Source: an uncultured Planctomycetaceae bacterium
GTDB lineage: Bacteria > Planctomycetota > Planctomycetia > Planctomycetales > Planctomycetaceae
Length of the DNA stretch: 64,000 bases
Direction: 5' to 3'
Assembly (NCBI GenBank): GCA_903896675.1
Contig: CAITYU010000124.1
Coordinates: 1 to 64,000, forward strand
Shown here: in pieces, positions 1 to 64,000 of the stretch
How positions within the stretch are numbered: the first letter of the stretch is position 1
Layout: the number at the start of each line of letters is the position of its first letter
Position numbers and translations under genes: made by a program
The notes under the pieces: generated by a model
Told to the model about the DNA's origin: nothing
Databases searched by the model: none
Seen by the model: the letters and a program-made list of their open reading frames with translations, nothing else

Positions 1-208
1 ACCGCCCGAACCCTGTCTGCAACCGTCCACCCCATCACACGCTCCCCGGGACAGGCAACCTGCAATCCCGCATTTCAGTCGCAGGCAATGGCCCGCTTCA
101 GTGCAATCCCGCAGTACTATTCTCTAAGATTTACCGCCGGGTGCAATTCCCCGCTCAGATTCCTCCGAACTCAGCCCACGTCGCAGACTTCAGACTCACG
201 TTCCCGCT

Positions 209-892
209 ATGCCCATCTCCCCCGACACCGCACTGCCTGCTGTCCTGCTTGTCAGAACACGACGCTCACGCGTTCGCGATCTGAAGGGGTTTCGCAAATC
301 GCATCAATTGCCCACCGAATACAATGATCACACGGCGGCGTTCATCGCGCGTATCGCGGGCGAAGACCTTGCAGAACACCTCGAACATCGCTTCAGTGAC
401 TTTCGCCGACAGTTGAAATGCCGCCGGACGGACCTCGTCATCACTGAACCCGAAGCAGGGATCGCAGCAATCACCACACCGTGGTTCGAATACCGGATCT
501 GCGCAGCACTCGCACCCGACGACCCCAGCGAAGTTGTCTGGCGCTGGCAACTGGCCGATCTGCAATCCGCCGCGCGTCTCAACTCACCCGAAATCGCCAG
601 CCTGTTCCAGGGCTACTTTGACACGGTGGAGTTTTCTCCGCCAGCGTCCATCGACATCGCAGAACTCATCGATCGCCTGGAGGATCTGCAACCCGCAGGA
701 ATTGTGCTGGACTACGACCGACAGGCCACGTGGTGCTCGCTGCAGCTGACTGCCGCCTCCGCAGTACTCACCGTCACCTCTGACCTGCTGTCCTTCACCA
801 TCGCCAGCCCGCCAGCGCCTGCCGTGCTGCTGCAGGCCTTTCTCAGAGCTCGCGACAGCTTCGTGCAGCCAGCCGGACCGGCAATCGGGTAA
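209..892 (+). CDS. hypothetical protein (227 aa)
   Basis: Long ORF with no family motif recognised; start uncertain. Confidence 0.55.
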   Translation: MPISPDTALPAVLLVRTRRSRVRDLKGFRKSHQLPTEYNDHTAAFIARIAGEDLAEHLEHRFSDFRRQLKCRRTDLVITEPEAGIAAITTPWFEYRICAALAPDDPSEVVWRWQLADLQSAARLNSPEIASLFQGYFDTVEFSPPASIDIAELIDRLEDLQPAGIVLDYDRQATWCSLQLTAASAVLTVTSDLLSFTIASPPAPAVLLQAFLRARDSFVQPAGPAIG

Positions 893-1001
893 AACAGAGG
901 CCCGTTCAGTCTTTGCTCACCGGTGATCAGCATCCATCAGGCCATAGCGTCCTGGCCAGACGTTCAGCCGATATCCACAAGTCGATTTGCGACAGTCCGG
1001 A

Positions 1002-1430
1002 CTACCGGGGCGGTGCCAACTGGATCTGATCGGTCTCCTGCAGCAGCAGACCATCCGCTCCCACCGGAACCTGCCGGCTACCCGTGTCACCCTGCGGGGA
1101 CACCAGCATCGTGTCCTCCGGCCCCGCAGTCTTCGCTTTGGCTGCCATTGTCGCCACTCGCTCAGCGTCCTGATTCAGCAGCAGAGCACACAGGGCCAAA
1201 GCAGCAATGGCCAGTGCCGCTGCCAGGCGCACAGATCGCAGCGAGGCTGCCGGTGAGGAAACGGCCGGAGCAATAGTGGTCAGTACACGCCGCACGCTGG
1301 GCGCAGAAAACCCGGACTCCGGCAAAGCACGAGGAACTTCGCTCGCGAAAAAATCACGCAGCAGCAGATCCATCTGCTGGTCCGACAGCTGGCTCTGCGC
1401 CTGAAGACTGCGGTTGTCAGAACTATTCAT
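1002..1430 (-). CDS. small single-TM protein, candidate anti-sigma factor/regulator of the adjacent ECF sigma factor
   Basis: Starts inside the end of the sigma gene (MNSSDNRSL...); central hydrophobic segment (LAAALAIAALALCALLL); no zinc-finger motif. Confidence 0.65.
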   Translation of the reverse strand: MNSSDNRSLQAQSQLSDQQMDLLLRDFFASEVPRALPESGFSAPSVRRVLTTIAPAVSSPAASLRSVRLAAALAIAALALCALLLNQDAERVATMAAKAKTAGPEDTMLVSPQGDTGSRQVPVGADGLLLQETDQIQLAPPR

Positions 1431-1992
1431 GCTGATACCCCTGTTCAACCAGTATCTCGGCCAGCCGTCGTCTGGCCCGCGACAATCGCATGTCAATCGC
1501 CGCGGCCGAGCAGTTCATCACTGCTGCCATCTGCGCCGCTGACCAGTCCATCGAATACTTCATCACCAGCACCCGGCGGTCGTCCTCGTTCAGCTCTGCC
1601 AGAGCAGACCGGATCTGCTGCTGACGCTCGTGAAGTTCGGCCGTCTGTCGCGGATCCACTGCGCCGCCGGTGAAGTCATCCAGTCCGGGCAACAGACTGC
1701 AGCCACTGCTTTTACGCCGAGCCACATCCCGCAGCCAGTTCTGCCCCACCCGCAGCAACCACGCCCGCAGATCCCGCACCGGTTCACCCTGATGATCGTG
1801 CAGGCGCACAAAGGCCTCCTGCACCGCATCATGGGCGCGTTCAGGGTCGCTGCACATGGAGTAAAAAATTGCCCACAGTTCACGCGAATTTTCGCGATAA
1901 AAGCAGGCAATCTCTTCGTTCCGTGCCGGCACACCTGCCGCTGCGGATTCCGAACTGGTCATGCAGTCCTTCCAGACGTCAGAAAACGCCAC
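1423..1992 (-). CDS. RNA polymerase sigma factor, ECF/sigma-70 family
   Basis: Region 2 (AHDAVQEAFVRLHDH...LRAWLLRVGQNWLRD) and region 4 (LNEDDRRVLVMKYSMDWSAAQMAAVMNCSAAAIDMRLSRARRRL). Confidence 0.9.
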   Translation of the reverse strand: MAFSDVWKDCMTSSESAAAGVPARNEEIACFYRENSRELWAIFYSMCSDPERAHDAVQEAFVRLHDHQGEPVRDLRAWLLRVGQNWLRDVARRKSSGCSLLPGLDDFTGGAVDPRQTAELHERQQQIRSALAELNEDDRRVLVMKYSMDWSAAQMAAVMNCSAAAIDMRLSRARRRLAEILVEQGYQHE

Positions 1993-2106
1993 CCGGACGC
2001 CTTCGTACGCTCAACTACTGCCAGAAAGACGATGGCGATCACAGATTCCAACACCCGTTCCGCCCGAAAACCCCGGCCCGACAGCCTGCCAGCCCCCACC
2101 AACCGC

Positions 2107-3399
2107 TCATTTCCCACCAATTGCGTACAAATAACGGTCCGACCGCACCAGCAAATGCTGCCCATCGACCGCAAAACTGCCGTTGAACTGCCCACCGTCA
2201 CGCAGGTCGTTCCGCCCCAGCTCCTCAAATTTCGGAGCGGCCGGTACCACAATCGTGCGACCCTCTCGCGTCAGATAATAAATCCGCCCTCCAGCCAGTA
2301 ACGCCGATGCGTAAACCTGACCCGCACGATTCACCCGCTGCTCGTACACCACCTCACCCGTTTCCGCCGACAGACAGTACGCAATTTCTCGGTTGTCATT
2401 CATGAAATACAGGTGGCCGTCATGAAACACCGGCGATGTCACGTTGGACCCCTTCATGCTGGTCCACTTCCGCAGGCTATCGGTCACGTCCCCGCTGCCA
2501 CCCATCTGCACAGCCAGACCTGCAACCCCCGACCGACCACCAAGACAGTACACAGTACCACCATTGCACACCACACTGGGCACCATGTACCACGTAATGT
2601 CGGTCCGGCACGTCCAGTACTGTTCGCCTGTCTCCGGATTATACGAACGCAGGCTGCCCTGCATTGCCAGCAGCAACTCCAAACGTCCGTTTCCACTTCT
2701 GGCGATCACCGGTGTATTCCAGGACTCTTTGATCCCGTCCACCTTCCAGACCTCGCGCCCCGTTTGTCGATCCAGCGCTCGCAGCGTCTCACTCTCCACA
2801 CTGGCATTGACCAGTACCAGCTTCCCATGCAGTACCGGTGACGCACTTGATCCCCAGCCATGAGTTTTCGAGCCGACATCAGCGCGCCATTTTTCGTGCC
2901 CCTCGTGATCAAAGGCAATCACACCCGTCTTGCCGAAAAACACCACGACACCGGCCGAGTCGCAGGCCGGAGTGCTGGCGGCGAAGCCATGATCCCGAAT
3001 TCGCTCCTCCTCCGGCAGTTTCGCTTCCAGTTCACGCTGCCACAGCACCTTCCCGCTGATCCGCTCCACGCAGATCAGATGACGCCGGAGGTCCGCCTGA
3101 GTCCCCCCGGGCTGACCCGGTACGAAAAAGCCCGAGTAGCACGTGACGTAGATATGCCTGCCATAAACTACCGGACTGGACGCGCCCGGCCCCGGCAACT
3201 CCGTCTTCCAGGCGATATTCTCAGTTTCTCCCCACTGCAGCGGCAGTTGAACCTGCCCCGCATGCCCCTGTCCGTCCGCGCCGCGAAATGCACTCCAGTC
3301 CTCGCCCCGACAATAACCGGTCGACAACTCCACCGGCAGTATCGCCAGCAGATTCAGCAACCCGCTACAGACAACACGCAACCGCTTACCGCCTGCCAT
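2107..3399 (-). CDS. PQQ-like beta-propeller repeat protein
   Basis: Repeated strands such as W.R.ELPGPGASSPVVYGRHIYVTCYSG and SASPVLHGKLVLVNASVES; N-terminal signal-like segment. Confidence 0.85.
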   Translation of the reverse strand: MAGGKRLRVVCSGLLNLLAILPVELSTGYCRGEDWSAFRGADGQGHAGQVQLPLQWGETENIAWKTELPGPGASSPVVYGRHIYVTCYSGFFVPGQPGGTQADLRRHLICVERISGKVLWQRELEAKLPEEERIRDHGFAASTPACDSAGVVVFFGKTGVIAFDHEGHEKWRADVGSKTHGWGSSASPVLHGKLVLVNASVESETLRALDRQTGREVWKVDGIKESWNTPVIARSGNGRLELLLAMQGSLRSYNPETGEQYWTCRTDITWYMVPSVVCNGGTVYCLGGRSGVAGLAVQMGGSGDVTDSLRKWTSMKGSNVTSPVFHDGHLYFMNDNREIAYCLSAETGEVVYEQRVNRAGQVYASALLAGGRIYYLTREGRTIVVPAAPKFEELGRNDLRDGGQFNGSFAVDGQHLLVRSDRYLYAIGGK

Positions 3400-3635
3400 C
3401 TCTCACCTCCCCTCGCCGCAGTCACTCAGGCACTTGCAGATCCCGACACATCATCGCCCACACAAATCCACAAATACAAGTCAACTGACCGTCTCACGGG
3501 TTTCGGACACCCTGACTTTCACTGCAGTCTGCGGACTTCATCGTCGCGTTTCGCAAGGCAGAATGTCACAAACACCGTTGCGGGGCTGACTCCTGACTGG
3601 GTATTTCCCGCATGCCTCGATTACAATCGCGCACC

Positions 3636-6269
3636 ATGAATTCCGCCCTGCTCATCATCGCATTGCTGCTGGTCGCCGCGGCCGAGGAAAATGCTGTGCC
3701 GTCGGACGAGGCCCTGCTGCCCGACGGTCAGCAGACTTTCGTCACCGCCCTGCACGAACGCCTGCTGTTTGATCTGGCCGAACAGCACTGCCGCAGACAG
3801 CAGGCGACTTCCACCAGCCGCAACCAGCAGGCCCTCTGGCAACTGCTGATCACCGACGGGTGCGAACAAAAACTGCCTTTCCTGTCGGCAAAACAACGGC
3901 CCGAACTGGTGACCAGGGCGGCCACAGATATCACGGAATTCGTCACCGAGCGATTGCCCGGTGCAGTCACCGAGGTCCTGCTGCGGGTGCGGCAGGTGGA
4001 GCTGCTGGCAAGCGCCGCACGCCTCGAATGCCTGCCCGAACTGCTCACCCTTGACTCCGCCCACCCGCCACTGACTCCACTGAACCTGCAGGCTCGTCGT
4101 CGACAGTTCACACTCGCAGCCTGTCAGCAGGGCGCTGACCTCGCCGAAGCGCTGCTGAAACATCTCGACGTGCTCCGCGCCGACCTTGACCCCACCCTCG
4201 TTCGCTCCTGCCGACTGCGTCTGAGGTTCGCCATCGCACACTGTCTGCACACTCGTTCCCGCACAGCAACGGCCCCTGAAATTCCTGCTCTGCTGACGCA
4301 ACTGGACGAACAAACAGAACTGCTGGTTCGCAGCAGCGGTGACGCCGATCGTTTTGCGGCCCGACTGCTGCTGGCCGAATCACTCCTTGATCGTCGCGAT
4401 TTCCCCGCCTGTCAACTGCAGCTCCGCCGATTGCAGCCGGATATTCGCAGCCATGCCGATCAGACTGCAGCCACAACACTGCAGCTGCGTTCACTGCTGC
4501 TGCAGAACAAACCCTCCGAAGCACTGCAGGCCTCGCTGGAAATCAACGATGAAGCCCAGCGACAGAATTCTCAGATCCAACTGCTGCGTCTGCATGCATT
4601 GCTGCGACTGCACGAACTGCTGCTGGAACTGCAGAACTCTTCACCGCAGCGACAACAGTCCCTGCTGTCAACCGCCACAGAATTCCAGCAGCTCGGCCTC
4701 AGGCTGCAGACTCAGACCTCCGGTGTCCTGCTGGAGACCACACAGCGACTGCAGCAGCGTTTTGAACTGTCACTGCAGGTCGGGCCCAAAGCCGCCTCCA
4801 CTCTGGAACAGATCAGCGAACATATCGCCGCCGCTGATTTTCAGACCGCACGCAGCGAACTGCGACAACTGGCCGCCAACTCCGAACAACAGTCTGTCCG
4901 CGCCTATTCCCTGATGCAGGCCGGTGAACTCTCACTGCGACTGGCGGACTGGAACGCAGCACTCACAGAGCTGGAACAGGCTGCCAGTGCATTTCTGCAG
5001 CAGCAGAATATCGAACGGGCAGCCAGCGCTGACCTGCTCAGACTGTACTGCCTTGGACAGTTGTGGACCTTCGCTCCTGATCCCGAAAAACAAGCCCGAC
5101 AAACTGCCTACCGCGATGCGGTCGAACTGCATCTGAAAAACTACTCCGAACAGAAAACCGCTCTCGACGCTCGACTGTATCGCATCCGCTACCTGCGTTC
5201 CGAAGCCCCGCTGCGGGCCGCTGACGACGTCGTTCTGCTGCTGCAGAACACCACAGAAACGACTTCAACGCAGCTCGATCAGGCCACGCTGCTGTGCCTG
5301 CTGGCCGACCTGCTTATCACACATGCCAGCAGCCCCGCTGCCTCACCCGACAGCGACACCAGCACGCATCAGCAGCAACTGCTGAACACACTCCGCGAAT
5401 ACGCCCGGAGCGCCCCAACCACCGATCACCCGACCTTCACCGCCCACTCTCTGCAGCAGGTCGCCGCTGTCCTCTGGCAGCCGACCACAGACACTACCGC
5501 CGTCGACTGGCAACAACTTGCACGCGCTGCCGATACAGCACTTGCACTGCCACTGAGCGCCACCGCCGCTGCTGAGAACCACAGCGCACCCGGACTGCCG
5601 GATGACTTTCCTGATCTGCTGCAGCGCTGCCTGACCTCTGCCCGCTGCACCAGACTGCTGGCCGCCTGCAGATTGCTGGAACCCGATACCATCACCACAC
5701 CTTTGCTGCAGTCACTCACCGACAGTTCCCCCGAACTCCGCACACTCGCCATCCGACTGCTGCTGCCACATACAAACAACTCCGGAATACCCGGCACACC
5801 GCAACTGGCCGCACGGCTTTCAAAGCTGCACCAGTCAATACGGCAGCCCACCGATTCACTCGATCAGCAGTTGCAGTGGCTCAGCGAGGAAGCACGTCTG
5901 ACCAGAACCTCCGGCAGCACAGAAACACTGATCAGACACCTGACCGAACTGCAGCAGCAGTCCCTGACACCGCAGCAACTTGTGCGGCTGGCGGCCATCG
6001 CCGCTGCAGTAACGCCACAAGCCGACCGCAAGGCTGCCGACAGGGAATTGATCAGCTTCTGGCAGAAAATACGCAATCAAAGCAAATCCGGTGACGACCT
6101 CTGGCTGGAAGCTTCACTGCGACTGGCCGAAGCAGCGACCGTCGATGGAAGCCGCAAAGAAGCGCTCCGCATGCTGCAGGTCGTCAGCGTTCTGCATCCG
6201 AACTGGGGTACTCCCGCACGTCTGCAGCGAGCCAATGCCCTGCAGAAGCAACTGGAGTCTGCTCCGTGA
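3636..6269 (+). CDS. Leu/Gln-rich TPR/helical-repeat-like hypothetical protein with signal peptide
   Basis: Long ORF; N-terminus MNSALLIIALLLVAAAEE; helical L/Q/A-rich repeats; next gene overlaps as GTGA. Confidence 0.75.
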   Translation: MNSALLIIALLLVAAAEENAVPSDEALLPDGQQTFVTALHERLLFDLAEQHCRRQQATSTSRNQQALWQLLITDGCEQKLPFLSAKQRPELVTRAATDITEFVTERLPGAVTEVLLRVRQVELLASAARLECLPELLTLDSAHPPLTPLNLQARRRQFTLAACQQGADLAEALLKHLDVLRADLDPTLVRSCRLRLRFAIAHCLHTRSRTATAPEIPALLTQLDEQTELLVRSSGDADRFAARLLLAESLLDRRDFPACQLQLRRLQPDIRSHADQTAATTLQLRSLLLQNKPSEALQASLEINDEAQRQNSQIQLLRLHALLRLHELLLELQNSSPQRQQSLLSTATEFQQLGLRLQTQTSGVLLETTQRLQQRFELSLQVGPKAASTLEQISEHIAAADFQTARSELRQLAANSEQQSVRAYSLMQAGELSLRLADWNAALTELEQAASAFLQQQNIERAASADLLRLYCLGQLWTFAPDPEKQARQTAYRDAVELHLKNYSEQKTALDARLYRIRYLRSEAPLRAADDVVLLLQNTTETTSTQLDQATLLCLLADLLITHASSPAASPDSDTSTHQQQLLNTLREYARSAPTTDHPTFTAHSLQQVAAVLWQPTTDTTAVDWQQLARAADTALALPLSATAAAENHSAPGLPDDFPDLLQRCLTSARCTRLLAACRLLEPDTITTPLLQSLTDSSPELRTLAIRLLLPHTNNSGIPGTPQLAARLSKLHQSIRQPTDSLDQQLQWLSEEARLTRTSGSTETLIRHLTELQQQSLTPQQLVRLAAIAAAVTPQADRKAADRELISFWQKIRNQSKSGDDLWLEASLRLAEAATVDGSRKEALRMLQVVSVLHPNWGTPARLQRANALQKQLESAP

Positions 6270-7276
6270 ACCCTCAGCCGGAATTCCCCGCAGCCGACTT
6301 CAGCACCACACTCAGAACGTTGTCACCAACGACGCACTGGTGCCCGCAGATTCATGTGCCCTGCCCCGCATCACAACTCGCACAGATTCTGCAGCAGTTG
6401 CGCACACACTTGCCCCACCACAACCCGGAAGTCGCCTGTGATGACCTGACCACGGCCGAAAAGCTGCCGCTGAATCATGCAGCGGACTGCCGACTGCTGC
6501 TGTTGTGCCCGATTGTTCGCCCCCTCGACATACCCCGACTTGCAACTCTTGCTGCTGCACATTGCTGCTCTGTTGTCGTGGGACATTTTCGCCATGTGGA
6601 ACTGGTTGCTGCCGCCGCTCGGACCGCCTGTCAGCGGATTCCCGTTCTGGTCGAATTGAGCATGGGCCGACAACTGTCGGGCGTCACCCCAGGACCGGAT
6701 GCCTCCAACCTCGCATCCGCAGTCCACAGATTGCCCGAACTCCAGCTGCGCGGCCTGTTTCTCAGGCATCCCTGTCACGGCGTCCATGAACCCGAAGTGC
6801 AGCGCCGCTCCCTGCAGTCCGGACTGTCCATGTGTCGGCACACGCTGCAGATGCTGCTGCAACAGCAGCCCGCCACCGAAAATGACGGCACCGACCATGA
6901 CAGCCGTATTGTGCTGGGAAACCTGCCATTGAGTTTGCTGTCGGATTTTCACGGAGCTGCCGTCTGCAATCCGTGGCCTGCTGACAACAACATGCAGAGG
7001 CCGCACGAACTCATTTCCGTCAGTCCCTCAGCCATTCCCGCACTGGTCATTGCTCGGCCCACACTGGACATGTGCGTGGCTGCCAGTTTTACGGCAGCCG
7101 CTGCAACCGTCGACCGTCAGTGGCACGTCGCTCGCCCCGCAGGCGCCGTCATTTCCGACCACGTCGGCGGTTACTTCACACTGCAACTGGATGGGCCGGC
7201 ACTGGATCTGAAAATCGGCGATGAAATTGACCTTGAGCCACGGTCACAGTCAGCAGTTCCGGTTCACAGCCGATGA
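6266..7276 (+). CDS. alanine-racemase N-terminal / D-threonine aldolase-like protein (possibly degenerate)
   Basis: VLVELSMGRQLSGVTPGPDASNLASAVHRLPELQLRGLFLRHPCHG resembles the DSD1/D-TA barrel; GTGA overlap with the upstream ORF. Confidence 0.5.
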   Translation: MNPQPEFPAADFSTTLRTLSPTTHWCPQIHVPCPASQLAQILQQLRTHLPHHNPEVACDDLTTAEKLPLNHAADCRLLLLCPIVRPLDIPRLATLAAAHCCSVVVGHFRHVELVAAAARTACQRIPVLVELSMGRQLSGVTPGPDASNLASAVHRLPELQLRGLFLRHPCHGVHEPEVQRRSLQSGLSMCRHTLQMLLQQQPATENDGTDHDSRIVLGNLPLSLLSDFHGAAVCNPWPADNNMQRPHELISVSPSAIPALVIARPTLDMCVAASFTAAAATVDRQWHVARPAGAVISDHVGGYFTLQLDGPALDLKIGDEIDLEPRSQSAVPVHSR

Positions 7277-7326
7277 TTACCGCGGGGAGATCGGCCGTGA
7301 GCTTCAAAAGCCCCTCGATCGGCACG

Positions 7327-8199
7327 TCACCCACCGTTCTCAGGTTCGGCCCGCAGCGGGCGTCGCAGCAGCATCCAGACGGTTGGCCCCAGCACCATCG
7401 CAATTCCGGTCAGCGTCGTCAGCTCGTACGTTCGCTGCCACAGAATCGATTCGATCACCATTGCGAACGCCACCTGCGATAATGCCACGACACTGACACG
7501 TGCCGGAGCCCCGGCGGCAAAGGCCCGTGTCAGCATCAATTGACCGACTGTCGCCCCCAACCCCACACCCAGCAACAGCCAGCCATCACTCTGCAGACCT
7601 GACAGCACCACCGAAAATGGTCGCGCCCCCGGCTGCACCAGCAGTACCCCCAGCAGAATCACTACCGACACGGCCGAAAAGTGCACCACAACAGCATTCG
7701 CATCAATGTGTTTCAGCCGATGTAACCCCATCAGTGCCACGGCACTGGTCACTGAACCCGTGGCAGCCAGCAGAGTCCCCAGACCACCCTCACCCGTCGG
7801 CTTCAGCATCAACCCCACACCCACCATCGCACAGAACACACTGATCCACACGTCACGTCCGGGAGCCCTGCCCAGCACAGGCCACGACAGCACAGCGATC
7901 CAGACGGGGAACATATTGGTCAGCGCCAATGCGTCGGCAACGTTCAGATGAGCCAGTGCAAAGAAGTTGCACAGGACGCTCAGACTGCCCGCAATGCTGC
8001 GGATCCACAGTGTCCGAGGCCGGAGGAAGACCAGTTCTGAGCGAGCGGCGGCGGCCAGTGACAGCGCAATCACCAGCGCCGTACCGGAACGCGCCAGGGC
8101 GATGATCTGCCAGTCAAACACCCGACCGGCCGCATGAGTCAGGATGCCCATCAGCGAAAAGGCAAAGGCCCCGGCCAGCATCAGCAGATAGGGTCTCAT
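7327..8199 (-). CDS. DMT superfamily (EamA) transporter
   Basis: About 10 hydrophobic helices, N-terminal LLMLAGAFAFSLMGILTHAA, EamA-like duplicated fold. Confidence 0.85.
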   Translation of the reverse strand: MRPYLLMLAGAFAFSLMGILTHAAGRVFDWQIIALARSGTALVIALSLAAAARSELVFLRPRTLWIRSIAGSLSVLCNFFALAHLNVADALALTNMFPVWIAVLSWPVLGRAPGRDVWISVFCAMVGVGLMLKPTGEGGLGTLLAATGSVTSAVALMGLHRLKHIDANAVVVHFSAVSVVILLGVLLVQPGARPFSVVLSGLQSDGWLLLGVGLGATVGQLMLTRAFAAGAPARVSVVALSQVAFAMVIESILWQRTYELTTLTGIAMVLGPTVWMLLRRPLRAEPENGG

Positions 8200-8265
8200 A
8201 CCCGCCCCGATCGCACGGTCGCACCGCACTCAAGTGCGGCCACTGCCGCCATCGACAGGCTCACG

Positions 8266-9180
8266 CTACAACTGCTCCCGAACTGCAGCAGGCTGCCGTC
8301 GCAGTCGCTGCCACAGCGACCTCACAGGAGCAGAGAACGCGAAATACCCGAACAGCACCGGCAGAGCCAGCTCACGCACGATAAACACCAGTACGAGGCT
8401 GAACACAATCTGCAGGATCTGCAGTCGCCCCCTGCGGCCACGCACCAGTTGATTGAAAACGTGTGCGTACTTCAGGCGAGACACCATCAGAACGGCAGCG
8501 GAAAGCGTCACCAGCGGAACGATGACGACCAGCGCCGACCAGATGTACTGTTCGAAAGCTGCCAGACCGTGCAGATTGCCACCCGGTCCCAACTGCCCCT
8601 TCAGCTCATTCATCCCGATCGGCAGCGATGCCACCACGCCACCAGCGGCGGGTGATGGCAGGCCACTGAAAAACTCGTGCGAATCCTCCTCGTCCGTTTC
8701 CACGTTGAAACGCGCCAGCCGCAGAATTGCGCAGACCATGAACAGCACGGCTATCGCCCACAGAATTCGTGGATGAAAATGGAACGGAGCGATTGCTATT
8801 GTGTCCATCAGATGATGTGCCGGATGAGCCAGCTGCAGAAAAATGAACGCCGGTGCGACGCCGAAACTGATCGCGTCGCAGAGACTGTCCAGTTGAGCCC
8901 CGAAGTCAGAGGTCTGATTCGTCAGTCGAGCCGCGCTGCCGTCCAGCATGTCAAACAGCATCGCCAGAAAAATCAGCTGCGACGCCGTAAACAGCTCGCT
9001 GCCGCCAAAATGCTCTGGACCCACCTTCGCCGTAATCGTAATTGCTCCAAAGCCACAGGCAGCATTGCACAGCGTCAGCAGCGTGGGCAGAACTGCAAAA
9101 ACCTTCTGCCGTCGAGTCCTGCGGATGGGTGTTTCCACCACATCCGCCACGCCCCCTGTCTCAACGCCTGCAGATTTCAT
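8266..9180 (-). CDS. pssA: CDP-diacylglycerol--serine O-phosphatidyltransferase
   Basis: CDP-alcohol phosphotransferase motif DGSAARLTNQTSDFGAQLDSLCD; multiple TM helices; adjacent to a PSD gene. Confidence 0.9.
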   Translation of the reverse strand: MKSAGVETGGVADVVETPIRRTRRQKVFAVLPTLLTLCNAACGFGAITITAKVGPEHFGGSELFTASQLIFLAMLFDMLDGSAARLTNQTSDFGAQLDSLCDAISFGVAPAFIFLQLAHPAHHLMDTIAIAPFHFHPRILWAIAVLFMVCAILRLARFNVETDEEDSHEFFSGLPSPAAGGVVASLPIGMNELKGQLGPGGNLHGLAAFEQYIWSALVVIVPLVTLSAAVLMVSRLKYAHVFNQLVRGRRGRLQILQIVFSLVLVFIVRELALPVLFGYFAFSAPVRSLWQRLRRQPAAVREQL

Positions 9181-10265
9181 TTTGATGCTTCCTGGTAACG
9201 TGCCAGTATGGAACTTCCCGCCTGCACCTTATCACCCGGACGCACCTGAATCTGCAACCCGGCCTCCTGAGGCATCACCAGCTCCGTCCGCGACCCCAGC
9301 TTGATCATCCCAAACTGCTCGCCCCGCTGCAGCGCATCACCCGGCTTCAGCCAGCAGACAATCCGCCGCGCAATCGCACCCGTGATCTGACGCACAATCA
9401 TGCCTCGATACGGTGCATGATTTTCCTCCAGCAATACCGCCAGTTGCTCGTTCTCCCGAGCAGATTCCGGACGCAGAGCATTCAGATACTTACCCGGTCG
9501 ATACCTCAGACCGATCACTCGACCAGCCACCGGCGCACGATTGATGTGTACGTTGAAGATCGACAGGAAGATGCCAATCTTTACCGCCGGGCCACCAATG
9601 TACTCGTCGTGCGGCAACTGCTCGATATCCACGACCTTGCCGTCTGCAGGAGACACCACCAGTCCTGGCTGGGACGGAATCTGTCGACGCGGATTGCGAA
9701 AAAACCAGGCAATCAGCAGTCCCACCACAGCGGCTGCCGCAGACACCAGCCAGAGCAGCAACTGCTGCCAGCCAGCAAATCGCTGCGCCAGAAAAAAAGC
9801 CGCCACGCACAACAGCGCGGCCGTCAGCGTCATCACCAGCAGTTCAGCCAGACCAACCCGGGCAAACGGCAGCTGATCCCGCCAGACAAATGGATCATCA
9901 GCCGCGTCCCAGTACCAGCCACCCTGATTGCGATGAAACTTCAGGTCTCGCGGATCCAGCACCTCGTGCGGACAGGGATTGAAGTCACCCCGGCGACAGG
10001 CCGCCATCCGCCGCACATATCCACGACAGAATGTCTTCAGCAGAACCCGCCGCACCGCGCCCCAGCGCTGCTCCAGATGAATAATCACCCCTCCGCCCGG
10101 CTGAATATCCTTCAGCTGCGGATCCATGGGCAGCAGGGCACGACGACCAGCACCATTCCCGGCAGCCATATCGCCGGACGCCGTCCGGTTCTCTTCGGAC
10201 ATCAGCATTCTTTCACAGGAATTACCCGAGCTCAGCCGGCCGGACAGGTTCCGGCACAGCCCCAT
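9177..10265 (-). CDS. psd: phosphatidylserine decarboxylase family protein
   Basis: SPADGKVVDIEQL, NVHINRAPVAGRVIG, pyruvoyl-forming site IKLGSRTELVMP; overlaps pssA start. Confidence 0.88.
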   Translation of the reverse strand: MGLCRNLSGRLSSGNSCERMLMSEENRTASGDMAAGNGAGRRALLPMDPQLKDIQPGGGVIIHLEQRWGAVRRVLLKTFCRGYVRRMAACRRGDFNPCPHEVLDPRDLKFHRNQGGWYWDAADDPFVWRDQLPFARVGLAELLVMTLTAALLCVAAFFLAQRFAGWQQLLLWLVSAAAAVVGLLIAWFFRNPRRQIPSQPGLVVSPADGKVVDIEQLPHDEYIGGPAVKIGIFLSIFNVHINRAPVAGRVIGLRYRPGKYLNALRPESARENEQLAVLLEENHAPYRGMIVRQITGAIARRIVCWLKPGDALQRGEQFGMIKLGSRTELVMPQEAGLQIQVRPGDKVQAGSSILARYQEASK

Positions 10266-10365
10266 TATCCGGGTCGGCGGACAGATTGCAAATCGCCTGC
10301 CGCGAACCCGGGCCGTTTTCGGAGCAGCGGGAGCCTGCCGCAGCAGAGCTCCTGCCCAGCCACAT

Positions 10366-11529
10366 TCAGCGGGTGTTGAACGTGTTCCTCGGGTCCTCGG
10401 CCGTGCGATACTCCTCGCGATCCATCAGCGTCACCGCCAGCATCGCCATCTGTCGACCACGGAAAACCTCCAGATCCACCTGAACTCCGATGTCCGACAG
10501 ACTCACGAGGTTGATCAGGTGATTCTCGTCCAGCACTTCCACGCCGTTGAATTTCAGAATCACATCGTCCGGCTTCAATCCGGCTCGCACCGCCGGACTG
10601 TTCTTCTGATTGTACACTCGCATGATACGGGCACCGCGAGCCCTGCCGAGCCCCAGACGCTTCGCCGTCGTCTCGTTGAAATCGTTATCCAGTTCCACTC
10701 CCAGATACGCTCGACGCACACGTCCGTGCGATACCAGCTGCTCAAATACCCGCCTCACCATGTTGCTCGGAATACTGAACCCGATCCCCTCATTCCCACC
10801 ACCGTTCGAAGCAATCGCCGTGTTGATCCCCACAACTGTGCCGTACATATCAATCAGCGGACCGCCACTGTTCCCCGGATTGATGGCCGCATCCGTCTGG
10901 ATGAAGTCCTGATTGGTCACCGACTGATCACTGGTGAGCGACAGATCACGTCGCCCCTTGGCACTCACAATGCCCAGTGTCACCGACTGACTCAGTCCGA
11001 ACGGACTGCCTACGGCCAGTACAAAATGACCGATCTTCACTGACTCACTGTCACCCCAGACGGCCGAAGGCTGGCCACCATCCGGAATCTGCAGAATCGC
11101 CAGATCGCTTTCCGAGTCACGATAGGACCTCAGAGGATTCACACGCGTTCCATCAGCCAGGATCACATCGACGGAGGGCAGCTCCGCACCCCGCACCACG
11201 TGCTGATTGGTCACAACAAACAGACCACGGACACCGGCCGATCGCATCAGCACACCGGAACCGGTCTCCTCGACCTTCCGCTCGTTCTCAGAACGAATCG
11301 CCTGAATATGGGCGACCGAAGGCAGCACCTGGTCAGAGACCTTTGAGATGTGTTCACCACTCTGCATCAGCGCCATCGCGATGGATGGTGCCGTCGGACC
11401 CCGATCACCCTCCCGAGGCACAGCGTTCAGTGGCTGCGTCAGTGGCAGCACGCCAAATTGACTCCCGATGGCCAGACCAATGGACAGCAAAGCTGCCGAT
11501 CCCAGCACTGAAATACTTCCGCGCGCCAT
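10366..11529 (-). CDS. trypsin-like serine protease with PDZ domain (HtrA/Deg family)
   Basis: Catalytic triad context TNQHVV / DSESDLAILQ / NPGNSGGPLID and C-terminal PDZ (LGVELDNDF...AGLKPDDVILKFNG). Confidence 0.9.
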   Translation of the reverse strand: MARGSISVLGSAALLSIGLAIGSQFGVLPLTQPLNAVPREGDRGPTAPSIAMALMQSGEHISKVSDQVLPSVAHIQAIRSENERKVEETGSGVLMRSAGVRGLFVVTNQHVVRGAELPSVDVILADGTRVNPLRSYRDSESDLAILQIPDGGQPSAVWGDSESVKIGHFVLAVGSPFGLSQSVTLGIVSAKGRRDLSLTSDQSVTNQDFIQTDAAINPGNSGGPLIDMYGTVVGINTAIASNGGGNEGIGFSIPSNMVRRVFEQLVSHGRVRRAYLGVELDNDFNETTAKRLGLGRARGARIMRVYNQKNSPAVRAGLKPDDVILKFNGVEVLDENHLINLVSLSDIGVQVDLEVFRGRQMAMLAVTLMDREEYRTAEDPRNTFNTR

Positions 11530-11923
11530 CCAGGGATACTCCCTCTGGAGATCTGTTGTTTTCGGCGCGAATCCGTCCGCCTGTCTGCCGTACCTCCTGC
11601 TACCTCAAACCCGTCTGCGACAGGCCTGAGACCGCTGGGAAAATTCATCCTGAATTCACCCACAGCCCCTTCGATATCGATCAGCGATTTCCGCAAAAGC
11701 AAGATGATTCCGGTGGAATCTGCCGAATCCACTCCCCAGCCTGCCAGTTCTGCAGACAGTCGTCAGAATCGACACGTCAGGGACACACGGAACGCTCACC
11801 CGAATTGCACCAGCCAGCACATTCGCAACGCAACAACTCCGCTCAGACAGTTCTCACCAATGATTCCAAACTGCTATGCTGCAGACCCACAGGCCGCCAC
11901 CCAGACTTTCAGGAGATCTTCCG

Positions 11924-12811
11924 GTGCATCCCGACAACGATCCCGATATCGGCGTCATCGGTCTTGGACTGATGGGAACAGCCATCACTGAACGCCTGCT
12001 GCAGTTCGGCTGGAGGCCGCATATCTGGAACCGTTCGCCCGAAAAAATCGGGCCCCTGGTCGAACGCGGTGCCCTCCCCAGCAGTAATCCCATTGCCGAT
12101 TGCCGCCGCGTCATCATCAGCCTGTACTCCAGCGAAGTGGTCGAGGACGTGCTGAGCCAATTTCTGCCCGCTCTGCGTCCCGGACAGATCCTGATCGACA
12201 CCACTACCGGCAGTCCTGAATTCAGTGAACAGCTGGCGGCCCGCCTGCAGCAGTCCGGAGCCTCGCTGCTGGATGCACCCATCTCAGGTTCCAGCGAACA
12301 GACCCGTCGCGGCGAAGCCTGCGTGATTGTGGGTGGCGAACAGGCCTGTTTTCAGCAATGCGGCAGCCTCTGGCCGGTCCTTGGCAGCAGTGTATTCCAT
12401 GTTGGCAAATCCGGCAGCGCCGCTCGCATGAAACTGGTAACCAACCTCGTACTGGGACTCAATCGCGCGGCCCTCGCCGAAGGCCTCGTTTACGCCGCGT
12501 CCCAGGGCATCTCCACCTCAGCCGCACTGGAAGTCCTCCGCGGCAGCGCTGCCTACTCCCGCCAGATGGACACCAAAGGCTCAAAAATGATCGCCGCTGA
12601 CTACTCAGTTCAGGCTCGTCTGTCACAGCACCTCAAGGACGTACGCCTGATCGTGGACACCGCTGCTGCCTCCGGACTGTCGCTGGCCCTGACCAATGCT
12701 CACCAGCAGTTGCTGGAACAGGCAGAAACCCTCGGGTTCGGAACCAGCGACAACAGCGCTGTCATCGAAGCCGTGCGCGCTCGACAAAAACTCCCCAACA
12801 CACCCCTGTAA
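11924..12811 (+). CDS. NAD(P)-dependent oxidoreductase, 3-hydroxyisobutyrate dehydrogenase family
   Basis: IGVIGLGLMGTAITERLL, DAPISGSSEQTRRGE, GSAARMKLVTNL; GTG start at 11924 with AGGAG upstream. Confidence 0.88.
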   Translation: MHPDNDPDIGVIGLGLMGTAITERLLQFGWRPHIWNRSPEKIGPLVERGALPSSNPIADCRRVIISLYSSEVVEDVLSQFLPALRPGQILIDTTTGSPEFSEQLAARLQQSGASLLDAPISGSSEQTRRGEACVIVGGEQACFQQCGSLWPVLGSSVFHVGKSGSAARMKLVTNLVLGLNRAALAEGLVYAASQGISTSAALEVLRGSAAYSRQMDTKGSKMIAADYSVQARLSQHLKDVRLIVDTAAASGLSLALTNAHQQLLEQAETLGFGTSDNSAVIEAVRARQKLPNTPL

Positions 12812-13018
12812 ACCCCTGCAGACCGATACGCCGGCGAAGCGGGCACACCTGTCAGCCAAAATGTCACTCCACAACCTGCTCCCCGCTCCCCCACAACTGT
12901 GGCGTACCATCGACAGTACCTGGGAATTCTATGGTCCCTCTGTTAAAACCGCAGCCGTATCAGCTTTCCCACGACCGTGATCCGCACCACCTCCACTGAC
13001 CTGCCGGAGTGTTTCTGC

Positions 13019-14668
13019 ATGCTGCTTCGCACCCTCACCGCAGCCCTGCTGCTCTTGCCCACCACCGCACTGGCGCAGTCTGACAGCGCACCCCCCTCCG
13101 CCTACTGGCCACTCCGCGATTCCCCGGCAAACACCCTGCAGCCAGCGGCCCCGGTCACTCTGCGGGGAAAAGCAACTGTGACCGACGCGGCCGACTTCCC
13201 CGAAAGTGGATCATGGATCGAAATCCCCGCCAGCCACGCACCAGATCCCGGCACCGCAGATTTCACAATTACCGCAAAAGTTCACTGCCCGCCAAATGAC
13301 GGCCCCAGTGGCGATATCGTCAGCCAGTACGATCCCGCCACTCGCCGCGGCTTTCATCTCACGCTCAAGACGGCTTCCGGAGTCACCTCCAGTCAGGCAT
13401 CTCTGCGGCAACTGCACTTCGGTATCGACGACAACCAGCTTTCCCCGTGGACTGATCATGGCAGACCCGGCAACGCCCTGCTGGGATTCGCCATGGCGGT
13501 ACATAACAACACACTGTTTGTCGGAACCTGCGAACCCGACGCCGGTCAATCCGGACGCGTCTACAGGCTTGATGCCAACGGTCAGTGGATCGACTGCGGA
13601 GCACCCGATCAGTCAAACAGCGTGACTGCCATGGCAGAACTCGCAGGTCAGCTTTACGTCGGCACCGGAAAGTATCGCGTCGCCGGATCCAGCCTGCCCG
13701 AATCACCCAACACCAGCCCTGGTGGTCGAGTCTTCCGGCGAATTGCCGATGATCGCTGGGAAGACTGCGGGCAACTTCCCGGAGTCGAAGCGATTGGCGG
13801 TCTGGCCGTGTTTCAGGGACGACTGCACGCTTCCTCACTCTACAAACCCGCTGGCTTCTTCCGACTGGAGGAAAACGGCAGCTGGACCGCATTACCGGTT
13901 CCCCAGGCCACCGCCCCGGACCCAGGCACCTCAGCAGACCGCCGCGTGGAGGCCATGACCGTCTGGGAAGGAGCTCTCTACGCTGGCAGTTATGACGGTG
14001 GATATGTCTATCGCTGGGATGGTACCAGCTGGACCGACCTCGGCAGACTGGGTGACAACACTCAGACCTACTCGTTCGCACAATACGACGGACAACTGCA
14101 CGTCGGCACGTGGCCCAGTGGCCGAGTCTATCGATATGCAGGGCCGCAGCAGTGGGTGGACTGCGGACGACTGGGGGAAGAGCTGGAAGTCATGGGCATG
14201 CTGGTGCACAACGGCAGACTGCTGGCCGGCACACTGCCGCTGGCCGAGATGTACCAGTACGAGGGAACTGCGAAGTGGCAGAAACTGACGCAGCTGGATC
14301 GGACTCCGGATGTCAAGTACCGCCGCGCATGGACGCTGGCTGAGCTGCATGGTCGCCTGTATTGCAGCACCCTGCCCTCCGGCCACATCTGGTCCGTCCA
14401 GGCTGGTGCTTCCGTGCAGCACCACGCAGCCTTCCCGGATGGCTGGCACGACATTGCTGCCGTGCGAACCGGAAAGCAACTGCTGCTGTACATCGATGGG
14501 AAACAGGTGGCGAAAGCCGACATTCCCGGAGGCAGGCCCATCGATCTGCATTCCACCGCACCACTGCGAATCGGCGCAGGAATGAATGGCAGTCTGAATG
14601 GAAGATTGAGGGATCTGCGGATTTACCCGCGAGCATTGACGGCGACTGAGCTGCAGCCGCGCCAGTGA
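13019..14668 (+). CDS. secreted protein: LamG/ConA-like halves flanking a beta-propeller-like repeat region
   Basis: Signal peptide MLLRTLTAALLLLPTTALA; 6-7 repeats of VYR...W.DCG...G.LYVGT; C-terminal LLLYIDGKQVAKADIPGG...GRLRDLRIYPRAL. Confidence 0.75.
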   Translation: MLLRTLTAALLLLPTTALAQSDSAPPSAYWPLRDSPANTLQPAAPVTLRGKATVTDAADFPESGSWIEIPASHAPDPGTADFTITAKVHCPPNDGPSGDIVSQYDPATRRGFHLTLKTASGVTSSQASLRQLHFGIDDNQLSPWTDHGRPGNALLGFAMAVHNNTLFVGTCEPDAGQSGRVYRLDANGQWIDCGAPDQSNSVTAMAELAGQLYVGTGKYRVAGSSLPESPNTSPGGRVFRRIADDRWEDCGQLPGVEAIGGLAVFQGRLHASSLYKPAGFFRLEENGSWTALPVPQATAPDPGTSADRRVEAMTVWEGALYAGSYDGGYVYRWDGTSWTDLGRLGDNTQTYSFAQYDGQLHVGTWPSGRVYRYAGPQQWVDCGRLGEELEVMGMLVHNGRLLAGTLPLAEMYQYEGTAKWQKLTQLDRTPDVKYRRAWTLAELHGRLYCSTLPSGHIWSVQAGASVQHHAAFPDGWHDIAAVRTGKQLLLYIDGKQVAKADIPGGRPIDLHSTAPLRIGAGMNGSLNGRLRDLRIYPRALTATELQPRQ

Positions 14669-14682
14669 ATGCGGCTGCTGAA

Positions 14683-14715
14683 ATAAAAAAGGCGACCGGT
14701 ATTCGCCCGGTCGCC
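14683..14715 (-). terminator. intrinsic terminator downstream of the primary-type sigma factor gene
   Basis: GGCGACCGG/CCGGTCGCC 9-bp stem (14691-14699 / 14707-14715) followed on the minus strand by TTTTTTATTT. Confidence 0.85.
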
Positions 14716-14743
14716 CTGATCTTCTGCTGACGCACCGAAGCTG

Positions 14744-16453
14744 TCACAGCAGGCTGGCGTCTTCCACGTCCACAGGCTCTTCTTCAATCACTGGCAACTG
14801 GGCCGTATCATCAACATCCACGAAGCCCTTCAGGTGAATTGCTCGAGTGTGATGCTGGAGCTTCTTCAGGGCCTTGCTTTCAATTTGACGGATACGTTCG
14901 CGAGTCACTTTGAAGATGCGTCCGGTTTCTTCCAGCGTGTAACTGTAGCCGTCGCCCAGACCATACCGCAGCTTGATGATTTCACGCTCACGGTAAGTCA
15001 GACTTTTCAGCACATGATCAATCTTGTCCCGCAGCATCTGCTTGGCTGCAGATTCAGCCGGACTGCTTTCATGGTTGTCTTCCAGAAACTCGCCGAAGCT
15101 GCTGTCTTCACTTTCACCGACCGGAGTATCCAGACTGATGGGATGCTTCCAGGTCTTCATGATCCGCTCAGTTTCCTCAATGCTCATACCCACCGCTTCG
15201 GCCAGCTCTTCATTGCTGGGCTCGCGACCGGTGGCCTGGCGAATTTCTTCCGCCTTGGCTTTCAGCATCGAGATGCTCTGGAACATGTGCACCGGAATGC
15301 GGATGGTGCGAGCGTGATCAGCAACGGCCCGGGTAATTGCCTGACGAATCCACCACGTGGCATACGTCGAAAACTTGTAACCCCGACGGTACTCGTACTT
15401 CTCCACACCACGCATCAGACCGGCATTGCCTTCCTGAATGAGGTCCAGGAAGCTGAGCCCACGATTGCGATACTTCTTGGCAATCGAAACCACCAGTCGC
15501 AGATTGCCGCCAGACAGCTTCTGCTTGGCATCCGTCCAGCCCTGCATACGACGTCGAATTTCCCGACAGCGTCGCAGAAACTGGTCCGGCGTCTCGAGGA
15601 GCATCTGGACGTATTCTTCCAGTTCCCGTTCCAGCGCCTCACGTTCCGTGTCGGCCGTTCGCATGCCCCGCAGGCAGGCGATCTCATCCTGCAACTGCTC
15701 GATACGCTCTCCGATCTGCAGCATGCGCTTCATCACCGGCTGCAGGCGGTGAGTCCTGACGCTGAGTTCTTCGCAGAGTGTGCACATCTTGCGACGACGG
15801 ACCAGGATCTGCTCACCCAGAGAAGCACGTTCGCGGGAGCCTTCGGGCAGAGTTCGCCAGTGCAGGAACTGGTTCTTGTTGACTTCCATCAGGTGCCTGA
15901 GCGTCCTGAGGTTGGCCTCCATGCGACCCTCAATCTGCTCCTTGCGGACTTCCTCAGTTTCCGACGTTCGCAGGGTTCGCTCAAAAGGCAGCTCGCCCCG
16001 ACGAACTTTCTCGATCGTTTCAACGGCGATGTTCAGAGCAAAATCGGATTCCAGCACGTGCCGACGCATACGCTTGCGAGTTACCTCGATCTGCTTCGCA
16101 AGAAAAATCTCACGGTCCCGCGTCAGCAGCGGAATGTTGCCCATCTGGCTGAGATACATGCGGATGGGGTCACGCGAGGACAACGCAGAAGTTTCAGGAC
16201 CCAGCAGTGCTCTGGCGGTACGCTCGGCCTGAGCCTGCTTCACCTCTTCTTCCACCGGCTCAGGCTCGAGCCTGATGTCCGGATCTTCAATGAAGTCCAG
16301 ACCTGCTTCGTCCAGTGCAATGATCAGGCTGTCAACCATTGCCGGATCGCCCCCTTCATCGGGGAGCCACCCATGGGCCTGCTGGACGGTCACGAAACCA
16401 CGATCCCTGCCCCGGTCAATGATCGCCTTCAATCCGGTATTCAGACGATACAC
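14744..16453 (-). CDS. rpoD: RNA polymerase sigma factor, RpoD/SigA family
   Basis: RNLVV-type [59 protein letters not shown]; region 4 [28 protein letters not shown]. Confidence 0.92.
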
Positions 16454-17074
16454 ACAATTCCCCTTAAATGCAGCGTGGCCTTCCAGATTTCAATCACCGC
16501 CAACAGCCGGATCCACAAACCCAGCCTGACAACACGATCACCGCAGAGCACCCGACAGAACACCGGTGAACACGATGATCACTGAAATATGAAAAACCAT
16601 GAGGCCCTGCGACCTCAATATTCCTAGACGAGTGTCCGTGCCTCCGTGTGAGACACACGCATATCTGATCACAACCCCGCCACCAGAGGTTCAACCACTG
16701 GCAGCTTCAACTTACGGCGAATTCGACCGCCCGCACTTCACGCTGAACAGCATACCGGCGAATTCCAAAAATCAATCCTGCACGCTGGCAAAAAAATCAG
16801 GTTCGCGGGAATCGCAGTCACCCCGAAACAGTCGGGAAAACATCGCGTGCCCGTGGAAAAATCCCGCCAGATTCACTGCTCAGTGCGGATTATTCGCTGT
16901 TCATCACAGAACGTCAACTTTTCCAACCACTTCCAAACCAGATTCCGCAACGTTCCCCAAAACACCATCTGCACCCACCCCAAAACCAAAACAGGCCACG
17001 CAAAACAGCATCTCGCCGCTTCGCATGGCCCGCTTGCCACTGTCTCTGATTCGCAACACGACCGCTGCCTGGGC

Positions 17075-17572
17075 TCAGCCGTTCACGGCGTACTCCGCAT
17101 CCGCATCTGCATCCGCATCCAGATCGATATCCGCATCCAGTTCAATGTCCCCCAGCAGCTCGCCGGACTCATACGCCGTCATAAATGCACGCCGATGATA
17201 CTCAATCTGCTCACTGGGAGTATTATTGCGGATATCCGCATCCGTCAGCACAAATCGATCCGCATCAGCCTCTGCAAAGAACATCCGGAACCACAGCATT
17301 TGCCGGACATTCGCCTGCGGCCGAAACAGAGCAATCTCCAGTCCCGACTCATACCACTCAAACAACATCCCGAAAAAACCGCTCGGAATGTACTTCACCG
17401 TCGTCAGATCCACACCCAGCGAACGAAAACCGTCCTGCTGAATCAGTCGGTTGAGCACGTCACGCAGCAGCGCCAGATCCGCCCCGTCCCAGATCTCCAT
17501 GTCGTCCAGCTGCACAACCGCCGTCTGACCGTCCACCCGGCAGCTCAACCGCTGCTTGTTTCGTGTGCTCAT
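17075..17572 (-). CDS. STAS-domain protein (anti-sigma antagonist-like) with acidic C-terminal tail
   Basis: LDDMEIWDGADLALLRDVLNRLI...LGVDLTTVKYIPSGFFGMLFEWYE; tail LDADIDLDADADADAEYAVNG. Confidence 0.7.
   Translation of the reverse strand: MSTRNKQRLSCRVDGQTAVVQLDDMEIWDGADLALLRDVLNRLIQQDGFRSLGVDLTTVKYIPSGFFGMLFEWYESGLEIALFRPQANVRQMLWFRMFFAEADADRFVLTDADIRNNTPSEQIEYHRRAFMTAYESGELLGDIELDADIDLDADADADAEYAVNG
17095..17137. repeat. imperfect hexamer CCGCAT/GCATCC tandem repeat within the STAS gene
   Basis: ccgcatccgcatctgcatccgcatccagatcgatatccgcatcc; encodes the (DA)n tail on the minus strand. Confidence 0.85.
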
Positions 17573-17958
17573 GAGCCTGACTCCTGAATTTCCTGGGCCG
17601 GGAAGTGCACTGCATCCACCGAATGCAGTCCTGTCTGCTGCCCAAAATTACCCGCCGGAATTCAGTTGAAAAGATCAGCTGCATACCTTCACCACAAAGA
17701 ATTTCGGTCTGCCGTTGCGTTTCGGAGATTGTTGATTCGAGGCACCAGAATTCGACCCGCATGATGCCTTTCGGCAACGCTCGGAATGAAGATTTTTCCG
17801 CACATCACATGTCGCAGGCTGCGGGACTTCGGACAACTCGCCTTAACTCGGACTCCGCTTTTCGCCACAATCCGCCCCCGGCAGCGGAAATTCGTCCCTG
17901 CACCCCGGTACCCCGGACCAGACTCATGCAGCTACCAACCCCCGCAAAGGACCCCGCC

Positions 17959-18219
17959 ATGTCGTGGAAGCAGCTGTTTTTACTGATTCTGACCATCTGG
18001 ACAGCAGAAATCTTCACCCGGCTGCTGTTCGATGCCCTCGTCACGCCCCGCATGGAATACATGACCTACTATCTGGAAACCGACAAGGACGGTGATTTTC
18101 GCGGCAGTAATGTTGTGCACGACGTTGGAGCGCGCGGCTGGCAACTGGTCAGTGCTGTCCCCAACCCGCAGAATTCACAGGAAATGATCCTGTTCTTTCA
18201 GCGTCGCGTCCTGTACTGA
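17959..18219 (+). CDS. small membrane-anchored DUF4177-like protein
   Basis: MSWKQLFLLILTIWTAEIFTRLLFDAL followed by MEYMTYYLETDKDG...GARGWQLVSAVPNPQNSQEMILFFQRRV. Confidence 0.7.
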   Translation: MSWKQLFLLILTIWTAEIFTRLLFDALVTPRMEYMTYYLETDKDGDFRGSNVVHDVGARGWQLVSAVPNPQNSQEMILFFQRRVLY

Positions 18220-18226
18220 GAAAGAC

Positions 18227-19666
18227 TCAGCCCGACACTGTGGCCTGCTGCGGCCCGCCCAGCAGCTTGTCCACATCATTGCTGACTATCACGCCGTAAT
18301 TCACGGCCCCCAGCCAGCCTGACATGATGATCCCCACACTGCCGGCATGATACAGCCCATGCACCTGCTGCGGCAGATCACGACTGACCTGCAAACCTTC
18401 AAACTTCGTCCCGAACGATGCCCCGGCGGGATGACGAGTATACCGCTGGAACGTCAGCGGTGTCGCCGCCTCCACATGATCCAGCACCTGCCGCACGTTC
18501 GGTACATACTGCTGCAGACAGTCCAGCGTCGTCTCAATCAGGTCCCGCTTCGCCTGCTCATACTCCTCTTCAGACAAACACGCCCAGTCCTCGTAACGCG
18601 CATTCGTGGAACTGACGATCAGCCAGCGATCGCTGCCAGGGCGAGTCTCCGGGTAGTAGAAGCTGAACGTACGACTGCTGACGTCACGGCTGAGCATCGC
18701 GTTGATGTCAAAACCACGATGCTCGGAATGAAACAGCAGATCACCGCAACCCGGATCAAAACCCTCGCCACGACGCAGCGCCATGTAGACCTGACACGAG
18801 CTGTTGTTCAGCCGCACCGCCCGCGCTGAATCCACAAACTGCCGATCAAAATGCTGCTCTCCTGCCAGCTCCAGAATCGTACTGCGAATACTGGCATTCG
18901 AAACCACCGCCCGACAGCCGATCCGCCGTCCATTCACCTGCACCGCCTGCACCCGCCGATCCGGACTGACCTCGATCCGCTCCACCAGACAGCGAACTCG
19001 CAGATCCACTCCGTTCTTCAGCAGCTCGTCCCGCATGCGAGTCACGAGGGAGTCCGTACCGCCCTGAAACGTGTACACGCCCTTCTGCATGAAATTGGAG
19101 AACACAATTCCGTAGGTGATCGCCGGATCCTCCAGAGTCGATCCGTTGGCGTACGTGATCGGTTCCATCAGCATCCGCACCACGTCATCCCGACCCGGAA
19201 AAAACTGTTCAAACAACTGCCGCGTCGTACGCGACTGCTCGTCGTAAAAGTTCATCCCGCGAGCCGTATCAAAAAACTGCTGTACCGTCTCAGGCAGAAT
19301 CCCGAATCGCTCAATCAGCAACCGCGTAAAATCCTCCCGATTGAAGGTCGTCCGAATCGAAAACTGAGGATTTTCGAAACGAATTCCCTTCAACTGCACA
19401 ATCGAATCGGCAATGTCCTGCGACCAGTACTTGCGGCAGCTTTTGATCATCCCATACGGAAATCCGTGCAGGGAAATGTCAAAAATATGGCCCCGCGATC
19501 GCTTGAACCACGTCGCCATGCCCCCCAACTGATAATGGTGCTCCAGCAGCAGCACACTGTACCCCTGCCGCGCCAGAATATTGGCAGACGTCAGACCGGC
19601 CAGCCCGCTGCCAATCACAATCACGTCGTAGAAATCCCGGGCACCCTTCAGAAAATCACGAGCCAT
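18227..19666 (-). CDS. FAD-dependent phytoene desaturase/carotene isomerase-like oxidoreductase
   Basis: [39 protein letters not shown] and C-terminal [29 protein letters not shown]. Confidence 0.85.
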
Positions 19667-19891
19667 GCAGTTTCCGCGTCTTTCGGCTGTCTCTGAACAG
19701 GACAATACTGCCGAACAGCCGCTGCGGCCGCCCGGAATTCACCCCACCCCCCTTCCTACCCATTCACTCACGCAATCTCAAGCCGATCCGCCCGCACTAA
19801 CCAGTCTTTACCCGATTTGAAATCCTGTAATAGAATACCGAGTCAGCAGCCGGAATTTGTCCGGCATCCCCACAACAGATTTCGGTGAACC

Positions 19892-21667
19892 ATGATGAAA
19901 CTCATCACCCGCCTCACTTCCACACTCGCCCTGCTGTTCCTCTGCACCAGCCATTCCAGCGCCCAAACCCCTCAGGACTCCCGGATTACCATCCAGCACC
20001 CCGGTTTCGAGGTGCTCAAGAAAGATCTCAAGTCCCTGCTGGACCTGGGAACACCCGCAGAACAGAAACAGTGGTCAAATATCGAGGATTTCATTGATAC
20101 ATTTGTGGCCGGAATCGACAGTAGCCGACCATTCCAGGTGCAGCTGCTCGCCGGCATGACACCCTCCGGATACCTCGCCGCACTGCCGCTCGATGGTGGC
20201 TTCCAGACCTTCCGCGACAATGTCGAAGGACTGGGCTACGAACTGAAACGCGACGCCAAAGACACCTCGCTCTACCAGTTCAATATGACCCTCGATTCCG
20301 AACAGGAATCCACTCCCGGAACCGAAGCCGTCGAAGATGTGGGCTGGATGCGAGTCCTCTCAGATGTTGAATACCTCGTGCTTTCCATGTCCTCCAGGCG
20401 CAGCAGCCTGCCACCGCTGAAGGAACTGACACTCGCTGCCAAAACCGGCGATTTCGCCGGTGGCACCGCCGCTGTCATGCAACTGACAAATCCGGATGCC
20501 ACAGAAGCCGGACAAAAGCACCGTCGCACCATTTTCGCCGGCAATCGCAGGTCCACCATGGATGCCCTGAAGAAACGCCCCGACGAAACTGCAACCCGCT
20601 TCGAAATGCGAAAACTGTCCAGCAACCTGATGCTGGATGAGGTGGAACGAGCCGCTGCCGAATCAGAGGATCTGAAAATCTCCATGCAGATGGATCATGC
20701 CACCGCAGGAGCCCCCAGTCTGAGCGTTGAGGGTGACCTTGTCGCCATTCCCGGTACCGGACTGGCCACCGCACTGCAGCAGTTCAACTCACGCCCCGAT
20801 GCCTTCGCCGGCATCACCCGACTTCCCGGTTCGGCCCTGTCACTGCGCATCAATCACCCGGTTGACGACATGCGCAAAGCCGGTATGGTCTCCTTCCTCA
20901 ACCTCGTCCGCGACGAAATCTCCGCCAAGCTGAAAAATGTCAGTCAGCGACCAGCCTCCGAAAAGGAAGCCATCGACAAAGTCGTCACCGACATCACCAC
21001 GCATCTGCGTTCCGGCATCGAATCCGGCTGGATGAACGTCTTCGTTGAATCCGTTCCCGACGGCAAGGGAGGCTTCACCAGCATTGGTGCCTACAACGCC
21101 GCCAATGCCGCTTCACTGACCGACATCCTGCCACGCATGAAGGACATGCACCCCGGCACACAGGTCGAACTCAACGTCGACAAAGTGGGCGATTATGCGA
21201 TTCATCGAGTCCAGTTGGGTGAAGGTCTGCTGGACGTCTTTGATCGACTGTTCGGAGTCCGCCGCGACACCTTCGTCGCTGTCGGCAGTGACTACGTCTG
21301 GCTGTCCTCCGGTGACAATGCTCTCGAGTCGCTGAAAAAGTCCCTCGCCACACTGGCCCCGCCAGCAGCCACCCCCGCTGCCGTGCACCTCGAAATCACA
21401 ATGCTGCCATGGGCCCGTCAGATGAACGACTTCTACAGCAAACAGACACCCCCGAAGGAACGTGAAGCACTCTCCGCATGGAAAGCTGCCGAACGCAGTC
21501 GCGCACGCGGGCTGGAAGCCTTCGAAAAAGGCAATGATTCCATCGTTGTTGATGTTAAAGCAGAAGCCGGTCACCTGCTGACCTCCGTCAGACTCGACAC
21601 CGGCATCCTGCGATTCATCGGCAAGGAGATGGCAGCCTTCTCCAAAGAAAACCTTGAAGCCGAGTAA
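19892..21667 (+). CDS. secreted hypothetical protein (591 aa)
   Basis: Signal peptide MMKLITRLTSTLALLFLCTSHSSAQ; no family recognised with confidence. Confidence 0.75.
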   Translation: MMKLITRLTSTLALLFLCTSHSSAQTPQDSRITIQHPGFEVLKKDLKSLLDLGTPAEQKQWSNIEDFIDTFVAGIDSSRPFQVQLLAGMTPSGYLAALPLDGGFQTFRDNVEGLGYELKRDAKDTSLYQFNMTLDSEQESTPGTEAVEDVGWMRVLSDVEYLVLSMSSRRSSLPPLKELTLAAKTGDFAGGTAAVMQLTNPDATEAGQKHRRTIFAGNRRSTMDALKKRPDETATRFEMRKLSSNLMLDEVERAAAESEDLKISMQMDHATAGAPSLSVEGDLVAIPGTGLATALQQFNSRPDAFAGITRLPGSALSLRINHPVDDMRKAGMVSFLNLVRDEISAKLKNVSQRPASEKEAIDKVVTDITTHLRSGIESGWMNVFVESVPDGKGGFTSIGAYNAANAASLTDILPRMKDMHPGTQVELNVDKVGDYAIHRVQLGEGLLDVFDRLFGVRRDTFVAVGSDYVWLSSGDNALESLKKSLATLAPPAATPAAVHLEITMLPWARQMNDFYSKQTPPKEREALSAWKAAERSRARGLEAFEKGNDSIVVDVKAEAGHLLTSVRLDTGILRFIGKEMAAFSKENLEAE

Positions 21668-21694
21668 TCCCCAGAGACTTCCGGACCCGTCGCC

Positions 21695-22516
21695 ATGCCG
21701 CTCTCGGATCACAACCCGGACGATCCGGCAGATCTTCTGCCGGATGACGGTGATGGCGAACAGGATTTCGACTTCAGCGACATCGAACTGGCCTATCGCC
21801 AGGCTCTCGAAGCACTCGATGCCGCTGAACAGCAGATCGGCTCCGCACTCGTCGACTTCGCCGAACCGGCCACCGGCGATGAATCGCACGGAGCCCCCGG
21901 GTTGTCCATCGGAGCACAGCTGGCCGAAGACCTGCAGACTCAGGCCGCCACCGAACAGCAGTCACAGACGATGCTGGTGGAAGGTGTGCGGCGAGTCACT
22001 CCGAGGGAAGTCATTGAAGCCGCTCTGTTCGTCGGTGGCGAAGTCGCACTCACCGCCCGCAGACTGGCTTCCATGATCGGGCAGGACGTTGACAGTCGAG
22101 TCGCCGTGTCCATCATCGACTCGCTCAATCAGACGTGGTCCCGCGAAAATCGCCCCTACGAAATCCGCATGTACGAAGGCGGATACCGCCTCGACTTACG
22201 CGAAGAATTTGCTGATGTCAGCACCCGCACCTTCGGCACCGGTCCACGCGATGTCAAACTGGCTCCGGAAACCCTGGAAATGCTGGCTTTCATCGCCTGG
22301 AATCAGCCGGCCAGCACCGAAGACCTGCAGCAGGTGCGGAAACCCACGGCACAGACAGCCCTGAGACAACTGCTGAGACTGCAGCTGGTGGCGATCGAAC
22401 GCACCGGAGCCAAACGCTCGGATATCGCCTACCGCACCACCCCGAAATTCCTCAGCGTGTTCGGCCTGAAATCCCTGGAAGAACTGCCCACAGCAGACAT
22501 CTTCCAGTTCAAATAA
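21695..22516 (+). CDS. scpB: segregation and condensation protein B-like
   Basis: VIEAALFVGGEVALTARRLASMIG...YRLDLREEF...LAPETLEMLAFIAWNQPASTEDLQQVRK...RSDIAYRTTPKFLSVFGLKSLEELP. Confidence 0.88.
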   Translation: MPLSDHNPDDPADLLPDDGDGEQDFDFSDIELAYRQALEALDAAEQQIGSALVDFAEPATGDESHGAPGLSIGAQLAEDLQTQAATEQQSQTMLVEGVRRVTPREVIEAALFVGGEVALTARRLASMIGQDVDSRVAVSIIDSLNQTWSRENRPYEIRMYEGGYRLDLREEFADVSTRTFGTGPRDVKLAPETLEMLAFIAWNQPASTEDLQQVRKPTAQTALRQLLRLQLVAIERTGAKRSDIAYRTTPKFLSVFGLKSLEELPTADIFQFK

Positions 22517-22528
22517 CCAGCCACACAA

Positions 22529-23905
22529 TCACACAAACAGCTCGTGGATCTCGCGATATCCAAAATCCACCAGCGGAAACGGACGACCAGCCGGACCAGG
22601 CAGGTGCGAGTCCAGCTTCAGCCCCAGACTATGAAAAATCGTGGCAATCACGTCTCCCGGCTGCACCGGTCGGTCCGCCGGAACACCACCGATCGGATCA
22701 CTGGCCCCCACCACCTGACCGCCTTGTACACCACCGCCGGCAAATCCCACCGTGAAACACTGCGGCCAGTGGTCACGACCACCCGCCGGATTGACCTTCG
22801 GAGTCCTGCCGAATTCGGCCAGATTGCAGACGAGCGTATTGCCAAGCAGTCCCCGCTGATGCAAATCCTCAATCAGCGCGGAATAGCCCTGGTCGTACAG
22901 CGGGGCCACAATGTCACGCATGCCCTCAATCGAAGTAAATGGCTTCGAACCGTGTATGTCCCACGTCAGCTCATCAAACACCGTCAGAAAGGTGTTGATC
23001 GTCACAAAACGCACGCCCGCTTCCACCAGCCGACGTGACAACAGACAGCACTGACCAAAACGGTTCAGACCATAACGCTCACGAACACTCTGAGGTTCCT
23101 GCTGCAGATCAAAGGCATTCCGCGCGGCCGGGCTGGACATCAGCCGCCACGCCGCCTCAAAGTTCCGCCCCATCATCTCTGCGTTTTCGGTTGCTTCGAA
23201 ATCCTGCACCGCCGAATCCACCAGATCCCGCAGCCGACGACGACGATCCAGACGCACTTCCGGCAGTGTCGATGGAGGCAACAGGTCGGGCACTTTGAAA
23301 TCCGGCTTCGATGGATCCGCCATCAGCGCGAACGGATCATTCGCCTTACCCAGAAATCCACCCGCCTGACCGTTGGGAAGATTGCCACCACCACGACCCA
23401 TGGTTTCCGGCAGCACCACAAACGGAGGCAGATCGGAACGACGGCCACGCAGATAACTGACCACGGAACCGGCATGCGGAGTATTCACGCCACCCTGAAA
23501 CTGACGCCCCGTCTGCATCATCTGCCAGCCCGCATCATGCACCGCCGCACCCGTATGATGACAGCTGCGAACCAGTGACAGGTGCCTGGCAATCTGCGAG
23601 TGACGCGGCAGAATCTCTGACAGATGATAACCACCGCTGGTCGAAATCGGCTTGAAAGGCCCCCGCACTTCCAGCGGTGCCTCAGGCTTCATGTCAAATG
23701 TGTCCAGTTGACTGGGAGCCCCCAGGTTGAAGATCATGATGCACGAACGCTGGTCATGACCACTGGCCACTCGGCCCTGCTCTTCAGCCTGCAGGTAATT
23801 CGCCAGCGACAGACCGCCGACACCCAGAGTCCCCACCTGCATGAAGTCCCGACGAGTCGTACCGTCACACGTCTGAGCAGTCCCGTTGCCGGTCAGATTC
23901 AGCAT
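22529..23905 (-). CDS. DUF1501 domain-containing protein
   Basis: Tat-like TRRDFMQVGTLGVGGLSLANYL; IMIFNLGAPSQLDTFDMKPEAP...GRTPKVNPAGGRDHWPQCFTVGFAGGGVQGG. Confidence 0.92.
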   Translation of the reverse strand: MLNLTGNGTAQTCDGTTRRDFMQVGTLGVGGLSLANYLQAEEQGRVASGHDQRSCIMIFNLGAPSQLDTFDMKPEAPLEVRGPFKPISTSGGYHLSEILPRHSQIARHLSLVRSCHHTGAAVHDAGWQMMQTGRQFQGGVNTPHAGSVVSYLRGRRSDLPPFVVLPETMGRGGGNLPNGQAGGFLGKANDPFALMADPSKPDFKVPDLLPPSTLPEVRLDRRRRLRDLVDSAVQDFEATENAEMMGRNFEAAWRLMSSPAARNAFDLQQEPQSVRERYGLNRFGQCCLLSRRLVEAGVRFVTINTFLTVFDELTWDIHGSKPFTSIEGMRDIVAPLYDQGYSALIEDLHQRGLLGNTLVCNLAEFGRTPKVNPAGGRDHWPQCFTVGFAGGGVQGGQVVGASDPIGGVPADRPVQPGDVIATIFHSLGLKLDSHLPGPAGRPFPLVDFGYREIHELFV

Positions 23906-24097
23906 CGCCACGCCCTTTTCTGTAGGTTTTACACGACCCGGACAACCGCCCCGGCACCACCACAACATACCACGCAGAACGACTATGGGCAATAACCGGG
24001 GAATTAAGAGGCAAAATCCGCGGCATCTGGCATCCGCAGGCCGGATACGGTAGGCTGTTCACCTGAGTCTGTACTTCCCTGCCATCGGAGACCCGCC

Positions 24098-24730
24098 ATG
24101 CTGCGTACTGTGCTGCTGCTGACCACCGCCCTGCTGACTCTGACCACAAACACATTCGCCTCTGACAAAGACGGCGAATGGAAAACCATGTTCGACGGAA
24201 AATCACTGGATGGCTGGAAAGCCAGCGAAAACCGGGATTCATGGAAAGTGGTCGACGGAAATCTGGTCTGCCACGGACCCCGCAGCCACCTGTTCTACTC
24301 AGCAGAAAAAGACACCTTCAAAAACTTCGAATTCGAATGCGAAGTGATGACCACCCCCGGCAGCAACGCCGGCATCTACTTCCATACTCGCTACCAGGAA
24401 ACCGGCTGGCCACGCTACGGCCTCGAATGCCAGGTCAACGTCACACAGTCCGATCCGAAAAAATCCGGCAGCCTGTACGGAGTCGTCGATGTTCCGAATC
24501 CAGGGCTGAAGGACAACGAATGGTACAAAACCAGCATTCGGGTGGAAGGTCGGCATATCGTGATCAAAATCAATGACAAAATCACCGTCGACTACACCGA
24601 ACCGGAAGGCAAACCCGCCTTCTCCGCCGAATTCGAACGTCGCCTTGGTGACGGGACCTTCGCCCTGCAGGCTCACGACCCCGACAGCAAAGTCCACTTC
24701 CGCAACCTCAAAGTCCGTCGGCTGAAGTGA
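24098..24730 (+). CDS. DUF1080 (3-keto-disaccharide hydrolase family) secreted protein
   Basis: Signal peptide; WKTMFDGKSLDGWKASENRDSWKVVDGNLVC...NAGIYFHTRYQETGWPRYGLECQV...VHFRNLKVRRLK. Confidence 0.9.
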   Translation: MLRTVLLLTTALLTLTTNTFASDKDGEWKTMFDGKSLDGWKASENRDSWKVVDGNLVCHGPRSHLFYSAEKDTFKNFEFECEVMTTPGSNAGIYFHTRYQETGWPRYGLECQVNVTQSDPKKSGSLYGVVDVPNPGLKDNEWYKTSIRVEGRHIVIKINDKITVDYTEPEGKPAFSAEFERRLGDGTFALQAHDPDSKVHFRNLKVRRLK

Positions 24731-24924
24731 ACAGGTGGGGCAGTCAGCCAGTGAACAGGTGGGCTGGTGGGCCGAAACGGGGAATGTCCACCAGTGGCTG
24801 TGATCGCTGGTGCTGTCTCCGGTAACAGACTGGTCTGCTCTCCCCCACCGGGTTCACATCAATGCTCACAGCCCCGCACCCCCCACCCCCCACCGAACAT
24901 CACCCATCTGCCACGTATCAATGC

Positions 24925-24951
24925 ACTCCACACACTCCACACACTCCACAC
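24925..24951. repeat. 9-bp tandem repeat (ACTCCACAC x3)
   Basis: Three exact 9-bp units read directly. Confidence 0.9.
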
Positions 24952-24954
24952 CTA

Positions 24955-25034
24955 CTGACCACTGACTACTGACCACTGACCACTGACTACTGACCACTGA
25001 CCACTGACCACTGACAACTGACAACTGACAACTG
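24955..25034. repeat. 7-bp tandem repeat CTGAC(C/T/A)A, 11 full units plus a partial
   Basis: ctgacca ctgacta ctgacca ctgacca ctgacta ctgacca ctgacca ctgacca ctgacaa ctgacaa ctgacaa ctga. Confidence 0.95.
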
Positions 25035-25054
25035 AAAAAATCCGGAGCCCTTTT

Positions 25055-25456
25055 GTGTCTGTCCGCATGGAACTTTCCCGCATCGTTGACTGCGATCTGA
25101 ACGATCAGCATTGGGTTCACCTGACCGAAGCAGGAGGAACTCGTTCGCTGCAGATTGTGATTGGTCAAACCGAAGCGGCTGCAATCAATCGTCGCCTGCT
25201 GGACAGTCCACCGTTTCGGCCCCTGACACATCAACTGATCTGCAACATTGTGGAAGCATTGCAGGGGCATTTTGAAGAGCTGATGATTTCATCACTGAAG
25301 GATCACACCTACTACGCCACGTTGAAGATTCGCGTGGGCGAAGAAGTGATACCGATTGACTGTCGTCCCAGTGACGGACTGGCGATCGCGGTGCATCATG
25401 CACCGATCCTGCCGATTTATGTGGAAGAATCGGTGCTGCAGGCCGCCGGTAGCTGA
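25055..25456 (+). CDS. bifunctional nuclease (BFN/DUF151) domain protein
   Basis: HWVHLTEAGGTRSLQIVIGQTEAAAINRRL...DHTYYATLKIRVGEEVIPIDCRPSDGLAIAVHHAPILPIYVEESVL; start GTG 25055 or ATG 25067. Confidence 0.88.
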   Translation: MSVRMELSRIVDCDLNDQHWVHLTEAGGTRSLQIVIGQTEAAAINRRLLDSPPFRPLTHQLICNIVEALQGHFEELMISSLKDHTYYATLKIRVGEEVIPIDCRPSDGLAIAVHHAPILPIYVEESVLQAAGS

Positions 25457-25558
25457 CCGCCTCAACAGCACCAACAGTGACAAACCCGCTCCCTCATGGT
25501 ACTTCCGTGGCCAAAAACTGCGGACCACACCCTGCGCAACACACCCCGCAATGACAGC

Positions 25559-27478
25559 TCAGGGTGATGTCACCTGCACCTGCACCACCCGGCCTCGATA
25601 CTGACCACCTGCAACTGATACGACCGGCTGGCCATTGTCCACGCCCACACAGAAATCTTCCTGCGGCTGACGCAACAGCAGTCCCGCCCCCACAGCTTCC
25701 TGCCACACACCACCATCAACCGACAACCGCAACTTCCCGTCCCGCTGCAGCTCGGCCACCAACTGCACCGATCGTCCCGACTCAACCCGCTCACCACGCA
25801 CCTCAAACAACTGCTCACCCTGTCGCACTGAAAACACCGGACGACCCTCCGACAACCACAGTGACCAGCCCACTGCGGTGCCACCCTGGGCCGCCAGCAC
25901 GCCACCTTCCGACTCCCGCACAAACTCCACCCGCACCCGAAACGCCCGACCAGCAATCTGCGGCGCGTTACGGCCACTGCGAGTTTCACCGAGTGGCGGA
26001 TTGGTCAGTTCCAGAGCCCGGAATGGTCCCACCGCAGACTGCTTCTGTTTTTGTTTCCCCGCTTCAGCCTCCATCTCATACAACGTCCGCGGCTGCGCCA
26101 CGACACCAGCCGGACGCCGCTCAGTTGCCGTCTCACCACCAATCGCAGCCACCTGCGCCTGCGCCAGAGCCTGCAGCTCACGCACCAGCTCCGGATGCTC
26201 ACCAGCCACATTCTGCTGCTCACCCATATCCGTAGCCAGATTGTACAACCGAGGTACCACCTGCGGATCATCCACCACCGCCCCGCTCGTCTGCGGCTGC
26301 ACGGCCACCGCCAGTTTCCACGGACCACGACGCACCGCCTGCAGATTGTACCCGGAGAAGTAATAGTGCTCCTGCCGCCCCGAGACCTCCGCAGTGGCCG
26401 CTTCCGCAAACAGCAGTGGCGTCAGACTGCGACCATCCACCGTTCGCTCCACCTCCACCACACCGCCCGCCAGCTCCACACACGTCGGCAGCACATCAAT
26501 CGTCCCGGCGATCCGGTCAGTGCTGCCACCCGCCGGAATTCGACCAGGCCACCACGCCACCGTCGGCACACGCACACCACCCTCCCACGTACTGCCCTTG
26601 CCACCACGCAACGGTCCTGCACTGCCACCATCCGCACCACGAATCAGCCACGGGCCATTGTCACTGGTAAACAGCACCAGAGTCCTGCGGTCCAGGTGTC
26701 GCTGACGCAACTCGTCCAGGATCTGCCCCACACTCCAGTCCACCTCCTCCACCCAGTCACCAAAACGACCGTTGCCCGAGCGACCGCGAAAGGCCGATCC
26801 AGGCCAGATCGGAGTATGCACGGCCGTGTGCGGCAGATACAGAAAAAATGGCTGATCGCCAGCCTCGCGGATAAACCGCAATGCCTCTTCCGTGTACAAC
26901 CGCGTGATATCACTCTGGTCCGCGTCCCGCAGCAATCGGTCCACCGCATTGTCCCGCAGCAGTGGCACCACCGGCTCAGCACCACCCTTCGCCCGACGCT
27001 GCATGTCATTTGAATAGGGTATACCCAGATACCGATCAAAGCCCTGCTGCAATGGCAGAAACTCGGGCTGGTCACCCAGATGCCATTTGCCGAAACAGGC
27101 GGTCCGATAACCCCGTTCCCGCAGATACTCGGCCACCGTCTTTTCCGCCGGATTCAAGCCCTGACCACCGCCCGGAAAATACACCCCCGGCACCGACACC
27201 CGCACTCCATAGCAGCCCGTCAACAACTGCGCTCTGGCAACTGAACAAACCGGCGCCGAGTAAAAGGATGTCAGTCGCAGACCTTCCGACGCCATCCGGT
27301 CGAGGGCCGGAGTCTTCTGCAGCGTCGCGCCATAGGGGCCAATGTCACCATAACCCAGATCATCCACCAGAATCACGATGATGTTTGGCTGCCTGTCAGT
27401 TTGACCGAAGCCATGATCCGACAGCATACACCAACTGCACAACGCAAGACACACGTGGACTACGCCGTTCAGCCGCAT
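25559..27478 (-). CDS. arylsulfatase-family protein
   Basis: PNIIVILVDDLGYGDIGPYGA, CSVARAQLLTGCYGVR, GKWHLGDQPEFLPLQQGFDRYLG, TSDNGPW; signal peptide MRLNGVVHVCLALCSWC. Confidence 0.9.
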   Translation of the reverse strand: MRLNGVVHVCLALCSWCMLSDHGFGQTDRQPNIIVILVDDLGYGDIGPYGATLQKTPALDRMASEGLRLTSFYSAPVCSVARAQLLTGCYGVRVSVPGVYFPGGGQGLNPAEKTVAEYLRERGYRTACFGKWHLGDQPEFLPLQQGFDRYLGIPYSNDMQRRAKGGAEPVVPLLRDNAVDRLLRDADQSDITRLYTEEALRFIREAGDQPFFLYLPHTAVHTPIWPGSAFRGRSGNGRFGDWVEEVDWSVGQILDELRQRHLDRRTLVLFTSDNGPWLIRGADGGSAGPLRGGKGSTWEGGVRVPTVAWWPGRIPAGGSTDRIAGTIDVLPTCVELAGGVVEVERTVDGRSLTPLLFAEAATAEVSGRQEHYYFSGYNLQAVRRGPWKLAVAVQPQTSGAVVDDPQVVPRLYNLATDMGEQQNVAGEHPELVRELQALAQAQVAAIGGETATERRPAGVVAQPRTLYEMEAEAGKQKQKQSAVGPFRALELTNPPLGETRSGRNAPQIAGRAFRVRVEFVRESEGGVLAAQGGTAVGWSLWLSEGRPVFSVRQGEQLFEVRGERVESGRSVQLVAELQRDGKLRLSVDGGVWQEAVGAGLLLRQPQEDFCVGVDNGQPVVSVAGGQYRGRVVQVQVTSP

Positions 27479-27587
27479 CGAATTCACTCCCCAATAACCC
27501 AGCACCGGCTGGCCCCACAGTTCTGTTCTGCATGCCGGGATGCTCTTCTCGCCATGGATGCAGAGGCAGGGCCGAGGTGTTCCGGGG

Positions 27588-28160
27588 TCAACCCCCGGAC
27601 GCTTGCTCCTCAAAGCCCAGCTTCATCTGCCGGTCTTCTCGCTGTGCCAGTTCCTTGAACAGGAAGCTGGGCTGAATATCCGAATTCTTCTGGTACTTGC
27701 CACCGTGATATTCAGTGATGTCACCTTCCACCGTGTGATAGAAGATCTGACACACCTGCACGCCCGGATATATTCGAATCGGCTGGATCGCAATCATCTC
27801 CAGCGTCCAGTAACCGCAGAACCCAACGTCACCGAACCCGGCGGTCACGTGCACAAACATTCCAAGGCGTCCGATCGAGGAGCGGCCCTCAAGCATCGGC
27901 ACCAGGTTGCGCGTTTCGGTGTACTCAATGGTGCGACCCAGATACATCTGCCCCGGCTGCAGCACCAGCCCTTCTGCGGGAATCACCAGACGCCGAAAAC
28001 GATTGGGACGACGCATGTCCAGTACAATCTCTTCGTACACCAGCAGCTCGTTGTGCAGCCGCAGATTGTAGCTGTTCGGATTCAGTTGATCCTCGTTGTA
28101 TGGCTCGATTTTGATGTCGGTACCAAGTCGAGCCCTGATTTCGCTGCCGCTGAGAATCAT
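27588..28160 (-). CDS. dcd: dCTP deaminase
   Basis: MILSGSEIRARLG, EGRSSIGRLGMFVHVTAGFGDVGFCGYWTLEM. Confidence 0.88.
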   Translation of the reverse strand: MILSGSEIRARLGTDIKIEPYNEDQLNPNSYNLRLHNELLVYEEIVLDMRRPNRFRRLVIPAEGLVLQPGQMYLGRTIEYTETRNLVPMLEGRSSIGRLGMFVHVTAGFGDVGFCGYWTLEMIAIQPIRIYPGVQVCQIFYHTVEGDITEYHGGKYQKNSDIQPSFLFKELAQREDRQMKLGFEEQASGG

Positions 28161-28526
28161 GACGTGTTCCGAATGAGACACAGTCCGGGAAGGAAGTCTG
28201 CGGTGGTTCCGTGAAGGCACAGAGTAGGCCAGCGAGACTGCAGATTCAACCTGTCAGGGGCAGCGCCTGCATTCCGCCGTCCCCTGTCGATCCGTCTGCA
28301 GACCATTGCTGAGCCGTCAAAAACTGTCGCTTCGGCAGAAAATGCCGCTGTAAAACGCGGAATCTTCCGAATTCCATGCCGCCTCGAGCCCGGTTTCGGC
28401 TGCCGGACACACCCGTATTGACACCTTTACGAAATCTGCCCGATACTGTCGCCCGCCTGAGTGATCACAGGATCGCTCAGGTTCTGCGGCAGCGCAACGC
28501 TGCCACCAGGATTTTTCCGCTGTGAA

Positions 28527-29465
28527 ATGACAGGATCCAGCGAGATGTCGGCCGCCAGGTCTCTCTCACCAGTCGCTCTGGAAATTCCACGCTCCTCCGC
28601 CTGCCGCACGGCCTGCTGTCCGGCCTGCGGCGTGCCAACGGGAACTGCTGCGCATGCATGGCAGTTCGTGAATGCGCGTGGTGAGACCAACTGGCTGCAT
28701 TGCAGCAACTGCCACTCGTACTTCATGGACCGGGAATATGCGCTGGATTCCGAGGTCGAGCACACGCAGCAAATGACCTGGGGTGACACCGAACAGGGTG
28801 CCCAGCTCAACGAATTCAAGGATTTGATGTATCAATCCATTCTCCGCAGTATCTGTCAGCTCGTCAGTCCAACGGGTTGCACGCTGCTGGACGTGGGCTG
28901 TGCTTATGGCGGATTTCTGAAGGCGGCCGCGGCGGCTGGATTCCGCGTGCTGGGCTATGACATCGTGCCCGCCGCCGTCAGGCATGTGCAACAACTGGGC
29001 TTGCAGGCCCAGGTGTGTAGCCACGCTGCGGACTTCAGTCTGACCAATGAGCCGCTGGACGTAATCACGGTGCTGGACGCCAACATTTACTGGCCTGACC
29101 AGCCGGCTGAGCTGCGACAGATCTATGATCGTCTGAAACCCGGCGGGCTGCTGGTGATGCGAGTTGTGGACAAGTCGTGGCTGGCCACCCTCGGGGCTCT
29201 GCTGCAGCAGGTGACTCCGGCTGCCGGCCAGAAACTGCTGCGACGAGCGGTCAATGATCATCGCTTTTCGATGCCGCTGGGCAGTCTGCTGGGGCTGCTG
29301 GAGAGCACGGGATTTCGGATTGTGAGTGCTTCGCCGCGAGGTGCGGTGCACAGCGAAAAAACCAGTCTTCCGGTAAAACTCAGCTTTGGACTGGGTACCG
29401 CACTCTGGCACACCTTGGGGATTTTTCTGGCCCCGGGTGCCGTTGTCATTGCCGAAAAGCCCTGA
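28527..29465 (+). CDS. class I SAM-dependent methyltransferase with N-terminal zinc-ribbon-like motif
   Basis: CCPACG...LHCSNCHSYF; GCTLLDVGCAYGGFLKAAAAAGFRVLGYDIVPAAV; DVITVLDANIYWPDQP; start uncertain (28527/28545). Confidence 0.82.
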   Translation: MTGSSEMSAARSLSPVALEIPRSSACRTACCPACGVPTGTAAHAWQFVNARGETNWLHCSNCHSYFMDREYALDSEVEHTQQMTWGDTEQGAQLNEFKDLMYQSILRSICQLVSPTGCTLLDVGCAYGGFLKAAAAAGFRVLGYDIVPAAVRHVQQLGLQAQVCSHAADFSLTNEPLDVITVLDANIYWPDQPAELRQIYDRLKPGGLLVMRVVDKSWLATLGALLQQVTPAAGQKLLRRAVNDHRFSMPLGSLLGLLESTGFRIVSASPRGAVHSEKTSLPVKLSFGLGTALWHTLGIFLAPGAVVIAEKP

Positions 29466-29483
29466 CGTGGGCGTATCCGCCGC

Positions 29484-29507
29484 ATTTTTCCGCACAATCG
29501 GAAAAAT
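29484..29507. terminator. possible intrinsic terminator/inverted repeat downstream of the methyltransferase gene
   Basis: ATTTTTCCG-CACAAT-CGGAAAAAT perfect 9-bp stem, 19 nt after the stop codon. Confidence 0.5.
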
Positions 29508-29750
29508 CTGAGCAGAGCGGACTGGCAGACCCTTGCCCGCGACTTGCGGACTGCGTATTGTTGAGGTCATTGTGGGAAACAAACCCAAAATGATCTTTGA
29601 AATACTGTTGAAAGTGGGTTTTCTGCCCGTTAGGCTGGGCCAAAGCCAGTCCGGGGGTTCCTGACGCCAGGGACAAAAGTCGGTTCAGGGGTTTGGTTTT
29701 CAACCAAATAAACTCGGCCTGATGCCCAGTCCTTTTTCGGAACACCAGCC

Positions 29751-30221
29751 ATGTTTATCACGGGCGAGCATTCGCGAACGATCGACGATCGTTTTCGTCT
29801 GATGTTGCCGGTGGAGCTGGCGGAGTTGATTACGGACGACAGTGGCGACGTGATTCTGGCGAAGGAGCGAGCGGGTTGTGTCAGTTTGTGGCGTCCGGCG
29901 GCGTGGCAGCAGCGTCTGGACAGCGGGATCGCGTTATTGAAGCAGAAGATTGAGGCGGGCCGGATGGAGCAACGCTGGGGCGATGTTCAGCGGCTTGGTC
30001 GTTTGTTGTCGACGCGTCACCAGACGGTGCGTCTGGCGAATCGTTCGCGGCTGTTGATTCCCGAGAGTTTTCGGGGGTTTTTGGGCTGTGTGGCGGGACA
30101 GGATCTGGTGGTGGTGGGTGCGGTGATTTGTGTTGAGATCTGGCAACCTGACGCGTGGCATGCGATGCAGCGAGACGAGATGCCGGAGTTTGGGGATTTG
30201 TTTAAGCAGCTGACGCAGTGA
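29751..30221 (+). CDS. mraZ: MraZ-family transcriptional regulator
   Basis: [27 protein letters not shown]...[10 protein letters not shown] and second half [42 protein letters not shown]. Confidence 0.82.
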
Positions 30222-30729
30222 ATTGGCAGAGGACCCGTTTTCACCTGGACGCAGAACGGATCGAAGCAGAAAAGGGCGACGAAGCTCGGGGAAACCTTGA
30301 TTTTCCGCAGCTGGCTCACTCAACAGGAACTGGCGGCGGCCAAAACGGTCATTCACGGATGGCATTTTGGCACGGAGGCTGCTCTTTTCTCTTCGATCCG
30401 GTTTTTTATGCGCGGACCTGTGGCTGAGTTTGCGAATCCGGCGAGCTGTTCTGGTCAGCGAGCCCCTGATTGATTAGGCTTCGCGGTCCGCTGTTTTGCG
30501 GTCATTCAGCCGGTGGGACAGGACGTCACTGGTCCGGCCCTGAGTGGCAGCAGCAGCAGCGGACAACGGGTGTCAGCAGCGTGTGTTCTGATTGCGTAAT
30601 CGACAGGCGTTGCTGACAGGGCGGGTGTAGGTTTGTTTTCAGCAGCCTCCACAGAATTCCAGGGGTGCAGTCATCGTTTCGTTATGAATCCGTGATTGTG
30701 TTCCCACTGATACAGATATTTGCTGACCT

Positions 30730-33700
30730 ATGACACTGGCGGAGCTATTGCAGTCGCGATTTCGGGCGGACCTGCGTCATCGCGGTGCGGCTTACATCGA
30801 AGCAGAGCGTGTTTCGCTGATTCGCGTGACATCAGAAAACGTGTTCGGTGTGGTTGTGGACGGCGCTGAGTATCAGACTCAGCTGCGTTACCAGCCCGAG
30901 GACATCAGTTTGTTCTGCACCTGCGAGCAGTTCACGAAGAGCAAATCGTGCAAGCATTTGTGGGGCACGATTCTGGCTGCTGATCAGCGCGGTTTCGTAA
31001 ATCCGGCGATTCGTCCCGGTCGACTGCTGCCATTTGCTGCGCCCACTCTGACGCAACCGCTGACAGCGGACGATCTGGATTCCGGTGGTCCGGACCCTGA
31101 CGGTGAATCCCGGATGCCTCGTGGTCGTGCGAAGGTGCGACCTGCGGCCCCCGTCCGTCCGACTCGTCCGTGGGAAGCACGTCTGGCCGAGCTGTCCGGT
31201 GAGATGAACGGTTCTCCGGAAGCCCGCGGTGGCAGTGATCCGGAAGAGCGGCAGATTTTTTACGAAGTGGACATTGAGGCCAGCCGTGAATCGGGCAAGC
31301 TGGTCATTCAGGCTTCGCAGCGGCAGCGACGTGCGGGTGGCCAGTGGGGCAAGATCAAACCACTGAAGGTTCGTCCGGGCGAACTGGATCAGATTGAGCA
31401 CGAGGATGACCGGACTTTCCTGTCGTATCTGGCGGGGGCGATCCCGGAGCGCACCAACTGGTCGACTCAGCAGGCCGAGCTGCGTACTTCAGCGCACCGA
31501 TTTCAGGTGCCGTACGAATTGGGTCAGCTGATTCTTCCGGACATGTGTCGCAGCAGTCGGCTGCGGATCCTGGGCAGTGACGAGGCTGGTCAGCAGCATT
31601 TGTCGTGGGACGAGGGTGAGCCGTGGGAGCTGACCATTCGTGTGCGGCGTGACACGGAAGCTGAAGGCTGGAAGGTCAGCGGGCTGCTGGTGCGGAACGA
31701 CGAGACTCTGGAACTTTCCGAAGTGCCGCTGGTGATTCCCGGTGGCTTTGTGGTGACCAGCGAAAGTATTTCGCTGCTGCGCGATTTTGGTGCACCGGAG
31801 TGGATGCGGGGATTAACGGCGGCGGGTCCGCTGCACATACCGCTGTCGGATCAGCATGATTTTGTGGATCGGCTGCTGGACATTCCTTCGCTGCCACGTC
31901 TGGATCTGCCAAAGGAGCTGCAGCTTGAGGAGGTGCGTGTGCAGCCGCAGCCGATGCTCCGCATTTCTGCCCCTCCGATGACTCGCTGGCGCAACGATTC
32001 ACTGAATGCGGAAGTGATTTTCGAGTATCTGGGACTGCCGGTCTCAGGCAGCAGTGCACGCTGGGCCGTCGTGCAGCGTGAGAACAATCGCTGCATCATT
32101 CGGGATCGCAGTTTTGAGGGCCATTGCTGGGAACGACTGCGGCAGACGGGTTTCCGTCGTCGCATGGGCGATCTGAAACAGACCGTCAACGTCGAGATCG
32201 CCCGCCGGGATCTGGGGCGAGCGGTGCGCGAACTGGTGGAAGGCGGCTGGAACGTTTTCGCTGACGGCAGCAAAGTGCGTCAGGCGGGTGGACTGCGTTT
32301 CCGAGTCAGCTCGGACACAGACTGGTTCGATGTGCACACGGAAGTGGACTTCGAAGGACGTTCAGTGTCCTTCCCCGAACTGCTGCGGGCTCTTGAACGT
32401 GGCGACTCGACCGTACGTCTTGACGACGGTTCGCTGGGGATACTGCCCGAGGAGTGGCTGGAACAGATCGGCATGATTTCGGGTCTCGGCACCACCACCG
32501 AGGATGGTCTGCGATTTTCCACTTCGCAGGCTGCCCTGCTGGATGCCCTGCTGGCATCTCAGGAATCCGTGGAAATTGATGCCGGGTTTGAGCGGATGCG
32601 GGAACGGTTCCGCAACTTCAGTGGTCTTGAGCAGGTCGAAGTACCGTCGACCTTCGTCGGACAGCTGCGCGGCTATCAGCGCGAAGGCCTGTCGTGGCTT
32701 AAGTTTCTGGGTGACTTCAACTTTGGTGGCTGCCTTGCGGATGACATGGGTCTCGGCAAAACCGTGCAGTTCCTCGCAATGCTGCTGCGACGCCTGGAAG
32801 ACGTGAAATCACCGCCACCATCACTGGTGGTGGTGCCGCGATCGCTGATGTTCAACTGGTCCAGTGAGTGCGGTCGGTTTGCTCCGGGGCTGCGGGTGAT
32901 GGAGTATACGGGTCTGGAGCGTGCGACTTCGCGGGCAGACTTCAGTCGTCACCACCTGATCCTGACCACCTACGGCACGGTGCGACGGGATATCGCGGTG
33001 CTGAAGGACATCGATTTCGATTATGTCGTGCTTGACGAAGCCCAGACGATCAAGAATCCGTCCTCCCAGATCGCCCGTGCTTCCCGATTGCTGAAGGCCA
33101 ACTTCCGACTGGCGCTCAGCGGTACTCCGATTGAAAACAACGCCGGAGACCTGTGGTCGATCTTTGAATTTCTGAATCCCGGTATGCTGGGCCGCAGTAC
33201 TGCCTTCAGGACTCACATCGCCGACCCGGACAGTCGCGAATCGCGTGAGATGGTTGCCAAGGGGCTGCGGCCTTTCATTCTGCGACGCACCAAAAAGCAG
33301 GTGGCGGCCGAACTGCCGGATCGGCTGGAAGAGACCATCGTCTGCGATATGGAACCGGAACAGCGCCGTCTGTACGACGAGCTGCGTCTGCATTATCGCG
33401 ATTCACTGCTGGGGCTGGTGCAGGAACAGGGTATCGCCAAAACGCGAATGCACGTGCTGGAAGCTCTGCTGCGACTGCGACAGGCGGCCTGCCACCCTGC
33501 CCTGCTCAAACGCGGCGACGAATCCGAACCATATGCGAAGCTGGACGTGCTGGTACCGCATCTGCAGGAACTGATTTCCGAAGGCCACAAGGCTCTCGTA
33601 TTCTCTCAGTTCACCAGTATGCTCAGCATTCTGCGCGAACATCTGGATCGACAGGGAATTGTCTACGAATACCTCGATGGCAAGACTCGTGACCGCAAGG

Positions 33701-34044
33701 CACGTGTCGAGCATTTCCAGGACGACCCGGCATGTCCGGTATTCCTGATCAGTCTCAAGGCCGGGGGTCTCGGTCTGAACCTGACTGCCGCAGACTACGT
33801 CTTCCTGCTGGATCCGTGGTGGAATCCGGCCGTGGAAGCTCAGGCAATTGACCGCGCTCACCGTGTGGGGCAGACTCGCACCGTATTCGCCTACCGCCTG
33901 ATCTGCCGCGACACCGTGGAAGAGAAGATTGCCGAGCTGCAGAAGCAGAAACGCGAGCTGGCCGATGCCATCCTCGCCGGCGATGACAGCAGCAACGTCC
34001 TGAAAGACCTCTCCGTCGAAGACCTCGAACTGTTGTTCTCCTGA
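30730..34044 (+). CDS. SNF2-family DEAD/DEAH helicase with N-terminal SWIM zinc finger
   Basis: SWIM CTCEQFTKSKSCKHLWG; Walker A LADDMGLGKTVQF; VVLDEAQTIKN; ALSGTPIENNAGDLWSIFEFLNPGMLG; SLKAGGLGLNLTAADYVFLLDPWWNPAVEAQAIDRAHRVGQ. Confidence 0.94.
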   Translation: MTLAELLQSRFRADLRHRGAAYIEAERVSLIRVTSENVFGVVVDGAEYQTQLRYQPEDISLFCTCEQFTKSKSCKHLWGTILAADQRGFVNPAIRPGRLLPFAAPTLTQPLTADDLDSGGPDPDGESRMPRGRAKVRPAAPVRPTRPWEARLAELSGEMNGSPEARGGSDPEERQIFYEVDIEASRESGKLVIQASQRQRRAGGQWGKIKPLKVRPGELDQIEHEDDRTFLSYLAGAIPERTNWSTQQAELRTSAHRFQVPYELGQLILPDMCRSSRLRILGSDEAGQQHLSWDEGEPWELTIRVRRDTEAEGWKVSGLLVRNDETLELSEVPLVIPGGFVVTSESISLLRDFGAPEWMRGLTAAGPLHIPLSDQHDFVDRLLDIPSLPRLDLPKELQLEEVRVQPQPMLRISAPPMTRWRNDSLNAEVIFEYLGLPVSGSSARWAVVQRENNRCIIRDRSFEGHCWERLRQTGFRRRMGDLKQTVNVEIARRDLGRAVRELVEGGWNVFADGSKVRQAGGLRFRVSSDTDWFDVHTEVDFEGRSVSFPELLRALERGDSTVRLDDGSLGILPEEWLEQIGMISGLGTTTEDGLRFSTSQAALLDALLASQESVEIDAGFERMRERFRNFSGLEQVEVPSTFVGQLRGYQREGLSWLKFLGDFNFGGCLADDMGLGKTVQFLAMLLRRLEDVKSPPPSLVVVPRSLMFNWSSECGRFAPGLRVMEYTGLERATSRADFSRHHLILTTYGTVRRDIAVLKDIDFDYVVLDEAQTIKNPSSQIARASRLLKANFRLALSGTPIENNAGDLWSIFEFLNPGMLGRSTAFRTHIADPDSRESREMVAKGLRPFILRRTKKQVAAELPDRLEETIVCDMEPEQRRLYDELRLHYRDSLLGLVQEQGIAKTRMHVLEALLRLRQAACHPALLKRGDESEPYAKLDVLVPHLQELISEGHKALVFSQFTSMLSILREHLDRQGIVYEYLDGKTRDRKARVEHFQDDPACPVFLISLKAGGLGLNLTAADYVFLLDPWWNPAVEAQAIDRAHRVGQTRTVFAYRLICRDTVEEKIAELQKQKRELADAILAGDDSSNVLKDLSVEDLELLFS

Positions 34045-34076
34045 AAGATCATGTCTCTGCTGCCTGGACAGCCCTG

Positions 34077-35099
34077 ATGACCATAAACCGTCGCACCCTG
34101 CTTGCCGGACTGACCGCTGCGGCCGTGGGGCTGGGCGAGCGATCACAGGCCTGTCAGGCGGCAGACGAAGTCCTCTCCAAAACTCCTGCAGACGACCCCG
34201 CCATGCCGGACCCTGAAGAACCCGCAGACACCGCGCCGCAACCCGGCCTGCCAACCCTCGGTGGGCGTCAATTCTGGGGCGATGTCGCCTTTCGAGCAGG
34301 CTTTCGTATTCAGCGAAATGTGTTCACCCGTCATTTTCGACTGCTGGATGCCACAGACCGACGATACGCCTCCGGTACCGAAGCCGAATGCCAAACCGCT
34401 CTGGAAGCCCTCGTTCGCACTCGCCAGTTGCCACCAGACACGGGACATGCCGTAATTCTGATTCACGGCATCGGACGATCGTCCAAATCCCTCAATGCCG
34501 TCGCTCGCAGCCTGGCTGATCTGCCCGTCTTCTGCGTGCCCTTCGACTACCCCAGCACCCGAGTCTCACTGGCGGACTGCGCCGATTACCTGCGACAGTT
34601 GATCCAGTCTCTGAAATCCGCCGAACGCATCAGCTTTGTCGTGCACAGCATGGGGGGCCTGGTTGTACGCCGCATGCTGCAGGATCTGCCCGATTCCCGC
34701 TGCCACCGCCTGATCATGATGGGTACCCCCAATCATGGAGCCGAACTGGCCGGGATGCTGAAGAAGTTCTTTCTGTTTCGAGCCATCTGGGGTCCGGCCG
34801 GACAGGAGCTGGCGGGTGGCACCGGCAGTGCACTGGCCAGTCTGCCCACGCCGGCGTTTCCGTTCGGTGTCATCGCCGGAGGACGTGGCGATGACGAAGG
34901 CTACAATCAACTGCTGCCCGGTGATGACGACGGCACTGTCACAGTTGCCAGCACCCGTCTGCAGGGTGCCGCAGACTTTCTGAGGATCCCCAGACTGCAC
35001 AGTTTTCTGATGTCCGATCAAACGGCCCTCGAAGCCATCCGCTGCTTCCTGGAACACGCCCGCTTCTCTCTGACCAGACAGCCCGCACCCATCAACTGA
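34077..35099 (+). CDS. alpha/beta-hydrolase (lipase-like) with Tat-like signal
   Basis: NRRTLLAGLTAAAVG; HAVILIHGIGRSSKSLNAVARSLAD; nucleophile VHSMGG; TPNHGAE. Confidence 0.85.
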   Translation: MTINRRTLLAGLTAAAVGLGERSQACQAADEVLSKTPADDPAMPDPEEPADTAPQPGLPTLGGRQFWGDVAFRAGFRIQRNVFTRHFRLLDATDRRYASGTEAECQTALEALVRTRQLPPDTGHAVILIHGIGRSSKSLNAVARSLADLPVFCVPFDYPSTRVSLADCADYLRQLIQSLKSAERISFVVHSMGGLVVRRMLQDLPDSRCHRLIMMGTPNHGAELAGMLKKFFLFRAIWGPAGQELAGGTGSALASLPTPAFPFGVIAGGRGDDEGYNQLLPGDDDGTVTVASTRLQGAADFLRIPRLHSFLMSDQTALEAIRCFLEHARFSLTRQPAPIN

Positions 35100-35104
35100 C
35101 CGCG

Positions 35105-37270
35105 TCAGTGCACCGACACAAACTCGCTGCTGTTCAGATAGGCCCACAACATGTCCTCAGCCGCTGTCTTCATGGCATCCTGAGCCGTCATTGTCCGAGC
35201 CAGTGTTCGGTAGCGATTGCGGAATACCCGCTCCTCCTGCTCCGTCGGCTCACGGTTCAGAGTTCCCAGAGCCAGATGCCGCAGCGAAGCAGCAACTGCT
35301 GGACCATCACCCTGACCCCCATTCACAGCGGTGGCCGCCGCCTGCGGAATGGACTGTTCCAGATCCCGGCCGTTCATCATCAGCAGCGCCTGCGAGATAT
35401 CGCTGCCAAAGACCAGCGACTCTTCATTGTCGTCCGTACCCCACGCTCGCACAAACTGCTCCACCCACTCACGACGATGCCGAATACCCCCACCCTCTGC
35501 ACCCGCCTCACCACGCCCGGACAACGACACAATCGCAGTCCGCAGCGAATCATACACCTGCTCAGGACCCATCGGACGCGGATAGATGCGAGAAAACAAA
35601 GGCATGCCACCTTCCTGTGGATCATCCACTGCCACCAGCGACTCCGCCTGCTCACTGGATAACCCGAATGCCCGCGACATCGCGACCCAGCTCATCAGCC
35701 GCCGCATGTCGTAACCGGATTCCGCAAATGATCTCGTCAGGTAATCAAACAGCTCCGGATGACTGGCCGGATTGTGCGGACCAATATCGTCAATCGGATT
35801 TGTAAACCCATACCCGAAAAACATCGCCCATACCCGGTTCACCATCGCGCGCGCGACCTGCAGCTGGTCGTCTTCCGCCAGCAACCGCGCCAGTGCCGCA
35901 CGACGGGAACCCGCAGACTCCGCCACACGACCATCAAACTCCGGCAACACGGCCTTCTGCTGACCACGCAGGTTTTCGTAAAACGTCATTCCCTCGCGAC
36001 CATCATCCCGCAGCGACCAGACCGCAGAACCCGGCAGAGAATCGGGACTTTCCACACGCTCACGCACAGCCTGCTTGAAGAACGCATTCAGCGACCAGAA
36101 CTCGTCCTGCCGTCGCTCTCGCGCAAAAGGATGATCGTGGCACTGAGTACAATGCACCTGACGCCCCAGAAACAGCCGAGCCGTTACGGCGGTTGCCGGA
36201 GTCGCCTGATCGTTCAGATGCGCCAGCAGAAAATTGGTCTCACCCTGACGATCACTGCGACCCTCCGCCGCGATCAAACGGCCCACCGTCTCCATCCACG
36301 GCCGATTGCCTGCAAACTGCTCCCGCAGAAAACTCCACAGAGAATCCTGATCCACTTTACGAGCATTGCTGCGACCAATCAGCAGATTGGTCCACAGCTC
36401 AGCCAGATTCTCTGCCGTTGACCCATCCGCAACCAACTGACTGATCAACTGCTGACGCTTCCGCGAATCCTGCGACTTCACAAAATCATCCGCTTCCGAC
36501 TCCGTCGAAATTCGCCCGGTCAGCACCAGATGTGTTCGCCGCACCCACTCATAATCATTCGCAGACACCGACGGTTGCACACCGTTCTCTGACCAGCCGC
36601 GTTCCAGCAATCGGTCAATTTCTGCGATGACAGCAGTATCCGACAACAGATCCGAAGGCTCAGTTGACTGCACCGGAGCAACCTGAGTGGCGACTTTCTC
36701 TGAATCGTTCGCAACGCCTGACGCCTCACCCGCACTCAGGCCATGCAGCTGCAACGGCGCTCGCTCCGGAACAGGCAAAGTATCAGCCGCCTGCGAGACA
36801 ACAACGTCGGATGGTGTCGCCTGCTGAGACGGAACCGCCACCGGAGCTGTCTGCACAAGCACCGCAGCCACATCATGCTGACGCCCCGCCAGCCAGCCAA
36901 ACACCCCCGCCAGCAACAAACAACACACCGCCCCTGCCGCCATCAGCCAGCGACGCCCGGCCGACAGCCGAACAGGCTCCGGCTCGGCAAACAGCAGCTC
37001 CGGGTCTGACACACAGGCCACCGCAGCAGCTTCCAGACCCAGTCTGTGATTCGGATCCACCAGAATGCGACCAGCGTCCCACGCCAGGCAGGCATGCACC
37101 TGCATAAATCGCACAAACAGGGACAACAGCGCACCGTCACCACGCAGCAGTTGCTGCAGTCGCTGAAACTGCTCGTCCCCCAGATCACCTTCACACCACA
37201 GATTCGCCAGCCGCAGCAGCTCATCGGATTCCGGTGACTGACCGACCGGCTCGGCACTCTGCGTTATCAT
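35105..37270 (-). CDS. anti-sigma-like TM N-terminus fused to DUF1549/DUF1553-type protein with CxxCH motif
   Basis: N-term ELLRLANLWCEGDLGDEQFQRLQQLLRGDGALLSLFVRFMQVHACLAWD + TM WLMAAGAVCCLLLAGVFGWLAG; RLFLGRQVHCTQCHDHPFARERRQDEFWSLNAFFKQAV; VNRVWAMFFGYGFTNPIDDIGPHNPASHPELFDYL. Confidence 0.88.
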   Translation of the reverse strand: MITQSAEPVGQSPESDELLRLANLWCEGDLGDEQFQRLQQLLRGDGALLSLFVRFMQVHACLAWDAGRILVDPNHRLGLEAAAVACVSDPELLFAEPEPVRLSAGRRWLMAAGAVCCLLLAGVFGWLAGRQHDVAAVLVQTAPVAVPSQQATPSDVVVSQAADTLPVPERAPLQLHGLSAGEASGVANDSEKVATQVAPVQSTEPSDLLSDTAVIAEIDRLLERGWSENGVQPSVSANDYEWVRRTHLVLTGRISTESEADDFVKSQDSRKRQQLISQLVADGSTAENLAELWTNLLIGRSNARKVDQDSLWSFLREQFAGNRPWMETVGRLIAAEGRSDRQGETNFLLAHLNDQATPATAVTARLFLGRQVHCTQCHDHPFARERRQDEFWSLNAFFKQAVRERVESPDSLPGSAVWSLRDDGREGMTFYENLRGQQKAVLPEFDGRVAESAGSRRAALARLLAEDDQLQVARAMVNRVWAMFFGYGFTNPIDDIGPHNPASHPELFDYLTRSFAESGYDMRRLMSWVAMSRAFGLSSEQAESLVAVDDPQEGGMPLFSRIYPRPMGPEQVYDSLRTAIVSLSGRGEAGAEGGGIRHRREWVEQFVRAWGTDDNEESLVFGSDISQALLMMNGRDLEQSIPQAAATAVNGGQGDGPAVAASLRHLALGTLNREPTEQEERVFRNRYRTLARTMTAQDAMKTAAEDMLWAYLNSSEFVSVH
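36137..36151 (-). other. CxxCH (CTQCH) haem-c-type motif codons in the anti-sigma-DUF1549 fusion
   Basis: gtggcactgagtaca, reverse complement TGTACTCAGTGCCAC = CTQCH. Confidence 0.85.
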
Positions 37271-37833
37271 GTCGCACCCCCACCCGCCAGTCGCCGCCGC
37301 ACACACTCCACAAGCATCCGCCGAATTCGACCCAGAGACTGATACACGGAATTTGCTGGACGACCCAGATCACCCGCCACACGGTCGCCACTGGACCCCG
37401 CCGCATACCTCCGACGAATCAGATCCTGATCCGCCTGACGCAGTCGACCCACACAATGCACCAGAGCCTCGCGGTGCTCATCCAGATCCAGTTGCTCCGC
37501 TTCCAGCTTCTCTGCAATCAACTCCATCACATCGTCATCCAGCAACTGCACTCGATGGAAACTGCGTCGACGAAATCGCAGCACTTCCAGACGAGCAATA
37601 GCGCGAGCCCAGGCAAGAAAGTTTGTGCCGGAACGAAACTGAGCCCACTTGCTCAGAATCACGACATTCGCTTCCTGCAACACCTCTTCAGCATCCGCTG
37701 GCGAATGCACCATCGGCAGAATCGTCATGTAAAGCGGGCGCTGCACCGTGGTAAACAGACGCACGAACTCTTCGTTGGGTCCGCCTGCTCCCGCCCCGGA
37801 CGATTCGCTGCCGTCAGCTGATGCGCCAGTCAT
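37267..37833 (-). CDS. RNA polymerase sigma factor, ECF-type (Rhodopirellula/Verrucomicrobium-like)
   Basis: NEEFVRLFTTVQRPLYMTILPMVHSPADAEEVLQEANVVILSKWAQFRSGTNFLAWARAIARLEVLRFRRR; region 4 QADQDLIRRRYAAGSSGDRVAGDLGRPANSVYQSLGRIRRML. Confidence 0.92.
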   Translation of the reverse strand: MTGASADGSESSGAGAGGPNEEFVRLFTTVQRPLYMTILPMVHSPADAEEVLQEANVVILSKWAQFRSGTNFLAWARAIARLEVLRFRRRSFHRVQLLDDDVMELIAEKLEAEQLDLDEHREALVHCVGRLRQADQDLIRRRYAAGSSGDRVAGDLGRPANSVYQSLGRIRRMLVECVRRRLAGGGAT

Positions 37834-37857
37834 TCACCGCTCGCTGATTCCAGACAA

Positions 37858-37885
37858 ATGCCCGGTCTCAAGCGAGACCGGGCAT
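37858..37885. terminator. perfect 12-bp hairpin between the DUF1501 gene and the ECF sigma operon; terminator or leader element
   Basis: ATGCCCGGTCTC-AAGC-GAGACCGGGCAT; only TTT follows on the minus strand. Confidence 0.65.
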
Positions 37886-37941
37886 GCCCGAATTCCTTCA
37901 AAATTCGCCAGCCGTCATGCCGACGCTGTCTGACAAACACC

Positions 37942-39243
37942 TCAGCCAATCAGTTCCTGAATCGGTGTCCCACCATTGGCCAGTTTCATCGGACGACCGC
38001 GCTTCGATGTGTGCACCGTGTTAATCGGAATTCCCATCGCATGCGCCACAGTTGCCCAGATGTCGCCCGGCAGATACGCCTTGCTGCCGTCCGCAATCTG
38101 CACACCGTCCTTGTCAGTTGCACCAACCGCCTGACCATTCTTCAGACCACCACCACCCAGCATCACACTCCATGATGCCGCCCAGTGGTCACGACCGACG
38201 TCCTGATTGATCCGCGGAGTACGTCCGAATTCACCCATCCACACCAAAACCGTGTTGTCCAGCATTCCACGAGCCTTCAGGTCGGCCGTGATCGCTGCGA
38301 TACCCTTATCAAGCTGCGGCAGACGCTGGTTCTTCAGAGTATCGAAGACGCCAGCATGCAGGTCCCAGCCACCCATGTTCACTTCCACAAACGGTACACC
38401 CACCTGCACAAGGCGACGAGCCATCAGCAGGCCCTGGCCAAAACCGTTGCGTCCATAGGCATCACGAGTCACATCGGACTCGGCTTCCAGGCCCAGCATC
38501 GGATCAGATTTTGCCACGTCAAAGGCCGCCATCTGACGGGATGTCATCAGGTTCACGGCATTCCGGTAAACGTCCTGATGAGCCTTCGGGAGCTCGCCGC
38601 GACGGGAATTCATGAATCCCGCTTCGATCTCGTCCAGCATCGTCAGGCGAGCACCCAGACGCTGACGGCTCTCCTCTGATGGCTCGTTCCGAATCCGACC
38701 CGTGTTGTCAACGACGAACGGAGCATGAGTCATACCGAGGAAGCCAGCCTGGCCGGCACCACCGTCCACAGACACGAATGCCGGGATCTCCAGAGCCTTG
38801 CGGTTGCGGCCAATCTCGTAGCTGACCACAGAACCAAATGTCGGATGCACCACCGTCGGATTGGGCACGTAGGAAGTCTGCATGTAATAACGGCCACGAC
38901 CGTGGTCGGCTTCCCGAGTACTCATGGAGCGAACCAGGGACAGGTCGCCGAACACCTTCGCCGTCTCCGGCATGTGCTCGGAAATCTGCACGCCCGGTGC
39001 CGCTGTGTCAATCGGCTGAAACTCGCCGCCGTTCTTCGAACCCGGCTTCAGGTCCCAGATGTCGATCGTCGGAGGACCACCGCCCATCCACATCAGAATA
39101 CAGGACTTCTGACTGCTTTTCAGTACGTCAGCGTTGGCCTGCACATGCGACAGAAAATTCATGGCCGGGATCGTTGCGGCTGCCGTCGCCATGTGCTGCA
39201 TGAAATGGCGACGATTCATTCCGTAGTTGTTCCAGAGTGACAT
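37942..39243 (-). CDS. DUF1501 domain-containing protein
   Basis: [102 protein letters not shown]. Confidence 0.94.
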
Positions 39244-39318
39244 TCAAACACCTCTTGCTAATCCCGGAAAGGTAAAAGAAACACCTTGAATTTCGACAAA
39301 TCCGCGACAGACCAATGC

Positions 39319-41013
39319 TCAGTGAATAAAGATGAACTCGTTCGAATTCAGCAGTGCCCAGAACATGTCCTGATATCCATTCAGCTTCGCAGCTCCATAA
39401 CGAGCCAGAGCCTTTTGCATTTTCGTCATTTCAGCTCGAGTCGGCTTGCGAGTCAGAGCGGCAAGATACAGGTCGTTGATCTTCTGAGTCTCTGCACCAG
39501 GACTGCTCATCTGCTCAAACAGAAAACTGCCACGCTCAACGCTGCAGGCCTTATCGATCAACTCACTGTTCATCATCATCAGCGCCTGAGGAATCGTGCC
39601 GTTGAAAGTGGTCGACTCGTCGTTCTCGTCGTTGTCAAACGCCACCACAAACTGCTGCATCCAGCGACGTCGCTGCTCCTCCTGAGCACTCCAGCTGCCA
39701 TTGCCCGACTGATGAGCATTGCTGGCCACAATCAGCGAATCATACAGCTGCTCGGCCTGCATCGACTTCAGATACATGTGACTGAACAACGGCATCTCAC
39801 CAGCCGCCGGATCATCAATCCGGTTCTTTTCACCGTACTGACTGCTGAGCTGGTAGGCTTCAGTGGAGACAATCCAGCGAATCAACTGCTTCACATCATA
39901 GTTGGCCGCCACAAACTCCTGCGACAACCGCTTCAGCAGCTCAGGATGACTGGGCGGATTGTGCGGACCCATGTCGTCGACCGGGCGAGTAAACCCGTAG
40001 CCGAAGAAATGACTCCACGTGCGATTCACCATGGCCTGTGCCAGCTGTGCTGGCTCGTCGCCAGCAGGCTCCGTAATCAACTTCGCCAGCTCAGCACGCC
40101 GGTCCACACCAACACCCGGATCCACCTCACGACCCTGAAAACGCGGGAAAGCCACCTGCATCATCCCACTGCGCTTTTCGTAATACACCGGACCAGTGAA
40201 TTCCTTCCACACAACCTCCGAGTAATCATCGACCTGCCGACCCGTCTTCGGATCCAGCTTGCGGTGATCACGCTTGTCAACCTGCCGAAAGAAACTGTTG
40301 AACTCCCAGAACTGATCCTGCTGCCACTTGTTGAACGGATGGTTGTGACACTGAGTACACTGGACCTGCAGGCCAAGAAACAGCCGAGTCGTCATGGCTG
40401 TCAGCTGCACTGCATCGTCCGGCATCTGCATCTGAGCCAGAATGTAGTTGACAGCACCGTTCTCTTCGTAATGACCGGATGCCGTCAGAATATCGACCAC
40501 AATCTCATTCCACGGACGATTCTTCGCAAACGCCTCACGATAGAACTTTTCCATACCCGACCGACTGACACGCTGCGGTGCACCCCGACCGATCGAATTG
40601 TTCGCCCAGATGGTTGTGAAATTCCGAACATAGTCCTCGTTTTCCAGCAGAACATCCACCAGCATGGCACGCTTACGAGGATTCTTGTCGGCCAGAAACT
40701 GCCGCGCTTCAGTCAGAGTCGGTATGCGCCCGACCAGATCCAGATACACCCGCCGAACCCACTCCTCATCAGAGGCCAACGGTGATGCCTCGATCTCGTT
40801 GTCCGTCCAGCCCTGCCGAATCTGCTGATCAATAAACTCACCCAGCGAAACCTCCGCACCCGCCACCCCGGACTCATCCGCCGCCTTGCCCGCCACCACC
40901 TTGTCAGCCGCCAACTCGTCAGCCACCAGTTCGCCATGCAGCGACAGCAGCGCAACCGCAGGCAGCACCACAAATGAAAACCACACTGCGGAATTTACCG
41001 ATCGCCGATTCAT
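39319..41013 (-). CDS. DUF1549/DUF1553-type protein with CxxCH motif
   Basis: FIDQQIRQGWTDNEIEASPLASDEEWVRRVYLDLVGRIPTLTEARQFLAD; RLFLGLQVQCTQCHNHPFNKWQQDQFWEFNSFFRQVD; VNRTWSHFFGYGFTRPVDDMGPHNPPSHPELL. Confidence 0.94.
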   Translation of the reverse strand: MNRRSVNSAVWFSFVVLPAVALLSLHGELVADELAADKVVAGKAADESGVAGAEVSLGEFIDQQIRQGWTDNEIEASPLASDEEWVRRVYLDLVGRIPTLTEARQFLADKNPRKRAMLVDVLLENEDYVRNFTTIWANNSIGRGAPQRVSRSGMEKFYREAFAKNRPWNEIVVDILTASGHYEENGAVNYILAQMQMPDDAVQLTAMTTRLFLGLQVQCTQCHNHPFNKWQQDQFWEFNSFFRQVDKRDHRKLDPKTGRQVDDYSEVVWKEFTGPVYYEKRSGMMQVAFPRFQGREVDPGVGVDRRAELAKLITEPAGDEPAQLAQAMVNRTWSHFFGYGFTRPVDDMGPHNPPSHPELLKRLSQEFVAANYDVKQLIRWIVSTEAYQLSSQYGEKNRIDDPAAGEMPLFSHMYLKSMQAEQLYDSLIVASNAHQSGNGSWSAQEEQRRRWMQQFVVAFDNDENDESTTFNGTIPQALMMMNSELIDKACSVERGSFLFEQMSSPGAETQKINDLYLAALTRKPTRAEMTKMQKALARYGAAKLNGYQDMFWALLNSNEFIFIH

Positions 41014-41384
41014 ACCAGCTCCACGCACTGCACGTGACTTCAATTCCTGAACCACCGCGACAACGCACTTCTTACCAGCTTACCCATTAAAACAGCCGCC
41101 GTTGAACAATTCTTCGCCAAAATCCACCGCGATTTTGCCAAAAAATCCCCTTTTTTTGCCTGCTGCCGCAGCGAAAACACCGCTGCACTCGAGAATAACG
41201 ACTGCATTGACACTCACAGCACCAAACCAAATTCGCCCCACTTAACGCGCAACCCCGTGCGAATGTTCGCCGAAATGTTGCAAAAAAACCGAGTGAAACC
41301 GAAATCTGATCAAAAGTACACACTCCAGAAAGCCCCAAACACGGGCCAAATCAGCAAACATCCTGAATTAAGGAATTGCGGATC

Positions 41385-42785
41385 ATGAAGTTGACATTTT
41401 GGGGAGCCGCAGGGGAGGTTACGGGAAGCCAGCATCTGCTGGAAACCTCCGAAGCCCGCATCCTGCTCGATTGCGGCCTGTTTCAGGGACGCGATGACGA
41501 ATGCCGACCCCGCAACGAACAATTCCGCTGCCTGCCCCGCAAACTGGATGCCGTGGTCCTGTCCCACGCCCACATTGACCACTGCGGAAACCTGCCGGGG
41601 CTCTGGAAAGCCGGCTTCCGGGGACCGATCTGCTGCACTGCCCCCACCGCTGACATTGCCGCCATCATGCTTCGCGACAGTGCGCGAATTCAGGAGGAAG
41701 ATGCCGCCTACGAACAACGCAAGCGGTATCGCAGCCGCGACCACGTCCCGGGACCGCTGTACACCGAAGACGACGCGCGACACGTCGCCAAACTGTTCGA
41801 ACCGCAGCCCATGCACGAGTGGCAGGACATTGTTCCCGGTGTCCGACTGCGTTTTCTGCATGCCGGTCACATTCTCGGAGCTGCCATCAGCGAGCTGGAA
41901 CTGCAGGATCAGGGCCAGATTCGTCGCGTCGTCTTCACCGGCGATCTGGGCCGTCGGCACCAGCCGGTGCTGATGGATCCGGAAACCATTGAACGCTGTG
42001 ATGTGCTGATCTGCGAATCCACCTATGCCAATCGTCAGCACCCCGACACATCAAATGTCAGTGCCGAACTGCAGCGGATCATCTGCCGCGCCTCAGAGCT
42101 GGGTGGGCGGGTCATCATTCCCGCATTCAGTCTCGGTCGCACCCAGATGCTGGCTTATCTGCTGAATGAACTTCGGAATCGCAATCAGCTGTGTCGCGTG
42201 CCGGTATTCATCGACAGCCCTCTGGCCACTCGTCTGACGGACGTTCATCGGCAGCACACTGACGACATGGACAGCGATGTACAAAACTCGCTGCGGCAGG
42301 ACGACGATGTGTTCAGCTTCCCCGGGCTCACCTATGTCAGAACCCAGGACGAAAGCATGGCGCTGAATCGCACCCCGGGCCCGCTGGTGATCATTGCAGC
42401 CGGGGGAATGTGCGAGAACGGGCGGATCGTGCATCACCTGAAACACGCCGTCGGTGACGAACGGAACACCGTGATGATCATCGGTTTTCAGGCCGAGCAC
42501 ACACTGGGACGCCGACTGGTGGAACGTCGCCCGGAAGTCAGTATCTTCGGCCGGCGGATTCCCCTGCGGGCTCGCGTGGAGGTGGTCAATGGACTGTCGG
42601 CACATGCCGATGCCGACGACTTTCGCTGGTGGTTCGGCGAGCTGCAGCGACGCGGCGGAACCGGCGAAACCTATATCGTTCACGGAGAACCTGAAGCTGC
42701 CGAGGCCCTCGCCGATATCGCCGCAGACTGCTCGGACGAACTGCCCGTGATCCCGCGGTATGGCCAGAGCTTTGTGATTGAGTGA
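41385..42785 (+). CDS. MBL-fold metallo-hydrolase with beta-CASP/RNA-specificity domain
   Basis: MKLTFWGAAGEVTGSQHLLETSEARILLDCGLFQG; LSHAHIDHCGNLPGLWKAGF; GRTQMLAYLLNEL; SGLSAHADADDF-type NGLSAHADADDF. Confidence 0.92.
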   Translation: MKLTFWGAAGEVTGSQHLLETSEARILLDCGLFQGRDDECRPRNEQFRCLPRKLDAVVLSHAHIDHCGNLPGLWKAGFRGPICCTAPTADIAAIMLRDSARIQEEDAAYEQRKRYRSRDHVPGPLYTEDDARHVAKLFEPQPMHEWQDIVPGVRLRFLHAGHILGAAISELELQDQGQIRRVVFTGDLGRRHQPVLMDPETIERCDVLICESTYANRQHPDTSNVSAELQRIICRASELGGRVIIPAFSLGRTQMLAYLLNELRNRNQLCRVPVFIDSPLATRLTDVHRQHTDDMDSDVQNSLRQDDDVFSFPGLTYVRTQDESMALNRTPGPLVIIAAGGMCENGRIVHHLKHAVGDERNTVMIIGFQAEHTLGRRLVERRPEVSIFGRRIPLRARVEVVNGLSAHADADDFRWWFGELQRRGGTGETYIVHGEPEAAEALADIAADCSDELPVIPRYGQSFVIE

Positions 42786-42799
42786 TGACGGCGTGCGGC

Positions 42800-44035
42800 C
42801 TATCGACCGCAGGCCTTCAGCACGGCTGCGGCTGCGTCTGCAATCTGCTGCTCAGTGTGTTCGCTGCAGACAGACAGCCTGAGCCGTGACGTGCCGTCAG
42901 CAACCGTGGGCGGGCGAATCGCCGGAATCAGAAAACCCGCATCCCGCAGCCGTGCCGCAGCTTCTATGGCTGACTGCTCGTCGCCCAGCAGCACACCCAC
43001 AATCGGACTGCCCGCCGGATTCAGGCGTGCCTCAGCGGCTGCCGTCCCGCGGTAACCCGCCAGTACCAGCCCACCCTCCTGCAGCAGTCTCCGCATCTGA
43101 CTGGCCCGCTGCTGCAGTCGCTGTCGCCGCGCAGTATCACTCTGCAGGATCTCCAGTGCCGCCAATGCCGCAGCACAGACGGCCGGCGGCAGAGCTGTCG
43201 AAAAGAACTGACTGCGAGCTGAATTCCAGAGCCAGTCCGACAACTGCTGACTGCCAGCCGCAAATCCGCCCAGACACCCCACTGCCTTGCTCAGCGTTCC
43301 CAGACACACCGCCACATCCTGCCGCACCCCCTGCAGCTCACAAACCCCGTGGCCCTGGGCTCCAAACACACCCGTGGCGTGCGCCTCATCCACCACCAGC
43401 ACCGCCTGCCACGTTCGCGCCAACTCGGCCAGCAGCGGCAGATCCGCCAGCGATCCATCCATGCTGAAGACGGAATCCGTCACCAGAAAAACCTGGTCGA
43501 AATCGCGTCTTCTGCGTGCCAGGCTGCGCTGCAGACGCTCGGGCTGCTGACGGTCATACACCAGAAAACGAGCATCCGCAGCACGGCAGCCATCGACCAG
43601 ACTGGCATGGTTTTCGCGGTCGCAGAACACCGCGTCATGGCTGCCAGCCAATGCCATCAGCGTCCCCAGATTCGCAGCATAGCCCGATGCAAACAACACC
43701 ACGGCTGCACAGCCCTCCAGCTCTGCCAGACGCGTTTCCAGCCGCTCATGCCACAGGCTGCGACCTGCGACCAGCGGGCTGGCTCCGGATCCCGCCTGCT
43801 GCAGTGCCACTTCGGCAAAAGCCTGACAGACCCGCGGCTCACAGGACAGACCGAGATAGTCGTTGGTGGCAAAGCTGATCAGCGACTGGCGGCCGTCATG
43901 GCAGTGTACAGCCGATGTACGCTGCAACACCGCACGGGTTCGCAACTGCTGCCGGTTCGCCAGACTTTCAAGTCGCGACTGCAGGCGGGCAGAAAAAGGC
44001 TGGAAATCGGGCAACCCGGATTCAGACTGGGCCAT
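42800..44035 (-). CDS. bioF: 8-amino-7-oxononanoate synthase / alpha-oxoamine synthase family PLP enzyme
   Basis: ISFATNDYLGLSCEPRV, GSGASPLVAGRSLWHERLE, VVDEAHATGVFGAQGHGVCE, LGTLSKAVGCLGGFAAG. Confidence 0.82.
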   Translation of the reverse strand: MAQSESGLPDFQPFSARLQSRLESLANRQQLRTRAVLQRTSAVHCHDGRQSLISFATNDYLGLSCEPRVCQAFAEVALQQAGSGASPLVAGRSLWHERLETRLAELEGCAAVVLFASGYAANLGTLMALAGSHDAVFCDRENHASLVDGCRAADARFLVYDRQQPERLQRSLARRRRDFDQVFLVTDSVFSMDGSLADLPLLAELARTWQAVLVVDEAHATGVFGAQGHGVCELQGVRQDVAVCLGTLSKAVGCLGGFAAGSQQLSDWLWNSARSQFFSTALPPAVCAAALAALEILQSDTARRQRLQQRASQMRRLLQEGGLVLAGYRGTAAAEARLNPAGSPIVGVLLGDEQSAIEAAARLRDAGFLIPAIRPPTVADGTSRLRLSVCSEHTEQQIADAAAAVLKACGR

Positions 44036-44055
44036 CGTTTCAGCTGTCGGACAAC

Positions 44056-44083
44056 GAAAAAGCCCGCACGGAGGTGCGGGCCA
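44056..44083 (-). terminator. intrinsic terminator downstream of tRNA-Ser
   Basis: GCCCGCAC (44062-44069) / GTGCGGGC (44074-44081) with AAAAA at 44057-44061 (U-run on the minus strand). Confidence 0.85.
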
Positions 44084-44107
44084 CAAGTCTGGTAACAGCG
44101 ATAAAAA

Positions 44108-44196
44108 CGGAGAGAGAGGGATTCGAACCCTCGGACCCCATTTCTGGAGTCACATCATTAGCAATGATGCGCATTCGGCCACTCTGCCATCTCTCC
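44108..44196 (-). tRNA. tRNA-Ser(GCT), CCA not encoded
   Basis: Reverse complement GGAGAGATGGCAGAGTGGCCGAATGCGCATCATTGCTAATGATGTGACTCC...GGTTCGAATCCCTCTCTCTCCG; 7-bp acceptor stem, GCT anticodon, long variable arm, G discriminator. Confidence 0.95.
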
Positions 44197-44398
44197 AACC
44201 GACATCGTCAGGCCCAGTATACTCGGATTTCACACGGAAACAAGTACAGACTTTTCCGGGGAACCAGTTCCGAAAAACCGCGATCAATCGGACGACCCAC
44301 GACTGAAACTGCGGATTTTCCGATTCTGCGGATTACAGGGACTGCCGACATGGAAGACACTCGAACTGCCGCTCAGGTTCGGTCGATTCATCCCTCGA

Positions 44399-45961
44399 TT
44401 ATCGCGAATACCGAGCTTCGGCGGTGGGAACCGTCTCAGCAGCTTTTTTTGCTGCCGTTCGCCGCACGGCTGGCGGCGGAGTCTCAGGGGCGGGTTCCGA
44501 CTTGTCACCGGTCAGCATTTCCATCAGCCACGGCGAAGCCCGCGGAATCACAATCACCTTCTTCTGCGCTCCAGGCAGGCGATCGTCTATGATCACAGTC
44601 ACCTCCGGACCCGCAGCGGCGGCAGCCACTGTCGGAACCGGCTCAGGGGCCACAGCCGAATCACCACTCTGAACCGTCGCCGGGAAATCGGAGTCCTGCA
44701 TGAAGTCTGCCAATGCACCGTCCAGCTCCGCGGACTCCTGTTCCGGCTCTTCCTGAAACGGCTCTTCCAGCAACTCACGAAACTCATCACCAGCTTCCGC
44801 CTTTGGCTCAGCCTTGACGATCTTCACCTGCTGCTGCTGAGCCAGCAGATCCTGCAGCCACTTCAGACGGTCGCTGGCCAGCAACTCATCCAGCGCCCCG
44901 CGGGACATGTACAGACCTTCGGCATGATTCCGATTGGCACAACTGCAGACCCCCACAAGATTACCGACTGCATCATAAAGTCCGCCGCCGGAGCGACCAC
45001 TGGCAGGTGCTTTCGAACAGATCAGGTTGCCCGGGCCTTCATAGCGATCCCTGTCCACGAGGGTCACTTTCAGAGGCGTTGGCGTTGCACCCTCGTCACA
45101 ACCATAACTGACCAGTTCCTGCCCGCTGGTCAGTTCGTCAGGCCTGGCCGCGAGATCAACGGCTGGCAGAATTCGCTGCGTCTTAATCCGCAGGATCGCG
45201 AGATCGAGGCGATGGTTTCCCAGCACCACCTCAGCCGGCAGTCGCAGCACCTGACCCTCAGCGAACACTTCCACGTAAGTCCGCGTGCTTTTGATATTCA
45301 GCCCCTGGAAGAAGTGCGAGCATGTCAGGATCACGGATTCCGTCGCAGTGCTGTGAATAATGGTCCCGGTGCCGGTTTCACGCACCTTCGCTCCCTCGTC
45401 CTCCGTGCTGCCCTCCACTGTGACTCGCACCGTAGCCGCTTCTGCCTGTTCCAGACCAGTCAGAGCCGCACCGATTTCCGGCGACTGACCGCGAATGATC
45501 GGATCACGCTCTGCTCGCCCCCAGCGCGGAAACATCTTGCCAAAGATATCACCCAGCGATTTTCCGCCGGACGGCTCTTCCGATTTGTCAGCGGGCTCGG
45601 CAGGCGCATTCTGTGCCGGCTGCTGCTGCGCCAGCTTTTGAGCCGCCGCGTTCATCACTCGCCGCAGCACAGCTTCTTCCGTCAGTCCCACAAATCGCTC
45701 GGTTTCCCTGCCGTTGACCAGCAGAATCAGGGTCGGCACAGCCTCCACTCGATATTGCCGAGACACTTCCGGCTGCTCCGAAATATCCACCTGCCGAATG
45801 GGAAAACCGTCGTTTTCCATGCGTTTCAGGATGGGCAGCATCTGCTGACAGGGCTTGCAGTAGCTGGCAGTGAAATCCAGCAACTGGACAGGCGGTACCG
45901 GTTCGTCAGCGAGAGACGCCGCCGGAATCAGGACCAGCAACAGCAGCAGCAACGTTTTCAT
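44399..45961 (-). CDS. secreted thioredoxin-like domain fused to trypsin-like serine protease
   Basis: Signal peptide MKTLLLLLLVLIPAASLA; Trx VQLLDFTASYCKPCQQMLPILKRM; protease VILTCSHFF / GNHRLDLAILRI / KAPASGRSGGGLYDAVGNLVGV. Confidence 0.87.
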   Translation of the reverse strand: MKTLLLLLLVLIPAASLADEPVPPVQLLDFTASYCKPCQQMLPILKRMENDGFPIRQVDISEQPEVSRQYRVEAVPTLILLVNGRETERFVGLTEEAVLRRVMNAAAQKLAQQQPAQNAPAEPADKSEEPSGGKSLGDIFGKMFPRWGRAERDPIIRGQSPEIGAALTGLEQAEAATVRVTVEGSTEDEGAKVRETGTGTIIHSTATESVILTCSHFFQGLNIKSTRTYVEVFAEGQVLRLPAEVVLGNHRLDLAILRIKTQRILPAVDLAARPDELTSGQELVSYGCDEGATPTPLKVTLVDRDRYEGPGNLICSKAPASGRSGGGLYDAVGNLVGVCSCANRNHAEGLYMSRGALDELLASDRLKWLQDLLAQQQQVKIVKAEPKAEAGDEFRELLEEPFQEEPEQESAELDGALADFMQDSDFPATVQSGDSAVAPEPVPTVAAAAAGPEVTVIIDDRLPGAQKKVIVIPRASPWLMEMLTGDKSEPAPETPPPAVRRTAAKKAAETVPTAEARYSR

Positions 45962-46276
45962 AGGCGGCTTCCATGCCAGAGTTTTCGGTTGCAATTGTTA
46001 CAAGGACCGAACTGAGCAGGCTGTAAGACTTACAAACGCCAGTCGCTGAACTCGCAAAACATCCGTTTTTTCGAGCATTTCAGCGAGCTGCCGAGCCTTG
46101 ACTCGCGATCAATCCCCTGTGAAGCAACCCGTATGCCACTCCGGCAGAATCCGTCGGATTCAGGTTCCGACCGGCAGATTCTGCCGCAGCGCGGGCGACA
46201 GCATAATCCGGCCGGGGCGATCGGGGAAAGAGCAGTTTTCAGGGGGGGCTGCCGGGTATGGTCCAGCGACACAAAT

Positions 46277-47041
46277 TCAGCGTCGTGGCAGCGGAATTGA
46301 AACCGACTTCAGTTGTCCGCGGGCAGTCGGCAGGGGAGTCTCTGCACCAGTTTCGTCGGCCAATGTCCCCTGAGCTTTCATGGCGTCAACATCCGGAATG
46401 CGACGCTCCTGAATAAAGCCCCGTGTCCGCGCTGCAGCAGCATTCTTTGTGTCACGACCGGGCAGCAGAATCTCGGTCTCGCGCGAAGACACAACGTGGC
46501 CATCATCCTGCACCAGATCAACTCGCAGGGCACAATTGACCTGATTGCGGTGCTTATTCACATAGGGCACAAACACGCTGTAGGAATGCCCCAGTGTCCC
46601 CTCACCCCGATGCACATCCCAGGCCTCGGGAGTGAATTCGAACTGATGCAGTGGTTCAGGCTCCTCTTCGGCCTCCGGATCATATTCGTCGTACAGCGTG
46701 ATACGCACCGTCCCGTGCACCTGCACACCCGTCTCAACCTTCGGCCCGAAGAACAGGACCTGGCCGGCAAATCCGCGACAGTTTTTACCGTCCATCCCCT
46801 TGCCGTGAGCTGCTTCCCAGAGTGCCACGACCTTGACCACATTGCGTTCATAGGCCGGACGTCCGATCAGCCGTCCCGGATCCCGAAACAGGGTCGCAGA
46901 ACTTTTGAAGAACGACCCGCTGGGCGAACAACCGACGGCCGACACCACAACCGCCAGCAGCAGGAACTGCACCGCATTCCGCAGTCCTGCCGCCGGTTGT
47001 GGTCGCCACTGAGTAAGTTCCGCACTGTCAGTCATGATCAT
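46277..47041 (-). CDS. putative lipoprotein of unknown function, co-directional with the secretin gene
   Basis: Hydrophobic segment plus lipobox-like SAVGCSPSG; starts about 25 nt after the secretin stop. Confidence 0.75.
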   Translation of the reverse strand: MIMTDSAELTQWRPQPAAGLRNAVQFLLLAVVVSAVGCSPSGSFFKSSATLFRDPGRLIGRPAYERNVVKVVALWEAAHGKGMDGKNCRGFAGQVLFFGPKVETGVQVHGTVRITLYDEYDPEAEEEPEPLHQFEFTPEAWDVHRGEGTLGHSYSVFVPYVNKHRNQVNCALRVDLVQDDGHVVSSRETEILLPGRDTKNAAAARTRGFIQERRIPDVDAMKAQGTLADETGAETPLPTARGQLKSVSIPLPRR

Positions 47042-47065
47042 CTTCCACTGTGGTCAACGGGCTGC

Positions 47066-50000
47066 TCAGGGAGTCCGGGGGCGCGGTCCCGGATCGGGCT
47101 GCGGCACGGGTGGGACCTGTGTTTTACCAGGCTCCAGCAGCTGTTCCACCGGACTCTCCGGAGTCAGCACATCGCCTTCGCGAATCTCACCATCAGCGGC
47201 CCCGGCAGCACCCGGGACACTGTACAGTGGACCATGAATGGCTTCCGCATCCGACTCAATGAAGTGCATCCGCTCAGACTCAACCTGTTTCACCAGTTCC
47301 GAATCCAGGTCGCTGAGCACGATTCGCGGCGTCAGGAAGATCAGCAGTTCCGTACGGGCCGAGGTCGTACCATCGTAGCGAAAGGCACGGCCCACAATCG
47401 GCAGGTCACCCAGCCACGGCACCTTGCGTTCCAGAGTCTCGTCCTTCTTCGTGATCATTCCGCCGATCACAATCGTCTGTCCGTTGGGAACGTTGACAGT
47501 CGTCACGGCCTGTGACTGATTGATGATCGGAGACTCGATCGTACCGGTGGCCGCACTGGTAAAGATCGGCACACCCTGCCCGGCCAGCGAACTCTTGTCG
47601 GCGAATACACTCATGGCAATCACGCCATCCGGAGTGATTCGCGGAGTCACTCGCAGAGTAATCCCCACCTGCTGCTGCTGCAGGTTCGGGTTGGCAGTGC
47701 CCAGACCGTTCTGGGTGACACCATTGACCACCGGTACCAGCTGGCCAACGGTGACGAAGGCTTCGTTGTTATGAGTGGTGCGGACCTGCGGGCGACTCAG
47801 CACCTGCACCGTACGGCGGGATGCCAGCGCTCGCAACAGAACACTCACAGCATCCGACTGAGCCGAAAACACGAACCCGCCGAATCCGAGGTCGCTGTTC
47901 TGTCGACCCAGAGAAAAGTTGGCCAGTCCCTGAGTTCCCACATTGCCGGACGTATTGCTGGCCGAGTTATTTCCGAGGGCCACGCTGGTCTGGTTGAAGT
48001 TCAGACCGGGGTTGCCGCTGGTGGACGTGGTGGCAGTCAGGCTGCGGCGGTACAGCAGCGGATCCTGAAAGCCCAGTTCAATCCCAAACTCATCCGTCGC
48101 ATCCAGGCTGACTTCCACAAGCAGCGCCTGAATCACCACTTCCGGCGGCTGAGCATCCAGCTGGTCGATGATCTGGATCACCTGATTGAAGTACTGCGGA
48201 GACGCACTGACGATCAGCGAGTTGCTGTTGATATCCGGCGCCACGAGCACTTCCTGGCGGATGCGTTCGATATTGCTGATCAGGTCTTCCGAGCTGGTCT
48301 GCAGGGCCTGCTGCTGTTCAAGAAAATCCAGCAGCGACTGAGAAACCAGGTCCGCCGGTGCATTCCGCAGCGGGATCACAGTGGTGGTTCGCTGGCGAGT
48401 GTCGTCTGAATCCAGTCTCAGCAGCACCGCTTCCACCACGCTCAGCGATTCCGCACTGCCGATCGCCAGCACTGTATTGGTGCGGATGTCGGCCGAAAAT
48501 CGCAGCGGGATCAGACTGCTCGAGGAACCCTCGGTGCCGGCCAGCTGAATTCCCAGTGCATCCTCTGTGTTGCTGCTTTCGAACAGGGTGGTCAGCAGGT
48601 CCACAGACTGCTGAGCATCTGCATTCTGCAGCGTGAAGACCTTGATCTCAGAGACCGCTCCAGGAGCCTGATCCAGCTCACGCACCAGCGCCTCCAGCAG
48701 ACCCATGCTGGCTTCCGGAGCAGTGAGAATCAGACTGTTCGAACGAGCGTCAAAGCTGACTCGCACGTCCGCCAGAATACCCGATCGAATCAGCTCCTCA
48801 ACACCACCCGCTGATGACAGAAATTCCACGGCTACGGACTTGTTGTCACGCAGCTCCTGGGATCCCTGAGTATTCCCGAAACCGGCTCCACCCTGAGTTG
48901 CATTCTGCTGGGGTGGCGAAATCACTGCCTGCAGGGCCTGATTGATGGTCGTACTCAGTTCTTCAGCCACCGCGTTCTTCAGCTGAATGACCTTCATGCG
49001 GGATGCCGAAGATGGCTCATCACGGTCAATGCGTTCAATCAGCCGACGCACTTCCGCCAGCTCATTGGGCCGAGCCTGCACCACCACCGAGTTCGTGCGG
49101 ACATCGGCAAAAGTCCGCAGGGAAGTGCCCAGACCCGGGCGGTCTGCGTAAAACGTGCCCAGCGAAGTCACCACCTGCGAGGCAATAGCGCTCTTCAGCG
49201 GAAACACCTCGAACTCCAGATCCGGCATCAGTGGCTTGTCCAGACTGACTGCCAGCTCAAGTATCGATTCACGTTCCACTTCCGAGGAAATAATCAGCAG
49301 GGCGTTGGGCTGCACGACGGGCAGGAAGGAAGCGGTTTTCTGATTGTTGCCGGTCGTCCGCTGACGCAGCTCGGCCAACTGCTCATAGACATCCGTCATC
49401 AGCGTGGCCAGAGCTTCCGAATCCACGTTCTCCAGTGTCAGCAGGTGAACACTGGGCAGTGAACCCACACTCACCTTCTCCAGTTGCTGAATGATCTTTT
49501 CCACTCGCTCCACGTCCGCCGCATTGCCCTTCAACAGCAGCAGCTTGAGGTCTTCCAGAGCCTGGATCGTCACATCGCCACGCAGGTTGATGGCCGGACC
49601 CTCATCACCATCGCCGGCCAGAGTGCGGGAACGCGGCTCATCCGCCGGAGCTTCCTGCCGCTGCTCGTCAGCCAGCGACACAAGCTGATGAATCTGCTGA
49701 CTCAGCTGCTCGGTCGTCTTCGTCGGAATATTTTCGTTCGGTACCACCTTCACGGCGGACTCACCCGTCGGATCCGCCGGACGATCAAGGTCCGTCACCA
49801 GCTTCCGCAGGTGGGACAGACGCTGTGCCGGAGCTTCCACGATCAGCGAGTTTTCGTACTGGTTGATGCCTACGCGAAACATCACTGCGGCTTCGGCAGC
49901 ACTGCCGTCTGCCGGATTACTGCGAACCACGAAGCCCGGCAGACCATTCAGGCCTGGCTTTTCCAGTTCAGCCCGATCACGGAAGACCACAAACAATGTC

Positions 50001-50725
50001 CGCGCAACATCCGCAGCATTGCTTTCCTTCAGAGCCAGAGTTTCCTGCTCCATGCTGGCAGCGGCAGCTTCCTGCAGCAGTCCCTGAGTCGTACCGGAAA
50101 CCGGACGAATGCGACTGCCCGCTGCCGCCGACTGCCGGCCACCCGCAGGCTGTACACGTCCACTTTTCGCTGCCGGACCGGGCGCGGAGCTGCGACGCTG
50201 CGGTGCTGCCGCCCCGGACGCCGATCGCTCGTCGCCTGATTGCACTGCCTCATCAGATGCCGGAGCTGCAGCGCGACGACGGGACGATTCTTCCGTCAGC
50301 CGCGGCCGCGCATACTCTGTACGAGCCTCGTCCAGATCCAGCACAATCAGAAAACCATTCTGATGCAGCAGCCGAAAACCCTGCGGCTCAAGTTCCGCAT
50401 TCAGAATGCGTATCGCCGAATTCAGATCGTAACGAGCTTTATCGCGACGGGCAAAACGCCCCGGCGGAACTCGCTTCATCACCAGAGTCAGTTGCTGGCT
50501 CTCCGCAAGGTTCTGCAGCACCTTCTCCCAGCTCGAATCAAAGTAGTTCAGGCGGACACCGTCCTCCTGCTCCACCGTCTCCGGCGTCGGGCTCTTCCGC
50601 ACAGCCTCCCGGAAGGAACGCTGACCTTCTTCGGACGCCCCCAGTCGCATGTGCTGACTGAACAGCACACAGATAGAGGTCGCGACTCCGATTGCCCCCG
50701 CTGCAACAATGCCCTGACGCTTCAC
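47066..50725 (-). CDS. gspD: type II/III secretion-system secretin (GspD-like, 1219 aa)
   Basis: Multiple secretin N-domain repeats (VFPLKSAIASQVVTSLGTFYAD...VRTNSVVVQARPNELAEVRRLIERID); C-terminal VPWLGDLPIVGRAFRYDGTTSARTELLIFLTPRIV. Confidence 0.9.
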   Translation of the reverse strand: MKRQGIVAAGAIGVATSICVLFSQHMRLGASEEGQRSFREAVRKSPTPETVEQEDGVRLNYFDSSWEKVLQNLAESQQLTLVMKRVPPGRFARRDKARYDLNSAIRILNAELEPQGFRLLHQNGFLIVLDLDEARTEYARPRLTEESSRRRAAAPASDEAVQSGDERSASGAAAPQRRSSAPGPAAKSGRVQPAGGRQSAAAGSRIRPVSGTTQGLLQEAAAASMEQETLALKESNAADVARTLFVVFRDRAELEKPGLNGLPGFVVRSNPADGSAAEAAVMFRVGINQYENSLIVEAPAQRLSHLRKLVTDLDRPADPTGESAVKVVPNENIPTKTTEQLSQQIHQLVSLADEQRQEAPADEPRSRTLAGDGDEGPAINLRGDVTIQALEDLKLLLLKGNAADVERVEKIIQQLEKVSVGSLPSVHLLTLENVDSEALATLMTDVYEQLAELRQRTTGNNQKTASFLPVVQPNALLIISSEVERESILELAVSLDKPLMPDLEFEVFPLKSAIASQVVTSLGTFYADRPGLGTSLRTFADVRTNSVVVQARPNELAEVRRLIERIDRDEPSSASRMKVIQLKNAVAEELSTTINQALQAVISPPQQNATQGGAGFGNTQGSQELRDNKSVAVEFLSSAGGVEELIRSGILADVRVSFDARSNSLILTAPEASMGLLEALVRELDQAPGAVSEIKVFTLQNADAQQSVDLLTTLFESSNTEDALGIQLAGTEGSSSSLIPLRFSADIRTNTVLAIGSAESLSVVEAVLLRLDSDDTRQRTTTVIPLRNAPADLVSQSLLDFLEQQQALQTSSEDLISNIERIRQEVLVAPDINSNSLIVSASPQYFNQVIQIIDQLDAQPPEVVIQALLVEVSLDATDEFGIELGFQDPLLYRRSLTATTSTSGNPGLNFNQTSVALGNNSASNTSGNVGTQGLANFSLGRQNSDLGFGGFVFSAQSDAVSVLLRALASRRTVQVLSRPQVRTTHNNEAFVTVGQLVPVVNGVTQNGLGTANPNLQQQQVGITLRVTPRITPDGVIAMSVFADKSSLAGQGVPIFTSAATGTIESPIINQSQAVTTVNVPNGQTIVIGGMITKKDETLERKVPWLGDLPIVGRAFRYDGTTSARTELLIFLTPRIVLSDLDSELVKQVESERMHFIESDAEAIHGPLYSVPGAAGAADGEIREGDVLTPESPVEQLLEPGKTQVPPVPQPDPGPRPRTP

Positions 50726-50941
50726 CGTCGTATTCCTTATAGTGGGCAGGCTTCCCGTATCATGCTGCCTTCATCGCAGTGCCAACTGCCCGGCGGAAAT
50801 TCCGCAGAGCCGCGCCCGATCGCCGACGGTCGCTGATGTCAGCCTGCAACGACAACAACAGTTAATCCTGTTTATCGGATTACTCAGGCTTTACCGTTGA
50901 GTAAGGTTGTGTCGATTGTGCGGGATTTTCCCGAAGCGCGT

Positions 50942-50970
50942 AAAAAAACGCCGATGGATTCACCGGCGCT
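50942..50970 (-). terminator. intrinsic terminator downstream of the Cys-rich carboxypeptidase-regulatory-like gene
   Basis: CGCCG(A)TG...CA(C)CGGCG stem with A7 at 50942-50948 (U-run on the minus strand). Confidence 0.75.
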
Positions 50971-51014
50971 ATCGAAAAATCCTCTGGCTTCAGCAAACAC
51001 AGCCTGAACTCTGC

Positions 51015-51602
51015 TCATGGGCTGGCCGGGGCAGCATCGTCGTCCTGCGAAACAGCGATCACAGCGGCTGTACCGCCCGCTGCCAGCAGCAGTGCCGCCA
51101 CGGCCAGATTGCGCCGCCCGGTGGCTGAGCCCGTCACACCGCCTTCACCACAACCTTCACCACAGCCCTCGGCACAAACCTCGCCACAACCATCGTCCAG
51201 CGGCTGACCCCGAACTGTCACCTCATCCAGCACCAGCACCAGCTGCCGGGCTGCCGTTTTCGGAGCCCGCTGCTGATCCCAGAACCGGACGGACGTTTCC
51301 AGATTTTCCGGCCCGATTCCGTGCAGCCCGTTTCTAAGCCCCTGCACTTCGAAACGGCCCGCGGCGTCAGTCACCACTTCCGCCACTCGTGTCACCCCGA
51401 AATACAGTGGAATTCGCCGACCAGGCAGTGGAACAGCCTGACGATTGATCACCACCCCCTGCAGCCTGCCACCGCCCTGCAGTGCGATATCCCGGATCTG
51501 CCCGGCTGCTCGTTTCTGATTCTGCTCAGCCGCAAGCAGCGAATTGCCGGCAACCAGCATTCCGCAAATCACCCAGACCGTAACCCGTCGCAACCTGTTC
51601 AT
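51015..51602 (-). CDS. secreted carboxypeptidase-regulatory-like protein with Cys-Gly-Glu repeat and C-terminal TM
   Basis: GRLQGVVINRQAVPLPGRRIPLYFGVTRVAEVVTDAAGRFEVQGLRNG; GCGEVCAEGCGEGCGEG; NLAVAALLLAAGGTAAVIAVSQ. Confidence 0.75.
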   Translation of the reverse strand: MNRLRRVTVWVICGMLVAGNSLLAAEQNQKRAAGQIRDIALQGGGRLQGVVINRQAVPLPGRRIPLYFGVTRVAEVVTDAAGRFEVQGLRNGLHGIGPENLETSVRFWDQQRAPKTAARQLVLVLDEVTVRGQPLDDGCGEVCAEGCGEGCGEGGVTGSATGRRNLAVAALLLAAGGTAAVIAVSQDDDAAPASP

Positions 51603-51636
51603 TCCTGTTTCTCTCAATCAGCCGGTGGTCAGAACC

Positions 51637-52743
51637 TCACAGGATCAGCATCGCATCTCCGTAGCTGTAAAATCGATACTGTTTCTCTATTGCCCGCAGA
51701 TATCCATCCATCACCAGATCAAAACCGGCAAATGCTGCCACCAGAGCCAGCAGTGTCGAACCGGGCAGGTGAAAGTTTGTCAGCAGTCCCTGCACGGCAC
51801 GGAATTCATACCCCGGCCGAATGAACAGAGCGGTGCGCCCTTCCCACGCTGTCGGAAACTGTACACCGGTGGCTGCCGCTGCTGCCTCCAGTGTGCGGAC
51901 CGAAGTGGTGCCCACGGCCACCAGTCGCCCCGCGGCTGATTTGCTGCCGATGGCAGTTGCAGCCGCTGCAGGCAGACGACACCACTCCTCGTGCATGACG
52001 TGCTCTGACAGCCGCTCAGCAGTCACCGGACGAAATGTGCCGGGACCAACATGCAGCGTCAGTTCAGTTCGCTGCACTCCCCGTTCACTGCATCTCTGCA
52101 GCAGTTGAGGTGTGAAGTGCAGTCCGGCCGTTGGCGCAGCAACCGCCCCCGGCTGACTGGCATAGGTGGTCTGATAACGCTCGCGATCCCCTTCATCCGC
52201 AATTTTCCGACCCATGTATGGCGGCAAAGGCAGTGAACCATTTTCTTCCAGCAACTGCACTGCAGGTCGCGAATCGTTCGGCCTTGCAAGCCAGCCGCCA
52301 TCTGCCAGACGACTGACCAGCGTCAGGGTCAGCCGAGAAAAACTGCCGGCCGATTGTGGACCCAGATCGTCCCGCAGCCAGCAGTCTGCCGGTACCACCT
52401 GAATTCGCTCACCGGGCTGCAGTTTTCCGCGAGTTTCGCAGAGCAGTATCCAGTTGCCGCCGCCGTCAGACTCCACATACAGGCCTTCCCACCGCCCCCC
52501 GGTCTGCTCGCGATAGCCAAACAGTCGGGCCGGAATTACCTGTGTATTATTGAAGACCAGCAGATCTTCCGAATTCAGCCTGTCCGGCAGCTCGCGAATC
52601 CATGCGTGCTCGATGGTTCCCTGTCTGCGATTCAGAATCATCAGACGAGAATCGTCTCGTGAGGCCGCAGGACGGCTGGCGATCAGATGCTCCGGCAGTT
52701 CGAACTGCCACGTGGATAACAGGTCCGGATCAGGAGTTGCCAT
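51637..52743 (-). CDS. queA: S-adenosylmethionine:tRNA ribosyltransferase-isomerase
   Basis: FELPEHLIASRPAASRDDSRLMILNR, VFNNTQVIPARLFGYR, LPLPPYMGR, DRERYQTTYASQPGAVAAPTAGLHFT, FIRPGYEFRAVQGLLTNFHLPGSTLLALVAAF. Confidence 0.93.
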   Translation of the reverse strand: MATPDPDLLSTWQFELPEHLIASRPAASRDDSRLMILNRRQGTIEHAWIRELPDRLNSEDLLVFNNTQVIPARLFGYREQTGGRWEGLYVESDGGGNWILLCETRGKLQPGERIQVVPADCWLRDDLGPQSAGSFSRLTLTLVSRLADGGWLARPNDSRPAVQLLEENGSLPLPPYMGRKIADEGDRERYQTTYASQPGAVAAPTAGLHFTPQLLQRCSERGVQRTELTLHVGPGTFRPVTAERLSEHVMHEEWCRLPAAAATAIGSKSAAGRLVAVGTTSVRTLEAAAAATGVQFPTAWEGRTALFIRPGYEFRAVQGLLTNFHLPGSTLLALVAAFAGFDLVMDGYLRAIEKQYRFYSYGDAMLIL

Positions 52744-52883
52744 ACGGGAAAAGCTGCAGAGGTTTGGCTTGCATGTGCGCGGTGCTGACAGTGGGCATCG
52801 GTGACGATATCATAGCCCCGCAGCGCTCAGATCGCAGTCCTTCCCGGATTTTTTTCGCCTGTCAGCAGTCGGCCCACCACCAC

Positions 52884-54032
52884 GTGCCTCAAAAGAACTC
52901 TCGCAACCCCGCACTCTGCATGGTCATCACCGAACTGGACATCGGCGGTGCCGAAAAGGCATTCGTCCGTCTGGCCCACGGGCTGGCCTTCTCCGGCTGG
53001 AGCGTGCGAGTCATCTGTCTGCGTGGCCCGGGGCCGCTGGGTCAGGAGCTGCAGGATCGCGAGATTCCTGTGGAATACCTGAACTGCCGTGGATTCGCAG
53101 ACGTACGCGCACCATTTCGCCTCGCCACCAGCCTGCGGAAACAGCGTCCGGACATCGTGCTTTCGTTTCTGCATCAGGCCAATGTGGCCAGCCGGATCGC
53201 CTGTCGGCTGGCCGGCGTTGCTGTGCAGGTTTCCGGAATCCGAGTGGCGGACCGCCGCCTGTTCGTCATGCTGACCGAGCGGCTGACGGCCCACTGGACA
53301 ACCCACTGCGTGGCGGTCAGCGAGCACGTGGCCACGGCCCATCGCCGCATCAGCGGACTGCCGAACTCGCAGATCTCAGTCATACGCAACGGCGTGGACT
53401 GGGAGCTGCTGTCGCAGCTGCCGCCAGCCAGCCGCCGCCAGTTTGGCGGCGATGACAGCAGCTTCATCATCATCAGTGTCGGGCGGCTGGAACCGCAGAA
53501 GGATCCGGAAACCCTGCTGCAGGCCTTTCGCATCCTGCAGGCTCAGCAGTCCGTGCTGCCTCGCCAGATTCAACTGTTGTTCGTCGGCGAAGGTCCGCTC
53601 CGCAGTCTGCTTGAACACCGCGTCCGGATGTACGAACTCGAAGACGTTGTAAAATTCACCGGCTGGCGCTCCGATGCTGCCAGCCTGATCCGCATGGCAG
53701 ACGTCCTCGTACTGGCCTCCCGCTGGGAAGGTCTGCCAAACGTGATTCTGGAAGCTCAGGCCGCCGGTACTCCCGTCATCGCTTCAGCAGTGGACGGCTG
53801 CCTCGATCTGGTCGACGATCAGCTGACCGGTCGACTGTTTGAGCCCGGCAACGCCGAACGCCTCGCAACCGGTCTGCTGATGCAGATCACTCAACCCCAC
53901 AAAGCCGCTCGCATGGCACATGAGGCCCGCCAGCAGATTCGCCGGCAATGCAGCTGGGATGTGTGCATTGACAGCTATGACCAGTTGCTGCAGCGACTGC
54001 TGCCGGCAACTGACGCATCAGGACAGCAGTGA
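52884..54032 (+). CDS. glycosyltransferase family 4-type protein
   Basis: MVITELDIGGAEKAFVRLAHGLA; IISVGRLEPQKDPETLLQAF; GEGPLRSLLEHRV; ASRWEGLPNVILEAQAAGTPVIAS; likely GTG 52884 or ATG 52920 start. Confidence 0.9.
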   Translation: MPQKNSRNPALCMVITELDIGGAEKAFVRLAHGLAFSGWSVRVICLRGPGPLGQELQDREIPVEYLNCRGFADVRAPFRLATSLRKQRPDIVLSFLHQANVASRIACRLAGVAVQVSGIRVADRRLFVMLTERLTAHWTTHCVAVSEHVATAHRRISGLPNSQISVIRNGVDWELLSQLPPASRRQFGGDDSSFIIISVGRLEPQKDPETLLQAFRILQAQQSVLPRQIQLLFVGEGPLRSLLEHRVRMYELEDVVKFTGWRSDAASLIRMADVLVLASRWEGLPNVILEAQAAGTPVIASAVDGCLDLVDDQLTGRLFEPGNAERLATGLLMQITQPHKAARMAHEARQQIRRQCSWDVCIDSYDQLLQRLLPATDASGQQ

Positions 54033-55220
54033 ATTCAGTCCGCAGTCGAATTCCCGCTGCAGCAATTCCAGGGGTTCCAGACCCACCGAAATCCTCAGCA
54101 GCGAATCACTGATCCCGGCCTCAGACCGCGCTTCCGCCGTCAGAAATCGGTGGGACGTCAGTGCCGGATGCGACAGTGTGGTACGAGCATCTGCGAGGGT
54201 CGGTGAAAATGGCAGTTGCGGCACGGCCTGCATGAATCGGTTCACCAGCTCCAGTCCGTCCCTGCCGTTCGTCCGCAGCTCAACGGCGATAATACCACCC
54301 GTGCCCCGCGGATAAAGGCGGGAAGCCAGCGCATGCGAAGGATGCTGCGGCAGCGACGGATGATAAACCCTCTGCACCGCCGGATGCGAACTGAGATACC
54401 GTGCCAGGCCACAGGCCGTGCCACACAGCTGCTGCATCCGCAACGGCAGCGTCCGCAGGCCCCGCTGCGTCAGCCAGCATTCGAAAGGATTGGCGTTCTG
54501 ACCGAAAATACTGGCCGTCTCATTCAGCCTGCTCATCAGCTGCTGACTGCCCGCAGCCACCCCCAGCATCACATCGCCGTGACCATTCAGATACTTCGAC
54601 GCACTGTGAATCACAGCCGCAGCACCCAGACTGCACGGACGGATCAGCTCAGGAGTGGTAAAGGTGGAGTCCACAATCAGCGGCACCGCACCGGCTGCGG
54701 CCGCCAGTGCTGAAATGTCAGCGACCTCCAGCAATGGATTCGCAACCGTCTCCACGAGGACGAATCTGGTATTGGGCCGCAGTTGTGCCCGCAACTGCTG
54801 CGGACTGCAGACATCAAAGGCCGAAACAGACACTTCGAATCGCTGCATCCGGGATGCCAGCTGCAGCGTCTTCCCGTAAAGCGACTGAGCCGTCAGCACA
54901 TGATCGCCTGCCGACAGCAGCGTCAGAAAGATACTGCCCAGGGCTCCCATGCCGGACGCAAAAACCGACCCAGCCTCGGTTCCCTCCAGCGCCGCAATCG
55001 ACTGCGCCAGTGCACGCATTCCGGGATTGCTGTCCCGAGTATAAATATCGCCGGTCACATGACCCGCATACAACTGCTGCAGCACATCCAGATCCGGCAC
55101 ATCAAAGGCCGTCGTCTGATAAATCGGTGACACGCTGGGACGAGTCACTCCCGCCTGCGTTTCACCCATCCGCACTACCGGTTCTTCTGCCACCACACGC
55201 TGCTCCGAACCCACCAGCAC
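54018..55220 (-). CDS. Cys/Met-metabolism PLP-dependent enzyme (cystathionine gamma-synthase/lyase or methionine gamma-lyase family)
   Basis: VSPIYQTTAFDV, YTRDSNPGMRALAQSIAALEGTEAGSVFASGMGA, DSTFTTPELIRPCSLGAAAVIHSASKYLNGHGDVMLGV. Confidence 0.88.
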   Translation of the reverse strand: MLVGSEQRVVAEEPVVRMGETQAGVTRPSVSPIYQTTAFDVPDLDVLQQLYAGHVTGDIYTRDSNPGMRALAQSIAALEGTEAGSVFASGMGALGSIFLTLLSAGDHVLTAQSLYGKTLQLASRMQRFEVSVSAFDVCSPQQLRAQLRPNTRFVLVETVANPLLEVADISALAAAAGAVPLIVDSTFTTPELIRPCSLGAAAVIHSASKYLNGHGDVMLGVAAGSQQLMSRLNETASIFGQNANPFECWLTQRGLRTLPLRMQQLCGTACGLARYLSSHPAVQRVYHPSLPQHPSHALASRLYPRGTGGIIAVELRTNGRDGLELVNRFMQAVPQLPFSPTLADARTTLSHPALTSHRFLTAEARSEAGISDSLLRISVGLEPLELLQREFDCGLNSLLS

Positions 55221-55870
55221 TAATTCTGAAATTCGTCATTCCGAAAATCATAACCCAGTTGCTGAATGATCTCACCGAATTTTCCCAAAGCCCGACCGTA
55301 ACGTCTGCGAGACGCCTCTTCACTGATACCCAGTCGCTCAGCAATTCTGATGTGGGATAATGATTCGTAGTGCACCGCCAGCAGAATCTGCCTTTTTTCC
55401 TCCTCCATCGACTCCAGCGCCTGATGCACCATCAGGATTTTTTCGGCCTGCAGCAGACTCTGAGCCGGGGACAGGATGGAATCCGCCAGCAGCTCTGCCA
55501 GTGCCAGCGTCGATGAATCCCCTTTGTCCAGAGACCTCTCACGCCGAGGATCGCGCTTCTCTCTGTCCAGATGGTATCGACAGATCTCATACAGACGATG
55601 ACCGACCAGTAACTGCAGACACCGCAGCGGACTCAGCGTCCGCAGATAGTCCGCGGCCGACCCCATCCCCTGCATAGCCACTTCCTGGATCACGTCCGAA
55701 CTGTCAATCCGCGGCAGCAGAAAACCACAGATTCTGCTGCGCAGATAATCCTTCAACTGCGGACGATACTTCTGCACCAGGCGCGCGAAGGCCTCATGGT
55801 CACCCCGCAGAGCAGACTCAAACCACTGACTTTCATCGTCGCCTTCCTCGCCCGCTGTGATATTCGGCAC
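55220..55870 (-). CDS. RNA polymerase sigma factor, ECF/sigma-70 family
   Basis: FARLVQKYRPQLKDYLRSRI...DSSDVIQEVAM; region 4 MEEEKRQILLAVHYESLSHIRIAERLGISEEASRRRYGRALGKFGEII. Confidence 0.9.
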   Translation of the reverse strand: MPNITAGEEGDDESQWFESALRGDHEAFARLVQKYRPQLKDYLRSRICGFLLPRIDSSDVIQEVAMQGMGSAADYLRTLSPLRCLQLLVGHRLYEICRYHLDREKRDPRRERSLDKGDSSTLALAELLADSILSPAQSLLQAEKILMVHQALESMEEEKRQILLAVHYESLSHIRIAERLGISEEASRRRYGRALGKFGEIIQQLGYDFRNDEFQN

Positions 55871-56136
55871 TGGTCACCCCGACTGAACTTTGAATCTGTC
55901 GCGTCAAAGCTGCTGCAGCCAGGCATCCTCGCAGCAGACCGCGGAATTCACAATCCCGCAAGCGCCAAAAATCCCGCAGCAGAACACACCGCGACGGAAA
56001 AATCGGAAAATCCCCGGATCCTGTTGCGAACGGCCACCAGAGCACACTGAGCTGAACCTTGTATTTCCCAGCACACAGCGTAGGCTGCAGGGGTATGTGC
56101 ACCATGTGTACTAGTCCCTGCTGAAGGTCCGCCATC

Positions 56137-59100
56137 ATGTCTGCAACCTCCTCATCCTCATCCAGCGACCTGCTCATCGACCAGATCACCGAGGAATACG
56201 TGCAGAGGCTGCGCAGGGGTGAACAACCGCAAATCTCTGAGTACACTGAGCGGTACCCTAAAATCGCAAACCAGCTCAAATCACGAATCAAATGTCTGCA
56301 GATGCTCGAACAGGTCGGCAGCAACAGCCGCCGCCTGCAGCTGCTCATCGATGAAATTCAGCTCAACAATCCCGACCTGCAGAACCCCGAGTTCATTGGC
56401 GTCGGTGGCATGGGAGCCGTCTGGAAAGCCACCCAGCTCAGCCTTGAACGAACCGTCGCCATCAAAGTTCTGCAGCAACAGAACTTTGACTGGGAACAGT
56501 CCCGCGAACGCTTTCTCGAAGAAGCACGCATCGCCTCAATGCTGTCACACGAACACATCGTACCCGTTCACAATGTGTTCCCCGACGCTGCCCATCCCTA
56601 TTACATCATGCAGTTCATCGACGGCTGCCCACTCTCACTGGTGATCGAAGCCTGGAAACAGCAACGCGACGGTACACAACCCACAACCGCTGCACCGGCA
56701 TCCGCCCCTTCACAGCCCGCCAGCGACCCGCCCCGCCGCCTGCTCAGTTGCAGCAGTATCCCGGAACGCAGTTTCAGAAAAATCGCCGAATGGATGCGGC
56801 AGGCCGCCACCACCGTGCACTTTGCTCACCAGAACAACGTCCTGCACCGCGACCTCAAACCCTCCAACTTCCTCATCGACGAACAACAGAAAATCTGGCT
56901 CACGGACTTCGGCCTCGCCAAACGCCCCCGGAAAACTCTGCATACCGCAGCCGGACAGGCTCCCGGTACTCTGCGTTACATGTCACCGGAACAGTGCGAC
57001 GGCCGCGCCACAACACTCTCCGATGTCTATTCACTTGGCGTCACACTGTACGAAATGCTGGCACTCACGCCCGCGTTTCAGGATGACAGCTCACTCAGAC
57101 TGCAGCAGCGGATTCGCTCCGGCAGTTGCCCGCACCTCCGCACACACGATCCTGCCATACCCCGCGATCTCCTCGTGATCACCCATAAGGCCATGGCCGT
57201 TCAGCCTGAAGATCGCTACGAATCCGCAAAGGCACTGGCTGATGACCTGCAAAGATTCCTCGACGGAAAACCCATCCTCGCACGACCGATGTCCGCACCC
57301 GAACAACTGTGGCGACTGATCGGTCGACACAAACTGGTTTCCGCCGTCACGACACTCGCCGCCGTACTGCTGATCGCCACCAGCACTATCGCAATCTACA
57401 GCGAATACCTGCGCGTCATCGGACTGGAAAGTGAAATCGGCAGACTGCTCTCAGAAGCCATCGATCTTGCCAAATCACAACTTCCCGGACAACGCACCCA
57501 CGCCCTGGAAAAAATCAAAAACGCCATCCGGCTGGCCGACCAGACGCCCGATCCAACAACATCCAAAACCCGGATTCGAGACACCATTTCCACAGTCCTT
57601 GGCACCCCTGAAATGGTGCTTTCCGAACCCCTGCCACAGATCAACAATCCCTCGCTCAAAGCCTTTGTCGTTGCCCGCGACCGAACCCGCCTCGTCGTTC
57701 AGGCCGATGACAACATTCTCGAAGTGCGGGACGGCAACACCGCTGCACTGCAGGCACAGATCACTCTCGGCGGAGATCCCCTCGATTTCGCAATCTCCGC
57801 CGACGGCTGCTGCCTGCTGGTCAGCAGCCCCGCACCCGACACCAACCCCGCCAACCCTGCCAATCCACTCAGTCAGACCACTCCCACGCAGCAGCTCGCC
57901 TGCTGGGATCTCACACAACCCCAGCCCACACTGCGCTGGACCATTCCCGGACTGCAGGCCCGGGCCATCACGCTCCTGCCCAACCACTCGCAGCTTGTCA
58001 CCGCCGACCACGCTGGATCAATCCACCGCATCGAACTCAGCACCGGCCGCCTGCTGCAGTCTTACCCCTGTCCCGGTCCGGCCACGGACATCCAGTTGCG
58101 GCCGCACCCCCAACAGCCGATTGTCGCTGTCTGCAGTAAGTGGTTTCACGAAATTCAATTCCTTAATCTCGATTCCGGACAGCTTGTCGGACACATTTCC
58201 CGAAATGGTGTATCAGGCTTCGACTGGCACCCCCAGGGCCACCTGCTGGCACTGCATGATCAACTGCTGGAAGTCGAACTGCTGCACTGGCCATCCATGC
58301 AGCCACACAAAACCATCCTCAAGGGTGTCGGCCTGACTCACTGCCACTTCTCACCTGACGGTCGCTGGCTGGCTGTCGCAAGCTGGTCCACCACAGGGAC
58401 CCAGACACAACTGATCGCCATCCGAATCGAAGATCAATACACCCTGACCTGCCCATGGCCATATCTGCCGGACGGCAAATCACACCAGTGGAACAATGAC
58501 GGTGACGAGCTGGCCACACTCTACTACGCAGACAGGATCTACAGGGCGACACTGCATGACCCCCAGCTGTTCCAGTACTTTGATCCGGATCACAGCATCG
58601 CCGATACCCCCCAGCTGGCTCCCGCAACAAATCTGCCGCTGATTGTTGCCAACACACTGGGAGTTCCAGGACAGGTGCTGAATCTGCACACTGGCACCAC
58701 CCTGACTGCCCCGCTGCCTGACAAACGAAATTCCAGCCTGCCGTACCGCTCCCACGTGGCGTGGAACACAGACAGAATCACCTCACTGGATGCTTTCTCC
58801 GAAAAACTGTGGAACATTCAACCGCACTTCACACAACAGGGTGATCTGCTGCTGAACACAAAGTCCCGCATCAGGTTGCCCCTGTCGCATGCCCTCGCGG
58901 ACCTTACCTCGGATGGTTCACGCATCTTCTCCGTCAGCCCCGCCGGACGAGTTCTGTACAGCCCAACCGATGACCCACTCGCTTTCCGCAGCCTGCCCCG
59001 CAACTTCACAGATCTGACAGCCACCAGCCGCACGGGACGACTGGTCTTCTGCTGGCGCAAATCCGATTCAGTCCTCTACGACTGTGAATCCAGACAGATC

Positions 59101-60567
59101 GTCGCAACCTTCCTCAGCAGGAGCAATGCGATGTTTTCATCGGATGAACGCTTTCTGCTGGTTTCCTCGGACCCACAGGCCCCCGACTCCAGTGCCACCC
59201 GCTTTCTTTACGACATCAGCAACCGCAGTATTATCCGTTCGTTACCGCACGGGCCGGCCTTTTCCAATTTTTCCGACTCCGGAGAGCTTCTGGCCATCCG
59301 CTTTCTCAGTGAACAGTTCATCCGGCTGATTCAGACGTCCACCGGAACCACCCTGCTCAGGCTGCCCATTGAAGCCGATAATCGCGGTACCCCTTATTTC
59401 ACAGACAACGATCGCCGGCTGTTTATTCACTCCGTCGGCCAGACATCCAACCGCCTCTACAGCATCAACCTGCAGGCTCTGATGACGCAGTTCGACTCAC
59501 TGGGACTGCCGGTCCCAGGCCTGCTGCCAGCACCGGAACCTGCCCAGCGCAACCCACAAGCCGGACTTCGGGACAGGGCACTGTCGGCCCGCACACTCAC
59601 TTTCTCGTCATCCACCACGCCACTGCATCGCCACGTCACCACCGCCCTGTGCAATTCCCTCCTCGACCTGGCTCACCGCTCACCCACCCCGAAGCGACAC
59701 TTCGCTTCGCTGCTGACCAGTCTCTGCTGTGACGCTCTGGAACTGGGTTGCCTCGATGCTGCCAGCCTCGCACTCGACTGGCAGCAACGGTTCGGTTCGC
59801 CTTCCGCCGGCGTCACTGCCATCCAGGCCTCACTGCTGCGGCGGCAGCATCAACCTGCTCAGGCCCTGCAACTGCTGCAGACACTGAATAACCCAGCGGA
59901 CTGCGATGCCACCGCTCAGTTCAACAAATGCCTTGCACTGCAGCAACTCGATCGCTTCGAGGAGGCACAACAGGCAGCAGACAAACTGCTGCAGCAGACC
60001 GATTCTGGCACACTGAAATTTGCACTAGGACTTGTTATGTCACCGCCTGCCAACTCCTCCCTGCAATCGTTTTTAGCTGACACCCCCAAACTGCTCGTCC
60101 GCGCTCAGGACACCCGATCACACCAACTGGCACTGCTCGCTGCACAGCAGGCCACTGCCAGTTGGCCCGACGTCGCCGACTGCTGGCAGATTCAGGCTCT
60201 CGCAGAAATCTGCAATGGCCTGCCCGCTGCAGCCACCAGCTCACTGGCGAACGCTCGCCGACTGAAACAGAACCGCAATGATGCCACACTCCAGCTCATC
60301 GAATCTGCCATTCACCTGCACAACGAAGACTTTCAGGCGTGGTTCATCAGTCTGCTGAAAACCAACCAACTGCTCGATCAGCAGGACGTCGGACTCATAC
60401 AACTTTACTGGTTCGGCGTCGACCTGCCCCTCGCCATCACTCTGCAGGTTCCGGTTCGCGCTGGCAGCATCAATGGGCGCCTGTATCGCTGGCTGCTGCT
60501 GGCTGAATCACAGCTCCTCGGTCACACACACATCGACGTCCTGCTCAAAACCCGCACCGGAATGTGA
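56137..60567 (+). CDS. Ser/Thr protein kinase with TM segment, beta-propeller-like and TPR-like C-terminal regions (1476 aa)
   Basis: GVGGMGAVWKATQLSLERTVAIKVLQQQ; NNVLHRDLKPSNFLIDEQQKIWLTDFGLAKR; GTLRYMSPEQCDG; TM LVSAVTTLAAVLLIATSTIAIYS; WD40-like and helical repeats. Confidence 0.94.
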   Translation: MSATSSSSSSDLLIDQITEEYVQRLRRGEQPQISEYTERYPKIANQLKSRIKCLQMLEQVGSNSRRLQLLIDEIQLNNPDLQNPEFIGVGGMGAVWKATQLSLERTVAIKVLQQQNFDWEQSRERFLEEARIASMLSHEHIVPVHNVFPDAAHPYYIMQFIDGCPLSLVIEAWKQQRDGTQPTTAAPASAPSQPASDPPRRLLSCSSIPERSFRKIAEWMRQAATTVHFAHQNNVLHRDLKPSNFLIDEQQKIWLTDFGLAKRPRKTLHTAAGQAPGTLRYMSPEQCDGRATTLSDVYSLGVTLYEMLALTPAFQDDSSLRLQQRIRSGSCPHLRTHDPAIPRDLLVITHKAMAVQPEDRYESAKALADDLQRFLDGKPILARPMSAPEQLWRLIGRHKLVSAVTTLAAVLLIATSTIAIYSEYLRVIGLESEIGRLLSEAIDLAKSQLPGQRTHALEKIKNAIRLADQTPDPTTSKTRIRDTISTVLGTPEMVLSEPLPQINNPSLKAFVVARDRTRLVVQADDNILEVRDGNTAALQAQITLGGDPLDFAISADGCCLLVSSPAPDTNPANPANPLSQTTPTQQLACWDLTQPQPTLRWTIPGLQARAITLLPNHSQLVTADHAGSIHRIELSTGRLLQSYPCPGPATDIQLRPHPQQPIVAVCSKWFHEIQFLNLDSGQLVGHISRNGVSGFDWHPQGHLLALHDQLLEVELLHWPSMQPHKTILKGVGLTHCHFSPDGRWLAVASWSTTGTQTQLIAIRIEDQYTLTCPWPYLPDGKSHQWNNDGDELATLYYADRIYRATLHDPQLFQYFDPDHSIADTPQLAPATNLPLIVANTLGVPGQVLNLHTGTTLTAPLPDKRNSSLPYRSHVAWNTDRITSLDAFSEKLWNIQPHFTQQGDLLLNTKSRIRLPLSHALADLTSDGSRIFSVSPAGRVLYSPTDDPLAFRSLPRNFTDLTATSRTGRLVFCWRKSDSVLYDCESRQIVATFLSRSNAMFSSDERFLLVSSDPQAPDSSATRFLYDISNRSIIRSLPHGPAFSNFSDSGELLAIRFLSEQFIRLIQTSTGTTLLRLPIEADNRGTPYFTDNDRRLFIHSVGQTSNRLYSINLQALMTQFDSLGLPVPGLLPAPEPAQRNPQAGLRDRALSARTLTFSSSTTPLHRHVTTALCNSLLDLAHRSPTPKRHFASLLTSLCCDALELGCLDAASLALDWQQRFGSPSAGVTAIQASLLRRQHQPAQALQLLQTLNNPADCDATAQFNKCLALQQLDRFEEAQQAADKLLQQTDSGTLKFALGLVMSPPANSSLQSFLADTPKLLVRAQDTRSHQLALLAAQQATASWPDVADCWQIQALAEICNGLPAAATSSLANARRLKQNRNDATLQLIESAIHLHNEDFQAWFISLLKTNQLLDQQDVGLIQLYWFGVDLPLAITLQVPVRAGSINGRLYRWLLLAESQLLGHTHIDVLLKTRTGM

Positions 60568-60577
60568 ACACCCCCGC

Positions 60578-61519
60578 ATGCTCCAACACAACTCACTCCT
60601 GCTGGGCATCGACGGTGGCGGCACAAAGACACTGGCGCTGCTCAGCACCGCTGACGACCCCGATCAGATCCTCGCCACCGGCTCCGCCGGACCCTCCAAC
60701 CAGCGCGCTGTCGGCCCGCTGCTGGCCATGCAGAATCTCGATCAGGCCGTCCATTCCGCCTTCGAAATCGCCGGCATTCCCCGCTGCACCGCCGCCGCTG
60801 CCTGCCTCGGACTCGCCGGAGCCGATCGCGACTCCGATCGCAGTGTCATCCTGCAATGGGCCGAAGAAGCCCGACTCGCTCACAAAGTCCGCGTCGTCAA
60901 TGACGCCGTACCTCTGCTGTCCGCCGGCTCCGGAACCGGGATTGGTGTCGCACTCATCGCCGGTACCGGCTCACTCGCCTGGGGCTGCAATTCCAGCGGT
61001 GACTCCGCCCGCGCCGGCGGTTGGGGCTGGCTGATGGGAGATGAAGGCAGTGCGTGGGCCATCGGCTCCGCCGTCCTCAAAGCCGTCGTCTTCGCCGCCG
61101 ACGGACGCGGACCGCAAACCTCGCTCTCTCCAGCCGTCTGCGAACATCTCCGGATCAGCACCGCACCGGAACTCGTCGCCCGCATTTACTCCGCCGAAAT
61201 TCCCCGCGCACTCATCGCTGAACTCGCACCACTCGCCTTCACACTCGCACACGCCAACGACACCGTCGCCGCTGCCATCGTCTCCACCGCCGGACACGAA
61301 CTCGCACTGATGGTCCGCACAGTTGCCGATCGACTGCAACTGCCCCGACAGCTGCCACTGGCCGCCACCGGAGCCGTCCTGATTCAACAGCCCGCTCTGC
61401 TCCAGGCCATCGTCAGACACCTCAGCAACGACTTCCACTACAGCCCCGACGTTTCCGTTGTCCGGAATGCTGCCACAGGAGCCCTCAGGCTGGCCGCCAG
61501 ACTGCTGCAATCCAGCTGA
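60578..61519 (+). CDS. BadF/BadG/BcrA/BcrD ATPase family (N-acetylglucosamine kinase-like)
   Basis: LLLGIDGGGTKTLALLST; CLGLAGADRDSDR; VVNDAVPLLSAGSGTGIGVALIAGTGSLAWG; GGWGWLMGDEGSAWAIG. Confidence 0.9.
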   Translation: MLQHNSLLLGIDGGGTKTLALLSTADDPDQILATGSAGPSNQRAVGPLLAMQNLDQAVHSAFEIAGIPRCTAAAACLGLAGADRDSDRSVILQWAEEARLAHKVRVVNDAVPLLSAGSGTGIGVALIAGTGSLAWGCNSSGDSARAGGWGWLMGDEGSAWAIGSAVLKAVVFAADGRGPQTSLSPAVCEHLRISTAPELVARIYSAEIPRALIAELAPLAFTLAHANDTVAAAIVSTAGHELALMVRTVADRLQLPRQLPLAATGAVLIQQPALLQAIVRHLSNDFHYSPDVSVVRNAATGALRLAARLLQSS

Positions 61520-61545
61520 CCCGACAGCAACTGCTCACACCCGAC

Positions 61546-62688
61546 TCACAGACGCAGAAATGTCCGAGTCCTGTACAGCCAGTACAGAAACAACCACTGC
61601 CCAGCCAATGCACCTGTCGCCAGCACCACCGCACCCCACTGAACACCCGCCAGACGCGCTGTACCACCCAGAAAGAAAACTGCCATCCGATCAAAGTCCA
61701 CAAACCGCGGCACCATGTAAATGGCAATCGCATTCATACCAATCACCGACCAGAAAAATGCCGGACGACGCAGTCCCACCACATCAATCAACAGATAAAA
61801 CACACTCAGCAGCAACAGACTGAAACCACCCGCCACCAGCACAAATGAACTGGTCCAGATGTTCTTGATGATCGGGAACCACCGCGACCACTCATAACCG
61901 CCGGACACCAGCAACACGCCCGCAACCGCCAGACCACCCGCCTTCACCAGCCCCGACCAGCCACTCTTCAGCCACAAGCCCGACAACACCCCCAGTAATA
62001 CCGTCGACACCGCCGGAATCGTTGACAGCAACCCCTCGTTGTCGCCAAATCCGTACCACTGCGCCGGTATCTGCCCGGGCAACAGCCGCCGATCCAGCCA
62101 GCCGGCAAGGTTTCCAGCCTTCGTATAATCACCACGCATACCACCCGGAGCCGGCACCAGAGCCAGCACCGCCCAGTATCCCAGCAGAATCGCCAGCGTG
62201 ATCAGCATCAGACCACGCACCCGAAACTTCAGAAATAACAACGCCGCCAGCCCGTAACAGATGCCAATCCGCTGCAACACTCCACAGTAACGCAGACTGC
62301 CCGGTTGCAGACGCAACAGACCGTTCGCTATCAGACCCAGCAGCAGCAGCAGCGAAACCCGCCGCAGAATTCGCCACACCGCCGCACTCGGCTGAGACTG
62401 ATACTTCCCCAGCGAATACGGAATCACACAACCCACCAGAAACAGAAACAACGGGAAAATCAGATCGTAAAACCGGAAACCAGCCCACTCCACATGCTCA
62501 AACTGCTCCCGCAGTCGCACCGCCCACGGCTGGGGAAAAACAGCCAGCACGGCATTGGCCAGTGTATCGCCACCCATGATCCAGAACATGTCAAAGCCAC
62601 GCAGCGCATCCAGAGACAACAGCCGCTGCTCACCCGACGCTGTCACTGCCCCGTCGCGTTTCTGGTCTCGCCGCCCTGCCTTGTCCAT
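61546..62688 (-). CDS. DUF5009/HgsNAT-like membrane acyltransferase
   Basis: RLLSLDALRGFDMFWIMGGDTLANAV; GFRFYDLIFPLFLFLVGCVIPYSL; multiple TM helices; C-terminal MNAIAIYMVPRFVDFD. Confidence 0.85.
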   Translation of the reverse strand: MDKAGRRDQKRDGAVTASGEQRLLSLDALRGFDMFWIMGGDTLANAVLAVFPQPWAVRLREQFEHVEWAGFRFYDLIFPLFLFLVGCVIPYSLGKYQSQPSAAVWRILRRVSLLLLLGLIANGLLRLQPGSLRYCGVLQRIGICYGLAALLFLKFRVRGLMLITLAILLGYWAVLALVPAPGGMRGDYTKAGNLAGWLDRRLLPGQIPAQWYGFGDNEGLLSTIPAVSTVLLGVLSGLWLKSGWSGLVKAGGLAVAGVLLVSGGYEWSRWFPIIKNIWTSSFVLVAGGFSLLLLSVFYLLIDVVGLRRPAFFWSVIGMNAIAIYMVPRFVDFDRMAVFFLGGTARLAGVQWGAVVLATGALAGQWLFLYWLYRTRTFLRL

Positions 62689-62765
62689 ATCTCCACCCCC
62701 CCACACCAACCCCCCACACCAACCCGGCACACCACCGCCGCATTACGCTCGCACAGCACTGCTGC

Positions 62766-63653
62766 TCACACCAGCTCCACTCCCCGCTGCCGCATCAACA
62801 GCTTCATGTCTTCCCAGACATCCTTCTTGGCCGCCGGAGTCCGCAGCAGGTAGGACGGATGATAGGTCGCCAGCACCACAGCCCCCTGATACTCAAACAG
62901 ACGACCGCGCAGCTTCGAAATCGGAGTCGTGACTCCCAGCAGGTTCTGCGCCGCTACCGCACCCCAGCACACAATGTATTTCGGTCGGACAATCTGAATC
63001 TGCGCATCCAGAAATTCCCGGCAGTTCGCCGCTTCCTGCGGCGTCGGAGTGCGATTGCCCGGAGGACGACAGCGGAGCACATTGCAGATATACAGATCCT
63101 CACGCCGCAGACGACAGGCTCCGATAATCTTGTCCAGCAGTTGACCCGCCGCCCCCACAAACGGCACACCCTGCTCGTCCTCATCCTGCCCCGGAGCTTC
63201 CCCGATGAACATGATCTCCGCCGTCAGACTGCCCACACCAAATACTGTCTGAGTCCTGCGGTCCGCCAGCTCCGTACAGCGACGACAACCAGCCACCAGC
63301 TGCGCCACCGCACAGGCTGCGTCCTGACGCTGACCCGCCGTCTCCAGCGGACCAGACAGCAACCGCTGAATCTCAGGCAACGCCTCCGGACGACGCACCC
63401 CACCCGCGCCCTCTACACCCTCCAGACCCGGAATTCGTCGCAGCGGCGGCACCACTGCAGTCGCTCCGGTACCCGCAACCGGCTTCACCGGACGTCGAGT
63501 TCCCGTTGCCGCCGGAACCTCAGCCGCCGATACCGCCGCACGCGAAACCTCAGCCACACCACGCCGCACCTGCAACTCCACCTTCGGCAGATGCGTCACT
63601 CCCAGACCCGTCAGATGCTTCAGCAGCTGGGCCATCGCTCGTTTGCTGTTCAT
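62766..63653 (-). CDS. uracil-DNA glycosylase, family 4-like (Fe-S)
   Basis: [68 protein letters not shown]. Confidence 0.92.
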
Positions 63654-63779
63654 CAACCCGCCCCGTACTGACGCCCCCAATACCCGCCGGCACTGCAATA
63701 CACACAACAGACAACCGGCACAGCCCCGCAGTATACCGCCCGGCAACGCAATCACGAAGTGCCGACCGCCGACGGGATG

Positions 63780-64000
63780 TCACTTTCCGGAGCCCCGGCC
63801 GACCCACGGCTCCGGTTCCCGCCAGATCACCAGCAGACACACAAAACCCACCAGCGGAGCCAGTCCCACCAGCGCCAGACCCTCGTCAAATCGACCCGTC
63901 CGATCCACCACCAGCCCAAACAACTTCTGCAACGGTGATGCCGTCAGCCAGCCCACCGCACTCAGCACTCCCGCCGCCTTCCCCATGTTGCGACTGCTCA
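63780..64000 (-). CDS. C-terminal end of a membrane transporter (MFS-like), truncated by the window edge
   Basis: SSRNMGKAAGVLSAVGWLTASPLQKLFGLVVDRTGRFDEGLALVGLAPLVGFVCLLVIW; frame remains open to the edge. Confidence 0.65.
   Translation of the reverse strand, partial: SSRNMGKAAGVLSAVGWLTASPLQKLFGLVVDRTGRFDEGLALVGLAPLVGFVCLLVIWREPEPWVGRGSGK

Follow-up and report, generated by a model that had tools for sequence, protein, structure and literature searches.

A probable autoregulated ECF sigma switch in a planctomycete family, with a putative sensor duplicated from the cluster's own DUF1549/DUF1553 protein

Why should a planctomycete gene for an ECF sigma factor overlap a gene for a membrane-anchored protein that ends in DUF1549 and DUF1553 domains? 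Together with DUF1501, these are among the most multiplied protein families of planctomycetes (84 DUF1549 matches in this 5.9-Mb genome), and the function of their members has been described as wholly unknown (PMC5615132). With a probability of roughly two in three, we read the locus as a self-contained, autoregulated ECF sigma/anti-sigma switch whose sensor would be derived by duplication from its own structural protein. Such a switch, responding to a DUF1549/DUF1553 protein and having a defined promoter, would provide a natural reporter for what a protein of this kind binds or does.

The overlapping genes belong to a four-gene unit within the 64-kb window (the whole stretch of DNA analysed), all on the minus strand and in the order DUF1549/DUF1553–DUF1501–sigma–fusion. 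The first gene (39319-41055, start codon uncertain) encodes a secreted DUF1549/DUF1553 protein, the structural paralogue of the putative sensor (PF07583, 146.9 bits; PF07587, 136.3 bits). It is followed by genes for a DUF1501 protein (37942-39243; PF07394, 313.9 bits), an ECF sigma factor of 188 aa (37267-37833) and a membrane-anchored, sensor/anti-sigma-like fusion protein of 721 aa (35105-37270), the last described from profile matches, conservation and an AF2 model. This unit is larger than the two-gene pair reported in the first-pass annotation, which placed and dissected the sigma and fusion genes correctly but overlooked the four-gene cluster, its promoter and the origin of the sensor by duplication.

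A total of 171 genomes from 58 genera of the same planctomycete family were searched, and loci were read from about 50 genera. The gene order is kept in most of the sampled genera (dozens of genera, with Gimesia, Schlesneria, Planctomicrobium, Thalassoglobus and Fuerstiella as the named relatives, which marks the family as Planctomycetaceae-like), and the DUF1501 gene is in the cluster wherever the contig extends far enough. The cluster is missing from some genera: no match to the N-terminal domain (NTD) of the fusion was found in 9 of 27 genomes that had been chosen for their poor match, some of which are incomplete. Across a phylum sample of 296 genomes, matches extending to the N-terminus of the fusion were confined to this family; outside it only the DUF1549/DUF1553 part was matched, with the transmembrane (TM) and linker region matched as well in one genome (L208). 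One fusion orthologue, in genome G101 (L036/L057), carries an in-frame TAG that interrupts its DUF1553 part, and the cluster around it is otherwise kept.

The sigma factor falls into the TIGR02989 (gvs1) family (136.3 bits against a cutoff of 124.55), and in profile searches Sigma70_r2 scored above its cutoff and r4_2 slightly below. Its stop codon and the start codon of the fusion gene (ATG at 37270) share the sequence ATGA, which confirms the overlap seen by the first-pass annotation and sets it at 4 nt. The same overlap is possible from a start codon in 44 of 63 fetched orthologues, a count that is favoured by the choice of the start nearest the overlap in each orthologue. All 63 adjoin a sigma gene and all keep the CxxCH motif described below; therefore, the arrangement of sigma and fusion is not due to chance. 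Two further ECF-like sigma matches in the window, at 1456-1908 (-) and 55289-55795 (-), lie below the TIGR02989 cutoff.

The fusion protein, read along the minus strand, opens with an anti-sigma-like three-helix domain, the NTD (aa 13-69, 37064-37234), recognised from conservation, AF2 and Foldseek. A predicted fourth helix region (aa 73-94, 36989-37054; moderate AF2 confidence) leads to a single TM helix (aa 106-129, 36884-36955), which corresponds to the sole hydrophobic segment (aa 107-130) before the DUF1549 part; exactly one such segment precedes this part in 60 of 61 orthologues. Beyond a disordered linker rich in Pro, Ala and Val (aa 131-210, 36641-36880; pLDDT <50 for aa 131-196) lies the DUF1549 (PSCyt2) domain (aa 217-401, 36068-36622; 113.6 bits), which contains the motif CTQCH (aa 374-378, 36137-36151), of the CxxCH form that attaches haem in c-type cytochromes, running on to H380-P381, and then the DUF1553 (PSD1) domain, with its Pfam-matched part from aa 456 (35525-35905; 101.7 bits). 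Both domains are above their Pfam gathering scores, and the FecR domain PF04773 was not found in the fusion by profile search. The domain order first read from the letters is thus upheld by profiles, the AF2 model, hydrophobicity and composition.

In the AF2 model the NTD consists of three confident helices (pLDDT mostly >90), succeeded by the fourth helix and the TM helix; H59 and L62 are invariant among orthologues, and G60 and W64 nearly so. The predicted domain fits the class I anti-sigma plan of a three-helix bundle plus a fourth helix and a TM helix (PMC7406223). Moreover, both Foldseek searches ranked RsiW and MucA, by probability, first among the short helical matches. The match to RsiW reached a probability of 0.97 and an rmsd of 1.6 over 48 columns. 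The best Foldseek E was 0.57, which is not significant, so the likeness in fold supports an anti-sigma role without deciding it. Anti-sigma profiles, to which the first-pass annotation had looked for confirmation, gave no family match to the NTD in Pfam, NCBIfam or PDB sequence profiles, and no consistent Pfam match was seen among 54 members. We therefore do not class the fusion as a class I anti-sigma factor and describe it only as working like one. Like RseA, MucA, RsiW and RskA, it is co-encoded with an ECF sigma factor and is predicted to combine three helices and a fourth with one TM helix and a periplasmic domain; unlike them, it has no zinc motif, no profile match and a periplasmic part made of DUF1549 and DUF1553.

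Does the NTD belong with sigma factors? A profile built from the first ~130 aa of the fusion gave just three matches in this genome at E<1e-3, and these genes adjoin the genome's three above-cutoff TIGR02989 sigma genes, one each. The three proteins carry three different periplasmic domains, namely DUF1549/DUF1553, FecR and one further domain. A FecI/FecR-type pair on contig C82 shares with our locus the NTD and TM helix, a TIGR02989 sigma factor and overlapping genes, and differs in having a FecR (PF04773) periplasmic domain in place of DUF1549/DUF1553. The TIGR02989-sigma partner at L040:1230-2309 (+) likewise has the same NTD and TM helix, with a periplasmic domain that appears RseB/LolA-like by eye. 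In other genomes, in part without the fusion and in part of other families, a sigma gene lies just upstream at each of the 29 fetched loci in which the NTD is detectable. An N-terminus unlinked to a sigma gene, which the first-pass annotation had named as a refuting finding, was seen at none of the loci examined. Distances among sigma factors and among NTDs also correlate slightly beyond what the C-terminal part accounts for (partial r 0.27, p 0.0005). Taken together, this linkage, the predicted RsiW/MucA-like fold and the two paralogous pairs of the same genome support the sigma/anti-sigma coupling that had been proposed for the locus.

The linkage could also arise if the fusion were an output with no regulatory role, a membrane-tethered DUF1549/DUF1553 enzyme that the sigma factor simply transcribes; co-transcription alone would produce it. 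Such a relationship is already in print for Rhodopirellula baltica, where the ECF factor RB10049, up-regulated under all three stresses tested, was proposed to regulate the DUF1549/DUF1553 protein RB10051 (PMC2754498). By its published description, that locus resembles ours in linking an ECF sigma factor to a DUF1549/DUF1553 gene. However, the same NTD occurs in other membrane proteins paired with TIGR02989 sigmas, those of the FecR type included, and a mere output would not need a domain of such anti-sigma-like anatomy, which makes this reading improbable.

We favour the switch, and the next question is where its putative sensor came from. In trees, the fused C-terminal parts form the sister group of the cluster's own DUF1549/DUF1553 proteins, and the genome's remaining DUF1549 genes fall outside both clades. 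On this phylogenetic evidence, the fused sensor part arose by duplication of the structural protein encoded in the cluster. The CxxCH motif is found in 63 of 63 fusion orthologues, as CxxCHxHP or in one case CxxCHxxP, and is just as invariant in the non-regulatory structural paralogues. Thus the conservation on which the first-pass annotation built its haem or redox sensor is real but is not specific to the sensor, and the motif alone is no argument for such sensing. If the sensor CxxCH did bind haem c, redox or ligand state could control release of the sigma factor. The motif recurs in the independent sensor type of a sister family (see below) as well as in all 63 sensors here, which argues that the site is constrained in the sensor role too. 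Nevertheless, its equal presence in the paralogue means that the motif may instead have a structural or catalytic role or bind a metal, and the whole fusion model had no cytochrome c among its PDB structure matches (no match was significant, nor was any for the DUF1549/DUF1553 part in a fold search). We regard a haem or redox sensor as unlikely.

The sister relationship of sensor and structural protein also suits a monitor of assembly or stoichiometry, in which the sensor would mimic the structural DUF1549/DUF1553 protein, be bound by excess DUF1501 or another partner, and so read the exported complex and not an outside ligand. The constant company of DUF1501 would be in keeping with this, and the hairpin described below could keep the regulator scarce relative to the structural protein. 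The contact between DUF1549 and DUF1501, though, is putative. Moreover, the sensor has gained the invariant residues H351, N353 and P358 just ahead of CxxCH and has R561 where the structural form conserves H426, changes that could equally mean an altered ligand site. An assembly monitor is possible but doubtful.

If the locus is a switch, which promoter would it act on? Dyads found to be enriched upstream of the first cluster gene yield a family consensus of ACGAACAT-N14/15-GGTWA. An EM fit on 56 mutually dissimilar (non-redundant) upstream regions, from genomes that are related but regions that are otherwise unalike, gave a log-likelihood of 247 against 37-51 in shuffles. Half-split runs started from random words recovered the motif de novo in 5 of 6 cases (3 of 6 splits in an earlier run with fewer restarts), and 120 of 140 held-out regions scored above the 95% null and 110 of 140 above the 99% null. 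The promoter-like dyad GGCGAACAT-N14-GCGTTAAG at 41241-41271 (-) is the highest-scoring site in the window, and the motif carries the AAC noted in ECF -35 boxes (PMC8103513). It was not found ahead of 14 further DUF1549 genes in this genome or upstream of the orthologous DUF1549–DUF1501 pair in 6 genomes without the NTD. The simplest reading of this distribution is positive autoregulation of the cluster by its cognate sigma factor. There are two exceptions: one genus (L206) lacks a recognisable motif despite its sigma gene and diverged fusion, and in one genome (L207) the motif is present with no sigma gene adjoining it. Loci L213, L214, L216, L217, L218 and L220, where the DUF1549–DUF1501 pair is kept and the NTD and motif are absent, amount to a natural loss experiment. 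A large regulon was considered and rejected; a genome-wide count of the strict motif gave 2 sites, one of them at this cluster, and a reversed control gave 3, so no regulon can be claimed.

Between the DUF1501 and sigma genes lies a terminator-like hairpin (37858-37885, minus strand) with a perfect 12-bp stem and a 4-nt loop, followed by TTTGTC. Such a hairpin is present in 47 of 69 non-redundant orthologous DUF1501–sigma gaps against 33 of 345 shuffles, and in 6 of 53 control gaps between the first two cluster genes; its position is conserved across the family and its sequence is not. In the window, 24 nt separate its end from the sigma start. As this leaves no room for a promoter, expression of the regulators probably depends on read-through. 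The idea that the sigma gene is transcribed from a promoter of its own was also rejected, as only 1 of 69 sigma genes has its own copy of the motif. The hairpin is possibly a read-through element that sets the dosage of the regulators.

In the switch that we favour, the NTD would hold the sigma factor at the membrane while the periplasmic DUF1549/DUF1553 part senses a ligand or partner of the DUF1549/DUF1553–DUF1501 system. A signal passed on through the TM helix would free or activate the sigma factor, and we infer binding of sigma by the NTD with a direction of control that may be anti- or pro-sigma. Freed sigma would then drive transcription of the cluster at the ACGAACAT-N14/15-GGTWA promoter, with the sigma and sensor genes probably made in smaller amount through the hairpin. 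Sensors of the BlaR1 type offer a parallel, since their sensor domain is related to the enzyme whose gene they control. BlaR1, however, works via a repressor, a protease and beta-lactam chemistry, whereas the fusion is paired with a sigma factor.

Lastly, a sister family that belongs to the same class has a second fusion (loci L208 and L258-L268). Its sigma factor is a different one (84 bits to TIGR02989, below the cutoff), and the gene overlapping or adjoining the sigma gene encodes a protein in which an unrelated N-terminus is followed by a hydrophobic segment, a linker rich in Pro and a DUF1549/DUF1553 part with CxxCHxHP. These loci group apart from ours, and in the tree the C-terminal part of their sensor clusters with the structural proteins of that family. 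A single origin of all fused sensors was rejected, since forcing them into one clade costs 182 log-likelihood units (p-AU 9e-5), although gene conversion between copies is a possible alternative that could imitate two origins. Apparently, then, to judge from these trees, a different sigma factor and N-terminus were joined independently to a DUF1549/DUF1553 copy in the sister family. A literature search, with the main ECF surveys outside its scope, found no description of the fusion, the promoter or the convergence. Tentatively, and at slightly less than even odds, we propose that two families independently duplicated a structural DUF1549/DUF1553 gene and fused the copy to unrelated anti-sigma-like anchors, turning their own protein into the sensing part of an autoregulated ECF switch through which an exported system monitors itself. 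The apparent convergence suggests that monitoring matters for DUF1549/DUF1553–DUF1501 systems. L211 is also among the loci of this apparently independent fusion, and L212 holds a degenerate version of it in which CARCHDSP replaces CxxCHxHP.
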